From NCBI RefSeq assembly GCF_021646685.1, contig NZ_JAKJHW010000005.1:186001-250000 (forward strand): a stretch of 64,000 bases of DNA, read 5' to 3'. Numbering within the stretch: position 1 is the first letter of the stretch; every line of letters starts with the position of its first letter. Source of the stretch: Pseudalkalibacillus salsuginis. Lineage in GTDB: Bacteria > Bacillota > Bacilli > Bacillales > Fictibacillaceae. Made by a program: the position numbers and the translations under genes. Below, in pieces: positions 1 through 64,000 of this stretch. A model generated the notes under the pieces. That model was not told the origin of the DNA and searched no databases. It was given only the letters and a program-made list of their open reading frames with translations.

Positions 1-2136
1 GAGAAAGCAACGACTCAATCGGACCATGCCAATGAGGAAGCGTACATCAATTTGATGCTATTGGAAGGGTTGGCAAGAATTACACAGGAAGAGCCGGATT
101 GGACGTATGTCTGTGCCCAAATCCATCTTTATTCTCTTTACCGTGAAACCGCTCGAAATCGTGACCAGGTACCTGGTTATCGAAACTTCCATGGGCTTCT
201 CCAATTACTTAACAAAAAAGGTCTCTTTGACAAAGAGCTGCTTACACATTACACGAAAGAAGAGGTGGACGAGCTTGAAGCAGAATTGGTGCCGGAACGG
301 GATGAACTGTTCACATATGCAGGCATCCGGATGCTGGCGGACCGTTATCTAGCGCGGGATCATGATCGCCAATTATACGAGCTGCCTCAAGAGAGATGGA
401 TGGTCATTTCAATGACGTTGATGATTCCTGAACCGAAGGAACAACGTCTCCAACTTGTAAAAGAGGCCTATTGGGTCCTTTCAAACCTCTATATGACGGT
501 GGCTACCCCGACCCTTGCCAATGCAGGGAAAGCGCATGGCCAGCTAAGCTCATGCTTCATCGATACAGTAGATGACAGCTTGCGGGGAATCTATGATTCG
601 AACACGGATATCGCGATGCTCAGTAAAGCAGGGGGAGGAATCGGTGTCTATCTCGGAAAGATCCGCAGTAAAGGCTCGGACATCAAAGGGTACAAAAATA
701 CATCTTCAGGTGTAATCGCCTGGATGAAACAGCTCAACACGACCGCAGTAAATGTCGATCAACTCGGACAGCGCAATGGTGCTGTTGCGGTCTATTACCC
801 GGTATTCGGAAAAGACATTTTCGCCTTCCTCGATGCGAAGCTGAACAATGGGGACGAGCGGCAGAGGACACATGATCTGTTCACAGGAGTCGTCATCCCT
901 GATCTATTCATGGAAAAAGTCGAAAACCGTGAAGAGTGGTATCTGTTCGACCCGCATGAGGTGAAAAAGCTGATGGGATTTGAGCTTGATGATTTTTACG
1001 ATGAAGAGAAGGGTAGCGGAAGCTTCCGGGAGAAATACGAACAATGCGTCGATCATCCCTTCCTTTCCCGCGAGACCGTGCCTGCGATCGAAATCATGAA
1101 ACGGATCATGATCAGTCAGCTTGAGACCGGCGGCCCGTTCATGTTTTATAAGGATACAGTCAATCGGTTGAATAACAACCGTCACGAAGGAATCATCTAT
1201 TGTACCAACCTATGTACGGAAATCACACAAAATCAGTCAGCTACGACGGTTGAAGAGGAAACGACCAAGGACGGGAAAATTATTATCACAAAAACTCCTG
1301 GTGATTTTGTCGTTTGTAATTTATCAAGCCTCTCTCTTGCAAAAGTGATGAAAGACGATGTGTTGGAGCGTGTCATTCCGACTCAAGTACGGATGCTCGA
1401 TAACGTTATTGAACTTAATAAAGATAAAATTGAAGTGAAACAAGCGTTCCTGACGAATGAAAAGTACCGGGCGATCGGACTGGGAACGTTCGGGTGGCAT
1501 CATCTGCTCGCTCAGAAAGGGATCCGCTGGGAGTCGGAGGAAGCGGTCACCTTTGCAGATCAGCTTTATGAAAAAATTAACTTCCTGACGATTCAAGCAA
1601 GTAATGCCCTGGCAAAAGAAAAAGGGACTTATCCAACATTTGAAGGCAGCGAATGGAGTACAGGGGCTTATTTTGAAAAAAGAGGCTACGAAAGTCCGGA
1701 GTGGCGTGAATTAGCGGACAATGTCCAAAATGAAGGGATCCGGAACGGTTGGCTGCTTGCGGTTGCACCGAATGCGTCAACGAGTATTATTGCCGGCTCT
1801 ACAGCGAGCATCGATCCGATTTTCAAAAAGCAATATGCCGAAGAGAAGAAAAACTCAAAAATACCAGTGACCGCCCCTGACTTGTCACCTGAAACAACAT
1901 GGTTTTATAAGAGTGCATATGATATCGACCAAAAATGGAGCATCCGCCAAAATGCAGCAAGGCAGCGCCATGTCGATCAATCGATTTCCTTCAACCTATA
2001 CGTACGGAACACAGTGAAAGCGAAGGAACTTCTCGACTTGCACTTGAGCGCCTGGAACGCTGGTTTGAAGACGACCTATTATGTCCGTTCCACCTCTCAC
2101 GAAGATATAGAAGGATGTGATTCTTGTGAAAGCTGA
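1..2136 (+). CDS. nrdA: Ribonucleoside-diphosphate reductase large (alpha) subunit, 5' end outside the window
   Basis: Catalytic subunit of class I ribonucleotide reductase, which makes dNDPs from NDPs in the cytosol. The frame is open from base 1, so the true start and the N-terminal (probably ATP-cone) part lie upstream. Visible catalytic features are the first redox cysteine in QLSSC, the N-L-C-T-E motif holding the thiyl cysteine, its neighbours Asn and Glu, the second redox cysteine in VVCNLSS, the radical-transfer pair YY near the end (TTYYVRS), and a mobile C-terminal cysteine pair in GCDSCES. The sequence looks like the NrdA type rather than the NrdE type usual in Bacillus subtilis (family-level judgement from memory). 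It overlaps nrdB by 11 bases, so the two are translationally coupled. Confidence 0.93.
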   Translation, partial: EKATTQSDHANEEAYINLMLLEGLARITQEEPDWTYVCAQIHLYSLYRETARNRDQVPGYRNFHGLLQLLNKKGLFDKELLTHYTKEEVDELEAELVPERDELFTYAGIRMLADRYLARDHDRQLYELPQERWMVISMTLMIPEPKEQRLQLVKEAYWVLSNLYMTVATPTLANAGKAHGQLSSCFIDTVDDSLRGIYDSNTDIAMLSKAGGGIGVYLGKIRSKGSDIKGYKNTSSGVIAWMKQLNTTAVNVDQLGQRNGAVAVYYPVFGKDIFAFLDAKLNNGDERQRTHDLFTGVVIPDLFMEKVENREEWYLFDPHEVKKLMGFELDDFYDEEKGSGSFREKYEQCVDHPFLSRETVPAIEIMKRIMISQLETGGPFMFYKDTVNRLNNNRHEGIIYCTNLCTEITQNQSATTVEEETTKDGKIIITKTPGDFVVCNLSSLSLAKVMKDDVLERVIPTQVRMLDNVIELNKDKIEVKQAFLTNEKYRAIGLGTFGWHHLLAQKGIRWESEEAVTFADQLYEKINFLTIQASNALAKEKGTYPTFEGSEWSTGAYFEKRGYESPEWRELADNVQNEGIRNGWLLAVAPNASTSIIAGSTASIDPIFKKQYAEEKKNSKIPVTAPDLSPETTWFYKSAYDIDQKWSIRQNAARQRHVDQSISFNLYVRNTVKAKELLDLHLSAWNAGLKTTYYVRSTSHEDIEGCDSCES

Positions 2137-3169
2137 TACAACACTTCATGTGAGGGAATTGTATGTCCCTGAAGCCCCGAACGCCTCTACAGGTATTCTC
2201 AATGGGCAAAGCTCGAACGTCTTGAACTGGGATGATGTCCGCCACACATGGGCATATCCGTTATATAAACAGATGCTCTCGAACTTTTGGACACCGTTCG
2301 AAATCAACATGTCTGGTGACCGGAGGCAATATGCGGAGTTATCAGCTAAGGAAAAAGAAGCGTTCAACAAAATCATCGGACTGCTTGCTTTCCTGGATAG
2401 CATTCAGACCGATTATGCGAACCGGGTTGCCGGTTATCTGACAGATTCGAGCTTGACAGCACTGATGACTGTGCTCGCCTTTCAGGAAGTTGTTCATAAC
2501 CAGTCATATTCTTACGTCCTTTCGAGTCTTGTGGATAAAGGGAAGCAGGATGAGATTTTCGAGTACTGGAAGCACGATGCAGTATTACAGGAGCGGAATG
2601 AATTCATCATAGAGGGATACGAATCATTTGTGAAAAACCCGACGCCTGAGACGTTTTTGGAGTCGATCGTCTATGACGTCGTTTTGGAAGGATTGAACTT
2701 TTACTCAGGGTTCAGTTTCTTCTACAATCTGGCAAGGAATCAAAAGATGGTTTCAACCTCGACGATGATCAATTACATCAACCGTGATGAACAGCTGCAT
2801 GTCCACCTTTTCACGAAAATCTATCATGCAGTCATTGAAGAATTTTCTCTGGATAAGAAAGAAGCGCAACAATTTGTCAGTGAAACGTTCAAAAAAGCAG
2901 CCGACCTTGAAATCAAGTGGGGGAATTACATCCTAGGGGACCGCTTCCCTGGGATCACTTCCTCCGAGCTGGATGCATATATTAAATTCATTGCAAACAA
3001 GAGGGTGAATCAGCTTGGAGCTGACCGGCCATACCCGGAGCATCGCAAAAATCCGATGCCTTGGATCAAAGCATATGAATCAGTGAATGAAGGGAAAAGT
3101 GACTTTTTCGAACAAAAATCCAGACAATATACGAAAGTTTCCGATGACAATGGCTTCGATGAGCTGTAA
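2126..3169 (+). CDS. nrdB: Ribonucleoside-diphosphate reductase small (beta) subunit
   Basis: Radical-generating partner of the preceding NrdA. The diiron ligands are visible in order: Asp in LLAFLDSIQ, Glu and His in FQEVVH, Glu in VVLEGLNF, and Glu and His in RDEQLH. The radical tyrosine is present seven residues after the second ligand Glu (EVVHNQSY), so this is not the tyrosine-less or metal-free type. The protein is 347 residues from GTG 2126; an in-frame GTG at 2117 exists, but AAGGA at 2111-2115 is correctly spaced only for 2126. The SD lies inside the nrdA 3' end. No nrdI or nrdH follows; the next gene is unrelated. An AT-rich gap of about 100 bases follows the stop. Confidence 0.94.
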   Translation: MKADTTLHVRELYVPEAPNASTGILNGQSSNVLNWDDVRHTWAYPLYKQMLSNFWTPFEINMSGDRRQYAELSAKEKEAFNKIIGLLAFLDSIQTDYANRVAGYLTDSSLTALMTVLAFQEVVHNQSYSYVLSSLVDKGKQDEIFEYWKHDAVLQERNEFIIEGYESFVKNPTPETFLESIVYDVVLEGLNFYSGFSFFYNLARNQKMVSTSTMINYINRDEQLHVHLFTKIYHAVIEEFSLDKKEAQQFVSETFKKAADLEIKWGNYILGDRFPGITSSELDAYIKFIANKRVNQLGADRPYPEHRKNPMPWIKAYESVNEGKSDFFEQKSRQYTKVSDDNGFDEL

Positions 3170-3267
3170 ATTCACGGAATTGCCAAAAATAGCATGAGGA
3201 TTTTCACTGTCCATTCCGTAGTACTAATATAAAGAGTTTTAGTGATTATTTGCAGGGAGGGATGGAC

Positions 3268-3663
3268 GTGAATAAGGACAATGAAGGCAAGAAGAAGCCG
3301 GAAGTGGTTGAAATCCAGTATTCTGACCTCATAGGAGACATTATCAAACGGGCTGAACAAGAAGGTGCATTCGACAACCTGAAAGGCAAGGGGAAACCTC
3401 TTAAGCTGGATGGGGATCATACGTACAATCCTGATCGTTTATTGAATAAGGTGATGAAAGATAATAATATCCTTCCACCTTGGATCCAGATGGATAAAGA
3501 GATCGAACGGCTGAAAGAAGAACTTTCGCATTATTCAAGTGAATACAACATCCGTAAGTCAGTTGAAAAAATCAACAAAAAAATCTTCAATTACAACTTA
3601 AGCTGTCCCCCAGCTGCACAGAAACGGAAATTAAAATTGGAAGATTATTTGCCATCGGAATGA
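3268..3663 (+). CDS. DUF1992 (DnaJ-homologue subfamily C member 28-like) protein
   Basis: Small hydrophilic protein of 131 residues. The central part (about residues 15-75) matches the DUF1992 family as I remember it: an acidic start, then AEQEGAFDNLKGKGKPLKL, a Y-N-P-D-R-LLNKVMKDNNILPPW block, and a lysine-rich helical tail. No enzyme function is established and there is no J domain in it. GTG 3268 is preferred because GGGAGG (3255-3260) lies 7 bases upstream; ATG 3262 is too close to the SD. It stands alone between nrdB and a strong terminator at 3670. The C-terminal half (about 80-131) is predicted coiled coil by its heptad-like Leu/Ile spacing. Function unknown. Confidence 0.85.
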   Translation: MNKDNEGKKKPEVVEIQYSDLIGDIIKRAEQEGAFDNLKGKGKPLKLDGDHTYNPDRLLNKVMKDNNILPPWIQMDKEIERLKEELSHYSSEYNIRKSVEKINKKIFNYNLSCPPAAQKRKLKLEDYLPSE

Positions 3664-3669
3664 GAAGAA

Positions 3670-3714
3670 GGGAGCGAACCCGAAACGTGGGTCAGCTCCC
3701 TCTTTTTTGTTTTT
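3670..3714 (+). terminator. Rho-independent terminator after the DUF1992 gene
   Basis: GGGAGC (3670-3675) pairs with GCTCCC (3695-3700), extended inwards by ACCC/GGGT, followed directly by a T-rich tract at 3701-3714. It also insulates the convergent glpQ-like gene. Confidence 0.9.
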
Positions 3715-3826
3715 GATATAATTTTAAATTTGCTGTGTTTTGGTCCTAAGTTCTAGAGATAAATAGCTATGGATTGATTTGAAGAACCTTTTTCCAGGTC
3801 CATTTAACATTACAACGTGACCTTTA

Positions 3827-4672
3827 TTATTGCTTCCCGTAATTTCTCGGCACATAGTCTGGGTAATCAGTGATGATTCCGTCCACGCCTGCATCAAGCA
3901 GTGGCTGGACATCCTCTTTTGCTCGGACTGTCCATGGCATGATGCCCATATTGAGAGCATGGATGCGGTCGACAAGTGCGCGATCGACTTGGTTTTTGTA
4001 CGGGTTCACGTAATTTGCATAGGTCTTGAATTCATTCAGGGATTCATCAGTAAGGTCCAGGTAGTTGGAAGTAAGGACACCGACTGGAACATCAGGTAAA
4101 AGGTTATGGAATGTTTTCATCGAATTGAAATCAAAGGATTGGACAATGACCGAATTGTTTTTCGGCTTATCCATACCCCGTTCTCTTAATGCCTCAACCA
4201 CTTTTTTCTCAATTCCAGGATAAAGAGATGGGGCTTTCAGCTCGATCAAAAGCTTTGTTTTTCCGCGCATGCCGTCCAACACATCTTCAAATTTTGGGAT
4301 CGGCTCACCTTCGAATTCGGATGCAAACCAGCTCCCTGCATCAAGGGAACGGAGCTCCGCGTATGTAAGATCAGCTACTTTTCCTGTCCCATCGGTTGTA
4401 CGATCGACTGTTGTATCATGAATAACCACAAGTTCGCCATCCTTGCTCATCTGTACATCCAATTCCACATAATCAGCTTTCATCTCGAATGCTTTTCGAA
4501 AAGCAGCCATCGTATTTTCAGGTGCATATCCAGCGGCACCGCGGTGAGCTACATTTTCAACTTGATCATGAATGGCTGCCTCTGCACGAGCGAGAGGGAG
4601 TATCATCAGAACGGCAATAACTGAAAATGCGAATAATACCATAATAGATTTTTTCCCGGCAAAAGTGAACAC
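3827..4672 (-). CDS. glpQ: Secreted glycerophosphodiester phosphodiesterase (GDPD family)
   Basis: Hydrolyses glycerophosphodiesters to glycerol-3-phosphate and an alcohol, probably outside the membrane. After a signal peptide (hydrophobic stretch ending in ARAEA, cleavage near residue 30) the TIM-barrel GDPD motifs appear: AHRG (with catalytic His), PENT, ELDVQ, HDTTVDRTT, and later ELK and ITDYPD near the C-terminus. Length is 281 residues from GTG 4672, typical for the family. The longer frame starts at TTG 4690 but has no SD; the shorter start leaves a standard N-terminus of charged residues then a hydrophobic core. Transcribed convergently with the DUF1992 gene and alone on its strand until the permease. 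No clear terminator is visible in 3715-3826. Confidence 0.9.
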   Translation of the reverse strand: MFTFAGKKSIMVLFAFSVIAVLMILPLARAEAAIHDQVENVAHRGAAGYAPENTMAAFRKAFEMKADYVELDVQMSKDGELVVIHDTTVDRTTDGTGKVADLTYAELRSLDAGSWFASEFEGEPIPKFEDVLDGMRGKTKLLIELKAPSLYPGIEKKVVEALRERGMDKPKNNSVIVQSFDFNSMKTFHNLLPDVPVGVLTSNYLDLTDESLNEFKTYANYVNPYKNQVDRALVDRIHALNMGIMPWTVRAKEDVQPLLDAGVDGIITDYPDYVPRNYGKQ

Positions 4673-4862
4673 TTTCTCATCCCCAATCAATTCAATTAAT
4701 TTGATAACAATACATATCTTAAAGGGAGTCTTTTAAATGGATATGAATGGCAGATAAACTTTTATAAAGGAAAAAGGGTAAAAAGTATCGAGGTTTGTTA
4801 AGAGGGTATTGATGGTAGGCACAAAGGGGGAAAACCATCAGAACAAGGTCCGGCTAAATAGG

Positions 4863-4898
4863 AAAAAAGAAAGGAATCGCACAAAAGCGACCCCTTTC
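4863..4898 (-). terminator. Terminator of the purine permease gene
   Basis: Read on the minus strand, GAAAGGGGTCGC (4898-4887) pairs with GCGATTCCTTTC (4880-4869), with two internal mismatches or wobbles, and is followed by six Ts (4868-4863). It lies 8 bases past the pbuG stop. Confidence 0.85.
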
Positions 4899-4906
4899 AC
4901 ACGATA

Positions 4907-6217
4907 TCAATGTGGTACATAAGCCAATTGGATAAAGAATAGGACAGCGAACAGAATGACCAGTGGGTGGACTTCCCGCCATTTTCCACGTACGATTTTC
5001 AACAGCGGATAAGAGATGAACCCAAGGGCGATCCCTGTGGCGATACTTGAAGTAAGCGGCATTGTCAAAATGATCAGAAATGCTGGGAAAGCCTCATCAA
5101 ACGTGTTCCAATCGATCTTGGAAAGACTTGAAAGCATGAAGCTTCCGACAATGATCAAGGTTGGTGCAGTAATGGCGGAGAGTCCTGAAATTGCACCGAC
5201 AAGTGGTGCAAAGAACATCGCCACTATGAACATGAAGGCGACGACCATATTCGTCATCCCTGTACGACCGCCTGCTGCAACCCCTGAAGAGGATTCGATA
5301 TATGCGCTGGTCGGGCTTGTTCCGAAAATTGCTCCGACAGAAGTTGCGACAGAATCCGCAAGCAGTGCCTGACGAGCACGCGGCATCTTGTTCCCTTTCA
5401 TTAGCCCGGCCTGTTCTGCGACACCGACCATCGTACCAGTCGTATCGAAAATTGTAACGAGCAGGAATGAGAAGACTGCTGCATAAAGACCGTACGTAAA
5501 CATGTCTGTGAATGCGGTAATCGGACTGCCGAAAATGAACGCATCTGGTATTGATGGCAATCCAACCACACCATTTTCAAATTTAAGTTGACCAGTAAAA
5601 TACGCAATCATCCCGGTGATGGCCATTCCCAGAAACAACGCGCCCCTTACATTCAATGCCATCAAAACCAATGTCACCGCTAATCCTGTCAAGGTTAATA
5701 GGACTTGAGGCGAGTGAAGGTCCCCTAATCCGACAAGGTTTTGTGGATGGGATACGACAAGCCCAGTCAATCGCAATCCAATGAAGGCGATGAATAATCC
5801 AATTCCAGCAGTGATGCCATGCTTCAAATTAGCGGGAATCGCTTCAATCAGCTTTTTACGGAAAGGAGTCAATGATAGGATGACGAATAAAATACCGGAT
5901 ACAAAAACAGCACCGAATGCGACTTCATATGAAATTCCCATTCCACCGACGACGGAATAAGCGAAATAAGCGTTCAATCCCATTCCGGGAGCGATGGCGA
6001 TCGGATAATTGGCAAACAACCCCATCCAAAGTGTACCTATGACTGTTGCAATGATCGTCGCCATGAAAACAGCATCGAATGGTGCACCAGCCTCACTTAA
6101 AATACCTGGATTCACTACCACGATATAGACCATTGTCAAAAATGTCGTCAAACCAGCAATCAATTCGGTTTTGACATTTGTTTGGTTTTCTTTCAGCTTA
6201 AAAAAGTTTTCAAACAT
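4907..6217 (-). CDS. pbuG: Hypoxanthine/guanine permease of the AzgA-type NCS2 family
   Basis: Integral membrane proton symporter for purine bases, 436 residues with about 12 hydrophobic segments. Family marks include the N-terminal KTELIAGLTTFLTMVYI, the NPGIL turn, the GLNAYFA segment, FDTTGT in the middle and GTSPTSAYIESS in the conserved half-helix. ATG 6217 is chosen because GGAGGTG lies 7 bases upstream; an in-frame upstream start at 6256 lacks an SD. Expression is probably PurR-controlled: two PurBox-like sequences flank the putative -10 (see 6231-6276). There is no room for a guanine riboswitch, because the leader from the predicted start site to the ATG is only about 35 bases. It could transport adenine or guanine; the substrate cannot be set from sequence. 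Confidence 0.9.
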   Translation of the reverse strand: MFENFFKLKENQTNVKTELIAGLTTFLTMVYIVVVNPGILSEAGAPFDAVFMATIIATVIGTLWMGLFANYPIAIAPGMGLNAYFAYSVVGGMGISYEVAFGAVFVSGILFVILSLTPFRKKLIEAIPANLKHGITAGIGLFIAFIGLRLTGLVVSHPQNLVGLGDLHSPQVLLTLTGLAVTLVLMALNVRGALFLGMAITGMIAYFTGQLKFENGVVGLPSIPDAFIFGSPITAFTDMFTYGLYAAVFSFLLVTIFDTTGTMVGVAEQAGLMKGNKMPRARQALLADSVATSVGAIFGTSPTSAYIESSSGVAAGGRTGMTNMVVAFMFIVAMFFAPLVGAISGLSAITAPTLIIVGSFMLSSLSKIDWNTFDEAFPAFLIILTMPLTSSIATGIALGFISYPLLKIVRGKWREVHPLVILFAVLFFIQLAYVPH

Positions 6218-6230
6218 AAAAAACACCTCC

Positions 6231-6276
6231 AAAATGCGAACATTTGTAAAGACCATTCATTATAATATTCGTTTTT
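6231..6276 (-). promoter_or_regulatory. PurR-type operator (paired PurBoxes) and -10 of pbuG
   Basis: On the minus strand AAAAACGAATATT (6276-6264) is followed 18 bases later by AAATGTTCGCATTTT (6245-6231). These resemble the Bacillus PurBox AAAACACGAACATTA and its inverse. A TATAAT -10 (6264-6259) sits between them. Position and arrangement fit PurR repression of a purine transporter. Confidence 0.65.
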
Positions 6277-6420
6277 ATTGATGAATGCAAGGGAACGATG
6301 TAATCTTTCATAAGAATTGAATAGTATGATAAGATTAACTCATACATTAACTCTGGGATGTTCGAATGTTTTGAAGAATATCAAATCCGGATTTACAGGC
6401 GATAGTAGGAGGTTTTGGAC

Positions 6421-6966
6421 GTGAAGGATCTCTTTAACAACGATAACAGCAACAATGATAAAGGCGATGATAAGCCGAAGAAAAAGCAAGGGTTTACGAT
6501 TTTAAGTGGAGATTCCACTGATGGCCATGGCGGTTATGGAGTAGGGACAATCAATCTCAATAACCTGACCCCAGTTTTTGTGGATCCTGCTGATGAAGAA
6601 GTGTTCATCGATTTGGGTGCTCTACACGCAAGAAGCTCAGTGGAAAAGCGGATCAAATTCACAGCCAACCGTGATGATGCCCCGAATTCTAAATTGTATT
6701 GGCTTGTCTGGGTAATGGTCGATGCTTCAAGTTCCGGTCCGTATTATGCTGGTCTAGGAGCCTGTGAACTCCAGGTCGATACAGAAGCGAGACGTGGTTA
6801 TAAGAGTATGCCGGAACATGTTAACAATATGGATAAGGCACTTAAGAAAAAAGTCGTCGTGGACAATATGGATGAGAAATCAAAAGCATTGTTGAAAAAG
6901 TTCTTGATCGAATATAATGAAGAGTTTTGGGAGCGGGCGAGTAATGAAGTGAAGAACGCTCTTTAG
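6421..6966 (+). CDS. ywhD: YwhD family protein
   Basis: Cytosolic protein of 181 residues, recognised as YwhD from its sequence (KKKQGFTILSGDSTDGHGGYG, then LNNLTPVFVD) and from its place next to pbpG-speE-speB, as in B. subtilis. The N-terminal 25 residues are a low-complexity Asp/Asn/Lys stretch; the conserved core runs from about residue 25 to 150 and ends in a helical tail. No catalytic motif is apparent and the function is not known. GTG 6421 is preferred: GGAGG (6408-6412) lies 8 bases upstream, whereas TTG 6415 is only 2 bases away. It is read towards pbpG (convergent). The 640-base gap that follows holds a terminator, an R1 repeat and a phased array. Confidence 0.88.
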   Translation: MKDLFNNDNSNNDKGDDKPKKKQGFTILSGDSTDGHGGYGVGTINLNNLTPVFVDPADEEVFIDLGALHARSSVEKRIKFTANRDDAPNSKLYWLVWVMVDASSSGPYYAGLGACELQVDTEARRGYKSMPEHVNNMDKALKKKVVVDNMDEKSKALLKKFLIEYNEEFWERASNEVKNAL

Positions 6967-7215
6967 GGGATCAAAGAATGATGAACAGCGTATTTCAGCG
7001 TTACTTGGTTTTTCCGGTCCTTATGTATTAATTCCATACAATCCGGTCCTCAAAACCATCGTGCCTCGAACTCCTTGTTCCTAATTCTTTGCTCAGGAAT
7101 GATGAACGGCGGATTTTCTTTGAACAGTTTTTGAACAAAATGTGAAAGACCTGTGCGCGGAACCTGAAATGAAGTAAAATAAACATTATCTTTACACACA
7201 TATTTACTAGGACAG

Positions 7216-7251
7216 AAAAAGGGATTGGCTCATTTAGGCCAGTCCCTTTTT
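7216..7251 (+). terminator. Symmetric (bidirectional) terminator in the ywhD-pbpG gap
   Basis: A run of A's and GGGATTGGC (to 7229) pairs with GCCAGTCCCTTTTT (7238-7251), a 14-bp stem with one wobble, with A-tract and T-tract on the two sides so it can stop either strand. It lies 250 bases after ywhD; the bases between hold no gene that I can support. Confidence 0.8.
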
Positions 7252-7254
7252 CAT

Positions 7255-7393
7255 TTCAGTCCTCCTGCGGCAATCGACACATTGATTTAGTTCGAAGTAT
7301 TTAACCATGCAGAACCGAACTTTGTTTGGTTCGAGTCTTCTCGTTGGACTTCCGGTGACCTTCGTGGTTAACCAGGGCACTTGCGCTTTTCTT
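7255..7393 (+). repeat. R1 dispersed repeat, copy 1 (5'-shortened)
   Basis: Matches the R1 consensus from its TCAGTCCTCCTGCGGC segment through the GAACCGAACTTTGTTTGGTTC hairpin (split here) to GGTTAACCAGGGC and GCGCTTTTCTT. It lacks the TGTCTAGCTCCAACGCCC 5' end and begins right after the terminator. It sits between convergent genes, + orientation. Confidence 0.85.
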
Positions 7394-7401
7394 CATCGCT
7401 G

Positions 7402-7549
7402 GTGCAATTCTTCCGACGTTGAAGCAATCCTTGATAATTCAGTGCAATACTTTTAGCGTTGGTGCAATCCATATTGTTTTCGTGCAATGGTTCTGCGAAA
7501 CCGTGCAATAATTTTTATTTTCGAGCAATTATGTCGTAAAACCGTGCAA
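7402..7549 (+). repeat. Phased array of GTGCAAT heptamers, 20-bp period
   Basis: The heptamer GTGCAAT or a one-base variant begins at 7402, 7422, 7442, 7462, 7482, 7503, 7523 and 7543. The roughly 13 bases between copies are not conserved. Eight units at almost exactly 20 bp. A second array with the same heptamer is at 60733-60840. Confidence 0.85.
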
Positions 7550-7582
7550 TTAACTCTCCGCGGCCCTATGCCAAACACATTA

Positions 7583-7610
7583 GAAAAAAAAAAGCGGACG
7601 TATCCGCTTT
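7583..7610 (-). terminator. Terminator of pbpG
   Basis: Minus strand: AGCGGATACGTCCGCT (7608-7593) forms a 6-bp stem with a 4-base loop, followed by ten Ts (7592-7583). It begins 3 bases beyond the pbpG stop. Confidence 0.88.
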
Positions 7611-9677
7611 TTACCCTTTTATCCATTTCCAAATCTGTTTGAAGAAGCCTTTTTCTCCGGTCTGGTTAGGTGAAATAGGTGCTTTTTCCTTATCAGCGGC
7701 ATCACCTTTACAGTACTTCGTCGGTTGCGTGCCCTCGATGTAATAAGAAAGCCTCTTTTTTGAACAGCTGTCACTTGCCAGCAAGCCCGTATCTGGATTC
7801 ACATTTACGCCAATGACACCTTCAGGTTGAGTGAATTGAGCGACAGGACGACCTGACATCGCATCCTTCATGAAGTGCCCCCAAATATTTTTGGAATAAA
7901 GCACATCATTGAAAGGATGAAGGGATTTCCCTTTGTCGTAACCGGTCCAGACTCCAGTCACGAGCTGTGGCGTGTAACCGATGATCCAGTTATCGTTATT
8001 GGTCGAACCGGTCTTTCCAGCTGTCGGCCGATCGATCAAACTGCTGATGGAAGCGCCAGTAACTCTCGTATAGTCATTCAACCGTTCATCAAATACACCT
8101 TTCATCAGATCGGTCATGACGTAAGCATATTCTTGATCGATCACGCGCTTTTTCTCGACATCTTGTTCATATATGACGTCTCCTTTATAATCGACGACCT
8201 TCGTGATGAATCTTGGTTCACTTTTCACACCATTGTTGGCAAATACACTATAGGCTGATGTCATTTCCAGAACCCCGACAGGCTTTGTTCCAAGAGCGAG
8301 TGAAGGGATGGCAGAAAGATCACTTTTTATTCCGAAATCCCTTGCAGTTTTGACAAGCTGTTCAGGCCCGATGAAGATATTGGTCTTCACGGCGTATACG
8401 TTATCAGAAACTGCGATTGCCTGCGCTAAGGTGATCTCGTCGTTCGCATAATGATTGCCGAAATTTTCAGGTATATACTCGTTCTCTTCCCCCTTGAAAA
8501 AGGTTGTCGGCTCACTCTTCAAGAGAGTGGAAGGCGTGAATCCGTTTTTCAATGCGGCAGCGTATAAGAATGGTTTGAAGGTCGATCCGGGTGCACGTCT
8601 TGCCTGGGTAGCACGGTTATAGGCACTCTTTTGATAATCCCGGCCGCCGACCATCGCTTTTACGTCTCCTGTTCTAGGATCGAGTGCAGCCATACCCACT
8701 TGGATGCTTGAGGTCTTCGGAATCGACTTTTCAACCCAGTGCTCTGCTTTTTCTTGGAGTTCTGGATCCAACGTTGTGTAGACATGGTAACCGCCAAGCT
8801 TCACCTCTTCCGCATCCAGTCCAAGTTTATTTTTTAAAAGGTATTCGACTTCATCCTGGAAGTAAGCTGCTTTTTCTACAGGCAGGTTCGTTTTCCCGAC
8901 GATTTCAAGAGGTGCTTTGTATGCTTCGGCGGCTTCTTTCGCACTTGCTGCTCCAGTTGCGACCATTGCATTTAATACGATCTTTTGCCGTTTTTTTGCA
9001 TTATCCATATTGGCGATCGGACTGTAATAGGATGGTCCTTTCGGAATTCCCGCTAACATGCTCGCCTCGGCAAGGTTCAATTTTTTGGCAGGCTTCCCGA
9101 AATAAAACTGGGAGGCAGCTTCGATCCCATAATTTCCATGTCCATAATAAATCGTGTTCAAATAACCCTGGATGATTTCGTCTTTCGTGTAATTCGCTTC
9201 GATCCGTGCTGCATATACCGCTTCCTTCAGCTTCCGCTCCCACGTTTTATCAGGTGCGAGAAATAAGTTCCGGGAGTATTGCTGAGTGATCGTACTAGCG
9301 CCCTGGACTTTCGAACCCGCCCGGATATCAGCTAAAAGGGCGGCACCGATCCGTTTTAGGTCAAACCCGTGATGGCGATAAAATTTGCGGTCCTCTACAG
9401 CTACGGTAGCTTTCGTCATATAAGGCGATATATCCTCAAGTTTTACCCAAAACCGATTTTGACCAAGTGGCTCGTGCTCTCCAATGATCGATTCATCGGA
9501 CCCATAAAAGACCGTCGTCTGGGGAACCTTTAGCGGAGGAGGGCCCATTACATGGATGACAACGACAAAAATAAGCCCTATCAAAAATAAAGGCAATGAA
9601 AATATCAATAAAGTCCTGAGATAGAGCCATACTACTTTCCATGTCCTCAACAAACGATCAGCGGTTATGACTTCCAT
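7611..9677 (-). CDS. pbpG: Class A penicillin-binding protein (PBP2d-like transglycosylase/transpeptidase)
   Basis: Bifunctional murein synthase of 688 residues, anchored by one N-terminal membrane segment (about 24-44). Glycosyltransferase family 51 domain: catalytic Glu95 in EDRKFY, then GASTITQQ (127-134), KLKEAVYA and the GYLNTIYYG motif. Transpeptidase domain: active-site Ser365 in STFK, SDN 424-426 and KTG 555-557. The C-terminus is a short tail with lysines. Its position beside speE matches B. subtilis pbpG (ywhE), a forespore-expressed PBP; here it is divergent from speE. An SD AAGGGGGG lies 9 bases before the ATG. A weak forespore-type promoter is possible upstream (9733-9762). It could be a vegetative paralogue; context favours pbpG. 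Confidence 0.9.
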   Translation of the reverse strand: MEVITADRLLRTWKVVWLYLRTLLIFSLPLFLIGLIFVVVIHVMGPPPLKVPQTTVFYGSDESIIGEHEPLGQNRFWVKLEDISPYMTKATVAVEDRKFYRHHGFDLKRIGAALLADIRAGSKVQGASTITQQYSRNLFLAPDKTWERKLKEAVYAARIEANYTKDEIIQGYLNTIYYGHGNYGIEAASQFYFGKPAKKLNLAEASMLAGIPKGPSYYSPIANMDNAKKRQKIVLNAMVATGAASAKEAAEAYKAPLEIVGKTNLPVEKAAYFQDEVEYLLKNKLGLDAEEVKLGGYHVYTTLDPELQEKAEHWVEKSIPKTSSIQVGMAALDPRTGDVKAMVGGRDYQKSAYNRATQARRAPGSTFKPFLYAAALKNGFTPSTLLKSEPTTFFKGEENEYIPENFGNHYANDEITLAQAIAVSDNVYAVKTNIFIGPEQLVKTARDFGIKSDLSAIPSLALGTKPVGVLEMTSAYSVFANNGVKSEPRFITKVVDYKGDVIYEQDVEKKRVIDQEYAYVMTDLMKGVFDERLNDYTRVTGASISSLIDRPTAGKTGSTNNDNWIIGYTPQLVTGVWTGYDKGKSLHPFNDVLYSKNIWGHFMKDAMSGRPVAQFTQPEGVIGVNVNPDTGLLASDSCSKKRLSYYIEGTQPTKYCKGDAADKEKAPISPNQTGEKGFFKQIWKWIKG

Positions 9678-9732
9678 GAGGCGTCCCCCCTTACATAAGC
9701 CGTTTCAGCTTCTTAGTAACTTCCATTTTTAC

Positions 9733-9762
9733 TAGTATGGGAGGGTTCCACCGATTCTAAAC
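9733..9762 (-). promoter_or_regulatory. Possible forespore (sigma-G/F type) promoter of pbpG
   Basis: Minus strand: GTTTA (9762-9758), 18 bases, CATACTA (9739-9733). CATACTA agrees with the sigma-G -10 (CATnnTA); the -35 departs from GhATR at one position. Weak call, made because pbpG of B. subtilis is forespore-expressed. The rest of the 350-base gap to speE holds nothing else I can support. Confidence 0.3.
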
Positions 9763-10028
9763 GTTGACTTGGCCGCTTTTACATTCGAGGTCGACGCCGT
9801 TCCGATTCTTGTTTGCAATTGGATATAAAATTCTCTTGCAAAAATGGGGTAATCGAGTATACTTTTCTTGCAGATTATCCATTGTAAGTTTCAAATCAAT
9901 GACTGAGGGAAACGGACAAATAGGTGATAGAGTATCAATTGTGGGCCAGAGTAAATTCGATACACGTTGAATACTTATGATAGAATGCCAAATAGGATTT
10001 CAGGATAATAATCAATGAGGTGAATGAA

Positions 10029-10856
10029 ATGGAATTATGGTACACGGAAAAACAAACGGAAAGGTTCGGCATCACTGCAAAGATCAAACAGACCTTACAT
10101 ACCGAGCAAACAGATTTTCAACGGCTGGATATGATTAAAACGGAAGAGTTCGGCAACATGCTCGTCTTGGATGGCATGGTCATGACGACACAAAAGGATG
10201 AATTCGTCTATCACGAAATGGTCGCTCACGTCCCGCTTTTCACACATCCGAATCCAAAGCATGTCCTTGTCGTCGGTGGAGGAGACGGTGGTGTCATTCG
10301 AGAAGTATTGAAGCACCCTTCAGTTGAAAAAGCGGTCCTTGTCGAGATTGATGGGAAAGTCATCGAGTATTCAAAAAAATACTTGCCTGAGATTGCCGGA
10401 GATCTGGAAGACCCGCGTGTCGACGTGCAGGTGGATGATGGATTCATGCACATCGCGAAAAGTGAAAACGAATATGATGTGATCATGGTCGATTCAACTG
10501 AGCCGGTCGGTCCAGCTGCAAAGTTGTTTGAAAAGGGTTTTTATGAAGGGATATCAAAGGCATTGAAAGAAGACGGCGTATTTGTTGCCCAGACGGACAA
10601 CCCATGGTTCAAAGCAGACCTCATCTCCCAAGTGCATAGGGATGTAAGCGAGATCTTCCCTGTGACACGCCTATACACAGCAAACATTCCAACGTACCCA
10701 AGCGGATTGTGGACGTTTACGATCGGATCGAAGAATTATGACCCGCTGAAAGTGGAAGAAGACCGTTTCCACGACATCGATACGAAGTACTATACGAAAG
10801 AACTGCATACAGCAGCTTTCGCTTTGCCTAAATTCGTCCGGGATCTTGTCGAGTAG
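10029..10856 (+). CDS. speE: Spermidine synthase (polyamine aminopropyltransferase)
   Basis: Transfers an aminopropyl group from decarboxylated S-adenosylmethionine to putrescine. 275 residues, the usual size of Bacillus SpeE. Seen: N-terminal beta domain ([13 protein letters not shown]), YHEM (61-64) gatekeeping the substrate, the VGGGDGG nucleotide loop (82-88), LVEID binding the ribose, the [10 protein letters not shown] loop with the catalytic Asp, and the QTDNPW stretch. ATG 10029 follows AGGTGA by 6 bases; the upstream GTG 10020 overlaps the SD. speB follows 9 bases after the stop, so the two form an operon. With agmatinase this makes putrescine from agmatine and then spermidine. Confidence 0.97.
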
Positions 10857-10865
10857 GAGAGTATC

Positions 10866-11738
10866 ATGCGATTTGAAGAAGCTTATTCAGGAAATGTATT
10901 CATAAAAAGCCACCCTCGTTTTGAAGATAGTGAAGCGGTCATTTACGGTATGCCAATGGACTGGACGGTCAGCTTCCGCCCGGGGTCACGTTTCGGGCCA
11001 GCTAAAATTCGTGAAGTATCACTCGGGTTAGAAGAGTACAGCCCATATATGGACCGGGAACTTGAGCAAGTTCGATTTTACGATGCAGGGGATATCCCGC
11101 TTCCGTTCGGAAACCCGCAGCGAAGCATCGATATGATCGAGGAGTATGTCAGGAAAATTTTGGATGCAGGAAAATTTCCACTCGGGATCGGAGGGGAGCA
11201 TCTCGTTTCATGGCCGATTTTCAAAGCTTTTCATAAAAAGTTCGAGGATTTTGCTGTCATCCATATCGATGCCCATGCGGATCTCCGGAAAGAATATGAA
11301 GGGGAACCTTTATCCCACTCAACACCGATCCGTAAAGCGTGTGAGTTGATCGGACCGGAAAACGTCTATTCATTCGGCATCCGCTCAGGTATGAAAGAGG
11401 AATTTCAATTTGCAAAAGAGTCAGGTATGTACATGGCGAAGTTCGATGTCGTCGAGCCAATGAAAGAAGTCCTCCCCAAGCTTTCAGGGCGGAATGTATA
11501 TGTGACGATCGATATTGATGTCCTTGATCCTGCACACGCCCCAGGGACAGGAACAGCGGAAGCGGGAGGCATCACTTCAAAAGAACTTTTGGAAGCGATC
11601 GTGCTGATTGCGAATTCGGATGTGAAGGTCATCGGCGCAGACCTTGTCGAAGTCGCTCCGATTTATGATCATTCTGAACAAACCCCGATCGCCGCAAGTA
11701 AATTCATCCGGGAAATGCTGCTCGGCTGGGTGAAATAA
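10866..11738 (+). CDS. speB: Agmatinase
   Basis: Hydrolyses agmatine to putrescine and urea, feeding SpeE. 290 residues, ureohydrolase fold. The binuclear manganese ligands are visible: His112 in GGEH, Asp135, His137 and Asp139 in DAHAD, and the two Asp of DIDVLDP. The substrate loop HAPGTGT follows, and SHSTPIRK fits agmatinase rather than arginase. It starts 9 bases after speE with an AGGAGAG SD overlapping the spacer. A strong terminator (11746-11787) closes the two-gene operon, as in B. subtilis. Confidence 0.97.
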   Translation: MRFEEAYSGNVFIKSHPRFEDSEAVIYGMPMDWTVSFRPGSRFGPAKIREVSLGLEEYSPYMDRELEQVRFYDAGDIPLPFGNPQRSIDMIEEYVRKILDAGKFPLGIGGEHLVSWPIFKAFHKKFEDFAVIHIDAHADLRKEYEGEPLSHSTPIRKACELIGPENVYSFGIRSGMKEEFQFAKESGMYMAKFDVVEPMKEVLPKLSGRNVYVTIDIDVLDPAHAPGTGTAEAGGITSKELLEAIVLIANSDVKVIGADLVEVAPIYDHSEQTPIAASKFIREMLLGWVK

Positions 11739-11745
11739 GTCGAGA

Positions 11746-11787
11746 CCCTTTTAGAAAGAAACACGATCTTTCTGAAAGGGTTTTTTT
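11746..11787 (+). terminator. Terminator of the speE-speB operon
   Basis: ACCCTTTTAGAAAG (11746 on) pairs with CTTTCTGAAAGGGT (to about 11781) around a short loop, followed by seven Ts. Confidence 0.92.
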
Positions 11788-11875
11788 CAAGTGGAAAAAA
11801 TATCACCTGGTTGGATTTAGTGTTAGTGAAGCTCGTGACCCTCCTGGGAGAAGTGCGATCCAGGGGTATCCATCA

Positions 11876-11884
11876 TTCGACAAA
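11876..11884 (-). promoter_or_regulatory. Perfect Spo0A box upstream of the PAS kinase gene
   Basis: TTCGACAAA on + is TTTGTCGAA on -, an exact match to the 0A box TTTGTCRAA. It lies 138 bases before the kinase start chosen here. Single nine-base matches can arise by chance. Confidence 0.45.
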
Positions 11885-12021
11885 TATTATTGTTTTATGA
11901 CAATAGAGGTTCGGAGAAGGAAATTCTTAAAAAAGGTCTAATTAGTTAGGTGGCGATCAATTCGCTCATGTCAAAATGGGCAAATGGCAAGTACGCACAA
12001 CCATATAAAGGAGCAGGTACC

Positions 12022-13830
12022 GTGCAAAGAACAACTTCTGCTTTGGTGGAAATCAACCAAGCTTTCATTGATCAATTGTCAGATGGCTTTTTACAAATAA
12101 ATAAGGATGGTTCGATCATATATGCCAACCAAATGATCAAAGACTGGATTGGCGTAGAAACCGAGCAATTGATCGGAAAAAAACTGATCCGCTTCTTTCC
12201 GGAAGTCAAAACTGATAAAAATCAAGAAGGAGCCTGGTACAGGACCGTACTAGCCAGTGTCGACAGACAAGCGGAAATTGTTGAACTTTCCTGTTTTCCA
12301 AAAAGGGATGGACGCACCGACCTGCTTGTCCGTTACATAGAAAATGAGGATGAGATGAAGGATTCAGGTGACGTATCGATATCAAAGAATCATTCAGCTT
12401 TGCAAAAAGCCCAGCAAGCGTTGCTTGAATCTGAATATCGATACAGACAGCTTGTCGAGCATTCCCCTGACCCAGTTTGTTTACATGACTCGGAAAAAAT
12501 CCTGTATGTGAACGATGTGGCAGTTGAGATGCTCGGAATCAAAGACAAATCCGATATCATCGGGAAATCGACGGTAGATTTCATTCACCCGGACTATCGC
12601 GAAGACTCAGGAAAACGAGTTGAAAAAGTCATGAAAGGACACCGGTTCACTAGATTGTTCCCTATAAAACTCATTCGTCCGGACGGGGCCATTTTAGAAA
12701 TGGAAGGAAAATCGATTCCGATCAAAGAGAACGGAAATACATACGTACTTGCAGTGTTCAGGGATGTCACCGAGAAAAATTATACGAAAAAGTCCTTGCT
12801 GCATAGTGAGCGAAGATACCGATCCCTATTCCAACACAATCCTGACGGCATCTATTCGCTCAACCTTAAAGGGGAATTGACGAGCATCAATCCGGCAATC
12901 GTCACCATTACTGGTTTCCCGGAGGAAGAGCAGATTGGAAGGCAATACACCGATTTCCTGCTGGCGGATGAGAAAGAGGAAGTCGTAGCAAATTACGAGA
13001 AGATTTTCACCGGCAAAACGGTCAAATTCGAAAAGCATATGACACGGAAAGATGGCGAAACTATCACTGTCAGGGTCGTCGGTTTCCCGATGATCGTCGA
13101 TGATGAAATCATAGGCATGTATGGGATTCTACGGGACATCACCGACGAGAAAAAATCGCAGGAAATGCTTAGAAGGTCAGAGAAACTGACTGTCGTCGGC
13201 GAACTTGCGGCAGCAATCGCACATGAAATCCGGAATCCATTGACCTCGATCAAGGGATTCATACAGATGATGGAGGACGGCCTCGAAGATAAGGAGCTGT
13301 ATTATCAAATCGTACTTTCTGAGCTGGATCGCATCGAACAGATCATCAGCGAATTGCTTTTACTGGCAAAACCGCAAAGCATTTGTTTTGAGAAGAAGAA
13401 AGCCGGAAACCTCATCCGGCATGTGTTGAAGCTTCTGGAGGGACAAGCGAACCTGCATAATATCCAGTTCATCACGGATTTGGAAGCAGATTCAGAACTG
13501 ATCGACTGTGAAGAAAATCAATTGAAGCAAGTCTTCATCAATCTGATTAAAAATGCAATCGAAGTCATGCCGGATGGAGGGAAAATCATGATTTCTTCAA
13601 GGAAAAGGAAGGATGGCAAGCTCCTCATCAAGATCAAAGACCAGGGACCAGGCATTCCGAAAGATAAGATGTCAAGGCTGGGCGAACCTTTTTACACGAC
13701 AAAAGAAAAAGGCACGGGCTTAGGATTGATGGTCAGTTTTAAAATCATCAAAGATCATAAGGGGACGATTCAGTTTTCGAGCAGTGAACATGATGGAACA
13801 ACGGTGGATGTACTACTGCCGCTGCCTTGA
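12022..13830 (+). CDS. Multi-PAS sensor histidine kinase (sporulation-kinase type)
   Basis: Cytosolic-looking kinase of 602 residues with no membrane segment. Three PAS domains (about 12-105, 135-255, 262-375), then HisKA with the H-box ELAAAIAHEIRNPLTS (phospho-acceptor His401), N-box QVFINLIKNAIEV, G1 DQGPGIP, F-box GEPFYTT and G2 GTGLGL. This arrangement resembles B. subtilis KinA/KinE, which feed Spo0F; the target here is inferred, not shown. GTG 12022 has the only good SD (AAAGGAG at 12007-12013, 8 bases); in-frame GTG 11950 and ATG 11968 lack well-spaced sites but would add up to 24 residues. No response regulator is adjacent. It is monocistronic: Spo0A box upstream, terminator at 13863. 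A related kinase is at 53589-55826. Confidence 0.88.
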   Translation: MQRTTSALVEINQAFIDQLSDGFLQINKDGSIIYANQMIKDWIGVETEQLIGKKLIRFFPEVKTDKNQEGAWYRTVLASVDRQAEIVELSCFPKRDGRTDLLVRYIENEDEMKDSGDVSISKNHSALQKAQQALLESEYRYRQLVEHSPDPVCLHDSEKILYVNDVAVEMLGIKDKSDIIGKSTVDFIHPDYREDSGKRVEKVMKGHRFTRLFPIKLIRPDGAILEMEGKSIPIKENGNTYVLAVFRDVTEKNYTKKSLLHSERRYRSLFQHNPDGIYSLNLKGELTSINPAIVTITGFPEEEQIGRQYTDFLLADEKEEVVANYEKIFTGKTVKFEKHMTRKDGETITVRVVGFPMIVDDEIIGMYGILRDITDEKKSQEMLRRSEKLTVVGELAAAIAHEIRNPLTSIKGFIQMMEDGLEDKELYYQIVLSELDRIEQIISELLLLAKPQSICFEKKKAGNLIRHVLKLLEGQANLHNIQFITDLEADSELIDCEENQLKQVFINLIKNAIEVMPDGGKIMISSRKRKDGKLLIKIKDQGPGIPKDKMSRLGEPFYTTKEKGTGLGLMVSFKIIKDHKGTIQFSSSEHDGTTVDVLLPLP

Positions 13831-13862
13831 AATATAGAAAATGTTTCCGGAGTATCGTCTCG

Positions 13863-13894
13863 GCGCTGAACCTTGAAAGAGGTGGCGTTTTTTT
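13863..13894 (+). terminator. Terminator after the PAS kinase gene
   Basis: CGC-TGA-ACCT / AGGT-G-GCG hairpin (13863-13887) followed by seven Ts. Confidence 0.75.
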
Positions 13895-13935
13895 ATTATA
13901 ATGGGTAAGTTAACGAAGAGAAGGGTGTGAGCAGT

Positions 13936-14370
13936 GTGAATCTTACCATTCCTGTCGAAGTGGATTTACATACGAAAATCATTGGTTCCGGTGAAGCCGA
14001 GAATACGAAATTGTCATCGAATGGAACGTTATACAGGAAGAATGACGCTGTCTACCTTCGCTATGAAGAAGTGATCAATGAAACGGAGAAAGTGGATACG
14101 ACGATAAAAATTTTGACCGATGAAATCACGATCATCCGCAAGGGAGCCGTTTCGATGCGGCAACGATTCAGCCCTGGGACCGAGAAGGAAGGGACCTATG
14201 AAAGCCCTTATGGTCCGATCCCCATCTCAACGAAAACGGATAAGATCGATTTCGATTGGAATGAAACAGTACAAACGGGTTATTTGTCAATGGATTATCA
14301 GGTGCTTTTCCAGGGTGAAGAAGCCGGCTATCATCATATGCTTATAAAGCTGAGAGGGGAAGAAAAATGA
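13936..14370 (+). CDS. ywiB: YwiB family beta-barrel protein (DUF1934)
   Basis: Cytosolic protein of 144 residues, DUF1934, a small calycin-like beta barrel by family knowledge. Recognised from alternating beta-strand pattern with YLRYEE, the GAVSMRQRF motif in the middle and GRLSMDYQ-like strand near the end. No activity is known. GTG 13936 is favoured: AAGGGTG at 13921-13927 is 8 bases away; GTG 13927 overlaps the SD. The stop overlaps the argS start by 4 bases (ATGA), so argS translation is coupled to it, the same pair order as in B. subtilis. Confidence 0.88.
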
Positions 14371-16037
14371 CGATTGTAGAACAGGTAAAGGAACAATTGA
14401 AAAAGGAAATTGCCGATTCAGTTGTAAAAGCAGGTTTGGCTACAGAGGAGCAGCTGCCGGAAGTCGTCCTTGAGATTCCGAAAAATAAGGACCATGGTGA
14501 CTTTGCCACGAACATGGCCATGCAGCTCGCACGTATTGCAAAAAAGGCGCCGCGCCAGATTGCTGAAGAAATGGTCGCGAACTTCGACCAATCGAAGGCG
14601 TCGATTGAAAAGATTGAAATTGCAGGACCGGGATTCATCAACTTTTACTTTGACAACCATTATTTGACCGATCTGATCCCTGCCATCATCAAAGCAGGTG
14701 ACCAATATGGACAGACGGATACGGGACAAAACAAAAAGGTGCAGATCGAGTTTGTTTCGGCCAATCCGACAGGCAGTCTCCATCTTGGCCATGCACGTGG
14801 AGCAGCAGTAGGGGATACGTTATGCAATATATTGGATAAAGCCGGCTATGACGTATCACGGGAATATTATATCAACGATGCTGGAAATCAGATTCACAAT
14901 CTAGCCCTCTCCCTTGAAGCACGCTACCTGGAGGTATTGGGTCACGAGGCATCCATACCTGAAGATGGATATTTCGGAAAAGACATCATCCGTATTGCAG
15001 AAGAGGTCGCTGAAAAGGAAGGTGACAAATTTGTCCACCTGAACCAGGAGGAACGCATCCGCTACTTCAGAGAATATGGCCTGAAGAAACAGCTTGAGAA
15101 GATCAAGGAGGACCTGGCGGAGTTCCGAGTCCGTTTTGATGAATGGTATTCTGAAACCTCCCTTTATACATCAGGGAAGATCGATGAAACACTTGCTTTA
15201 TTGAAGGAAAAAGGCGTCATATATGAAAAGGATGGGGCGACCTGGTTCCGGACGACGGACTATGGGGATGACAAGGACCGTGTCTTGATCAAGAACGACG
15301 GAACGTATACTTATTTGACACCGGACATGGCTTATCACTTTGATAAATTCAAGCGTGGGTTTGAAACAGTCATCAATATTTGGGGTGCGGACCATCATGG
15401 GTACATTCCGCGGATGAAGGCTGCTGTGGAGGCGCTCGGCTATGATCGCGAACAGCTTGAAGTGCAGATCATTCAGCTCGTCAGTCTTTTCCAAAACGGT
15501 GAAAAGGTGAAGATGAGTAAACGGACAGGGAAAGCAGTCACTCTACTCGAATTGATGGATGAAGTCGGTGTTGATGCAATGCGATATTTCTTTGCAATGC
15601 GCAGCTCAGATTCCCATCTTGATTTTGATATGGATCTTGCCGTATCCCGTTCGAACGAAAACCCTGTCTATTACATCCAATATGCACATGCCCGTGTATG
15701 CAGCATGCTTCGCCAGGGGAAAGAAAAAGGATATACATTCGAGGATCAAGTCGATTTCTCGACGATCCGGTCGGAAAAAGAATATGACTTGTTGAAGAAG
15801 CTTGGAGAGTTTCCAGAAGCTGTTGCCGAGGCAGCACAGACATTGTCAACTCCTCGGATGACGAACTACTTGTTTGAGCTCGCTTCAGCCCTTCATAGCT
15901 TTTATAATGCCGAACGGGTCCTTGATGACGACAACTCTGAACAAAGTAAAGCAAGATATGCGTTGATGAAAGCTGTTCAGCAAACACTGAACAATGGTAC
16001 AGAATTGATTGGTGTATCAGCACCAGAAAAAATGTAA
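14367..16037 (+). CDS. argS: Arginyl-tRNA synthetase
   Basis: Charges tRNA-Arg; class Ia synthetase of 556 residues. The N-terminal additional domain (about 1-100) is followed by the HIGH motif as HLGH (139-142), the catalytic Rossmann halves, KMSKR as 382-386, and the C-terminal anticodon-binding DALR domain ending in a Met. ATG overlaps the ywiB stop (ATGA). No T-box leader lies in front, consistent with embedding in an operon. A 10-bp hairpin follows 15 bases after the stop. Confidence 0.97.
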
Positions 16038-16052
16038 ATGACATATTTCACA

Positions 16053-16085
16053 ATGCTCTCTGTCATACTAAATAGCAGAGAGCAT
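16053..16085 (+). terminator. Hairpin, probable weak terminator of argS
   Basis: ATGCTCTCTG and CAGAGAGCAT form a perfect 10-bp stem with a 13-base loop. The following TATCTTT tract is short, so read-through into the next small gene is likely. Confidence 0.6.
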
Positions 16086-16136
16086 TATCTTTCGTTAAAG
16101 TCATATGATCGGCATGAACGACTGGAGGTTACTTTT

Positions 16137-16307
16137 ATGAAAATTGCCATATTATCTCTTTTATGCGGTTTCGTCGTCGGGCTGGTCTTTGCCGCATTCA
16201 AGCTTCCGATCCCCGCTCCCCCGGCATTTGCAGGGATTCTAGGGATAGTCGGAATCTATCTGGGCTATAAATTCGTCATCACGGTGATGCCTCTCTTATT
16301 AAGATAG
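16137..16307 (+). CDS. XapX-type small membrane protein
   Basis: A 56-residue protein with two hydrophobic helices (about 4-22 and 31-52) separated by the short loop KLPIPAPPAFAGILG, which is the signature of the XapX domain (DUF1427). It begins at ATG 16137 with GGAGGT 7 bases upstream; the longer frame from 16038 lies in the argS terminator and is not used. Location is the membrane; function is unknown. It precedes the alpha/beta hydrolase gene by 16 bases and is probably co-transcribed with it. Confidence 0.82.
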   Translation: MKIAILSLLCGFVVGLVFAAFKLPIPAPPAFAGILGIVGIYLGYKFVITVMPLLLR

Positions 16308-16323
16308 GAAAGGGGCATCTGAC

Positions 16324-17091
16324 ATGTCTGTTCAATCTGTTTTTGGCAGAAAGTTAAGCGTAGAGGACAGAGGGGAAGGAATCCCAATCGTGTTCCTTCA
16401 TCCACCAGGGCTTGGGAAATGTGTCTTCATGCATCAACTTCATTTAAGCTTAACCTATCGGATCATCACCTATGATATGTGTGGCCATGGATTCAGTGAT
16501 CCAACCTCTGATCAAGTCACGATCGAAAGTCTGACAGAAGAATTGCGCCAATTGCTTGATGTATTACAAGTAGAAAAGGCGGTCATTTGTGGATATTCAG
16601 CAGGAGGATCGATTGCCCAGCATTTTGCGATCACTTATCCTGAGCGGTGTCTTGGTCTTATTTTATGTGGTGGATTTCCGCACGTGTCTCCCCTCCTGGG
16701 AGCAGAGTTTCTAGCGGGTATGGCCATTTTGCAATATGCTCCCGATCTCCTTGCGAAAATCATAGTTATAAGTCATGGGAAAAAGAAGGAAGAACAAGCG
16801 ATCCTGTTGAAAACTGTTAGAAAGACAAATCATAAAAATTGGTATGACTTCTATCAAGCCTCTTACACCTATTCCTGTTTGGACCGATTACCACAAATCA
16901 TAGTTCCGACACTCGTCATTTACGGGGATCGGGTCCTGCACATCAAAATCTTTGAAAAAGTATATAAGCACCGTTTACAACAGCCATCTATCGTAATCGT
17001 TTCAAATTCCTTCCATGAAGTGCCGTTCCATAAGTGGAATGTATTTAATCGATTAGTCGATGAATTCATCGGTACGAAAATACAATTATGA
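16324..17091 (+). CDS. Alpha/beta-fold hydrolase
   Basis: Cytosolic hydrolase of 255 residues. The nucleophile elbow is G-Y-S-A-G (Ser near 94), the oxyanion strand is FLHPPGLGK, a candidate acid lies in IYGDRVL, and the catalytic His is in SNSFHEVPFH near the end. This fits the broad esterase/lipase or epoxide-hydrolase-like class; the substrate cannot be told. ATG 16324 follows AAGGGGC by 8 bases. It sits 16 bases after the XapX gene. No signal peptide. Confidence 0.85.
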   Translation: MSVQSVFGRKLSVEDRGEGIPIVFLHPPGLGKCVFMHQLHLSLTYRIITYDMCGHGFSDPTSDQVTIESLTEELRQLLDVLQVEKAVICGYSAGGSIAQHFAITYPERCLGLILCGGFPHVSPLLGAEFLAGMAILQYAPDLLAKIIVISHGKKKEEQAILLKTVRKTNHKNWYDFYQASYTYSCLDRLPQIIVPTLVIYGDRVLHIKIFEKVYKHRLQQPSIVIVSNSFHEVPFHKWNVFNRLVDEFIGTKIQL

Positions 17092-17156
17092 TCTATATCT
17101 GTTCAGTCTGTCGCATACAGTAGTCTTACAAGCTTTAGGTCGAGGAGGAGAAACGG

Positions 17157-17627
17157 ATGGACGAAGTGAAAAAGCATCGGCGTCCCAGTGTTCAAGTTTA
17201 CGCCGCCATTTGGCAGCGTGCCCTTGCAATGATTGTAGATCTTGCGGTTGTGACGGCTCCTTTAAGTGTGGTCAGTTACCTTGTATTCGGAAATTGGAGG
17301 GGAGACTGGATTACGCTTGCGGTTGAAGCATTTTACTGGCTGGTCATCCCGGTGTTGACAGGAGGATATACCATAGGAAAATGGATGGCTGGGATTCGTA
17401 TTGAAATGCGTAAAGGGACAGACCCTGGTATTTTATGCATGTTCCTCCGTTATGGGATCGTCCCGTTCATGTACCTGATTTCATTCGGTGTTCTCTTTCT
17501 TGTCAGTGTCGGAATGATGTTGATACGACCTGACCGGAAAACCCTTCACGATGTCATCGCGAATACAGTCGTGGTGAAGAACTCTGTTCCAAAATATGTA
17601 CACCATAATACGAAAGTTTCCGCTTGA
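17157..17627 (+). CDS. RDD family membrane protein
   Basis: A 156-residue protein with an N-terminal cytosolic segment followed by the RDD domain: WQRALAMIVDL places the Arg and first Asp on helix 1 (about 20-45), a second helix at about 60-80 (WLVIPVLTGGYTIGK), and a third at about 105-127 with the downstream RKTLHDVIANT motif. Function is unsettled; some RDD proteins are Na+/H+ antiporters. SD AGGAGGAG is 7 bases from the ATG. It converges with the ZIP transporter with only one base between the stops, and there is no terminator in between, so antisense overlap of the transcripts is likely. Confidence 0.87.
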   Translation: MDEVKKHRRPSVQVYAAIWQRALAMIVDLAVVTAPLSVVSYLVFGNWRGDWITLAVEAFYWLVIPVLTGGYTIGKWMAGIRIEMRKGTDPGILCMFLRYGIVPFMYLISFGVLFLVSVGMMLIRPDRKTLHDVIANTVVVKNSVPKYVHHNTKVSA

Positions 17628-17628
17628 A

Positions 17629-18357
17629 TCATTGTAGTAGAATCAGGACGAGTGATAGGAGCAGGCCGAGGGATACGATGAATCCGACGAGCGGTCCTCC
17701 TTTCTTGAATGCTTCGGGGACCATCGTATCAACAATCATCGCAGTAATTCCTCCTGCAGCAAAAGCATTGATGATCGAAATGGTTTCGGGCTGTGCATCC
17801 TCAAGTAATGAATAGCCGGCAAGAGCACTTAATCCTGTCAAGACAAATACGGTTGCCCACATACTGAGAATCAACGTGTGTGAGTAACCGTTCTTTTTTA
17901 ATCCGATGGTACTTGAAAGTCCTTCCGGAAAGTTGCTGATGAAGACGGCAATCAAAAATAACCAGCTGATCTTACCTTCTTGTAAAATATTGATCCCGAT
18001 GATGATCGATTCTGGAATTGCGTCAAGCAAAGTGCCAAAGAAAATCGCCAATCCAGAATGATCCGGTGGGTTACGGTCCGAACTTTTCCGCTTGTGTCCA
18101 CCCTTTTTGTATAAATAGAGGTTGAAACTGGTGAACACGATGCTCCCGAATAAAAACCCGATCGTTGTTGTGAAGATGCCACCTCTTTCAACTGACTCTC
18201 TCAGAAGTTCAAATGTGGCTGCGCCAAGCAGGGTTCCGGCGCCGAAAGCCATGATCATGGCAATATTCTTTTCATGAAGCTTGAATTTGGTACCGATCAA
18301 AGCACCAAGGAAAACAGAGGAACCAGCAATTGCCCCTACGGTTAATGCAAGCCACAT
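17629..18357 (-). CDS. ZIP family divalent metal transporter
   Basis: Membrane protein of 242 residues with about eight helices. Family marks: the first helix pair ending in GTKFKLHEKN, the His/Asp-containing FFGTLLDAIPESIIIG (metal site of ZIP helix IV; Asp and Glu visible), NFPEGLSSTIG in helix V, and the last helices with AGGITAMIVDTMVPEA. Zinc or a related metal is expected; the histidine of the usual HxxPEG motif is an Asn in NFPEG, whereas helix IV carries D-A-I-P-E. SD GGATGAGGAG precedes the ATG. Probably co-transcribed with ywjE, 87 bases upstream. Confidence 0.88.
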   Translation of the reverse strand: MWLALTVGAIAGSSVFLGALIGTKFKLHEKNIAMIMAFGAGTLLGAATFELLRESVERGGIFTTTIGFLFGSIVFTSFNLYLYKKGGHKRKSSDRNPPDHSGLAIFFGTLLDAIPESIIIGINILQEGKISWLFLIAVFISNFPEGLSSTIGLKKNGYSHTLILSMWATVFVLTGLSALAGYSLLEDAQPETISIINAFAAGGITAMIVDTMVPEAFKKGGPLVGFIVSLGLLLSLVLILLQ

Positions 18358-18444
18358 TTCTCCTCATCCTTTTTACTTTCTTCTTTGTTTATTAAAGGTT
18401 ATTGTTTTTAGCGGAGTTCGAGGTATAAAATCACTCCTGAATCG

Positions 18445-19635
18445 TTAAAGGAAGCGGGAAATCGAAAGCGCAACAAGACCTTTGCCTCTTTCTAAAATCG
18501 ATCGGTTCCGCAGGTCAGGCAGCGTCAGCCGCTCTGATTGTTGAAGATCGAACTCCAAGACTTTTTCAATCTCTTGTATGAGAGATGTGGAAGTGAATAG
18601 ACAATTCACCTCGTTATTCAAATAAAAGCTCCGTTTGTCAAAATTCGCCGTGCCGATATCACAAAACTCACGATCAATCATGAATACTTTGGAATGATAG
18701 AACCCTGGATAGTAACGATATACTTCGACCCCTGCTGCAAGGAGGGGAAGAACATAAGGGATCGCAGCCTCTTTGACAAGGATATGATCAGACCTCATCG
18801 GAATCAGGATCGTTACCCGGATACCATTCTGACTTGCTTTTTTCAAAGCTTTTACGAGTCTTTTGCCAGGTATGAAATAAGGTGAACCGATAAAAATGGA
18901 TTTCTTTGCTTCCTCAATCCTTTTTATAAAGAACTGCTCCATATGTTCACCATTTGTGGCAAACAGGGCAAATTTATCGTCCCCACGATTCTCAGACGGA
19001 AGCGGTTTTAATTTCAGTTCTTCCTGTGTAGATTGCTTCCAATCCCATTTGACCAATTTGATGAATTGTTCGACTACTTTCCCTGTCAACCTTAAATGGT
19101 AGTCGCGCCAATGGCCAAATTTCGGGTCTTTTCCGATATATTCTTCTCCGACATTGAATCCCCCGATATAGGCTACCTTTCCATCGACAACTGTGATTTT
19201 GCGGTGGTTCCGTCGGTTGAACGTGTAAAATAGGTAAGGAGGACGAGGAGGTTCAGTCTGTAAAACCCGGACCCCGCTAGCTTTCAGATTATCGATTGAC
19301 TTTTTAGGAAGCTGAAAACTCCCGATTGCATCGAATGCCAGGTATACTTCAATCCCTTCGGATGCTTTCTTTTTTAATATCTGGAACAATTCCTGACCTA
19401 ACGGATCGTTGCGTATGATATAAAACTGTACGTAAATGAATGATTTCGCATCCTTCAAATCAGAAAACAAGGTCGAAAAGAAAGGGATTCCTTCAGAAAT
19501 GAATTCGGCATTTCCGCGTTCAGGAGGGAGGTAGAGCTGATTCGCTTCTTTGGAATGTTTTTTCCACCCGAAATAAAAGTCGATAGAAGCCCAAAGGACA
19601 ATCAAAAAGATGATGATAACGATAGTCATGAACAT
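18445..19635 (-). CDS. ywjE: Cardiolipin synthase (phospholipase D superfamily)
   Basis: Membrane-anchored enzyme that makes cardiolipin from phosphatidylglycerol. 396 residues; a single N-terminal membrane segment (3-22) rather than the two of typical ClsA. Two HxKx4D motifs: His144-Lys146-Asp151 in NHRKITVVDG and His314-Lys316-Asp321 in YHSKVFMID. ATG 19635 is preferred: GAGGTG (19649-19644) is 8 bases away, while GTG 19644 overlaps it. Length and position next to fadF match B. subtilis YwjE rather than the longer YwiE. The gene is divergent from fadF. Confidence 0.9.
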   Translation of the reverse strand: MFMTIVIIIFLIVLWASIDFYFGWKKHSKEANQLYLPPERGNAEFISEGIPFFSTLFSDLKDAKSFIYVQFYIIRNDPLGQELFQILKKKASEGIEVYLAFDAIGSFQLPKKSIDNLKASGVRVLQTEPPRPPYLFYTFNRRNHRKITVVDGKVAYIGGFNVGEEYIGKDPKFGHWRDYHLRLTGKVVEQFIKLVKWDWKQSTQEELKLKPLPSENRGDDKFALFATNGEHMEQFFIKRIEEAKKSIFIGSPYFIPGKRLVKALKKASQNGIRVTILIPMRSDHILVKEAAIPYVLPLLAAGVEVYRYYPGFYHSKVFMIDREFCDIGTANFDKRSFYLNNEVNCLFTSTSLIQEIEKVLEFDLQQSERLTLPDLRNRSILERGKGLVALSISRFL

Positions 19636-19754
19636 GTTCAGCACACCTCGAGTAGCAAACGATTTGTACGCTTACTATTCCCAAATGATAGCTTCCCTAT
19701 AAAAAAACGCGAAGTCTTACTTAAGCTATTTTATAGGAATTGGTGAAGGGAAAT

Positions 19755-19945
19755 CCGCAACACTTCCGCGGGAAAAGCAGACTAGGAGAGATCCTGCAGC
19801 GATTTAAGGATCTTCAACGAACAACCACCACGTCCTGAAGCCAGCATAAGGAAAGCCCCTAAAGAATGATTTCATTTTTGTGTTGACATCCTGTGCAAGT
19901 GGGCGAGGGGACTTGCAGATTGCCGCGGAAAGGGAGTGGATTTTG
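19755..19945 (+). repeat. Degenerate R2-type repeat upstream of fadF
   Basis: Left part ACACTTCCGCGGGAAAAGC and right part CCGCGGAAAGGGAGTGG resemble the ends of the R2 element seen at 32549 and 40719; the centre differs. The ends are partly complementary. Nothing else is visible between ywjE and the FadR-like box. Confidence 0.5.
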
Positions 19946-19995
19946 TGAAATAGAATAGGTTCTTCATTTTCGGTGATTTTTTTCGGAAAAATTGT

Positions 19996-20032
19996 TGACT
20001 GAATGCTCATTCATTCAATTTTATGCTATAAT
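19996..20032 (+). promoter_or_regulatory. FadR-like operator and extended -10 promoter of fadF
   Basis: TGACTGAATGCTCATTCA (19996-20013) matches the B. subtilis FadR consensus TGAATGAMTANTCATTCA at 15 of 17 defined positions. It lies just upstream of an extended -10, TGCTATAAT (20024-20032). Position fits acyl-CoA-relieved repression. Confidence 0.6.
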
Positions 20033-20125
20033 GATGTCAGAAAATTAGTTTCATTCTGAATTGATGTCCAGATAAAACTTATTTGCATTTTTACCACACG
20101 AGAAACTGAAGGGGGCTGAGAAATA

Positions 20126-22264
20126 ATGAATACATTATTGATCATCAATTGGCTCGCATTTCTTTTTGTAACCGCTTACGGAGTGTTCTTGTTCGCTTAT
20201 GTCGTGAAAACTCGGTATGAGTACATCAAGCTGGGGAAGAAAGCCGAATTTGATCATACGATGAAAGAGCGGCTTCAATCTATTTTAGTGAATGTATTCG
20301 GCCAAAAGAAATTATTGAAGGATAAGAAGAGCGGCATCATCCATGTCATGATGTTCTATGGATTCATCATGGTGCAGTTCGGTGCCATCGACATGATCTG
20401 GAAAGGATTGAAACCAGAATCCCACTTGCCGTTCGGTCCTGCTTACCCAGTGTTCACACTGTTCCAAGAAATCGTCACGTTGATGATCCTTGTTGCCGTG
20501 ATATGGGCATTCTACCGCCGTTATATTGAAAAGCTTGTCCGGTTGAAACGAGGCTTTAAAGCTGGACTAGTCCTTTTGTTCATCGGTGGTTTGATGCTTT
20601 CCGTCCTGTTCGGGAATGGCATGGAAATCATCTGGCATGACCTCGAACTGAGTTGGACAGCACCTGTTGCAAGTGCCATCGCCTTTCTGTTTGGATGGGT
20701 TGGAGAAACGGGATCGATCGCCTTGTTCTATGTCGCATGGTGGGTCCACTTGTTGATCCTGTTGACATTCCTTGTCTACGTACCGCAATCGAAGCATGCC
20801 CACTTGATCGCAGGACCGATCAATGTATTCCTTGGACGTACACATAAAGTCGGAAGGTTGGCGGCCATTGATTTTGAGGATGAATCACAAGAGACGTTCG
20901 GTGTCGGTAAAGTAGAGGAATTCAATCAGAAGCAGCTCGTCGACTTGTATGCGTGTGTTGAATGCGGACGTTGTACGAATGTTTGTCCGGCGACTGGTAC
21001 AGGAAAAATGCTCTCGCCCATGGATCTGATCATCAAAATACGGGATCATTTGACAGAAAAAGGGGCAGCAATCACTTCACGTACCCCTTGGGTTCCTGCT
21101 TTCGCGTTCAACAATACGACAGGAAACCAGCTGGCGATTGCCGCACAAGGGAAAGGAAGCCAAGAAACAGCTGCAGCAGTAGAGGAAGGCAGCCGTGGAT
21201 TCGAATATACCATCGATCTGATCGGGGATGTCATTACCGAAGAGGAGATTTGGGCTTGTACGACATGTCGTAACTGTGAAGACCAATGTCCAGTCATGAA
21301 CGAACACGTCGATAAGATCATCGACATGAGACGTTACCTCGTATTGACCGAAGGGAAGATGGACGCGGATGGCCAGCGTGCGATCCAGAACATCGAACGT
21401 CAAGGAAACCCTTGGGGACTAAGCCGCAAAGAACGTGAAGACTGGAGAGACGGCCATGATGATGTCCATATCCCGACTGTAAAAGAAATGGAAAAATCAG
21501 GCGAAGAGTTCGAGTACCTCTTCTGGGTCAGCTCAATGGGCTCATATGACAACCGTAGCCAAAAGATCGCATTGTCACTCGCTCGCATGATGAACTCTGC
21601 TGGCATCAAGTTTGCGATCCTCGGTAATAAGGAGAAAAACTCAGGTGACACACCACGGCGGATCGGCAACGAGTTCTTGTTCCAGGAGATCGCGACGAAA
21701 AATATCGAGCTGTTCAATAAACATGATGTGAAGAAGATCATCACGATCGACCCACACGCTTATAACACCTTTAAGAATGAATATCCTGATTTCGGATTAG
21801 ATGGTGTCGAGGTCTATCACCATACAGAACTTTTAGCAGAATGGATCAGGGAAGGACGCTTGAACCCGACACATGAGGTGAAAGAAACGATCACGTATCA
21901 CGATTCTTGCTATCTTGGCCGTTACAATGAAGTTTATGAACCACCGCGTGACATTTTAAAAGCGATTCCAGGTGTGAGGGTGGTCGAAATGAACCGTAAC
22001 CGTCAAAACGGCATGTGTTGTGGTGCTGGCGGCGGATTGATGTGGATGGAAGAGGACGCTGGCCACCGAGTCAATGTCGCTCGTACAGAGCAAGCACTTG
22101 AAGTGGATCCGACCATGATCGGAAGCGGCTGTCCTTACTGCCTGACAATGTTGAGTGATGGAACGAAAGCGAAGGAAGTGGAAGATAACGTCCAGACACT
22201 CGATGTCGTAGAAATTTTGGAAAAATCTGTTCTTGGAGATGAAACGCAGCGTATAGCACAATGA
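20126..22264 (+). CDS. fadF: FadF-like membrane iron-sulfur reductase for fatty-acid oxidation
   Basis: Large membrane-bound Fe-S protein of 712 residues, B. subtilis FadF (YwjF) type. N-terminal half: about six membrane helices resembling a cytochrome b-like NarI domain (1-245). Two 4Fe-4S motifs: Cys277, 280, 283, 287 (CVECGRCTNVCP) and Cys378, 381, 384, 388 (CTTCRNCEDQCP). C-terminal half: two CCG domains, one with TYHDSCYLGR and one with MCCGAGGG, as in heterodisulfide-reductase subunits. It probably carries electrons from acyl-CoA dehydrogenases (through ETF) to the quinone pool. ATG 20126 has a GGGGGC-type SD. It leads the lipid operon behind a FadR-like operator; thiolase follows after a hairpin-bearing gap. 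Confidence 0.93.
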   Translation: MNTLLIINWLAFLFVTAYGVFLFAYVVKTRYEYIKLGKKAEFDHTMKERLQSILVNVFGQKKLLKDKKSGIIHVMMFYGFIMVQFGAIDMIWKGLKPESHLPFGPAYPVFTLFQEIVTLMILVAVIWAFYRRYIEKLVRLKRGFKAGLVLLFIGGLMLSVLFGNGMEIIWHDLELSWTAPVASAIAFLFGWVGETGSIALFYVAWWVHLLILLTFLVYVPQSKHAHLIAGPINVFLGRTHKVGRLAAIDFEDESQETFGVGKVEEFNQKQLVDLYACVECGRCTNVCPATGTGKMLSPMDLIIKIRDHLTEKGAAITSRTPWVPAFAFNNTTGNQLAIAAQGKGSQETAAAVEEGSRGFEYTIDLIGDVITEEEIWACTTCRNCEDQCPVMNEHVDKIIDMRRYLVLTEGKMDADGQRAIQNIERQGNPWGLSRKEREDWRDGHDDVHIPTVKEMEKSGEEFEYLFWVSSMGSYDNRSQKIALSLARMMNSAGIKFAILGNKEKNSGDTPRRIGNEFLFQEIATKNIELFNKHDVKKIITIDPHAYNTFKNEYPDFGLDGVEVYHHTELLAEWIREGRLNPTHEVKETITYHDSCYLGRYNEVYEPPRDILKAIPGVRVVEMNRNRQNGMCCGAGGGLMWMEEDAGHRVNVARTEQALEVDPTMIGSGCPYCLTMLSDGTKAKEVEDNVQTLDVVEILEKSVLGDETQRIAQ

Positions 22265-22277
22265 CAGTAATAAAAGC

Positions 22278-22317
22278 AGATCAGAGATGTAAAAGGGCTC
22301 CTAACATCTCCTGATCT
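22278..22317 (+). terminator. Hairpin between fadF and the thiolase gene
   Basis: AGATCAGAGATGT and ACATCTCCTGATCT form a stem with one bulge and a 13-base loop. The following CTTTCTA tract is weak, so it may trim or attenuate the transcript rather than end it. Farther on, GAGCGTTCGCTC (22341-22352) is a 12-bp palindrome of unknown role. Confidence 0.45.
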
Positions 22318-22457
22318 CTTTCTATGCCAGTGCTCCGATTGAGCGTTCGCTCGAAGATGATTGTCGTGATTTTTTCGATTGTCGTTGCAATAATTCTAAT
22401 TTGTTTCGTGATTAGGATCAAGCAGTTCCATTCAAATTCACAGAGGAGGAGTTAAAA

Positions 22458-23642
22458 ATGGGGAAGACAGTAATCGTAAGTGGAGTACGGACGCCGTTTG
22501 GGAAATTCGGAGGTGCGCTCAGTTCTTTGACTGCTTCACAGCTTGGAGGGGTAGCGATCAAGGAAGCGCTTGTCCGCGCCGGCATCCAACCAGAAGATGT
22601 TGATGAAGTCATTATGGGATCCGTCTTACAGGCAGGCCAGGGACAAATCCCTTCCCGACAAGCGGCCAATTTCGCCGGCATTCCATGGGAAGTCCAAACT
22701 GAGACGATCAACAAAGTATGTGCTTCCGGCATGCGAAGTGTAACCTTGGCCGACCAGATCATTCGTGCAGGTGATGAAGAGGTGATCGTAGCAGGTGGCA
22801 TGGAATCGATGAGCAATGCTCCATATATGATGCCGAAAGCTCGCTGGGGCTTGCGGATGGGTGACGCAAAGGTCGTCGATTCGATGGTATCGGATGGCCT
22901 GACTTGTTCGTTTAAAGGTGTCCATATGGGAAATTACGGGAACTCGACTGCTAATGAATTTAGCCTTACGAGAGAAAAACAGGATGAGTGGGCATACCGC
23001 AGCCATAAACGCGCTGCTGCAGCAATTGAAGAAGGAAAATTATCAGAAGAAATCGTGTCAGTAGAAGTGAAGCAGCGTAAAGGTGATCCGATTGTGATCG
23101 AACATGACGAGGCTCCACGAAAGGATACGACAGTAGAAGCACTCTCAAAACTGAAGCCGGTTTTTGACCCGCAAGGATCGATCACGGCCGGGAACGCGCC
23201 TGGCGTCAATGATGGCGCAGGAGCACTCGTCCTTATGTCTGAAGAACGTACGAAAAAAGAAGGAAAACAGGTGATGGCGACAATACTCGGTCACACGGCA
23301 ATTGCGTTGGAACCGGAAAATTTCCCGCAAACGCCAGGTGTGGTCATCAATGAACTTTTAAAGAAGACAGGTAAATCACTAAGTGACATCGACCTGTTCG
23401 AAGTAAACGAAGCGTTTGCCGCAGTTGCCCTGGTCAGCTCACAGATTGCAGATCTTGATGAGGAAAAAATGAATGTCAATGGCGGCGCAGTGGCACTTGG
23501 ACATCCGATCGGAGCAAGCGGTGCAAGAATCATCATCACATTGATCCACGAATTGAAACGCCGAGGCGGCGGAATCGGTATCGCAGCAATCTGTAGCGGT
23601 GGCGGTCAAGGTGATGCGGTGATGGTTGAAGTAGAAAAGTAA
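22458..23642 (+). CDS. mmgA: Acetyl-CoA C-acyltransferase (thiolase)
   Basis: Cytosolic thiolase of 394 residues, degradative or acetoacetyl-CoA type. All three catalytic residues are visible: Cys88 in VCASGM, His349 in GHPIGASG and Cys379 in CSGGGQG. The last beta-oxidation step (or butyryl-CoA metabolism) with the next two genes. SD GAGGAG lies 9 bases before the ATG. 19 bases separate it from hbd, so they are one operon. Order thiolase, hydroxyacyl-CoA dehydrogenase, acyl-CoA dehydrogenase resembles B. subtilis mmgABC, here inserted into the fadF-acdA-rpoE neighbourhood. The chain length preferred cannot be read from sequence. Confidence 0.93.
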
Positions 23643-23661
23643 TAAAACGAGGAGGATCCGT

Positions 23662-24513
23662 ATGAAAATCAAAAATGTAATGGTAGTCGGAGCAGGCCAG
23701 ATGGGGTCAGGAATCGCCCAGGTTTTCGCTCAAGCGGAATTCAACGTCATTTTACATGATCTTAAAGCAGAAATCGTTGAAAAAGGAATGGGTTATATAA
23801 CGAAGAATATGAACCGCCAAGTCGAAAAAGAGCGGATGACAAGGGAAGAAGCGGATGCAGTTTTAACCCGATTGACACCCTCCACTGATTTGAACAATGC
23901 TTCAGATGTCGACCTTGTCGTTGAAGCGGTCGTGGAAAATATCGATATCAAAAGCAAACTCTTTTCACATCTAGATGAAATCACTCCTAATCATGCAATT
24001 TTAGCGACCAATACATCATCTTTACCTATTACAGAAATCGCAGCAGCAACCAACCGCGCAGGAAAAGTGATCGGCATGCATTTCATGAATCCAGTACCTG
24101 TCATGAAGCTTGTCGAAATCATCCGTGGTCTTGCGACGACGGATGAAACATATGAAGCGATTGAACAAACGACAAAAGCACTCGACAAAGTACCCGTCGA
24201 AGTAAAAGACTTCCCTGGATTCGTATCGAACCGCGTACTGATGCCGATGATCAACGAAGCGATCTACACCGTGTTTGAAGGGGTTGCTGAGCCGGAAGCG
24301 GTTGATGAAGTGATGAAGCTTGGCATGAACCACCCGATGGGACCGTTAACCCTTGCTGACTTCATCGGTTTGGATACGTGTCTTTATATTATGGAAACGC
24401 TTCATGAAGGATTCGGAGACGATAAATATCGCCCATGTCCATTGCTGCGTAAATATGTGAAAGCAGGCTGGCTAGGAAAGAAAACCGGAAAAGGATTTTT
24501 TGAGTATAATTAG
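23662..24513 (+). CDS. mmgB: 3-hydroxyacyl-CoA (3-hydroxybutyryl-CoA) dehydrogenase
   Basis: NAD-dependent oxidation of 3-hydroxyacyl-CoA. 283 residues, a single-domain Hbd, not fused to an enoyl-CoA hydratase. Rossmann motif GAGQMGSG at residues 8-15; catalytic Ser/His/Glu-type segment in NTSSLPI and [12 protein letters not shown]-terminal dimer domain from about 185 ([14 protein letters not shown]). GAGGAGG SD before ATG. It lies 19 bases after thiolase and 27 bases before the acyl-CoA dehydrogenase. No enoyl-CoA hydratase gene is present in this window, so that step must be encoded elsewhere. Confidence 0.93.
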
Positions 24514-24540
24514 CCGTCAAGACCAGAGAGGAGGAGGACG

Positions 24541-25683
24541 ATGAATCTTCGTTTTACGGAAGAACAAGAAATGATGCGGAAGATGGTACGTGATTTTGCT
24601 GAAGCAGAAATCCGCCCGATCGTAGAAGAGATGGATGAGAAGGATGAATTTCCAAGAACGGTCATTGATAAAATGGGTGGACTTGGCTTGATGGGCATAC
24701 CGATTCCTGAAGAATACGGCGGAGCAGGTATGGATTTCACATCCTATATCATCGCAATCAATGAGCTCTCAAGAGTGAGTGCTACAGTCGGGGTCATTTT
24801 ATCGGTGCACACTTCTGTCGCGACGAATCCGATCTACTATTTTGGAACCGAGGAACAAAAGAAAAAGTATGTGCCGAAGCTGGCGGGCGGAGAGTATCTC
24901 GGTGCATTCGGATTGACGGAACCGAGCGCTGGGTCCGATGCGGGAGGATTGAAGACGCGTGCAGTCAGGGACGGCGACCACTATATTTTGAATGGATCGA
25001 AGGTCTTCATTACAAACGCAGGTGAAGCGGATGTCTATATCGTTTTCGCTTCCACTGACCCCGGAGAAGGTAGCCGCGGTATCACTGCATTCATCGTTGA
25101 AAAAGATACATCTGGTTTGGAAGTCGGAAAAAAAGAGAAGAAAATGGGGCTGAACGGCTCGAACACAAGTCAGCTCATTTTTGAAGATTGCCGCGTACCT
25201 GCGGAAAACCGGCTTGGGGAGGAAGGCATGGGCTTTAAAATCGCGATGGCCAATCTGGATGTGGGACGTATCGGGATTGCCGCGCAAGCATTGGGAATTG
25301 CAGAAGCTGCACTTGAATACTCTACAGCTTACGCAAAAGAACGCCAGCAATTCGGAAAGCCGATCGGCATGCAGCAAGGCGTCGGATTCAAGCTTGCTGA
25401 TATGGCAACTCAGGTCGAAGGGGCGAAGCTTTTGACCTTTAAAGCTGCGAACCTGAAATCGCTCGGGAAGTCTTGTGGAAAGGATGCTTCCATGGCCAAG
25501 CTCTTCGCATCGACTATTGCGACGAAAGCAGCAATCGAAGCAGTCCAGGTCCACGGTGGGTACGGATATACGAAAGAATACCCTGTCGAGCGGCTGTTCC
25601 GGGATGCGAAAGTATGCGAAATCTATGAAGGCACGAGTGAGATACAACGGTTGGTGATCAGCAAACATCTGATGAACAACTAG
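24541..25683 (+). CDS. mmgC: Acyl-CoA dehydrogenase (short/branched-chain type)
   Basis: FAD enzyme that forms a 2,3-enoyl-CoA and passes electrons to ETF. 380 residues. Seen: N-terminal helical domain, [13 protein letters not shown] flavin loop, the beta domain, [16 protein letters not shown], and catalytic Glu363 in YEGTSEIQ, the position typical of short-chain and butyryl-CoA enzymes. GAGGAGG SD before ATG 24541. About 50-60 per cent similar by eye to the next acyl-CoA dehydrogenase; the two probably act on different chain lengths or on branched acyl-CoAs. The following gap holds two different repeats. Confidence 0.92.
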
Positions 25684-25828
25684 GTGAGCGAATCATTTAC
25701 TGCGAATTACCGACGCTACTACTGCCATTGTCACAAGATTTCGGGCTTGCTCGTCTTCGTAGCAATTTTGCGCCGGGTAACCGCAGGCACCGTGACGTGT
25801 TTAGGCAGTAAATCGTTACTGAAATACA
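25684..25828 (+). repeat. R3 repeat, copy 1
   Basis: Shares ACTGCCATTGT (25721 on) and TGACGTGTTTAGGCAGT plus TCGTTACT (25792-25818) with the sequence at 40605-40690. ACTGCC/GGCAGT form inverted arms. A small two-copy family, not coding. Confidence 0.5.
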
Positions 25829-26038
25829 GTGAACAGAATAATTCCGGGAAGTGAACAGAATATTCCGGGAAGTGAACAGAATATTCCGAGAAGTGAACAG
25901 ATTATCTGGGAAGTGAACAGATTCTCCCGGGAAGTGAACAGATTCTCCCGGGAAGTGAACAGATTCTCCCGGGAAGTGAACAGATTCTCCTGGGAAGTGA
26001 ACAAATAACTTAAGAAAGTAAACAGATTGATCCAGAAA
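25829..26038 (+). repeat. Tandem array, 21-bp unit beginning GTGAACA
   Basis: Ten units begin at 25829, 25851, 25872, 25893, 25913, 25934, 25955, 25976, 25997 and 26018. The core GTGAACAGATTCTCCCGG is nearly identical in the central four and decays at both ends. It sits between the two acyl-CoA dehydrogenase genes. It contains no spacers and so is not a CRISPR array. Confidence 0.92.
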
Positions 26039-26064
26039 GTCAATTGGAAAAGGGAGAGGGAATC

Positions 26065-27207
26065 ATGCAATTTCAACTTTCAGAAGAACATGAAATGCTT
26101 AGGAAAATGGTCCGCGATTTTGCGAAGAATGAAGTGGAACCGACAGCTGCAGAACGCGATGAGGAAGAGCGCTTCGACCGTTCACATTTTGATCAGATGG
26201 CTGAGCTCGGCCTTACGGGAATCCCATGGCCGGAAGAGTATGGCGGAATCGGTTCGGATTATCTGAGCTACGTCATCGCGGTAGAAGAACTATCACGCGT
26301 CTGTGCGTCTACAGGGGTAACATTGTCCGCACATACATCACTTGCTGGCTGGCCGGTATACAAATTCGGTACTGAAGAGCAAAAGCAGAAATTCCTCCGA
26401 CCGATGGCTGAAGGAAAGAAGCTTGGCGCATATGGATTGACTGAACCAGGCTCCGGGTCTGATGCGGCTAAAATGAAAACGACAGCTCGCCTTGATGGAG
26501 ATGAGTACGTCTTGAACGGTTCGAAGATTTTCATCACAAACGGTGGAGACGCTGAAATCTATGTCGTTTTCGCAGTCACGGATGCTGAGAAAAAGCATAA
26601 AGGGATTTCTGCCTTCATTGTTGAAAAAGGAACGGATGGATTTTCATTCGGGAAAAAGGAAAAGAAACTCGGTATCCGTTCGTCCCCGACGCTGGAAATC
26701 ATTTTCGAAGACTGCCGTGTACCCGTCGAAAACCGCCTAGGTGAAGAAGGAGAAGGGTTCAAAATCGCGATGCAGACATTGGACGGCGGCCGTAATGGAA
26801 TTGCAGCCCAAGCGGTCGGGATCGCTCAGGGTGCATTGGATGCTGCTACAAGCTATGCAAAGGAACGCCAGCAGTTCGGGAAGCCGATCGGATTACAGCA
26901 AGGGATCGGTTTTAAACTAGCAGACATGGCGACGAAGGTTGAAGCTGCAAGACTTTTAACCTATCAAGCGGCCTGGAGAGAAAGCGAAGGACTTCCATAC
27001 GGTAAAGAATCGGCCATGTCGAAGCTGTTTGCAGGAGATACTGCGATGGAAGTGACGACAGAAGCAGTTCAGGTGTATGGCGGATATGGCTATACGAAGG
27101 ACTACCCTGTCGAGCGTTACATGCGCGATGCGAAAATCACTCAAATCTATGAAGGAACGAACGAAATCCAACGTCTTGTCATTTCGAGAATGCTTTTACC
27201 AGATTGA
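26065..27207 (+). CDS. acdA: Acyl-CoA dehydrogenase AcdA
   Basis: Second acyl-CoA dehydrogenase in the cluster, 380 residues, very close to B. subtilis AcdA as I remember it (start [27 protein letters not shown]; catalytic Glu363 in YEGTNEIQ). FAD-dependent, electrons to ETF and probably on to FadF. ATG 26065 has GGGAGAGGGA just upstream; TTG 26044 would start inside the repeat array. In B. subtilis acdA lies next to rpoE; here meaB, a tetR-type gene and icmF are inserted between. meaB follows 28 bases later. Confidence 0.94.
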
Positions 27208-27235
27208 TAGCAGTGATGGACAAGGAGGACCAACC

Positions 27236-28165
27236 ATGCATGACCTCGCAAAAAAGATAATTGAAAAAGACGTGAGGGCGCTCGCGAGGGGGATCAGCTT
27301 CCTTGAAAACGATCATCCGGATAAACTCAGTATTTTAAAAGACCTGCATGCCGAGGGTAAAGGCGCACACATCATCGGGATCACCGGTTCTCCAGGTGCA
27401 GGGAAAAGCTCGCTCGTCAATCGTTTCATCCAATACCTGCGCTCGAATGGATTGACTGTCGGGATTGTCGCTGTCGATCCGACAAGTCCTTTCAGTGGAG
27501 GAGCATTGCTCGGTGACCGGGTACGGATGGCTGAACATTTTACCGACCCCGGTGTATTTATCCGCAGCATGGGGACACGTGGCAGTTTAGGGGGTCTGGC
27601 CCGGACAACGAAAGAGACTGTACGGATGATGGATGCGTATGGCTTTGACGTCATTCTCGTAGAGACGGTCGGTGTCGGCCAATCAGAGCTCGATATTATG
27701 AAAGTGGCTGATACGACAGCGGTCGTCCTGAACCCTGGCAGCGGAGACGTCGTGCAGGTGTTCAAGGCTGGGATCATGGAGATTGCGGACCTCTTCATCA
27801 TCAATAAAGCTGATCTGCCGGGGGTTTCGAAATTGATGACCGAAATCGAAGGGATGCTCGACCTTGTCAAGCATGATGCTGACTACCGTCCGCCTATCGC
27901 ACAGACGATCTCCACACAGAAAAAGGGGATTGAAGATGTTTGGGGCTTTGCCCGTAAACACCTGCAGTACCTTAAAGATACCGGGGAGGGCGATCGGAAA
28001 AAGACCCGAATTTTACAAGATGAGGTAATTGAGGTCGTGCACTATGAATTGATGAAGATGATCGAACGACGGCAACAGGATGGAGATTGGAGAGGACAAA
28101 TCGAACGTAGGGAAATCGATCCTTACACTGTTGCTTCCAACATATTGTCGGAGCTTGATTTTTAA
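27236..28165 (+). CDS. meaB: MeaB/ArgK family GTPase (B12-mutase chaperone)
   Basis: G3E-type GTPase of 309 residues that protects and reloads coenzyme-B12 mutases. P-loop GSPGAGKSS (51-59), switch-like ETVGVGQSE (143-151), and NKAD (190-193) for guanine. AAGGAGG SD lies 6 bases before ATG 27236; the longer frame overlaps acdA and is not used. The mutase encoded nearby is IcmF, which already carries its own MeaB-like GTPase domain, so this stand-alone protein may serve another mutase encoded elsewhere, or act in trans. The transcription direction and spacing (28 bases) put it in the acdA operon. Confidence 0.92.
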   Translation: MHDLAKKIIEKDVRALARGISFLENDHPDKLSILKDLHAEGKGAHIIGITGSPGAGKSSLVNRFIQYLRSNGLTVGIVAVDPTSPFSGGALLGDRVRMAEHFTDPGVFIRSMGTRGSLGGLARTTKETVRMMDAYGFDVILVETVGVGQSELDIMKVADTTAVVLNPGSGDVVQVFKAGIMEIADLFIINKADLPGVSKLMTEIEGMLDLVKHDADYRPPIAQTISTQKKGIEDVWGFARKHLQYLKDTGEGDRKKTRILQDEVIEVVHYELMKMIERRQQDGDWRGQIERREIDPYTVASNILSELDF

Positions 28166-28231
28166 TAAAAAGAACGCTAGATGACCCGCCATGTGTAAAT
28201 TTAGCAGAAATAATATGAGAGAGGGATAACG

Positions 28232-28873
28232 TTGGGGAAAAAGAAAGTACCTTCACTAGTCAAGGATGAGAAACTCATACAAAAACGTCGTGAGGAAATG
28301 GTTAAAGCTGCCGTAGGCCTTTTTAAAGACAAAGGATTCCACCGGACGACAACAAGGGAAATCGCAAAAGCGGCAGGATTCAGCATCGGAACCCTTTACG
28401 AGTATATCCGGTCAAAAGAAGATGTCCTATATCTTGTCTGTGATTCAATTTATGACGAAGTCCGCTCGCGGTTGCAAAGTGAGATCGTCATGGATCAACC
28501 TGGGATAAACAGGCTCAAGGAAGCGATTGTTGCGTATTTTAAAGTAATGGATGAAATGCAGGATGAGGTGCTCGTCATGTACCAGGAAGCGAAGTCCTTA
28601 TCCGATGAGGCGCTTCCGTACGTTTTGAGAAAAGAACTTGAGATGACAGCGATTTTTGAAAGGCTGATCCAGCGCTCGGTGGATGCTGGAAACTTGTTTT
28701 TATCTGAAGAAGAAGTGAACCTGCTCGCCCATAACATACTGATACAGGGACAGATGTGGACGTTCAGGCGCTGGGCCCTCCAAAAGAGCCACAGTTTGGA
28801 AACGTATACACAATTCCAGATTGAACTTTTATTGAATGGGATCGAGATGAACCGTAAGACGAGTAGCGTTTAG
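28232..28873 (+). CDS. TetR family transcriptional regulator
   Basis: A 213-residue regulator. The N-terminal HTH (about 20-66) is visible: VGLFKDKGFHRTTTREIAKAA and GFSIGTLYEYIRSKEDVL; the rest is an all-helical ligand domain with HTH-adjacent FKVMDEMQDEVLVMYQ. It starts at TTG 28232 with GAGAGGG 7 bases before. Within the acyl-CoA/IcmF cluster it is the obvious candidate to sense an acyl-CoA, but it is not clear whether the FadR-like operator at 19996 is its site or that of a FadR encoded elsewhere. The following gap holds a 21-bp phased array rather than a terminator. Confidence 0.88.
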   Translation: MGKKKVPSLVKDEKLIQKRREEMVKAAVGLFKDKGFHRTTTREIAKAAGFSIGTLYEYIRSKEDVLYLVCDSIYDEVRSRLQSEIVMDQPGINRLKEAIVAYFKVMDEMQDEVLVMYQEAKSLSDEALPYVLRKELEMTAIFERLIQRSVDAGNLFLSEEEVNLLAHNILIQGQMWTFRRWALQKSHSLETYTQFQIELLLNGIEMNRKTSSV

Positions 28874-28917
28874 AGAAGACGGGTTGAGAGGTTAGATAAA
28901 TGGCAAACGTTGTCGTT

Positions 28918-29001
28918 TCGTCGAAAAACTTTGTGTTTTCGTTGATAAACCATCAAGACTCGTCGATAAATCGTAAAAATTCGTTGATAAATCTAAACAC
29001 G
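28918..29001 (+). repeat. Phased array, 21-bp unit beginning TCGTYGATAAA
   Basis: Four units begin at 28918, 28939, 28960 and 28981, exactly 21 bp apart. The first 11 bases (TCGTTGATAAA or TCGTCGATAAA) are conserved; the other ten vary. It fills the gap upstream of icmF. Confidence 0.75.
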
Positions 29002-29054
29002 TCCCATTAAAGGCTGATTAATGAAAAAACAACCATAGAAAGGAGCAAGCCCAA

Positions 29055-32000
29055 TTGGAAACAGAAGTATACAAACCGAAGAACCATGTTCGTTTTGTTA
29101 CAGCCGCAAGTCTTTTCGATGGCCATGATGCTTCGATCAATATCATGCGACGTATCATCCAGGCCAGCGGAGCTGAAGTCATTCATTTAGGACATAACCG
29201 TTCTGTTGATGAAGTCGTGCAAGCTGCCATCCAAGAAGATGTCCAAGGCATAGCCATGTCCTCTTATCAAGGCGGGCACGTCGAATATTTCAAATACATG
29301 ATCGATCTTTTGAAAGAAAAGGGGGCTTCTCATATCCGCGTTTACGGAGGAGGTGGAGGGGTCATCATCCCGAAGGAAATCAAAGAACTTCATGATTACG
29401 GCGTCGCCAGAATCTTCTCACCTGAAGATGGACGCTCACTCGGTTTGCAAGGCATGATCAACCAGATGGTGAGGGAATGTGATTTCCCAACATTCACTGA
29501 CCTGACCGATGAAATGGAACACCTCCCGACCAGGGATCCAAGAGCGGTGGCGCGGTTGATCACAGTTGCTGAAAACTTCGGTAAAACACAAAAAGAAATG
29601 GCTGCTACGGCAGAAAAAGCGATCACCCAAATGAAGGAAATGGCACACAAAGTTCCGGTCCTCGGAATCACAGGAACAGGTGGCGCAGGTAAAAGTTCAC
29701 TGACGGATGAGCTCGTCCGCCGCTACTTGAATGAATTCGATGATAAAACGGTCGCGATCCTCTCTGTGGACCCGACGAAACAAAAAACTGGCGGCGCTCT
29801 TCTCGGAGACCGGATCCGAATGAACGCAATCCATTCACCACGCGTCTATATGCGCAGTCTCGCAACACGCGGTTCGAAAACGGAATTATCCGAAGCAATC
29901 ACTGATGCGCTTTCGGTAGTAAAAGCTGCCGGATATGACCTGATCATTGTCGAGACGAGCGGAATCGGACAGGGGAATGCTGAAATCGTGGAAATCTCTG
30001 ACGTCTCGATGTATGTGATGACGAGTGAATTTGGTGCGCCTTCGCAGCTTGAAAAAATCGATATGATCGACTATGCGGACTTGATTGCGATCAATAAATT
30101 CGATCGTAAAGGTTCTGACGACGCATTGCGCGATGTGAAAAAACAGTACCAGCGCAGTCGGATGCTGTTCAATAAAAATCTTGACGATATGCCTGTTTTC
30201 GGTACGATCGCAAGCCAATTCAATGACCTCGGGACGAACATCCTGTTCATCGCTCTTGTGAACGTATTGAATGAGAAGTTCAACCTCGGATGGGAGACTT
30301 CTTTTGATACAAAAGGGAAGGTCGAAAAACAGAACATGATCATCCCGCCGGACCGTGTCGGTTATCTCAATGAGATCGTGCAAACCGTCCGTGGCTATCA
30401 TGAGTATGTGAAAGAGCAGTCTGAAGCGGCTCGAAAAATGTTTCAGATCGAAGGGGCGCTCGAAGCAGTAGAGGAAACGAATGCAGACGGTGAAGTGACG
30501 ATCCGTACGTTGACAGACGTAAAAAAAGACTACGAAAAGAAACTCCATCATGAAGCCAAGGAAATTTTGGATGGGTGGGATACATTAAAGGAACATTACA
30601 GCAAGGACGAATTCGTTACGAAGATCCGTGATAAGGAAATCGTGACCGAGCTGAAGACACGAAGCCTTTCTGGTCTTGATATCCCTAAGGTCGCGCTTCC
30701 GAAGTATAAAGACTGGGGCGAAATCGTACGCTGGTCATTGCTGGAAAACGTGCCAGGACGTTACCCTTTCACAGCCGGCGTATTTCCTTTCAAGCGGAAA
30801 GGGGAAGATCCGAAGCGCCAATTTGCCGGGGAAGGGACACCAGAACGGACGAACCGCAGATTCCACTATCTTTCCAAGGATGAGGAAGCGAAGCGTCTAA
30901 GTACCGCATTCGACTCAGTCACTTTGTACGGTGAGGATCCAGATTACCGGCCGGACATCTATGGGAAAGTCGGGGAAAGCGGCGTCAGTATTTGTACGCT
31001 TGAGGACATGAAAAAGCTTTATGCGGGCTTTGACCTTACTGCACCTTCGACATCCGTTTCGATGACAATCAATGGACCGGCACCGATCATCCTCGCGATG
31101 TACATGAATACGGCCATCGATCAGCAGCTTGCTCGTTTTGAACAAGAAAACGGAAGGAAGCCGACAGGGGGAGAAGCGGAAGAAATCAAAGTGAAGACGT
31201 TGTCGGTCGTACGGGGAACGGTTCAGGCGGACATTCTGAAGGAAGACCAGGGACAGAATACCTGTATTTTCTCGACGGAATTTGCTCTCCGTCTGATGGG
31301 GGACATCCAGGAGTATTTCATCTACAACAAAGTCCGTAACTATTATTCCGTTTCGATCTCCGGCTACCATATCGCTGAAGCAGGAGCGAATCCGATCACC
31401 CAGCTTGCTCTTACACTCGCAAATGGATTCACTTATGTGGAATACTATTTGAGCAGGGGGATGGATATCGATACGTTCGCTCCGAACCTGTCCTTCTTCT
31501 TCAGTAACGGCCTTGATCCGGAATACACAGTAATCGGCCGTGTCGCGAGAAGGATTTGGGCTACGGTCATGAAAAACAAATATAAAGGGAATGAGCGCAG
31601 CCAGAAGCTGAAGTATCATATCCAGACTTCGGGTCGTTCCTTGCATGCACAGGAAATCGACTTCAACGATATCCGTACTACATTGCAGGCTTTGATGGCG
31701 ATTTATGATAACTGTAATTCGCTCCATACCAATTCTTATGATGAAGCAATAACGACGCCCACAGAGGAATCTGTCCGAAGAGCGATGGCGATCCAAATGA
31801 TCATCACGAAGGAACTCGGTCTTGCGAAAAATGAAAACTCCCTCCAAGGTTCATTCATCATTGAAGAGTTGACAGACCTTGTCGAAGAAGCGGTTCTCCA
31901 GGAATTCGAGCGAATCAATTCACGTGGAGGCGTACTCGGTGCAATGGAGACACAGTACCAGCGTGGTAAGATCCAGGAAGAATCCATGTATTATGAGATG

Positions 32001-32315
32001 AAGAAGCACGACGGTTCATTGCCGATCATCGGGGTGAACACTTACTTGAACCCGAATCCTCCTTCAGAAGAAGAATTCAATATTCAATTGGCACGGGCGA
32101 CGAAAGAAGAGAAAGAGCAACAAATCGCTAACTTACGCGCCTTCCAGGAGAAGCATGAGGATAAGACGACTGAGGCGTTGCAACGTTTGAAGCAGTCTGC
32201 ACTATCAGGCGGCAACCTGTTTGCAGAGCTTATGACAACTGTGCGTTATGCAAGTCTTGGGCAGATTACAAGGGCACTTTACGAAGTTGGTGGAAAATAC
32301 CGACGAAATATGTAA
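29055..32315 (+). CDS. icmF: Isobutyryl-CoA mutase, fused type (IcmF)
   Basis: Coenzyme-B12 enzyme interconverting isobutyryl-CoA and n-butyryl-CoA. 1086 residues in the order: B12-binding domain (Asp22-Gly-His24-Asp in DGHDAS), MeaB-like GTPase domain (P-loop 204-215, NKFD 347-350), linker, and the mutase TIM barrel (from about 560). Substrate marks: Phe in VFPFKR (about 577-579) and Gln734 in GQNTCIF where methylmalonyl-CoA mutases have Tyr and Arg. This supports IcmF and not methylmalonyl-CoA mutase. TTG 29055 follows AAAGGAG by 9 bases. It joins butyryl-CoA oxidation to valine-derived isobutyryl-CoA. A strong terminator closes the cluster. Confidence 0.93.
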
Positions 32316-32343
32316 GTGACTTACGAAAAAGTATTCAGTAAGG

Positions 32344-32382
32344 AACCATCTCGAATGAATCTTTTTCGAGGTGGTTTTTTTT
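32344..32382 (+). terminator. Terminator of the icmF operon
   Basis: AACCATCTCGAA (32344-32355) pairs with TTCGAGGTGGTT (32365-32376; one G-T pair), followed by a run of Ts to 32382. Confidence 0.92.
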
Positions 32383-32548
32383 GATACGTTAAGAAAGTAT
32401 TATTTTTCGGCGATGCAGCTAACCGGAGTAGCAGAAAAGTCTACGAACTAAAGGCTCAGCCTTCGCCAAGGCCTAACTGAGCCAAGTTACCTTTATGTTG
32501 AAAGAAGTATGAAATTTGGCCTGCACGAAAATCATGGCAAACCTGTTT

Positions 32549-32677
32549 TGTTGATTTTCAACTGAAATTTGAAGCACACCTGCAGGAACAGCGAACCAGG
32601 CGAGACCTCGCAGTGACCTACGTGACTAAGCAGATCGCTTCCGCCCGCGGAAAGGAAGAAGCTCGTAAAAATCAACA
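32549..32677 (+). repeat. R2 element with 10-bp terminal inverted repeats
   Basis: TGTTGATTTT at 32549-32558 and its exact complement AAAATCAACA at 32668-32677 bound a GC-rich body with AGCGAACCAGGCGAGACC and CGCTTCCGCCCGCGGAAAGG. The whole is imperfectly palindromic, like a MITE or other non-autonomous repeat. The preceding 32383-32548 part includes a short direct likeness to 35451-35490 but no gene. Confidence 0.75.
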
Positions 32678-32886
32678 TAAGATTAATTTGAAAAAAATGT
32701 GCAGAGCTATAGCATATCTTTAGATAATTTGTTTATAATGGATGGTATGATTACGTTAGTTGTGACTTAGGTCAGCTGTTTGATATTGGTGAGCAGATTT
32801 TGGCAATCGGCAGCCAACCCGAAAGCTAGCCTTGTTTATAGATTAGTCTAACCGACTGATTAACGAAAGAAAGGACGTGCCTGTAG

Positions 32887-33408
32887 ATGCTGGATACGTA
32901 TTCTAAGGAAGAACTGAAAGAAATTTCGCTGCTTGAAATCGCCTATCATATTTTAAAAGATAACAAGAAACCGACTCCTTTCACAGAATTGGTGGAGCAG
33001 GTTTCAAAAATGCGAGATTTGAGCACTGAAGAGAAAAAACAACGAGTTGCTCAATTCTACACGGACATCAATATTGATGGTCGTTTCGTTTGTGTTGGTG
33101 ATAACCAATGGGGGCTGAAGGTATGGTACCCGGTTGAAAGCAGTGACGAAGAGCTGGCTACAACAATCAAACCGAAGAAGCGTAAAAAAGCGAAAGCAAA
33201 ATTGGACGATGACGAGGAAGATTTCGAAGGGTTCGAAGAGGATTTAGATGAAGAATTCAGTGATCTTGACGACGACTTTGATGATGAAGAAAGTGCGGAT
33301 GATGAAGAGGATGAATTCGTCGATTTCGATGATGAAGAACTTTCTGATGATGACGAAGATGACGAAGATGAAGGCTTCGCAGATAAGGAAGACAAGGAAG
33401 AAAAATAA
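32887..33408 (+). CDS. rpoE: DNA-directed RNA polymerase delta subunit
   Basis: Gram-positive accessory RNA polymerase subunit; 173 residues. The N-terminal HARE-HTH fold (about 1-90: EISLLEIAYHILKD, ELVEQVSKM, YTDINIDGRFV, WGLKVWYP) is followed by a lysine patch KPKKRKKAKAK and an extremely acidic, disordered tail of Asp/Glu (about 110-173). It promotes polymerase recycling and suppresses non-specific transcription. ATG 32887 has AAAGGA 12 bases upstream, rather far but the only candidate. A TATAAT-like -10 at 32734-32739 may belong to its promoter; no good -35 is visible. It precedes pyrG as in B. subtilis. Confidence 0.96.
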   Translation: MLDTYSKEELKEISLLEIAYHILKDNKKPTPFTELVEQVSKMRDLSTEEKKQRVAQFYTDINIDGRFVCVGDNQWGLKVWYPVESSDEELATTIKPKKRKKAKAKLDDDEEDFEGFEEDLDEEFSDLDDDFDDEESADDEEDEFVDFDDEELSDDDEDDEDEGFADKEDKEEK

Positions 33409-33414
33409 TTCATC

Positions 33415-33454
33415 TTGACAATTCGGTAGAAAGTAGATAGAATCATTTTTGGGC
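33415..33454 (+). promoter_or_regulatory. pyrG promoter with GGGC reiterative start
   Basis: TTGACA (33415-33420), exactly 17 bases, TAGAAT (33438-33443), then 7 bases to GGGC (33451). In B. subtilis the pyrG transcript starts GGGC and stutters extra G's when CTP is low. The promoter abuts the rpoE stop. Confidence 0.82.
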
Positions 33455-33506
33455 TTTACTTATAGTCTTAAATAATGACGAAATTGAATAATTTATAACT
33501 ACGAAA

Positions 33507-33553
33507 CAAAAGCGCCCCCCATTACAGGGCAGGTGTCGCTTTTGTTTTTTTTA
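33507..33553 (+). terminator. rpoE terminator and CTP-responsive pyrG attenuator
   Basis: ACAAAAGCGCCCCCC pairs with GGTGTCGCTTTTGT, followed by nine Ts (33545-33553). The left strand holds a run of six C's, the partner expected for a poly-G antiterminator added at the 5' end of the transcript from 33451. The 240 bases from here to pyrG show no other structure that I can identify. Confidence 0.85.
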
Positions 33554-33712
33554 TTTTTACCACTCTGTGGGTCGTTTCTGCTTTTTCCTTAGCCCGCGGT
33601 CACAGATCAACAATGGGAAGAATATTGCCTTTCGTTGAAATCACTGACTCCACAACATAAGCTTTTAAGTTTTACTTGGGTGAGAATACTATCTAACAGA
33701 GTTGTCAGATAA

Positions 33713-35398
<1,686 letters not shown>

Positions 35399-35412
35399 AA
35401 GTAAGAGTCAAG

Positions 35413-35450
35413 AGCTGACCTTAGTTAAACCACTTTGGTCAGTTTTTTTT
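35413..35450 (+). terminator. Terminator of pyrG
   Basis: AGCTGACC (35413-35420) pairs with GGTCAGTT (35437-35444), with one G-T pair, around a 16-base loop, then eight Ts. Confidence 0.85.
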
Positions 35451-35567
35451 GTACGTTAAGAAGTATAACTTTTCAGCGATGTAGCTAACCGATACTTTGT
35501 TTGGTCCGAGCCTCCTCGTCGGATTTCCAGTGACCTTCGTGGCTGGTCAGGGCGATTCCGCTTTTCT
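35451..35567 (+). repeat. R1 dispersed repeat, copy 2 (central and 5' parts deleted)
   Basis: From 35489 it matches the R1 3' half: TTTGTTTGG, GAGCCTCCTCGTCGG, CCAGTGACCTTCGTGGCTG, CAGGGCGATTCCGCTTTTCT. Bases 35451-35488 resemble the 5' flank of other copies and 32388 onwards. It begins immediately after the pyrG terminator. Confidence 0.75.
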
Positions 35568-35637
35568 AAAGGTCCTTGTTTAGCGCGACAATCTGAAGGT
35601 TTCGGAGTGTATGCCCTCTGTCCCAGCGTGTTAATTC

Positions 35638-35862
35638 AGGTTTACCTAGGTTTCTCAGAAAACCAAAACAGGCCACGATCATTTCGTCGCTGGTTTCCGA
35701 AATGAACGCAACCTGATTGGTCCTTGCTATCCACGATTATGTATGTGGCCCGATCTACAGCCTTAGGGGTGAAGTATCAAAACGGGTCAATTTTGTCTTT
35801 TTCATAGTTGGGGATTAGGGGTGGGGACTATGAAAAGGGAAGGGAGCAAAATTAGGCTGTAG
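35638..35862. other. Gene-free region with two nested hairpin structures, one with a G-rich loop
   Basis: First structure: CAGGTT (35637) pairs with AACCTG (35710), enclosing a perfect 7-bp hairpin CATTTCG/CGAAATG. Second: CTACAGCCT (35755-35763) pairs with AGGCTGTAG (35854-35862), then CAATTTTG with CAAAATT, then TTTTCATAGT with ACTATGAAAA (35827-35836). The apical loop holds GGGG, AGGGG and GGGG runs, with GGGAAGGG on the descending strand. No ORF, no SD, no T-tract. Could be a structured RNA or a palindromic DNA site. Confidence 0.5.
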
Positions 35863-35978
35863 GTAGGAGAAGGCTGTTAAGCGTGACTTTTGTCATGCTT
35901 TAACATATAATTCTCCATCTTTTTACATAAATCCTTCCAACATATTAAAAAAAATCAAAAAATTTAATCTTATTAAAA

Positions 35979-36494
35979 TTATATCTCGTATTCTTCAAGC
36001 ATTTCCTTTGTATTGAAGTACAGAGCATAATAGACATATAAAGCCGTAATGAAAACGGGGAAGCCGTAACGTCCACCATCATCTCCAGGGACCAGACCGT
36101 TCAATAATTTAGTGTCGATATGAAAATTTTCATTCAAGAGTAGTGCTGCCTCTTTTTCCACTCCAGCCACACTGACGATTGGTACGTTTTCGGTTACTGT
36201 GTGATGAACCAGCTTTTCAAATTGTTCGTCGTTTGTTTTACCAGCAAAAACAAGGATACAGTCGCCTGCTTCCATCTCCTTTCCGGCGTAAGGTGTGCAT
36301 GCAGGAAGGCTTTCATGACCATTTACAATCACAGAAGCAATCCCCTCTAGTTCACCAAATCCTATTATATGAATAGTTCCATTCCCTGTGATCGTTTGTG
36401 CAAGCAGCCGGGAACAATCCTCGATCTTTTCATCTTCATGGTCTTGAATCTTCTTGAACACGCCGAACAGCTGTGTCGTGAAAATTTTCAACAT
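35979..36494 (-). CDS. ywjG: DUF2529 protein with SIS-like fold (YwjG)
   Basis: Cytosolic protein of 171 residues recognised as YwjG from sequence and location between pyrG and spo0F. The GNGTIHIIGFGE and SDE-like segments (about 32-55) fit a sugar-isomerase (SIS) type nucleotide-sugar fold; later blocks are DCILVFAGKTND and the tail KEMLEEYEI. No enzymatic role is established. ATG 36494 is chosen over GTG 36503: GAGGTG lies 6-7 bases from the ATG but overlaps the GTG. Here it is on the minus strand, pointing away from spo0F, with a 187-base divergent promoter region shared with spo0F. Confidence 0.85.
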   Translation of the reverse strand: MLKIFTTQLFGVFKKIQDHEDEKIEDCSRLLAQTITGNGTIHIIGFGELEGIASVIVNGHESLPACTPYAGKEMEAGDCILVFAGKTNDEQFEKLVHHTVTENVPIVSVAGVEKEAALLLNENFHIDTKLLNGLVPGDDGGRYGFPVFITALYVYYALYFNTKEMLEEYEI

Positions 36495-36591
36495 TTTATT
36501 CACCTCAGGAAATTAGTCTGATTTCAGTATATCGAACTTTAGGACGAATAATAAAATCTTGATATTGATTTTGGGGTATTTTGGCGACGGA

Positions 36592-36619
36592 GGAGGAATT
36601 TGAAAATATTAATCGAAAT
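36592..36619 (+). promoter_or_regulatory. Putative sigma-H promoter of spo0F
   Basis: GGAGGAATT (36592-36600) fits the sigma-H -35 RnAGGAWWT. After 11 bases ATCGAAAT (36612-36619) is one base off the -10 RnnGAAT. spo0F is sigma-H controlled in B. subtilis. Confidence 0.5.
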
Positions 36620-36681
36620 ATGTTTAATAGATATGAATGAGGGGCAATAACAACAACATGGAAACTAGGGTGTGATTAGGT

Positions 36682-37050
36682 ATGAAAGGCAAAATACTTA
36701 TTGTGGATGACCAGTACGGAATCCGGATCCTATTAAATGAAATTTTCAAAAAAGAAGGATATCAAACTTATCAAGCAGCAAATGGCGTTCAAGCACTTTC
36801 GATTGTAGAAAATGAAAGACCTGATCTGTTGATCCTTGATATGAAGATCCCTGGTATGGATGGATTGGAAATCTTACGTCGTGTCAAGAAAGTGGACCAA
36901 AGTGTAGGCGTTATTATTATGACAGCTTACGGGGAGCTTGATATGATTCATGAAGCTATGGATTTAGGTGCTATTACTCATTTTGCTAAACCTTTTGATA
37001 TCGATGAAATTCGCGACGTTGTAAAGAAACATTTACCAATACGCTCATAG
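36682..37050 (+). CDS. spo0F: Sporulation response regulator Spo0F
   Basis: Single-domain receiver of the sporulation phosphorelay; takes phosphate from sensor kinases and gives it to Spo0B. 122 residues. Phosphoacceptor Asp53 in ILDMKIPG, acidic pocket Asp9/Asp10, Thr81 in MTAYGELDM and Lys103 in FAKPFD. It lacks an output domain, as Spo0F should. Its kinases are probably among the two multi-PAS kinases of this window. A candidate sigma-H promoter lies upstream. The following 320 bases have no gene but a structured stretch (37074-37184). Confidence 0.97.
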
Positions 37051-37073
37051 ACGTTCTCACATTTCAAATGATA

Positions 37074-37194
37074 AGGGTTGTCCTTAAATAGGATCAGAAC
37101 CTCCAGCACAGCATTCTATACATTACGCCTCTACGGGAAATGTTTATTGTTCTGCAGGTAGGAGATGGACCTTCGGGCAACCCTGTTTTGTATT
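37074..37194 (+). other. Candidate structured RNA in the spo0F-fbaA gap
   Basis: AGGGTTGTCC (37074-37083) pairs fully with GGGCAACCCT (37175-37184), a 10-bp closing stem with one wobble. Inside, CAGAAC (37095-37100) pairs with GTTCTG (37149-37154), and ACATT with AATGT. A GTTTTG stretch follows the closing stem. This is a nested, long-range structure without an ORF; it may be a spo0F 3' UTR or a small RNA. Promoter not seen. From 37200 a TGCTATAGT extended -10 (37225-37233) could drive fbaA. Confidence 0.4.
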
Positions 37195-37372
37195 ATCAAT
37201 TGCGGATTTTGCCTAAAATTGATATGCTATAGTTGTTTTGATCAAGCTGAAAATTATCCGGAGCGAATCCGGCTCTCTTCAGGGATATTCAAAAAGCGGA
37301 GCTGTCTGTTTTTTGTACCAATACTTATATTGAATATATGGGTGACCAATACCCACAAGGAGGAAATCGTTT

Positions 37373-38236
37373 ATGCCTTTAGTTTCAATGAAGGAAATGC
37401 TTGAAAAAGCGAAAGCGGAAGGATATGCAGTAGGACAATACAACCTGAACAACCTGGAGTTTACGCAAGCGATTCTACAGGCTGCAGAAGAGGAAAAGTC
37501 TCCTCTGATTTGTGGGGTTTCAGAAGGTGCTGCCCGTTACATGGGTGGATTCAAGACGGTCGTCAACCTGGTTGAATCCCTAATGGAAGAATACAATGTA
37601 ACCGTTCCTGTAGCGATTCATTTGGACCACGGTTCGAGCTTCGAGAAGTGTGTTGAAGCGATCCATGCAGGATTCACCTCTGTCATGATCGATGGATCTC
37701 ATCATCCACTTGAAGATAACATTGCCCTTACGAAAAAAGTGGTGGAAGTTGCTCATGCGGTAGGCGTTTCTGTTGAAGCCGAACTAGGGCGTATCGGGGG
37801 ACAAGAAGATGACTTGATCGTTGATGATGCAGAAGCAGCATACGCGATTCCAGCCGAATGTGACCAGCTCATCCGTGAAACTGGGGTGGATTGTTTTGCT
37901 CCAGCATTAGGATCTGTCCATGGTCCTTATAAAGGGGAGCCGAACCTTGGATTCGACCGTATGAAGGAAATCAGCGAACTGACAGGTGTACCACTTGTCC
38001 TTCACGGTGGAACAGGAATTCCGACAGCTGACGTCAAGAAGGCAATTTCTTTCGGACACGCAAAAATCAACGTGAATACCGAAAGCCAGCTCTCAGCTTC
38101 AAAAGCAGTACGGGAAGTATTAGCAGAAAAGCCAGAATTATATGATCCTCGTAAATATTTAGGACCAGCACGCGATGCAATCAAAGAGACAGTCAAAGGC
38201 AAAATGCGTGAATTCGGTTCTTCAAACAAAGCATAA
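37373..38236 (+). CDS. fbaA: Class II fructose-bisphosphate aldolase
   Basis: Cleaves fructose-1,6-bisphosphate in glycolysis and makes it in gluconeogenesis. 287 residues. Catalytic Asp85 and zinc ligand His86 in AIHLDHGSS, second His in GSVHGPYKG, third His in VLHGGTG, and the KINVNTESQ phosphate loop. SD AAGGAGG 9 bases before ATG 37373. Followed by a large inverted repeat and then tal, fitting the B. subtilis order fbaA-ywjH-murAB-glpX. Works with glpX further on as the gluconeogenic pair. Confidence 0.96.
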
Positions 38237-38257
38237 ATGAATTGAAGATAGGCAGAT

Positions 38258-38437
38258 GACTAAGGGGTTGGCTCACATAACCAAATGCCAGGGCCTCCAA
38301 CTCGCGGACTAGGAAATGATTTGAATCCTTCAAAAATAACATCTATACCTAATTTGATGTTAAAATGGAGGAAGCTGAATCATCACCGGCCGGTTTGGTG
38401 GAGGTCTGGCATCATGAGTCAACCTCTTAAAACATGT
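38258..38437. repeat. Long imperfect inverted repeat (about 80-base arms) between fbaA and tal
   Basis: AAGGGGTTGGCTCACAT at 38258 pairs with ATGAGTCAACCTCTT at 38423-38437; ATGCCAGGGCCTCCA pairs with TGGAGGTCTGGCAT; ATGATT with AATCAT; and TAACATC with GATGTTA near a loop of about 12 bases. The arms align along about 80 bases with mismatches. A 62-codon frame inside it has no SD and is not called a gene. May be a terminator-like RNA hairpin or a decayed insertion. Confidence 0.65.
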
Positions 38438-38524
38438 TTGGACATTCCCTCACTAGAAATAAAAACCCACTAATTTTAAAAAGGTTTGACGAAAGTTTTA
38501 TAAATATAAGGAGTGATACATCCT

Positions 38525-39178
38525 ATGAAATTCTTTATTGATACAGCGAATATTGACGAAATACGCGAAGCCTATGAGCTTGGGATATTAGGTGGGGTGA
38601 CGACGAACCCATCTCTGGTCGCTAAAGAAGGTGTTGATTTTCACGATCGTTTGAGGGAAATCACCTCTGTCGTTGTCTCAGAATCTGTCAGTGCTGAAGT
38701 GATCGGTCTGACTTACGATAAAATGGTTGAAGAAGGGAAAGAGCTAGCAGCAATCGCTCCTAACATCACTGTTAAAGTCCCTATGACGAAAGAAGGCTTG
38801 AAAGCGGTTAAAACGTTTACTGAACTGGGAATCAAAACAAACGTGACACTGATTTTCTCAGCGAATCAGGCACTGCTTGCTGCTCGTGCAGGTGCTACGT
38901 ATGTATCTCCGTTTTTAGGTAGATTGGACGATATTGGACAGGACGGATTGTCGTTGATTTCGGAAATCGCCGAAATTTTCAATGTGCATAAGATCAAGGC
39001 TGAAATCATCGCAGCTTCCATCCGTAACCCGATTCATGTTACGGAAGCTGCACTTAGAGGAGCTCACATATCCACACTCCCTCCGAAGGTATTGTCCCAA
39101 TTGATGAACCATCCATTGACGGATCAAGGCATAGAGAAGTTTTTAGCAGATTGGAACGCTGGTCAGAATAAAGACTGA
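38525..39178 (+). CDS. tal: Transaldolase (fructose-6-phosphate aldolase-like subfamily)
   Basis: Pentose-phosphate pathway enzyme of 217 residues, the short TalAB/Fsa-like type (B. subtilis YwjH). Schiff-base Lys84 in ITVKVPMT, Asp6 in FIDTANI, and [10 protein letters not shown] near residue 27. ATG 38525 uses AAGGAG (38507-38512) at 12 bases; GTG 38513 abuts the SD and is unlikely. Located between fbaA and murAB as in B. subtilis. A TTGACG hexamer 40 bases upstream lacks a well-spaced -10, so its promoter is uncertain. Confidence 0.93.
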
Positions 39179-39301
39179 TTTTTCAAAATTCAAACATTAA
39201 TCCGTAGAGGTAAATTTTGGATAAAAATAGATTTTTTGCTGACACTAAAGGTAACAGTTTTGACTTTTTTATTTTGCAGAAGGCGAAGAAGGGAGAAAGC
39301 A

Positions 39302-40588
39302 ATGGAGAAATTAATGATCGAGGGAGGCCATCCCTTAGAAGGTACAGTTCAGATCAGCGGTGCGAAGAATAGCGCAGTCGCGTTGATTCCTGCGGCCATT
39401 TTAGCTGATTCGACTGTAACGATCGACCATCTCCCAGGCATCTCGGACGTAGGCATCTTACGTGACTTACTAGAAGACATCGGTGGGGAAGTGCACCTGG
39501 AGAACAATACCCTGACCGTACATCCAGAAAATATGATATCCATGCCACTTCCGAATGGGAAAGTGAAAAAGCTGAGAGCATCCTATTATTTGATGGGTGC
39601 CATGCTTGGACGTTTCAAAAAAGCGGTCATCGGACTTCCGGGCGGTTGCAACTTAGGTCCTCGGCCAATTGATCAGCATATTAAAGGATTTCAAGCACTC
39701 GGCGCGAAAGTGACAAACGAACAGGGTGCGATTTATTTGCGTGCGGATGAATTAGTCGGTGCTCGTATCTACCTTGACGTCGTAAGTGTAGGAGCGACGA
39801 TCAACATCATGCTGGCAGCGGTCCGGGCGAAAGGCAGAACCATCATCGAGAATGCCGCAAAAGAACCGGAAATCATCGATGTGGCGACACTTCTTTCAAG
39901 TATGGGTGCAAAAATCAAAGGTGCCGGTACAGATGTAATCAGGATCGATGGTGTTGAATCATTGCATGGCTGTCGTCATTCGATCATTCCCGACAGGATC
40001 GAAGCAGGTACTTATATTATCATGGCAGCTGCAATGGGGAATGGAGTCACGATTGACAATGTCATTCCACTTCACCTTGAGTCATTGATTGCGAAGCTAC
40101 GCGAAATGGGTGTCCATATCGAACTATCAGATGACTCCGTTTTTGTCCGGCGAGGCCGCGGTCTGAACAGTGTAGATATCAAGACGCTTGTCTACCCGGG
40201 GTTTGCTACTGATCTACAGCAGCCGTTCACTGCTTTATTAACGAGTACGGAAGGAACAAGTATTGTAACTGATACGATATATAGCTCTCGTTTTAAACAT
40301 ATTGATGAGCTGAGACGGATGGGCGCTCATGTAAAAGTCGAAGGCCGGTCAGCGATCATCAACGGTCCAACCCTGCTAGAAGGGGCAAAAGTCAAAGCAT
40401 CCGATCTGCGGGCAGGGGCATCGCTCATTGTTGCAGGACTAATGGCAAAAGGTATCACAGAAATCTCTAACCTTGAACATGTTGATCGAGGTTATGAAAA
40501 CCTTGTTGTGAAGCTGAAAGGTTTAGGGGCAAAAGTATGGCGAGAGAATTTTGATATTGAAGAGTTGGATGAGGTCAACCACTCTTAA
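39302..40588 (+). CDS. murAB: UDP-N-acetylglucosamine 1-carboxyvinyltransferase, second paralogue
   Basis: First committed step of peptidoglycan precursor synthesis; target of fosfomycin. 428 residues. Lys22 and Asn23 in SGAKNSAV, catalytic Cys116 in [12 protein letters not shown], and the repeated EPT beta-alpha pattern. ATG 39302 follows AGAAGGGAG by 7 bases; the long frame from 39236 is not supported. Location upstream of glpX-rho identifies it as the MurAB/MurZ paralogue, with MurAA expected elsewhere. The following 440-base gap is filled with repeats. Confidence 0.95.
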
Positions 40589-40604
40589 GTCTCAACGAAT
40601 GATA

Positions 40605-40690
40605 ATCGTCAGATGTACGACGCACAGACGTGCTAGTACTGCCATTGTTCAGGGCATGACGTTTTAGGCAGTGGTCGTTACTTGGTTTTT
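40605..40690 (+). repeat. R3 repeat, copy 2
   Basis: TACTGCCATTGT (40639 on) and TGACGTTTTAGGCAGT plus TCGTTACT repeat the sequence pattern of 25718-25818. Again ACTGCC and GGCAGT form the arms of an inverted pair. Confidence 0.5.
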
Positions 40691-40718
40691 CCGATATGTA
40701 AATTGGTTTTAAATTTCA

Positions 40719-40976
40719 CGACACTCCTGCGGGAAAAGCGAGCCAGGCGAGACCCCATAGTTTGGATGCAGAGAAGTGATGTCCAGCTCAGCGACCAGTC
40801 ACTTGGATCACTTCAAACTTCCTGCGGCGGTCGACACATTGATTTATATCTTATGTGTGAGCCCACGCAGAACCGAACTTTGTTTGGTTCGAGCCTCCTC
40901 GTCAGTTTTCCAGTGACCTACGTGACTAGGCGGGCCGCTTCCGCTTTTCTACAACCCACGGAAAGGGAATGTCGTA
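40719..40976 (+). repeat. R2 element carrying an R1 copy (copy 3)
   Basis: CGACACTCCTGCGGG with GCGAGCCAGGCGAGACC (40719-40755) and CCACGGAAAGGGAATGTCG (to about 40975) are R2 ends. Between them, from TGATGTCCAGCTCAGCG (40778) to GCTTCCGCTTTTCT (40950), is an R1 element with the GAACCGAACTTTGTTTGG hairpin. So R1 appears inserted in, or fused with, R2. Confidence 0.7.
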
Positions 40977-41027
40977 ACAATGTATAACAGTCACTTTCAA
41001 ATAGCTTTTTTATAGGGGGAGAAAGGT

Positions 41028-41996
41028 ATGGAGAGAAGTTTATCCATGGAACTTGTCCGTGTGACAGAAGCAGCTGCTCTAGCATCTGCCCGTTGGATGG
41101 GGAGAGGCCGGAAGGAAGAAGCTGATGATGCTGCCACTTCGGCAATGCGTAATGTGTTCGATACGATTCCAATGAAAGGTACAGTTGTCATTGGAGAAGG
41201 AGAAATGGACGAAGCACCTATGCTTTATATCGGTGAAAAGCTGGGTATTGGTTCCGGCCCACGTGTCGATGTTGCAGTTGACCCCCTGGAAGGAACGAAT
41301 ATTGTAGCGAACGGAACCTGGAATGCACTTGCGGTTCTTGCGATTGCCGACCACGGGAACCTGCTGCATGCCCCGGATATGTATATGGACAAAATCGCTG
41401 TCGGTCCAGAAGCAGTCGGTATGGTCGATATCGATGCTTCCGTGACAGATAATCTTAAGGCGGTTGCCCGTGCAAAAAATAAAGACATAGAGGATATTGT
41501 CGCAGTCATTCTGAATCGTAAACGCCATCAGAAGCTGATTCAAGAAGTCCGTGATTCCGGTGCCCGGATCAAGCTCATCCAGGATGGGGATGTTGCAGCA
41601 GCGATCAATACTGCTTTTGACGATACAGGGGTTGATATCCTGCTCGGCAGCGGTGGCGCGCCAGAAGGTGTCATTGCAGCGGTTGCCCTAAAATGCCTGG
41701 GAGGGGAGCTTCAAGGAAAGCTGCTTCCGCAGACGGATGAAGAACTAGCCCGTTGCAAAAAGATGGGGATTGAAGACATCCACCGTGTTCTCCGAATGGA
41801 AGATATCGTAAAGGGCGATGATGCCATCTTTGCTGCCACTGGAGTAACGGACGGCGAATTGCTTAAGGGTGTCCGGTTCAAAGGAACAGTTGGTACGACG
41901 CAATCTGTCGTTATGAGAGCGAAGTCTGGCACAGTCCGTTTTATTGATGGAAAACATAGCTTGAAAAAGAAGCCGAATTTAGTAATCAAACCATGA
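41028..41996 (+). CDS. glpX: Fructose-1,6-bisphosphatase class II (GlpX)
   Basis: Gluconeogenic phosphatase, 322 residues. Metal and phosphate motifs: [10 protein letters not shown] (57-66), DPLEGTN (85-91), and later GSGGAPEG and [13 protein letters not shown] 41028 has GGGGGAGAAAGG just upstream. Located between murAB and rho as B. subtilis ywjI. Followed by a strong hairpin terminator. Chemical opposite of glycolysis at the step next to fbaA. Confidence 0.95.
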
Positions 41997-42006
41997 CATT
42001 TTCATT

Positions 42007-42045
42007 TCACAATGCTGTTTGATTTGAGCAGCATTGTGATTTTCT
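42007..42045 (+). terminator. Terminator of glpX
   Basis: TCACAATGCTG (42007-42017) pairs perfectly with CAGCATTGTGA (42029-42039), followed by a T-rich tract. Confidence 0.85.
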
Positions 42046-42339
42046 TGATTATTACCATCATTTTTGGGTAGAATATATGTATCTATTGATTTTTGCTTCA
42101 TCAACTTACTTCTTTACAAACACACTTCTGTAAAACGTTTCTTTTCCTTCCAAGCCCTAGCGTTCCAAAACATAACTTTTTTATCTTTGGTGTTGTTGAA
42201 GGTTAATGTTGATTTCCCGTATAGGCGTAACCGAGGCTCAGCCTTCATTTCGTAAATATCGACAACGATATAAAAACATCTTCAATGGTCTATTCTGAAT
42301 TAATATATACATTTTAAATAACGTAAAGAGTGGTGTACT
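42046..42339. other. Leader region of rho, no gene seen
   Basis: Pyrimidine-rich, weakly structured 290 bases before rho. No convincing ORF, terminator hairpin or SD other than GAGTGGTG next to the ATG. An unstructured C/T-rich leader fits Rho autoregulation, known in B. subtilis, but I cannot show it here. Confidence 0.4.
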
Positions 42340-43620
42340 ATGTCCTTAAATTTAGCACAATTAGAAAATATGAAACTCAAGGATTTGTATGAAAAAGCCA
42401 AAGAGCTGAAAATTTCATACTACAGCAAGTTAACGAAAAGGGAATTGATTTTTGCGATTCTTAAAGCGCAAGCTGAAAAAGAAGATCTCTCGTTCATGGA
42501 AGGGATATTGGAAATCATCCCGACAGAAGGCTTCGGGTTTTTACGGCCGATCAATTACTCTCCAAGTTCAGAAGATATCTATATTTCAGCGTCTCAAATC
42601 CGTCGATTCGATTTAAGAAATGGAGATAAGGTTTCAGGTAAGGTCCGTCCTCCGAAAGAGAATGAACGTTACTATGGGCTTCTGCATGTAGCCGCAGTAA
42701 ATGGTGAAGATCCAGATACAGCAAAGGAACGTGTACACTTTCCTGCGCTCACGCCGTTATACCCAGAAGACAAGATGACACTTGAAACATCCGCGCAAAA
42801 CGTATCAACACGGATCATGGATATGATCTCTCCAGTCGGGTTTGGACAGCGTGGATTGATCGTTGCTCCTCCTAAAGCAGGTAAAACGACACTTTTAAAA
42901 GAGATTGCTCATAGCGTTACGTCGAATCACCCTGATACCGAGCTGATCGTCCTGTTGATTGACGAACGTCCAGAGGAAGTGACAGACATTGAGCGATCAG
43001 TTCAAGGTGACGTTGTCAGCTCCACTTTCGATGAAGTGCCAGAAAACCATATCAAGGTAGCTGAACTCGTTCTTGAGCGAGCGATGCGACTTGTCGAACA
43101 TAAGAAGGATGTCGTCATTTTAATGGACAGCATTACACGGTTGGCACGTGCGTATAATCTGGTCATCCCTCCAAGTGGAAGAACGCTGTCTGGTGGTATC
43201 GACCCGGCTGCATTCCATAAGCCGAAGCGTTTCTTCGGTGCAGCACGTAACATTGAAGATGGTGGAAGCTTGACGATTTTGGCGACTGCCCTTATTGAAA
43301 CCGGTTCTCGTATGGACGATGTCATTTATGAGGAATTCAAAGGGACCGGTAACATGGAACTTCATCTTGACCGTAAGCTTGCAGAACGTCGAATTTTCCC
43401 TGCGATCGATATCCGCCGCTCTGGTACACGTAAGGAAGAAATGCTTATCGCAAAAGAGCATCTTGAGCATCTCTGGGCGATCCGCAAAACGATGGACGAC
43501 TCCTATGACTTTGTTGACCATTTCATGAGACGCATCAAAAAGACAAAGACGAACGAAGAGTTTTTCCGAATGTTCGAGAAGGAAAGATCCGGACAAGGCA
43601 AGAAAATGACGGTTAAATAG
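42340..43620 (+). CDS. rho: Transcription termination factor Rho
   Basis: Hexameric RNA helicase, 426 residues. N-terminal helical bundle (KLKDLYEKAKELKISYYSKLTKRELIFAILKA), cold-shock RNA-binding domain (EGFGFLRP, YISASQIRRF), and the ATPase with Walker A APPKAGKT (176-183), Walker B LIVLLIDERPEEVTD, and the Q-loop MRRIKK near the end. The usual Bacillus size, and no extra insertion domain. Start ATG 42340 has only a poor SD (GAGTGGTG), which suggests low or controlled translation. Followed after 90 bases by rpmE, the conserved order. Confidence 0.96.
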   Translation: MSLNLAQLENMKLKDLYEKAKELKISYYSKLTKRELIFAILKAQAEKEDLSFMEGILEIIPTEGFGFLRPINYSPSSEDIYISASQIRRFDLRNGDKVSGKVRPPKENERYYGLLHVAAVNGEDPDTAKERVHFPALTPLYPEDKMTLETSAQNVSTRIMDMISPVGFGQRGLIVAPPKAGKTTLLKEIAHSVTSNHPDTELIVLLIDERPEEVTDIERSVQGDVVSSTFDEVPENHIKVAELVLERAMRLVEHKKDVVILMDSITRLARAYNLVIPPSGRTLSGGIDPAAFHKPKRFFGAARNIEDGGSLTILATALIETGSRMDDVIYEEFKGTGNMELHLDRKLAERRIFPAIDIRRSGTRKEEMLIAKEHLEHLWAIRKTMDDSYDFVDHFMRRIKKTKTNEEFFRMFEKERSGQGKKMTVK

Positions 43621-43713
43621 ATTGTTGAAATCTGTATGAAAAATTGATATACTACCTCATGTGTGCAAATAACTCTGTTCCCCAAGGGTTCAGGGCAGAA
43701 GGAGATGAATAGG

Positions 43714-43914
43714 ATGAAACAAGCAATCCATCCAGGTTACAAAAAAGCGAAAGTTTCTTGCGCTTGTGGAAATGAATTTGAAACAGGTTCTGTTAAAGAA
43801 GATATTCGCGTAGAAATTTGTTCTGAATGTCATCCGTTCTACACAGGACGTCAGAAGTTTGCTGACGCAGGTGGACGTGTTGATCGCTTTAAGAAAAAAT
43901 ACAACCTTAAATAA
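43714..43914 (+). CDS. rpmE: 50S ribosomal protein L31, zinc-binding form
   Basis: 66-residue ribosomal protein with the zinc ligands Cys16, Cys18, Cys36 and Cys39 (CAC...CSEC), so this is the C+ (zinc-requiring) paralogue; a C-minus ytiA-type copy may exist elsewhere. ATG 43714 is 9 bases past GAAGGAG; ATG 43705 abuts the SD. Ends in RFKKKYNLK. Followed by a clear terminator. Confidence 0.96.
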
Positions 43915-43921
43915 GGTCTTT

Positions 43922-43957
43922 AAAACAGGCAGGGGATCGCCCTTCTGCCTGTTTTTT
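43922..43957 (+). terminator. Terminator of rpmE
   Basis: AAAACAGGCAG (43922-43932) pairs with CTGCCTGTTTT, with an internal hairpin, then six Ts to 43957. Confidence 0.92.
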
Positions 43958-44228
43958 ACATTAAAAATAGCCGATTCGCTGTGATGGAATATGCTAGCTT
44001 CAGCACCGCATCCCTTGATTATTTCAGCTTTTCTGCGGTGTCGAAAATCTTTTCAACGGATTCCGGCATTGAGGGTGATCATGGTTCTTGCGCTTTTCTT
44101 GTATAAAGCCGAAAATTATTTCGTCCATCACGCTTATGATTTGTTATCATTAGAAAAGAATACATAAGAGAAAGTCACAAAGCGTCATTTTCTTATAAAA
44201 GATTGAAGTGACGAAGGGAGAGACGGGC
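43958..44228. other. Gene-free gap before tdk
   Basis: No ORF with an SD is visible. The words CTGCGGTGTCG and TTCTTGCGCTTTTCTTG around 44033-44100 look like a decayed R1 3' end. Otherwise nothing that I can assign. Confidence 0.35.
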
Positions 44229-44852
44229 ATGTACGTAATGAAAAAGGATGGTTGGGTCGAGCTGATCTGCGGCAGCATGTTTTCGGGAAAATCAGAGGAG
44301 TTGATTCGACGCGTTCGACGTGCCAAGTTCGGTAAGCAGAAAGTACAAGTCTTCAAGCCTTTGCTTGATGACCGTTATAGCAAAGACGAGGTCGTTTCCC
44401 ATAACGGTACCTCTGTCATTGCAGTACCCGTGAAGAAATCCGAGGATATTTCGAATCTTGTTTCGTATGACACAGAAGTCGTATCAATAGATGAAGTGCA
44501 ATTTTTTGATAATGGGATTGTCGAAGTTATCCAACACCTTGCCAACAGCGGGAAACGAGTGATCGTAGCAGGGCTTGATCAGGATTTCAGAGGAGAGCCT
44601 TTCGGTAAGGTGCCTGAAATCATGGCATTGGCTGAAAGTGTCACAAAGCTCCATGCGGTCTGCTTAGTGTGCGGAAGTCCAGCAAGTCGGACACAACGCC
44701 TGATCAATGGAGAACCAGCATCTTACAACGATCCGATCATATTAGTCGGCGCCTCGGAATCGTACGAGCCTCGGTGCAGGCACTGTCATGAAGTACCAGG
44801 ACACCCCAGGCTGAAATCAAAACACCAACAACCGCAACCGACAAAAGCATAA
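44229..44852 (+). CDS. tdk: Thymidine kinase
   Basis: Phosphorylates thymidine in the salvage pathway. 207 residues. P-loop GSMFSGKS (15-22), the DEVQFF motif with the catalytic Glu, and a zinc site of two Cys pairs (CLVC and CRHC). ATG 44229 has AAGGGAG (44215-44221) 7 bases ahead; the start at 44208 is not needed. The C-terminal tail [11 protein letters not shown] is low complexity. Position after rpmE matches B. subtilis. A terminator follows. Confidence 0.96.
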
Positions 44853-44864
44853 AAAACGGAAATG

Positions 44865-44903
44865 AACCTGAGTGGAGATGGCAAATCTCACTCAGGTTTT
44901 TTT
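44865..44903 (+). terminator. Terminator of tdk
   Basis: AACCTGAGTGGAGAT (44865-44879) pairs with ATCTCACTCAGGTT (one bulge), then seven Ts. Confidence 0.92.
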
Positions 44904-44938
44904 AAAAGGCAAAAGTATAAAACTTTATTTCGATGAAG

Positions 44939-45113
44939 TGTATCTAGCTCCAACGCCCAACCACTTGGATCACTTCAGCCCTCCTGTTGCGGCGACACAT
45001 TGATTTAGTTCGAAGTATTTGCCCACGCAGAACCGAACTTTGTTTGGTTCGAGCCTCCTCGTCGGACTACCAGTGACCTTCGTGGTTAACCAAAGGCGTT
45101 TGCGCTTTTCTTT
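44939..45113 (+). repeat. R1 dispersed repeat, copy 4 (near full length)
   Basis: Runs from GTGTATCTAGCTCCAACGCC through CGACACATTGATTTAG, the GAACCGAACTTTGTTTGG hairpin and CAGTGACCTTCGTGG to GCGCTTTTCTTT. AACGCCC at the 5' end can pair with the 3' GGCGTT. It directly follows the tdk terminator. Confidence 0.9.
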
Positions 45114-45205
45114 ATGATTGGGGCCAGGTCCTTTATCCTTTTCACATATTTTTCTAAAGGAAGGGTCAACCTAAATGAAATGTTGAATAGTGAGAAGGTG
45201 CAGGT

Positions 45206-45352
45206 ATGAGTTGGAAAAAATACTTATTCGTTTCAATGTCCGCAATACTTTCAGCAGGATTACTGTTTGGATGTGCTGCAGAAGAAGAACCTTCAGAAGA
45301 AGAACCGACAGAAGAAAACGGCGACACGGGAGAAGAAAATGGGGAAAGCTGA
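45206..45352 (+). CDS. Very small acidic lipoprotein (48 residues)
   Basis: Start ATG 45206 with GAAGGTG 5 bases before. Residues 1-23 form a lipoprotein signal (Lys-rich start, hydrophobic core, lipobox L-F-G-C at Cys23). The 25-residue mature part is almost wholly Glu, Asp, Pro, Thr and Gly (for example EEEPSEEEPTEENG), so it is a lipid-anchored, strongly acidic tail. I do not recognise a family. It sits immediately upstream of another lipoprotein gene. Short, so coding status rests on signal peptide, SD and the frame, not on known homologues. Confidence 0.6.
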   Translation: MSWKKYLFVSMSAILSAGLLFGCAAEEEPSEEEPTEENGDTGEENGES

Positions 45353-45400
45353 TGTACCAGGTACACTTTCAAAGCCGTTGTGGCAGAAGGGTTTTAAATC

Positions 45401-45460
45401 GGTGCCAGGCACCATTTAGGAAGCCTTGGTACCGTTGGCTTCTTTTTTGGTGCCTGGCAC
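45401..45460. repeat. GGTGCC(A/T)GGCAC palindrome pair with an internal terminator
   Basis: GGTGCCAGGCACC (45401-45413) and GGTGCCTGGCAC (45449-45460) are palindromes. Between them GAAGCC (45420-45425) pairs with GGCTTC (45437-45442) and six Ts follow, so the same region ends the small lipoprotein transcript. A degenerate GTACCAGGTAC lies at 45354-45364. Confidence 0.6.
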
Positions 45461-45518
45461 GGATTCCCACTTTATTCATTTGGGTTTTGGTTATGATAAG
45501 GGTACGGGGGTGTATATC

Positions 45519-45986
45519 TTGAAGAAAGCGATCTTTCTAAGTGCGGCGGTTCTTCTAGGTGCTTGTTCACCTATGCAGCCTCCAACCACAGAGGAAATTG
45601 CCGACAATGAACCGTCAGCATATGAAACGAAAGAGAACAATAATCCTCTCGTAAGTCACGGGATCATCAATTATCACGCGACCAATAGGAGACCGAACAC
45701 TAACTATTTTTTCGAAACGAACCAGAATCCGAATAGCTATCGTAACCTGACAATGAAGCGTTTCACAATCAGTGATGATCAGGATAAGATCCGAGAAGCT
45801 GTCAAGGATGCTTATGGAAGAGAACCCCAGTTCGTTTCAATCAACGGAAATAATGCCTGGGTCCATGTTAATGTTCCCCGTGATTTATCTGCAAAAGAGC
45901 GTAAAGCCCTGAAGGAAAAACTCGAGGATGCCATTTGGACGTCAGTCCCAAGGTATCAACTTACTCTCCGTTTAGATTCGAAATAG
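45519..45986 (+). CDS. Putative lipoprotein of unknown function
   Basis: 155 residues from TTG 45519 (GGGGGTG 6 bases before). Type II signal: KKAIFLSAAVLLGAC with the lipobox LGAC (Cys16). The mature part begins SPMQPPTTEEIADNEPS, a linker, and then a compact domain (about 85-155) with RFTISDDQDKIREAVKDAYG and WVHVNVPRDLSAKERKAL. The layout resembles small Bacillus sporulation-linked lipoproteins, but I do not recognise a named family. Longer in-frame starts exist in repeat DNA and are not used. Confidence 0.7.
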   Translation: MKKAIFLSAAVLLGACSPMQPPTTEEIADNEPSAYETKENNNPLVSHGIINYHATNRRPNTNYFFETNQNPNSYRNLTMKRFTISDDQDKIREAVKDAYGREPQFVSINGNNAWVHVNVPRDLSAKERKALKEKLEDAIWTSVPRYQLTLRLDSK

Positions 45987-45998
45987 GTACGCAATAGA

Positions 45999-46037
45999 GG
46001 GCAAGAACTCCGGATACATTCGGAGTTTTGCCTTTTT
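45999..46037 (+). terminator. Terminator of the lipoprotein gene
   Basis: GGCAAGAACTCCG (45999 on) pairs with CGGAGTTTTGCC (to 46032), with one bulge, then five Ts. Confidence 0.85.
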
Positions 46038-46050
46038 ACAAAGGAATATG

Positions 46051-46215
46051 AGTGATGTCCAGCTCTAACGCCCAACCACTTGGATCACTTCAGTCCTCCT
46101 GCGGCAACACATTGATTTAGTTCGCCCACGCAGAATCGACCTTTGTTTGGTTCGAGCCTCCTCGTCGGACTTCCAGTGACCTTCGTGGTTAACCAGGGCG
46201 TTTTCGTTTTTCTTT
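46051..46215 (+). repeat. R1 dispersed repeat, copy 5
   Basis: Starts AGTGATGTCCAGCTCTAACG and ends GGGCGTTTTCGTTTTTCTTT. About 10 bases are missing in the centre (AGTTCGCCCACGC). It lies between a + gene and a - gene (convergent) yet keeps the + orientation. Confidence 0.88.
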
Positions 46216-46349
46216 AATTACGCGAAAGTTTTAGTAGCCATCTGTTTCCTTTATTTGATAAAAAACAGCTGATCATAAGAGGTTTTCAGTAAATAAGGTC
46301 TCCTGTGTCCACCAAATTAATCGTGCTGTCTTTGAAAAGGATCTTATCT

Positions 46350-47681
46350 TCATTTCGCTCTTCTTGCTGCTTGTTGGATCGGGTCCCAAACTCCGTTGTA
46401 TGGAGGGGCATAGCTTAGATCCAAATCTTCCAAGTCATGTAGGGACATTTTATGGAACAATGCCATCGCCAACACATCAACCCGCTTATCGACACCATGT
46501 TTTCCGATGAACTGGCCGCCGATGATCCGCTGATTTTCCGTATTGTAAAGCAGTTTGACATGTAGTTTTTCAGCGCCCGGATAATACCCGGCAATATCGT
46601 TTGCTTCGGTTTTCACCGTTTTATAAGGAAGGTTCAGAGCTTTGGCTTCCCGTTCAGAGATCCCCGTCCTGCCCAGGGTCAGCTCCATGAATTTGATGAC
46701 AGAAGTGCCAAGGATCCCTGCGAAGGTTTTCGGTCTATCAATCATGTTCAAACCGGCAATCCTGCCCTGTTTATTGGCAGTCGTACCGAGTGGGATATGG
46801 TCGTTCGATTTTTTGATTCGGTGAAAATGGGTCGCGCAATCCCCTGCGGAATAGACATCCTCTACGTTCGTTTTCATATACGCATCCACAATGACAGCGC
46901 CTTGTTCACTCAACCTGACCGGTGTATGAGCTAAAAAATCCGTATTCGGTTTCACACCGACTGCAACAAGCACTAAATCAGAACGATATTCATTTTTATC
47001 CGTTACCACAGACTTTACATGTCCTTCACCATTGAAACCTTTAACCTGCTCACTGAAACAAAGTTCAACACCATGTTTTTCAGCTTCTTCATGAATATAT
47101 CCAGCCATATCCTCGTCGAAGATTTTCGCCAATTGCTCATTCCGCTCGATCAAACGGACTTTTTTCCCGAGGTGGACAAAACTTTCCGCCATTTCAAGCC
47201 CGATATAGCCGCCTCCGATGATGGTGACCTGTTCTGCATCATGCTTAAGATTTTCCATGATTTCCTTGGCATCAGGAATGGTTTTGAGTGTATGGATGCC
47301 TTCCAATTCTTTTCCGTACCAATCTGGAATAATCGGCCGTACCCCCGTTGCAACAAGTAATCGATCATACGAATATGTAAAAGACCCACCCGTTTCTGTA
47401 TGAAGCCCGATGACGGTTTTTTGATCAGTATCGACGCTTGTTACCTCATGGTGGGTCTTCGCATCTATTCCGTATTTTTCCCGGAAGGTTTCGACATCTC
47501 TTGCAATCAGATCCTCAGCTTCCGGTATTTCACCACTTATTACATATGGGAGTCCGCATTGGCCATAAGAGTAGATGCTCCCTTTTTCAAGTGTAATGAT
47601 TTCTGGATTTGAAGCGTTACGGACGATTTGCATCGCTGCACTCATACCAGCAGCATCGCCCCCGATTATGACGTATTTCAT
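46350..47681 (-). CDS. cdr: CoA-disulfide reductase (FAD/NAD(P)-dependent oxidoreductase)
   Basis: Flavoprotein of 443 residues that keeps coenzyme A reduced in organisms that use it as a thiol buffer. Dinucleotide motif [13 protein letters not shown] (4-16), single active-site Cys42 in YGQCGLPYV (with no CxxC pair, as in CoADR and NADH peroxidase), ATG region [10 protein letters not shown], second GGGYIGLEM motif, and the [12 protein letters not shown] motif. C-terminal dimer domain ends [17 protein letters not shown]. It could also be a persulfide reductase relative; no rhodanese domain is fused. ATG 47681 has AGGAG 7 bases away. Confidence 0.87.
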
Positions 47682-47806
47682 GTCGAATGACTCCTTTTCT
47701 CAAAAATATCCTATTTGTAGTATGTCTCATATCATCTTCTTTCACTATAACACTCATGAAAGTTGATAAGCTGTCGAATCTTACATGATGAAAGGGGTTT
47801 TTGTAC

Positions 47807-48136
47807 ATGCTATACATTGATTCGAATGGACCAGAGTGGGGGGGCGGGAACCCGGAAAATTTACAGGTATTGCTTAAACGCTTGAATTCAGAACCGCTTG
47901 ATCCCATCTATGAAAGTATGGGGAACTTCATCGTCCCTTATCAGCCAAGCAGGTGGACGAGTGAAAACAGACGCTTTGAAGGTTGTACCCACTTTTTTGG
48001 ACACTTTGCAACTTCTCCCCACGTTTTCAGTATCATAACCGATGAACGGGTGGTTATCGAATCACTGACAGCAGCAATCCGGATGAACCAATGCCGTTCC
48101 GATTATGAACGGATCAAATACAACGCAAAAATATGA
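47807..48136 (+). CDS. Hypothetical protein, 109 residues
   Basis: Start ATG 47807 with AAAGGGG 9 bases before. Sequence begins LYIDSNGPEWGGG and includes SMGNFIVPYQPS, FEGCTHFFGHFATSPHVFSI and IESLTAAIRMNQC. No signal peptide or membrane segment. Weak C-terminal amphipathic helix. I do not recognise the family. It is divergent from the CoA-disulfide reductase gene and its start lies 125 bases away. Coding status is moderately sure because of SD, length and codon pattern. Confidence 0.6.
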   Translation: MLYIDSNGPEWGGGNPENLQVLLKRLNSEPLDPIYESMGNFIVPYQPSRWTSENRRFEGCTHFFGHFATSPHVFSIITDERVVIESLTAAIRMNQCRSDYERIKYNAKI

Positions 48137-48275
48137 CCCGATAATACATTCATTCCCTCTACATAAAAGATGAACCTTAAACAATAAAGTTCAATCCCTT
48201 CAAAACTGTTCTTTGACCTCCTATAAGACGTATACTATAATGTTAATGTTAAGCAACTATTTGACTGAGAAGCCT

Positions 48276-48389
48276 TGTATAGCTCGAGCACCCAACCGTT
48301 TGGTCACTTCAGCCCACCTGTGGCGGCGAAAGCTTCCCTGTCGGCTTCCTGTGGCCTCATGGTTTATCAGGACGCTTATGCTTTTCTTA
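48276..48389 (+). repeat. R1 dispersed repeat, copy 6 (central arm deleted)
   Basis: TGTATAGCTCGAGCACCCAACC at the left, then CACTTCAGCCCACCTG, and directly GTCGGCTTCCTGTGGCC to GCTTATGCTTTTCTT. The middle part with the hairpin is gone, as in copy 8. Confidence 0.7.
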
Positions 48390-48504
48390 TTCATATAAGG
48401 TAAAAAAAGACGTTGATTTCGTTCATACGGGTTAGACCGTTCGGATTTTACCTAACCTGATGCCAAATGGGGAATGTAATACGATAATTGGGATGGTGAG
48501 CAGT

Positions 48505-49575
48505 ATGTTGGAACGATTGCAATCAATCGAAGAACGGTATGAAAAATTGAATGAGTTGTTGAGTGATCCGGAAGTTATAAGTGATTCGAAAAAACTCCGC
48601 GAATACTCGAAAGAACAATCCGACCTTGAAGATACAGTAACAACTTACAGGGAATTTAAAGAAGTGACGGAAGAGCTTGAAGGCGCCGAGCAAATGCTGG
48701 AAGAAAAGCTCGATGCCGAAATGCGTGAGATGGTAAAAATGGAGCTTTCTGAATTGAAGGAACGCCATGAAGAACTTTCGCAACAACTAAAGATCCTCTT
48801 GCTCCCTAAAGACCCGAATGATGACAAAAACGTTATCATCGAAGTCCGTGGAGCCGCTGGGGGAGATGAAGCGGCGTTATTTGCTGCCGATTTATATCGC
48901 ATGTATAGCCGTTACGCTGAAATCCAGGGATGGAAGACAGAAATCATTGATGCGAGCTATACAGAGTTAGGCGGTTACAAAGAGGTCATTTTTATGGTGA
49001 ATGGTAATGGTGCATTTTCCAAGCTTAAATACGAAAATGGAGCACACCGCGTCCAACGTGTTCCGTCGACAGAATCTGGTGGACGGATCCATACTTCCAC
49101 AGCGACAGTGGCTGTTTTACCAGAAGCAGAAGAAGTCGAGGTCGATATCCATGAAAAGGATATTCGTGTCGATACTTTTGCATCAAGCGGGCCAGGCGGA
49201 CAGAGTGTCAATACGACCATGTCAGCGGTGCGTCTGACTCACGAACCGACTGGAATCGTCGTTTCATGCCAGGATGAAAAGTCCCAGATCAAGAACAAAG
49301 AAAAAGCGATGAAAGTATTACGCGCGCGTATTTATGATAAATTCCAACAAGAAGCGATGGATGAGTATGCGGCTAATCGTAAATCTGCAGTCGGTACAGG
49401 GGATCGTTCTGAACGGATCCGCACATACAACTTCCCGCAAAATCGTGTGACAGACCACCGGATCGGCTTGACCATCCAAAAGCTTGACCAGATTTTACAA
49501 GGGAAAGTCGACGAAATCATTGAGGCACTGATCCATGAGGAGCAAGCCAACATGATGAAGCAGGCGGGAGCATAA
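48505..49575 (+). CDS. prfA: Peptide chain release factor 1
   Basis: Reads UAA and UAG and triggers peptide release. 356 residues. Stop-codon tripeptide PST (187-189) in the RF1 position VPST, and GGQ (231-233) in GPGGQSVN. Start at 48505 matches the B. subtilis N-terminus ([21 protein letters not shown]); the longer frame from 48460 has no SD. The Gln of GGQ is methylated by the product of the next gene, prmC, which starts in the stop codon of prfA (1-base overlap). Confidence 0.97.
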
Positions 49576-50441
49576 TGAAAGAAATGAATGTCATCGAGGC
49601 CCTTAAATGGGCTTCTTGTTTTTTAAAAGAAAAGGGCAGGGAGCCGAATGCTGCGGAGTGGCTTCTGTGCCATGTACTTGAAGCCAGGCGGGGCGAGATG
49701 CTTTCTTCTTTGGAGCGTGTTTTGACAGAGGAAGAGGAGCATCAATTTTCCGATTATGTAAAAAAGCATGCGGAAGGCACACCGGTCCAATACCTTACCC
49801 AAACAGAAGATTTTTATGGAAGGCGTTTTAGTGTTAGTCCCGAGGTATTGATTCCAAGGCCTGAAACCGAAGAACTCGTTCTAGCCGTCCTTGAACGTGC
49901 CCAGAAACACTTTTCGGATCAGGACGAGCTGAACGTGGCAGATATCGGGACAGGCAGCGGAATCATCGCGATCACGTTGAAACTTGAACGTCCAGATTTA
50001 TACGTAACAGGAGTTGATATTGCTGAGCAATCTTTGCAGGTAGCCCGTGAAAATGCAAGGAAGCTTCAAGCTGAGGTACGTTGGGTGCATGGAAATATCT
50101 TCCAACCACTTTTAGAATCTGGTGAGCGTTTTGACATCATCGTTTCGAATCCTCCCTATATTCCGGAAGCTGATATCGAGACTCTTTCCCCTATCGTTAG
50201 AGATAATGAACCGATCCGAGCACTTGTCGGAGGGGAAGATGGGTATGAATTCTATAAAAAAATGATTGACTCTCTCCCGGAAGTCTTGGAGGACCGTGCA
50301 CTCATCGCTTTTGAGGTTGGATATGACCAGGGGAAAACAGTAGCATCCCTCTTGAAAGGAAAGCTTGGTGATTGCGTTCAAACCGAAGTCCTTACTGACA
50401 TCAACGGGAAAGAACGGATCGTCATCGGAGTCGTAAAATAG
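49575..50441 (+). CDS. prmC: Release factor glutamine methyltransferase
   Basis: SAM-dependent methyltransferase that modifies the GGQ glutamine of RF1/RF2. 288 residues. N-terminal helical domain (1-90), SAM motif ADIGTGSGIIAI, and catalytic NPPY (192-195) binding the substrate Gln. Starts at ATG 49575 overlapping the last base of the prfA stop; a GCGGGAG SD lies inside prfA. Operon with prfA, as across bacteria. Followed by two R1 copies back to back. Confidence 0.96.
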   Translation: MKEMNVIEALKWASCFLKEKGREPNAAEWLLCHVLEARRGEMLSSLERVLTEEEEHQFSDYVKKHAEGTPVQYLTQTEDFYGRRFSVSPEVLIPRPETEELVLAVLERAQKHFSDQDELNVADIGTGSGIIAITLKLERPDLYVTGVDIAEQSLQVARENARKLQAEVRWVHGNIFQPLLESGERFDIIVSNPPYIPEADIETLSPIVRDNEPIRALVGGEDGYEFYKKMIDSLPEVLEDRALIAFEVGYDQGKTVASLLKGKLGDCVQTEVLTDINGKERIVIGVVK

Positions 50442-50474
50442 AAGACGGCTTTTAATTTTTTTCCGAAGATGGAA

Positions 50475-50645
50475 TGTCTAGCTCCACTGCCCAACTTTTG
50501 GATCACTTCAGTCCTCCTGCGGCGGTCGACACATTGATTTAGTTCGAAGTATTTGCCCGCGCAGAACCGAACTTTGTTTGTTTTGAGCCTCCTCGTCGGA
50601 CTTCCAGTGACCTTCGTGGCTGACCAGGGCGTTTACGCTTTTCTT
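50475..50645 (+). repeat. R1 dispersed repeat, copy 7 (full length)
   Basis: From TGTCTAGCTCCACTGCCC to GCGTTTACGCTTTTCTT with the complete central segment. It is followed after two bases by copy 8, so the pair is in tandem. Confidence 0.9.
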
Positions 50646-50647
50646 AT

Positions 50648-50763
50648 TGTCTAGCTCCAACGCCCAACCACTTGGATCACTTCAGTCCTCCTGCGGCGGC
50701 AACAGCCTCCTCGTCGAACTTCCAGTGCCCTTCGTGGCTGACCAGGGCGTTTGCGCTTTTCTT
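50648..50763 (+). repeat. R1 dispersed repeat, copy 8 (central arm deleted)
   Basis: TGTCTAGCTCCAACGCCC through CCTGCGGCGGCAAC, then straight to AGCCTCCTCGTCG and the 3' part ending GCGCTTTTCTT. The missing central block (about 55 bases) is the one that holds the GAACCGAAC hairpin. Confidence 0.88.
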
Positions 50764-50867
50764 ACGGCATGATTATAAAAAATTCCGCTCGATTAGCATG
50801 ACTATGGTTTGGAATACGCTCCAAACCAGAGTAGGAGAGTCCAGACTAAAAATTAAATAGATTACTA

Positions 50868-50897
50868 GTATAAATCATCCGATTGTCGTCCACACTG
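50868..50897 (+). promoter_or_regulatory. Sigma-F promoter of spoIIR
   Basis: GTATA (50868-50872), a 15-base spacer, GTCCACACTG (50888-50897). It matches the sigma-F -35 GyATA and, at nine of ten positions, the -10 GGnnAnAHTR. spoIIR is a sigma-F gene in B. subtilis. Confidence 0.72.
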
Positions 50898-50923
50898 TTT
50901 ATCAGAAAGGGTGTGGGTAAGAG

Positions 50924-51568
50924 ATGAAACGAAAATCGATGGTCATCATACTATTATCTTTAATCCTATTGGTTGTATTCTATGAAACTCAGATCAAGGT
51001 AGCAAATGCTTCTTTCAATAATGTATCCGAGCAAATGATCCCTGATGAGTCGATTCGGCTGCGGATTCTTGCAAACAGTGACTCCCAAGCAGACCAAGAG
51101 TTGAAGAGATCGATCCGTGACAAGGTGAACGAAGAAATCACGAAGTGGGTGTTCGGTATTGAATCGATTGATGAAGCAAGAAAGATCATCAAACGTGAAC
51201 TCCCATCAATCAACAAAATTGTTCAGCAATCACTTTCAAATAAAGGTTTAAGTGAAACATTTTCCGTAACGTTCGGAAAGGTTCCGTTCCCGACAAAGTT
51301 ATATGGGGATCTAGTCTATCCAGCCGGAGAATACGAAGCCGTTTTGATTTCAATCGGTGAAGCAACGGGTGCAAACTGGTGGTGTGTCTTATTCCCGCCG
51401 TTATGTTTCCTGGATTTTGACAACGGCGATGCAGTCCAAACGGATGAAGAGCCTCAAGAAGTACCGGATGCAGCTCCTGCAACTGCTGAAAAAGAACCCG
51501 AAGTGAAGTTTTTCGTGCTTGAAATCGCAGAAAATCTATTTGCCGCAGTAGGGAATCTATTCACTTAG
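50924..51568 (+). CDS. spoIIR: Stage II sporulation protein R (signal to the mother cell)
   Basis: Secreted forespore signal that makes SpoIIGA process pro-sigma-E. 214 residues, signal peptide about 1-27 (hydrophobic VIILLSLILLVVFY, then ANASF). Conserved core RLRILANSDSQADQELKRSIRDKV, GKVPFPTKLYGDLVYPAGEYEAVLISIGEA, GANWWCVLFPPLCFLD. The tail (about 180-205) is Pro/Glu-rich and variable. SD AAGGGTGTGG before ATG. Preceded by a sigma-F promoter; the stop codon lies inside the loop of a terminator hairpin. Confidence 0.93.
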   Translation: MKRKSMVIILLSLILLVVFYETQIKVANASFNNVSEQMIPDESIRLRILANSDSQADQELKRSIRDKVNEEITKWVFGIESIDEARKIIKRELPSINKIVQQSLSNKGLSETFSVTFGKVPFPTKLYGDLVYPAGEYEAVLISIGEATGANWWCVLFPPLCFLDFDNGDAVQTDEEPQEVPDAAPATAEKEPEVKFFVLEIAENLFAAVGNLFT

Positions 51569-51595
51569 AATAATAGATTCCCTCTTTCCTTTTTA
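51551..51595 (+). terminator. Terminator overlapping the spoIIR stop codon
   Basis: GGGAATCTATT (51551-51561, inside the gene) pairs perfectly with AATAGATTCCC (51572-51582), followed by a T-rich tract. The TAG stop is in the loop. Confidence 0.85.
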
Positions 51596-51716
51596 CCAAA
51601 AGGTCCTGATCATTTTATCCTTCCAAGATTTCTTTATGGTGAATCTATATAAAATGGGATATTCTCTTCTCTCCGTTCATAGAATAGAGTAGAATTGCTA
51701 GAAAGGAGAGGATGAG

Positions 51717-52157
51717 ATGTTATCGTTTCGTCCAGCTGAAACGAATGATACCCCATCTATAAAAAAGTTTGTTGCACAGGCGGGACTTTCTAATGAGGGA
51801 ATTGAAGAATGTATCCAGATGTTCATCATCCTTGAAACAGATAAAAAGAAAATGGCAGGGACTGTTGGATTGGAACGATTCGGGGAAAGCGGACTGATCC
51901 GTTCGCTCGTTTTGGACAAAGAATATTCATCAGAAGAATTGCTGCTTCGTCTATTGACAGCAATTATCCGATTAGCTGACCAACAAGGGATCAAAACGGT
52001 ATATTTACTCACAAAAGTAACCTCCATTTTCTACACGCTGGGGTTTATGGAAATCCCGTATGATAAAATACCAGAAAGCTTATTGAAAAGCGCACATCTG
52101 CAGCAATATGATAAAGATCAAATTGCAATCATGAAACGGAGCCTCGATTTCAATTAA
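51717..52157 (+). CDS. ywlB: GNAT-family acetyltransferase, YwlB type
   Basis: 146 residues. The N-terminal FRPAETNDTPSIKKFVAQAGL and central MAGTVGLERFGESGLIRSLVLDKEYSSEELLLRLLTAIIRLADQQGIKTVYLLT show the GNAT fold, though the usual acetyl-CoA R/QxxGxG/A loop is weak (residues about 75-82). It is probably an N-acetyltransferase related to ArgA-type ornithine or arginine acetylases by position (B. subtilis ywlB between spoIIR and ywlC). Substrate unknown. AAAGGAGAGG SD before ATG 51717. Downstream 80 bases lead into the DnaA-box cluster. Confidence 0.8.
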   Translation: MLSFRPAETNDTPSIKKFVAQAGLSNEGIEECIQMFIILETDKKKMAGTVGLERFGESGLIRSLVLDKEYSSEELLLRLLTAIIRLADQQGIKTVYLLTKVTSIFYTLGFMEIPYDKIPESLLKSAHLQQYDKDQIAIMKRSLDFN

Positions 52158-52232
52158 AGACAGATACTTTCGATCAGTATAACGGTAACTAAGTTATTAG
52201 TAAGTTTGACCGTTTTTCTTCACACACAATAG

Positions 52233-52415
52233 TTATCCACAGTGTTATCCACAGAATCCGAACTCTTGTGGATAGATCGTGGAAACCCATATATAATCTA
52301 CAGTTCAAAGGAGTACTTACCCACATGGAACAGTTGATAACTACAAAATGGAATGTGGAAAATGTGGATAACATTAAAGAACATCCATCAATCAAAGAAG
52401 CAGCAATGTGGATAA
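52233..52415. promoter_or_regulatory. DnaA-box cluster spanning the ywlC upstream and 5' coding region
   Basis: Perfect TTATCCACA at 52233-52241 and 52245-52253 (+), and perfect TGTGGATAA at 52363-52371 and 52407-52415 (-). One-mismatch boxes: 52267-52275 (-), 52317-52325 (+, TTACCCACA) and 52353-52361 (-). Seven sites in 183 bases. B. subtilis has a DnaA-binding cluster at ywlC. Confidence 0.85.
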
Positions 52416-53386
52416 GAGAAGGAGAGGTCATCGCCTTCCCGACTGAAACCGTATATGGGCTCGCAGCCAATGCATGGTCCAATGAGGCTATTGAAAAAAT
52501 ATTTAAAGCCAAAGGCCGCCCGAGTGACAATCCCCTGATTGTACACATAGCGAACAAACGCCAGTTGGAGCAAGCTGCATCCTCATGGAACGAAACGGAA
52601 GAGCGTTTGATGGACCGGTTCTGGCCAGGACCGCTCACGATCGTTTTACCGAAAAATGACCTGATTGCTGAACGTACAACTGCGGGCTTAGAAAGTGTCG
52701 GCGTAAGGATGCCTGATCATCCAGTAGCACTCGGATTGATCGAAGCATGTGGTCTGCCTTTGGCGGCTCCAAGCGCAAACCGATCCGGAAAGCCGAGTCC
52801 AACCATAGGCGAGCATGTGTATCAGGATCTGAACGGCAGGATTAAAGGGATCATTGATGGAGGTCCCACAGGTGTCGGTCTGGAATCAACGGTCGTAGAA
52901 GTGACAGGGGAAACTGTGACCATCCTTCGGCCAGGTGGTATTACGAAAGCCCAGCTGGAAGCGGTCGTAAGTGATGTAAAATGGGATCCAGCCTTGCTGG
53001 AAACCGAACAAATACCAAAATCTCCGGGTATGAAGTACACGCATTACGCACCCGAAGCCCCATTGTACTTGATTAAAGGAGATAGCGCATTTTTCCAATC
53101 CCAAATTGAAGGATATCAACGAGAAGGAAAAAAGGTTGGAGTCCTTGTCAGCGATGAATTAGCAAGACAGCTGCGAGCGGATGAAGTGAAAAGCCTAGGC
53201 TCAGCAATACAGATTCAAGGGGTCGCTCAAAAGTTATATCATCAGCTACGGGCATTCGATGAAACATCGGTGGATGTAATATTAGGAGAAATCTATCCGA
53301 TTGAGGGGATGGGAGAAGCCCTCATGAATCGCCTTCTTAAAGCCGCAGGCAATCGTGTGATTTCAGAGGATAAAAAACGGGACTGA
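52325..53386 (+). CDS. ywlC: Threonylcarbamoyl-AMP synthase (Sua5/YwlC)
   Basis: Makes threonylcarbamoyl-AMP for t6A37 in tRNAs reading ANN codons. 353 residues. YrdC/Sua5 catalytic domain (about 30-215) with EVIAFPTETVYGLA, KAKGRPSDNPL, LPLAAPSANRSGKPSPT and GPTGVGLESTVV; linker; C-terminal Sua5 domain (about 230-353) with KYTHYAPEAP. Length of the two-domain Sua5, longer than TsaC. ATG 52325 uses AAAGGAG 12 bases upstream. Three DnaA boxes lie within or just at the start of the coding region, so binding of DnaA might affect it. Confidence 0.94.
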   Translation: MEQLITTKWNVENVDNIKEHPSIKEAAMWIREGEVIAFPTETVYGLAANAWSNEAIEKIFKAKGRPSDNPLIVHIANKRQLEQAASSWNETEERLMDRFWPGPLTIVLPKNDLIAERTTAGLESVGVRMPDHPVALGLIEACGLPLAAPSANRSGKPSPTIGEHVYQDLNGRIKGIIDGGPTGVGLESTVVEVTGETVTILRPGGITKAQLEAVVSDVKWDPALLETEQIPKSPGMKYTHYAPEAPLYLIKGDSAFFQSQIEGYQREGKKVGVLVSDELARQLRADEVKSLGSAIQIQGVAQKLYHQLRAFDETSVDVILGEIYPIEGMGEALMNRLLKAAGNRVISEDKKRD

Positions 53387-53418
53387 CCTGATATAGGCCA
53401 ACCCCGTTTTTTTTTTGA
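53372..53418 (+). terminator. Terminator of ywlC
   Basis: AAAAACGGG (at the gene end) pairs with CCCCGTTTTT, with an inner AGG/CCT stem, then about ten Ts. Confidence 0.85.
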
Positions 53419-53447
53419 AAAGAAATTTATGTGCGGATTTAAGTATG

Positions 53448-53608
53448 AATCAACTCCATCGCCTAACCATCTGGATCACTTCAGTCCTCCTGCGGCGGTC
53501 GACACAATGATTTAGTTTTAACCCACGCAGAACCGAACTTTGTTTGGTTCGAGCCTCCTCGCCGGACTTCCAGTGCCCTTCGTAGTTATCAGGGCGATTC
53601 CGCTTTTA
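53448..53608 (+). repeat. R1 dispersed repeat, copy 9, overlapping the kinase stop
   Basis: From TGAATCAACTCCATCGCC to CAGGGCGATTCCGCTTTTA, with the GAACCGAACTTTGTTTGG hairpin. Bases 53589-53608 are also the last six codons and stop of the minus-strand kinase gene, so the repeat supplies that gene's 3' end. Confidence 0.85.
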
Positions 53609-55826
53609 AGCTGAGCGGTAGTGTGATCGTCACTTTTGTCCCTTTATCCAATTCACTCTCAATCGAAATGGAACCGTGGTGGTTCTCGATGATTTTATTG
53701 CAAATCATCATGCCAAGCCCTGTGCCTTTTTCCTTTGTCGTATAAAACGGCTCTCCGACGTTTGATAGTTTCTCTTCTGGTATTCCACACCCTTCATCAA
53801 TAAATGAAATCGTGACTGAGTCCTTATAGCTGATTGTTCTGATCACAAGAAGGCCACCGCTGGATTCCATCGATTCGATCGCATTTTTCATCAGGTTGAT
53901 GAAGACTTGTTTCATCTGGTCTGCTTCACAGTTCACAATCAAGACTGAATCGAAATCCAAAAGGAGTTGGATATTGTAGAGGTTTGCCTGAGCCTCCAAT
54001 AGTGATGTCGCCTCTTTTAAAATCTTTGAAATATCATTCGGTTTAACATTGCGAGGCTGTGGTTTGGCAAGCATCATAAATTCCCCGACAATCGTATTGA
54101 TCCGTTCGAGCTCGGACAGCATGATGTCATAGTACTCAAGATTTTCATCAGCAGCATTGGCTTTAAGTAAATGAGTGAACCCTTTTAACGAGGTAAGCGG
54201 GTTCCTGATTTCGTGTGCGATTCCTGCAGCAAGCTCTCCGAGTACTGCCAACTTTTCTGATTTCCGTAAAAAATCCTCTGTCTGTTTCCTTTCAGTGATA
54301 TCGCGTGAGATCGTAACAAACGATTCGACTTCATTCTTTTGATTGAGGACGACTGTACCGTAACATTCTAAAACAACCCAATTTCCATCCGCATTTTTTA
54401 CACGGAATTCTATTTTGGATGAATCCTTTGTCTGCTTCATGTTGACAATCGATTGTATGACAGCCCCCAGATCTTCAGGATGAATGACTTTCGTCCACTC
54501 CATATCCTTGAACCCCCCCGCATTATAACCAAGAATCATTTTATGAGAAGGGGAGGAATACAGGATTTGACCATTCGGACGGAAAACATTGATGAGATCC
54601 ATCGTATGTTCCGTGATGATCCGGTAATGTTCATTTTGTTTTCTTAAAGCTTCCTGAGCGATTTTTTGCTTGTTGATATCCCTTGTGATGGCAGAATATC
54701 CGATAATATTGCCCTCTTCATCCTCTAACGGAGAAAGTGTCACGCTTGCATAGAAATTAGACCCATCCTTTGTAATCCTTGTTGTTTCGATAGAAGTGAA
54801 TTTATTGCCTTTTTTGACTTCTTTTAAAATTTGGCCGTACTCGTCCTTGTATTCCTCAGGTATATACGGAACTTTTTTACCGATCAGTTCCCCGGCTTTC
54901 CACCCATAAAAGCTTTCAAAAGTCGGGTTTGCGTTGACCAATTGGTCGTCCATATCAAAAATTGCAATCGAATCGGCGGAATGATGGATCATAGAGGCCA
55001 AACGATCTTTCAATAGATGGAGCTCTTTTTCGCTTTTCTTCTGCTGAGTGATGTCATGAATAATTCCGTAGATACTATGGACTTCATCGTCAACGATGAT
55101 TGGGATATTGGTGACCTGGACTTTCACAGGGTGACCATCCTTATGAAAAACGGTTGTTTCGAAGTCGAGGATTTTACCGTCCCTTGTTTGATCGAAAAAG
55201 TCTTTAACTTTTTCTCTTTCTTCTGGAGCGGACAACTGGATAAAACAGGAGCTGATCAGCTCATTTTCCGTATAGCCGCAAATAGAAAGCACAGCTGGAT
55301 TGACAAAAAGAAATTTACCTTCCTTATTCAAAGTAAAAATGCCATCAGGATGATATTTGAAGAGAGTACGAAAGTAATATTCCCTTTCCTTCAATTGGTT
55401 TTCCGTTTCCTTTTTCTTGCTAATGTCGACACAAAAACCTTGAAGTTGTTTAACTTTTCCTTCTTCGCCGTAAATGGGCGTCACGGCGCCTAAAAATGGA
55501 ATGCCATTCCATTGCTCCTCGTATGTAATGGTCTTCCCTTCCCACGCGCTGACAGATGAAAGGATCTTTTTAAGTGTATGGTTCGTAGGCAGGCATTCTT
55601 CAAGATCTTTTCCTTCTATATCAGATTGCTGACAACCGAACTTTCTCAACAAATTTCCCTGGCAATTGACAAACCTGTATGTAGATTTTGATTTTTCGAC
55701 GGTGAACGTCATGCTATCCTGTATGTGATCCTCGGTTTCCAATTCCTCCGCTCTCCTTAAGATATAATCCTCACTATTACCGTTGTTTTGTTGATAAATA
55801 GAGGTATTTGGATATAAAGGGTACAT
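53589..55826 (-). CDS. Four-PAS sensor histidine kinase
   Basis: 745 residues from ATG 55826, which has GCGGAGGATC 7 bases upstream; the longer frame from 55946 is an unsupported hydrophobic extension. PAS domains at about 40-140, 145-265, 275-390 and 395-510. HisKA with phospho-acceptor His538 in GIAHEIRNP, N-box QVFINLMKNAIES, G-box DEGCGIPEEKL, F-box GEPFYTT and GTGLGM. No membrane segment in the chosen form. Sequence is close to the 12022 kinase in the transmitter part (for example LTSLKGF and QANLYNIQ), so both may feed Spo0F. No partner regulator nearby. Its last residues (KAESP) are encoded by R1 copy 9. Confidence 0.88.
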   Translation of the reverse strand: MYPLYPNTSIYQQNNGNSEDYILRRAEELETEDHIQDSMTFTVEKSKSTYRFVNCQGNLLRKFGCQQSDIEGKDLEECLPTNHTLKKILSSVSAWEGKTITYEEQWNGIPFLGAVTPIYGEEGKVKQLQGFCVDISKKKETENQLKEREYYFRTLFKYHPDGIFTLNKEGKFLFVNPAVLSICGYTENELISSCFIQLSAPEEREKVKDFFDQTRDGKILDFETTVFHKDGHPVKVQVTNIPIIVDDEVHSIYGIIHDITQQKKSEKELHLLKDRLASMIHHSADSIAIFDMDDQLVNANPTFESFYGWKAGELIGKKVPYIPEEYKDEYGQILKEVKKGNKFTSIETTRITKDGSNFYASVTLSPLEDEEGNIIGYSAITRDINKQKIAQEALRKQNEHYRIITEHTMDLINVFRPNGQILYSSPSHKMILGYNAGGFKDMEWTKVIHPEDLGAVIQSIVNMKQTKDSSKIEFRVKNADGNWVVLECYGTVVLNQKNEVESFVTISRDITERKQTEDFLRKSEKLAVLGELAAGIAHEIRNPLTSLKGFTHLLKANAADENLEYYDIMLSELERINTIVGEFMMLAKPQPRNVKPNDISKILKEATSLLEAQANLYNIQLLLDFDSVLIVNCEADQMKQVFINLMKNAIESMESSGGLLVIRTISYKDSVTISFIDEGCGIPEEKLSNVGEPFYTTKEKGTGLGMMICNKIIENHHGSISIESELDKGTKVTITLPLSLKAESP

Positions 55827-56047
55827 GATGATCCTCCGCTCATTATTTACTAGGAGAGTGATTACAACAATCTCCATTATCCAGCAAATCAAAACAAATT
55901 TTGTGAAAATAGGTGTACCTCGTAATAAATTCATTATAAATAACAAATTTCCTCCGTCAAAACTCGATTTTCCCCTTTAATTGGAAGAAATGTCTAATCC
56001 AAAGTAGACATGCATACGTTGGAGTATGGGCAAAGGGGGCGGACGAC

Positions 56048-56599
56048 TTGAGCACTGAACTCATTGGTGAATTGATCACACTTATCATCATGGCAGCTGC
56101 CTTAGGTATGGATGCGTTTTCGATGGGGTTAGGGATGGGTATGATTCAACTTAGGCTTCGCCAGATTTGTAAAATCGGCCTCTTGATTGGGGTCTTCCAT
56201 ATGATCATGCCTCTTTTAGGAATGTCAATCGGTAAGCAGCTCAGTCTGCATTTTGGTAATCTTGCAACCTGGATTGGCGGTGGGCTGTTAATCGCTCTTG
56301 GTGTACAGATGATCCTCTCCTCTTTACGTTCAACGGATGGGCCGTTCATTACACCTAGAGGATTTGGTATATGGCTTTTCTCACTAAGTGTCAGTTTGGA
56401 CAGTTTTTCGGTCGGTCTCAGTCTCGGTATTTTCGGAGCCAAAGTGATCGTAACGATTCTTTTGTTTGGCATCATTAGTATGGGATTGACTTGGATGGGC
56501 CTTTTGATCGGAAGGAAAACCCAAAAATGGTTCGGTTCATACAGCGAGGCGTTAGGAGGATGTATTTTGTTATCCTTCGGGTTGAAGTTGATTTTTTAA
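56048..56599 (+). CDS. mntP: Putative manganese efflux pump MntP
   Basis: Membrane protein of 183 residues with six hydrophobic helices, MntP/YwlD family. Helix 1 carries Asp in [13 protein letters not shown], and helix 4 a second one in [10 protein letters not shown]; both are conserved acidic sites in the family and the pattern repeats, indicating internal duplication. Exports Mn2+ by family knowledge. TTG 56048 follows AAAGGGGGCGG by 8 bases. No Mn riboswitch (yybP-ykoY type) is visible in the short divergent gap. Neighbour ywlE follows after a terminator. Confidence 0.92.
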
Positions 56600-56657
56600 T
56601 CCAGGTTCTGATTTCGATCATAAAAATAGATGAATTGAGCAGGACAACAAACAAAGG

Positions 56658-56689
56658 AAAAAACGAGTTCCTTACCGGGCTCGTTTTTT
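56658..56689 (+). terminator. Terminator of mntP
   Basis: AAAAAACGAG (56658-56667) pairs with CTCGTTTTTT (56680-56689), loop about 12 bases. T-run is part of the stem, as in many Bacillus terminators. Confidence 0.85.
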
Positions 56690-56892
56690 CATGGGAAGGC
56701 GTTGGCCAGATTCTGTTGATAGTGAAATTCGCGACACTAGCCATCGAATCCACATGTGGGGGCATGAGTTGTGAAAAATCTTACTACGTCCTTGTTGCCC
56801 AAAACATTGAAACGTCTTTCTGCATTCTATAAAATAAATAGTAGTTATAGTCGTGGTGAAAAATTGCCAAGCTAGCAATAGGAGGCATTTAA

Positions 56893-57483
56893 ATGAATAT
56901 ATTATTCGTATGTACTGGAAACACCTGTCGAAGTCCGATGGCAGAAGCGCTGTTGCGCCATTACTCCACTGGGAAGATTGAGGTACAATCAGCTGGGATA
57001 TATGCATCTTACGGAAGCCCGGCAAGTGCACAATCAATCGAGGTCTTGAAGGATGAAGGCATCCCATGTCATCATAAGTCACAGCCGCTTACCGAAGACT
57101 TGGCTGAATGGGCTGACCTGATCTTGACGATGACCTCCCAACACAAATATGTAATCATTTCCCAATTCCCTGATAAAATGGGGAAAGTGCATACGATCAA
57201 GGAACACGTCTCCAATCATAAAGGAACGCTCGACAAATTGGAAAGGATATACGACAAAATCGAACAGTTGAGAGTGGAAATCTATGATGTAGACGAAGGC
57301 GATAAAAACAGGCGAGCCCTTTCCGCTAAAATGAATGGACTGATCGAGGAAGCTGAAAAACTGGAACAGTCCATGCCTGTTATGGATGTCTCCGATCCAT
57401 TCGGCGGCACGAAAGAAACATATTGTCAAACGTTCAAGGAATTGGACGAACTTGTACAAAAATTGACTGAAAAATACAGTTGA
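56893..57483 (+). CDS. ywlE: Protein-arginine phosphatase YwlE (LMW phosphatase fold), with an extra insert
   Basis: Reverses McsB arginine phosphorylation. 196 residues. P-loop CTGNTCRS with nucleophile Cys7 and Arg13; Thr11 is present, the residue that favours phosphoarginine over phosphotyrosine. General acid Asp168 in SDPFGG. B. subtilis YwlE is 150 residues as I recall; here about 50 residues (roughly 112-162, with DKLERIYDKIEQLRVEI and LIEEAEKLEQS) are inserted between the TIKEHV helix and the acid loop, with coiled-coil character. AGGAGG SD before ATG 56893. Position between mntP and rpiB as in B. subtilis. Confidence 0.93.
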   Translation: MNILFVCTGNTCRSPMAEALLRHYSTGKIEVQSAGIYASYGSPASAQSIEVLKDEGIPCHHKSQPLTEDLAEWADLILTMTSQHKYVIISQFPDKMGKVHTIKEHVSNHKGTLDKLERIYDKIEQLRVEIYDVDEGDKNRRALSAKMNGLIEEAEKLEQSMPVMDVSDPFGGTKETYCQTFKELDELVQKLTEKYS

Positions 57484-57530
57484 AAAAGCAGTGGAAACCT
57501 GCGATAAACAAGATAAGGGAAACACAGAAG

Positions 57531-57559
57531 TTGAAACCTTCTTGACATCGTCTTACAAT
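57531..57559 (+). promoter_or_regulatory. Sigma-A promoter of rpiB
   Basis: TTGAAA (57531-57536), exactly 17 bases, TACAAT (57554-57559). It lies 38 bases before the rpiB ATG. Confidence 0.6.
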
Positions 57560-57596
57560 GAACACAAACATTCTTACACTGGAGGATTTTAATACC

Positions 57597-58040
57597 ATGA
57601 AAGTGGCAATCGGTAGTGATCATGCTGGGTACAAAATTAAGGAAGATATAAAAGAAGTCATGGATGATTTGAACATCCAATATGAAGATGTAGGGTGCGA
57701 TTGCGAAGATTCGGTCGATTATCCGGATTTCGCAGTGCCAGTAGCCGAGAAGGTGGCGAAGGGAGAAGTCGATAGAGGCATCTTGATCTGCGGTACGGGA
57801 ATCGGTATGTCGATTACAGCCAATAAAGTGGATGGTGTACGTTGTGCACTTGTCCATGATTTGTTCAGTGCGAAGGTTACTAGGCTTCATAATGATTCAA
57901 ACGTACTGGCAATGGGAGAGAGAATCATCGGACCTGGATTAGCAAAGGAAATCACTAAAGTTTGGCTTGAAACAGAATTCGAAGGTGGCCGTCACCAACG
58001 CCGCGTCAATAAAATGATGGAAGTAGAAGCAAAGGCTTAA
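57597..58040 (+). CDS. rpiB: Ribose-5-phosphate isomerase B
   Basis: Interconverts ribose-5-phosphate and ribulose-5-phosphate; 147 residues. N-terminus KVAIGSDHAGYK, active-site Cys64 region in GILICGTGIGMSI, HDLFSAKVTRLHND, and EGGRHQRRV near the end, the RpiB/LacAB pattern. ATG 57597 with GGAGG 11 bases upstream; the frame opens farther upstream but begins inside the promoter. Followed by ywlG after 39 bases, probably the same operon. Confidence 0.93.
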   Translation: MKVAIGSDHAGYKIKEDIKEVMDDLNIQYEDVGCDCEDSVDYPDFAVPVAEKVAKGEVDRGILICGTGIGMSITANKVDGVRCALVHDLFSAKVTRLHNDSNVLAMGERIIGPGLAKEITKVWLETEFEGGRHQRRVNKMMEVEAKA

Positions 58041-58079
58041 CGTTTTACCCATAGAGGGGAAAAAGAAAGGAAGATTGGA

Positions 58080-58652
58080 ATGGACGAATCACTGTATCAG
58101 ATTCAACCCCGGCTCGTAGAAGCCCTGAATGAACTCGATAAAGCCATCTCGCTTTCTGCAAGTCATTTATTGGTCGTTGGGGCTAGTACGAGCGAAGTGG
58201 TTGGAGAAGCAATAGGAACGTCAGGCACGATGGATGTGGCGCATCAACTTTTTGAGGGAATCATCGAATTTCAGAAAAGGACGAATGTCAATATTGCTTT
58301 CCAATGCTGTGAACATTTGAATCGAGCATTAGTGATGGAACGTCAGACAGCGTTAGATCGAGGGTATGAGCCTGTGACAGTTGTTCCGGTCCGATCCGCA
58401 GGCGGTGCGTTGCCGACCTACGCTTATCACCATTTGAAAGATCCTGTCATCATCGAGCATATTAAAGCTGACGCAGGGATTGATATCGGTGACACATTTA
58501 TTGGAATGCACCTGAAGCATGTTGCAGTTCCAGTTCGATCTTCTGTAAAATCTATCGGCCATGCCCATGTGACCCTAGCCAGAACCCGTCCGAAATTGAT
58601 TGGCGGAGAGCGGGCAGTCTATCCGGCCAAAGAAGAAATCTCATATAAATAG
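58080..58652 (+). CDS. ywlG: YwlG family protein (TIGR01440, UPF0340)
   Basis: 190 residues, recognised from [45 protein letters not shown] and [10 protein letters not shown]. Cytosolic, alpha/beta, function unknown. Located between rpiB and glyA as in B. subtilis. ATG 58080 with AAAGGAAG before it. A terminator follows, then the split R1 element. Confidence 0.92.
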
Positions 58653-58667
58653 GTACGACGAAGGATT

Positions 58668-58704
58668 AGGTTGACTGCAACAAGTGCTGTGGTCGGCCTT
58701 TTTT
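58668..58704 (+). terminator. Terminator of ywlG
   Basis: AGGTTGAC (58668-58675) pairs with GTCGGCCT (58692-58699) through two G-T pairs; six Ts follow. Confidence 0.75.
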
Positions 58705-58746
58705 AAAGGAAAAGTAAGTATAAGAATTTTGGTTGCGGTGAAGAAA

Positions 58747-59172
58747 TGTCTAGCTCACCGCCCAACCACTAGGATCACTTCAGTCCTCCTGCGGCGGCCG
58801 ACACATTGATTTAGTTCGAAGTGTTTGCCCACGCAGAACCGAACTTTTTTTGGTTCATAAGACCTTTATGAGGCACTTACAACGCGAAAAACCTATCTTA
58901 AGGTACTCATAAGACCTTGATGGAGCACTTACAACACAAAAAAACGATCCTAAGGTACTCATAAGACCTTTATGAGGCACTTACAACGCGAAAAACCGAT
59001 CTTAAGGTACTCATAAGACCTTGATGGAGCACTTACAACACGAAAAACCGATCCTAAGGTACTCATAAGACCTTTATGAAGCACTTACAACGCGAAAAAC
59101 CGACCTTTAGAGCCTCCTCGTCGGACTTCCAGTGACCTTCGTGGCTGAACAGGGCGTTTTCGCTTTTCTTTA
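58747..59172 (+). repeat. R1 dispersed repeat, copy 10, split by a tandem array
   Basis: The 5' part TGTCTAGCTCACCGCCC to GAACCGAAC-TTTTTTTGGTTC is 58747-58856. The 3' part GAGCCTCCTCGTCGG to GCGTTTTCGCTTTTCTTT is 59110-59172. The 52-bp array described below interrupts exactly where the GGTTCGAGCC joint should be. Confidence 0.88.
58857..59109 (+). repeat. Five 52-bp tandem units in A-B-A-B-A order
   Basis: Units begin at 58857, 58909, 58961, 59013 and 59065. Common text: ATAAGACCTT, GCACTTACAAC, GCGAAAAACC, TAAGGTACTC. Units 1, 3, 5 have TTTATGAGG; units 2 and 4 have TTGATGGAG, so the repeated period is 104 bp. No ORF of interest. Confidence 0.93.
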
Positions 59173-59395
59173 ATTTAGGAGGATGGAATTCAGTATCTCC
59201 CTCACAAAAATTGTAAATTATCTCCACAAACGGACATCCCCCTGAACCCGAACGTAGAAAGTAAGCCCTTTTATTTTACAATCCTATGAAATTTCAAAGA
59301 AATAAACCGTTTATCGTTACGAGACAATAGTAATAATGATAAAATGAAATCATTGTTTTTGAAAAAAGTATAGAGGTCAGTAAAGGAGTGGAACC

Positions 59396-60631
59396 ATGGA
59401 TCAACTTAAGAATCAAGATACGGTCGTATTCGATGCGATTCAAGATGAGTTAGGTCGGCAGCGTAATAAAATCGAATTGATTGCATCTGAAAACTTTGTC
59501 AGCAAAGCAGTAATGGAAGCTCAAGGATCTGTTCTTACTAACAAATATGCAGAGGGTTATCCTGGTCGTCGTTATTATGGTGGCTGTGAGTATGTCGATG
59601 TCGTGGAAAACCTTGCGAGAGAACGGGCGATGCAGCTATTTGGTGCTGAACACGTCAATGTACAACCACATTCTGGTGCTCAAGCCAACATGGCCGTTTA
59701 TTTCACCATTTTAGAGCAAGGTGACACAGTATTAGGGATGAATCTATCTCATGGTGGACATCTAACACATGGTAGTCCAGTAAACTTCAGTGGTGCCCAA
59801 TACAATTTCGTCGAGTATGGTGTCGATGAAGAAACCCATACGATCCAGTATGATAAAGTGCTGGAATTAGCAAAAGAGCATAAACCGAAGTTGATCGTAG
59901 CTGGCGCGAGTGCTTACCCGCGTGAAATCGACTTTAAAAGATTCAGGGAGATTGCAGATGAAGTCGATGCATACTTGATGGTTGATATGGCTCATATTGC
60001 TGGTCTTGTTGCGACAGGCCATCATCAGAGCCCGGTTCCTCATGCACACTTCGTGACGACCACGACGCATAAAACGTTGCGCGGACCTCGTGGCGGGATG
60101 ATCTTATGTAAAGAGGAATTTGGAAAGAAAATCGATAAATCGATTTTCCCTGGAATCCAGGGTGGTCCGCTCATGCATGTGATCGCTGCAAAAGCAGTCG
60201 CTTTCGGGGAAGCATTGAAAGATGACTTCAAGGCTTATTCACAAAGAGTCATTGATAATGCGCGCGCATTAGGTGAGGCTTTGAAAGAAGAAGGACTATC
60301 ACTCGTATCAGGCGGTACAGACAATCACCTGTTGCTCGTTGATGTCCGTAACATGAACGTGACAGGGAAGGTTGCAGAAAGGGCTCTTGATGACATCGGG
60401 ATTACAACGAATAAAAATACGATTCCTTTCGATCCTGAAAGTCCATTTGTGACAAGCGGTCTTCGTATCGGTACAGCAGCCGTCACATCAAGAGGCTTTA
60501 CAGCGGATGATATGAGGGAGATTGCTTCCATCATTTCATTAGTACTTAGCAACCCGGAAGATGAAGAGACGAAAACAGCGACTAAAGAACGTGTTAACAA
60601 ACTCTCTTCCAAGTATTCATTGTATGAATAA
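59396..60631 (+). CDS. glyA: Serine hydroxymethyltransferase
   Basis: PLP enzyme converting serine plus tetrahydrofolate to glycine and 5,10-methylene-THF. 411 residues. PLP Lys226 in [35 protein letters not shown] and C-terminal [16 protein letters not shown] 59396 with AAAGGAG 6 bases upstream. A single CCGAACGT near 59248 could be a lone PurBox, weak evidence. Ends in a clear terminator. Position between ywlG and upp is conserved. Confidence 0.97.
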
Positions 60632-60648
60632 AGCTTATTATTATAGGT

Positions 60649-60682
60649 GGGTGCCGGCAGCATGCTGGACACCCTCTTTTTT
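60649..60682 (+). terminator. Terminator of glyA
   Basis: GGGTG-CC-GGCAG (60649-60660) pairs with CTG-GA-CACCC (to about 60673) and a T-tract follows. Confidence 0.8.
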
Positions 60683-60732
60683 TATGGAGTCCGATGCCCC
60701 GTTTACTGGCTGGAGCAATCAGCCTGTGATCG

Positions 60733-60840
60733 GTGCAATAAACAGTGGAAGCGTACAATTATGCACCTGATCGCGTGATTATTTTAAAAACAGTGCAATC
60801 ACTACTAGAATTCGTGCAATTATTTTTAAAATCGTGCAAT
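60733..60840 (+). repeat. Second GTGCAAT phased array, about 20-bp period
   Basis: GTGCAAT or variants begin at 60733, 60753, 60775, 60793, 60814 and 60834, a mean near 20 bp. Same heptamer as the 7402 array 53 kb away, with unrelated bases between. The remaining gap to upp, to 61090, holds no gene I can support. Confidence 0.75.
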
Positions 60841-61091
60841 TCCATACTCAGAGATTGTTTTTCAGATGATTCAGGAGTTGAATTCAATGTAATAAAAGCC
60901 TCTAGGGTGAAATCACATCCAAAATGTCCGCAAAACGGCGAAAGTTCAACAATCTCTCTGGTTTACCTCCTGCTTGTTCGTCTTCTGATAAATTGGAACT
61001 GTTTTTTCTACCGGGACGATTTTCCTGATGAATCGTGTTGAACTCGTTCCCTTTTTTCTGTACAATTTGCGAGAGGCAAAAAACAATTAAG

Positions 61092-61124
61092 AGAGTTGTG
61101 CTGACAAAGGATTGAGACAACTCT
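61092..61124 (+). other. Hairpin just upstream of upp
   Basis: AGAGTTGT (61092-61099) pairs exactly with ACAACTCT (61117-61124), loop 17 bases, 33 bases before the ATG. It is followed by GATTTTA only. Could be an attenuator or a part of the leader. Confidence 0.4.
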
Positions 61125-61156
61125 GATTTTACATAAACTATAAGGAGAGAAGATGA

Positions 61157-61786
61157 ATGAGTAAAGTACACGTTCTTGAACACCCGCTGATTCAACACAA
61201 GATCACGTACATCCGAGATGAATCGACTGGAACGAAAGAATTCCGCGAGCTGGTCGATGAGGTTGCAGCGCTTATGGCTTTTGAAATCACCAGAGAACTC
61301 CCGTTACAGGAGGTAACTGTGAAAACACCTGTATCTGAAGCGAAGGCATATACGATTGCAGGGAAAAAGCTCGGTTTGGTACCGATCCTCCGTGCAGGCT
61401 TAGGAATGGTTGACGGAATTCTGAAACTGATCCCTGCCGCGAAAGTAGGGCATGTGGGATTGTATCGCGATCCTGATACCCTGCAGCCTGTAGAGTATTA
61501 TGTAAAGCTTCCAAGCGATGTAGAAGAACGAGAACTCATCGTGATCGATCCGATGCTTGCTACAGGTGGTTCTGCTGTTGCCGCAATCACTTCATTAAAA
61601 AAACGCGGTGCCCAAAACATCAAGCTGATGTGTCTGATTGCAGCCCCTGAAGGAGTGAAAATGGTTCAAGAAGCTCATCCAGATGTCGATATATACCTGG
61701 GGGCTATGGATGAATATTTGAATGAAAAAGGATATATCGTCCCAGGTTTAGGAGATGCCGGAGACCGTTTGTTCGGAACAAAATAG
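61157..61786 (+). CDS. upp: Uracil phosphoribosyltransferase
   Basis: Salvages uracil to UMP using PRPP. 209 residues, the exact Bacillus size. PRPP motif [13 protein letters not shown] (129-139), TGTKEFR near the N-terminus and the C-terminal uracil loop [16 protein letters not shown] 61157 with AAGGAGAG 6 bases before. Conserved location between glyA and atp operon. A hairpin precedes it. No strong terminator seen after it. Confidence 0.97.
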
Positions 61787-61858
61787 CTGTATTCTTACCG
61801 AGTAAAAAAAGGTTCAAAAAGTTTTCAAATCTTGCCATAATTTTAGCTTGTAACGCAA

Positions 61859-61887
61859 TTGACATGTACTAGTGGCTATAGTATTCT
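61859..61887 (+). promoter_or_regulatory. Sigma-A promoter of the atp operon
   Basis: TTGACA (61859-61864), 17 bases, TATTCT (61882-61887). A TATAGT lies within the spacer but would leave only 12 bases. About 150 bases before atpZ. Confidence 0.6.
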
Positions 61888-62038
61888 TACAAAGGATGTA
61901 TGATAAGGTTTTCATACCTAATATATCTACATTCTGGCAACTTATAAATCTCGTTCATTACTCCAGTTTATACTTAAACTTTATTAGTATAAGTATTCAT
62001 CTGAAACCTCAAAGCCAAGCCATTTACAAAGGAGTGCG

Positions 62039-62268
62039 ATGAAGATGCGCACTGGAAAACGTTCACCTCTCCACTCGATGGCATTGATGTCCGGCATTCT
62101 CTCTCAATTGGTTGGGTCGATACTTGTCGGCATTTTCGGTGGAATGTGGTTGGATCGTAGGTTTGGTACAGCTCCGTTTTTGATGATCGTTGGACTGTTC
62201 ATTGGTTTAGCAACAGGGGTATACGGGATGATCAAGTTAATTCAGCGCCATTTTGGAGAAGAGGAACA

Positions 62269-62272
<4 letters not shown>
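62039..62272 (+). CDS. atpZ: AtpZ (small AtpI-like membrane protein of the atp operon)
   Basis: 77 residues with two membrane helices (about 14-35 and 45-65) and the loop GGMWLDRRFGTAPF. Matches the AtpZ/ATPase_gene1 family. In an alkaliphilic Bacillus, AtpZ with AtpI was linked to Mg2+ uptake (from memory of Krulwich-lab work). Two ATGs (62039 and 62045) use AAAGGAG; I take the first. The stop overlaps atpI (ATGA), so the two are coupled. Confidence 0.85.
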
Positions 62273-63379
<1,107 letters not shown>

Positions 63380-63534
63380 GATGTTTAAACTGCAACGAAT
63401 GATGTCGAACTGTATCATAGCATGGCGTCATAAGTGATGTATTGAACAAACATTCAAGTCTATAACACTAGGAATAAGCCCATTTATGGGAAGAAATTAT
63501 AAACTAATCTATATTTCTCAAGGAGGAAATTTAA

Positions 63535-63747
<213 letters not shown>

Positions 63748-63831
63748 TAGTCAATAACTTTTCTGTAGCGTTACCATGGAGTTTTCATAATGGCGAAGTT
63801 CTATGTGGACCTCGCCATTCCTTATGTATGA

Positions 63832-64000
<169 letters not shown>

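Follow-up and report, generated by a model that had tools for sequence, protein, structure and literature searches.

The closest described counterpart of the locus studied here is the ywlC region of Bacillus subtilis, listed as region 6 in the in-vitro table of DnaA-binding regions of PMC4447404 (this and the other papers are cited from excerpts). A position matrix counts nine sites in that region, the apparent Kd is 0.25 µM for the ATP form of DnaA and 0.45 µM for the ADP form, and DnaA "appears to directly repress" the gene (PMC4447404). Additionally, expression from PywlC-lacZ is lower in a B. subtilis mutant with about twice the amount of DnaA (PMC12112137). Review summaries state that joint deletion of six B. 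subtilis clusters leads to early initiation (PMC5295017, PMC13220808). A passage of one of these reviews also states that clusters with significant roles in initiation control in B. subtilis have not been identified (PMC5295017), and about 10-fold overproduction of DnaA is described as causing no over-initiation (PMC13220808).

Two other systems invite comparison. The likeness to datA of Escherichia coli extends at most to a DnaA-box cluster outside oriC that would lower free DnaA. A datA-like site is recognised by an IHF site and by stimulated hydrolysis of DnaA-ATP. B. subtilis is described, in the excerpt of PMC13220808, as having neither IHF nor datA. The B. subtilis promoter ParrA, which drives an antisense RNA inside the dnaA region, likewise has a DnaA site in its -35 region and a perfect TATAAT, and has been shown experimentally (PMC12112137), whereas the ywlC promoter considered below is predicted.

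Here, we analysed a 64-kb stretch of the Pseudalkalibacillus salsuginis genome (the window), and show that selection maintains the box array at ywlC in many Bacillus-like bacteria. The corresponding B. subtilis cluster is already known; what is added is the phylogenetic depth, the codon-level selection and the promoter geometry. Among the titles and abstracts searched, we recognised no earlier report on conservation of the ywlC site or on its codon constraint, and we claim no priority.

A dense array of DnaA boxes at the start of ywlC

Seven DnaA boxes, four perfect and three with one mismatch, lie within 183 nt of the window (52233-52415; Table 1), and this recount agrees with an earlier note on the same DNA. 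The note had also related the array to the known B. subtilis cluster, and host gene and place are indeed common to both. Its mention of two in-gene boxes is right for the perfect ones and too low overall, as a third box inside ywlC carries one mismatch; the three occupy codons 10-16 and 28-31. No other 250-nt stretch of the window is as rich in DnaA boxes as the array. It holds four of the five perfect boxes in the 64 kb, against 0.47 expected, and 0 of 100 shuffles reach five; when one mismatch is tolerated, the enrichment over the entire window is only mild (25 boxes vs. 16 expected, a count reached by 1 of 100 shuffles). Perfect boxes number 60 in the whole genome of 4.29 Mb. Elsewhere in the window (38983-39224), three near-match boxes, one of which fits TTATNCACA, fall within about 240 nt in and just 3' of a transaldolase-like ORF, probably by chance.

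The array and dnaA share one contig (C17), dnaA at about 10.2-11.6 kb and the array at 238.2 kb. The array does not sit at the dnaA locus, as oriC would: dnaA and its box clusters are at C17:10-12 kb and the array at C17:238 kb. With the perfect boxes adjoining dnaA about 226 kb away, the array is oriC-proximal, and ywlC points away from oriC.

The host gene was identified by the Pfam domains Sua5_yciO_yrdC and Sua5_C and by NCBIfam TIGR00057 (L-threonylcarbamoyladenylate synthase), above its cut-off. The Pfam domain starts at residue 30, and nearly all in-gene box codons precede it. Of the neighbours, prmC and spoIIR were identified by profile, prfA by eye and ywlB by position only (no Pfam match at E 0.001), in comparison with what we take to be the B. 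subtilis gene order around ywlC. A terminator scan of 52120-52480 found none.

Like B. subtilis region 6, the array lies upstream of ywlC and downstream of the gene at the ywlB position, with seven sites within one mismatch here vs. nine matrix sites there. It belongs to another genus and differs in its upstream boxes, which read + + - without an inverted pair, and in the box at codons 28-31, which replaces the common Bacillaceae one at the Y-P codons. This comparison with the B. subtilis type used loci of near relatives, i.e., B. sonorensis, B. swezeyi and B. glycinifermentans.

Table 1 Features of the ywlC region in window coordinates, with box retention among the eight genomes of the genus.
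Feature	Position	Strand	Remarks
N-acetyltransferase-like gene at ywlB position	51717..52157	+	Best match ArsN2, below its cut-off
DnaA box 1	52233..52241	+	Perfect, TTATCCACA; ywlB-ywlC intergenic; at most one mismatch at same offset in 8/8 genus genomes
DnaA box 2	52245..52253	+	Perfect; starts 12 nt after box 1; at most one mismatch in 7/8 genus genomes
DnaA box 3	52267..52275	-	One mismatch, CTATCCACA; covers -35-like hexamer TGGATA (52269-52274)
Predicted sigma-A-type ywlC promoter	52269..52297	+	TGGATA - 17 nt - TATAAT (52292-52297); consensus match only, 10/12
GTGGAAA	52279..52285	+	In promoter spacer; possible degenerate DnaA box, below the one-mismatch cut
ywlC Shine-Dalgarno AAAGGAG	52307..52313	+	Read from sequence
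DnaA box 4	52317..52325	+	One mismatch, TTACCCACA; overlaps A of ywlC ATG; at most one mismatch in 8/8 genus genomes
ywlC (tsaC/sua5)	52325..53386	+	Threonylcarbamoyl-AMP synthase, 353 aa
DnaA box 5	52354..52362	-	One mismatch, TTTTCCACA; in ywlC; at most one mismatch in 7/8 genus genomes
DnaA box 6	52363..52371	-	Perfect; in ywlC (codons V-D-N); perfect in 8/8 genus genomes
DnaA box 7	52407..52415	-	Perfect; in ywlC (codons M-W-I-R)

Conservation among relatives

In each of the seven other genomes of the genus, six or seven of the boxes recur at the same offsets with at most one mismatch. Box 3 has at most one mismatch in five of the eight genomes and two mismatches in three, and box 7 is perfect in six and has one mismatch in two. 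In the eight-genome alignment, 28 of 35 leader columns inside boxes are invariant vs. 21 of 67 outside, and all seven columns of GTGGAAA are invariant as well. Inside boxes, 6 of 9 third codon positions are invariant; for codons not in boxes, the figure is 5 of 28 in the 5' region and 2 of 40 downstream of it.

To this we add a wide set of 87 ywlC loci, composed of 80 named loci (the best 80 of 593), which lean to close relatives and include some near duplicates, and seven more of the genus. Kinship was handled by thinning to 60 divergent loci, with less than 80% pairwise identity over 240 nt. Boxes were counted in the 300 nt before an anchor, the PTETVYGL codons of ywlC. At least one perfect box was found in 84 of the 87 loci, at least two in 65 and at least three in 46, while at least four boxes within one mismatch occur in 78; perfect boxes are 41-fold denser before the anchor than in the remainder of the loci. 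A perfect box is absent from these 300 nt in three loci (L018, L041 and L059).

Beyond this set, the span before the anchor was 400 nt, in which at least one perfect box is a loose criterion. Of the 36 order-level loci, 35 contain one or more perfect boxes and 32 two or more; the 36 are top-scoring loci, several of which resemble species among the 80 named (L100/L024, L103/L023). The 60 class-level loci comprise 20 top-scoring ones and 40 chosen to spread families, and two (L155, L170) were dropped as they have no anchor. Among the 58 anchored loci, at least one perfect box occurs in 35 and at least two in 21. The other 23 lack a perfect box over this span, some of them with ywlC near oriC, and the array is therefore dispensable. 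No box was found in families f50, f53, f61 and f71 (2, 2, 3 and 1 anchored loci, respectively), and family f62 has a single one-mismatch box in one of three loci.

Promoter geometry

Outside the genus, 57 of 79 Bacillaceae loci carry an inverted box pair (a + box, then a - box 12 nt on; at most three mismatches summed over both boxes). In 39 of the 57 loci, a -10-like hexamer begins at one and the same distance, 35 nt downstream of the first base of the second box of this pair, with the next commonest offset found in seven; when the 39 are aligned, TTG is the consensus where a -35 element would lie. The upstream boxes of these Bacillaceae are fixed relative to a promoter-like element. In the window, the upstream set is + + -, with the predicted -35-like hexamer inside box 3, and the genus has TATAAT in the promoter columns of four genomes and AATAAT, ATTAAT or TATATT in the other four. 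Because the hexamers and box arrangement of the window differ from those of most Bacillaceae, the fixed geometry is not established for the genus. Considered together, the -10-like hexamer at a fixed distance and the box over a -35-like hexamer suggest promoter control among the selected roles, and such control is probably part of what selection maintains.

Upstream and in-gene boxes tend to occur together: in-gene boxes are present in 57 of 66 loci having at least two upstream boxes vs. 5 of 28 with fewer (94 anchored of the 96 order- and class-level loci; Fisher p ~3e-10, relatedness ignored).

Promoter geometry and the repression reported in B. subtilis point to transcriptional repression, a role absent from the earlier note. 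One could go further and propose that DnaA represses ywlC, tying tRNA t6A modification to replication status, and that titration is negligible. The same geometry, the box over the -35-like hexamer and the B. subtilis report all favour this proposal, yet the number and affinity of the excerpted B. subtilis sites look excessive for one promoter, and deletion of the six clusters leads, per the review summaries, to early initiation. We consider regulation as the only role to be rather unlikely.

Two side observations concern the leader. The inverted pair of Bacillaceae ywlC leaders (e.g., L046, L069 and L075), which lies about 210-240 nt upstream of the anchor, sits at the centre of a longer palindrome with covarying flanks: at the first two flanking pairs, 31 and 36 of the 57 loci are Watson-Crick (shuffles: mean 16, maximum 25), and pairs further out show no excess over shuffles. 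A T-rich stretch often follows, and the palindrome reads as a hairpin whose stem is made of the DnaA boxes, perhaps the terminator of ywlB; it is absent from the window. Tentatively, a third upstream box keeps a near-equal spacing from the second and has opposite strands between lineages, as if flipped, although counting from the -10 instead pairs the boxes differently.

Sister clusters

The perfect-box clusters of this genome are found at dnaA (oriC), tsaD/ABC-F, jag/mnmE, htrA-like/rlmH, upstream of yqeG, and at ywlC. By the listed ORFs, the four sister clusters are intergenic, the one at tsaD lying between convergent genes, and boxes inside a gene start occur only at ywlC. For the comparison with B. 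subtilis, we take gcp to be tsaD, yydA to be rlmH and ydiF to be the ABC-F gene. In the excerpted table of PMC4447404, five of the six strongest B. subtilis regions outside oriC have a counterpart in this genome: the gcp/ydiF, trmE/jag, yydA and yqeG/sda clusters in addition to ywlC; no counterpart of ywcI/vpr was recognised among the perfect-box clusters of the genome. By plain count, four of the five recognised non-oriC clusters adjoin RNA-modification genes, two of them in the t6A pathway: ywlC (window 52325), tsaD (L003 2188), mnmE (L006 15130) and rlmH (L007 3025). The genome also has a perfect-box pair 62 nt apart at C13:478.7 kb, inside an ORF resembling a mobile-gene remnant. Two ORFs, L007 3397-3942(-) and L005 2052-2486(-), look similar by eye (SRTVDxIEL...FDFSEV...KMPPYLQ), like remnants of one mobile gene.

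We compared 30 genomes chosen by known ywlC state, defining a cluster as at least four boxes in 400 nt. All 18 array-positive genomes also carry at least one of the tsaD, mnmE and rlmH clusters; among the 12 array-negative genomes, seven retain a sister cluster and five have none, with sister-site counts that are generous as they use the best 400 nt within a 1.5-kb flank. The distance from ywlC to dnaA is 155-562 kb in the nine single-contig genomes of the 18 array-positive ones. In one array-negative genome (G068), ywlC lies about 109 kb from dnaA; position alone is therefore insufficient to explain the array, which weakens oriC proximity as its sole reason.

These data bear on the proposal that the boxes serve solely to sequester DnaA near oriC, with ywlC as an accidental host. 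The co-occurrence of sister clusters, the ywlC-dnaA distances, and the lack of an obvious promoter to control between the convergent genes at tsaD are in line with it. However, a sink could be placed freely, and the boxes keep a fixed distance to a promoter-like element in many loci, as well as conserved codon positions; furthermore, ywlC is near oriC in array-negative genomes as well. Titration as the only role seems to us improbable, if not strongly so. Titration as one of the roles is plausible: both the joint occurrence of the sister clusters and the reviewed effect of deleting six clusters in B. subtilis fit it. Work by Okumura from 2012 is reported to count ywlC among those six clusters, in line with the matching number.

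Codon-level selection

For the 79 loci that do not belong to the genus, codon use at the in-gene boxes was compared with that of the same genes elsewhere. Three box positions, -88, -76 and -58 nt relative to the anchor, share one reading phase. At the -88 box, GTG is used for 62 of 64 valines (19.5 expected) and GAT in 54 of 56 cases (40.5 expected); three loci (L071, L078 and L080) are missing from this row as their starts were set at the GTG of the box. The -76 box uses GTG in 33 of 36 cases (11.6 expected) and GAT in 40 of 43 (31.0 expected), and the -58 box TAT in 48 of 51 (37.7 expected) and CCA for 58 of 61 prolines (19.2 expected). The excess persists in the thinned set, with GTG at 48 of 50 (14.1 expected) for -88 and 24 of 26 (7.9) for -76, and CCA at 41 of 44 (15.2) for -58. 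As a control, GTG is used at 65 of 181 N-terminal valines outside box positions, a count that includes extra codons from two loci (L024, L054) whose start codons a simple rule set too far upstream.

Within the genus, all eight genomes use GTG at box 6 (2.4 expected) and box 7 has ATA for 6 of 6 isoleucines (0.9 expected), eight related genomes amounting to few independent events. Box 7 stands there in place of the -58 site, which the genus does not retain (CCA in 3 of 6 cases; 2.1 expected); outside the genus, the box-7 position shows only a weak codon excess.

The earlier note had suggested a selected titration or remodelling site, from the survival of the array in this genome even within coding sequence, and had proposed a codon-level conservation test of the in-gene boxes. 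Loss in close relatives was not seen, the test is strongly positive and holds after thinning, and synonymous codons are fixed at in-gene boxes that are kept across relatives. These results leave little room for the boxes as a by-product of constraint on the protein, of codon bias at the 5' end or of an RNA hairpin, a reading that we consider very improbable. In its favour, the inverted pair is a hairpin core with covarying flanks in many Bacillaceae loci, but that pair is absent from the window, to which a hairpin as the cause is inapplicable. Pure protein constraint is rejected on the fixed synonymous codons, as GTG is not particularly favoured at other N-terminal valines, and the in-gene boxes, save the end of the last, precede the Pfam domain. 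A chance cluster, for which nothing speaks beyond the shortness of the motif, is rejected as having next to no probability, given the shuffles of perfect boxes and the conservation at fixed offsets.

Proposed role and implications

We regard it as likely that a selected two-part DnaA-binding array at the ywlC promoter represses ywlC and, with its sister clusters, titrates DnaA. Its upstream boxes would extend into the predicted promoter, one of them covering the -35-like hexamer here, and a second set would act from conserved places in the first 31 codons. DnaA, taken as the binder from motif identity and from B. subtilis, would bind both sets and repress ywlC. Because it lies about 226 kb from oriC and would be duplicated soon after initiation, the array may hold DnaA away from oriC, jointly with the tsaD/ABC-F, jag/mnmE, htrA-like/rlmH and yqeG-upstream clusters. 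For P. salsuginis, we infer DnaA binding, ywlC repression and titration by analogy, with both repression and a share in holding DnaA as the most likely outcome. We also put forward, tentatively and as a possibility, that DnaA boxes spell much of the protein stretch before the TsaC domain in many Bacilli (W-x-V-D-N-x-V-D-N ... Y-P-Q), and that the array is both a promoter-locked switch of a t6A gene and a member of a redundant group of DnaA sinks that are retained or lost piecemeal among lineages.

With these results, a site known from one model species becomes an old, measurable element. With codon positions conserved in this way, sequence comparison becomes a clean means of asking whether DnaA binding at ywlC matters. 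The sister clusters, being lost patchily, lend themselves to natural comparisons of how far titration vs. local gene control sets initiation in Bacillus-type bacteria.
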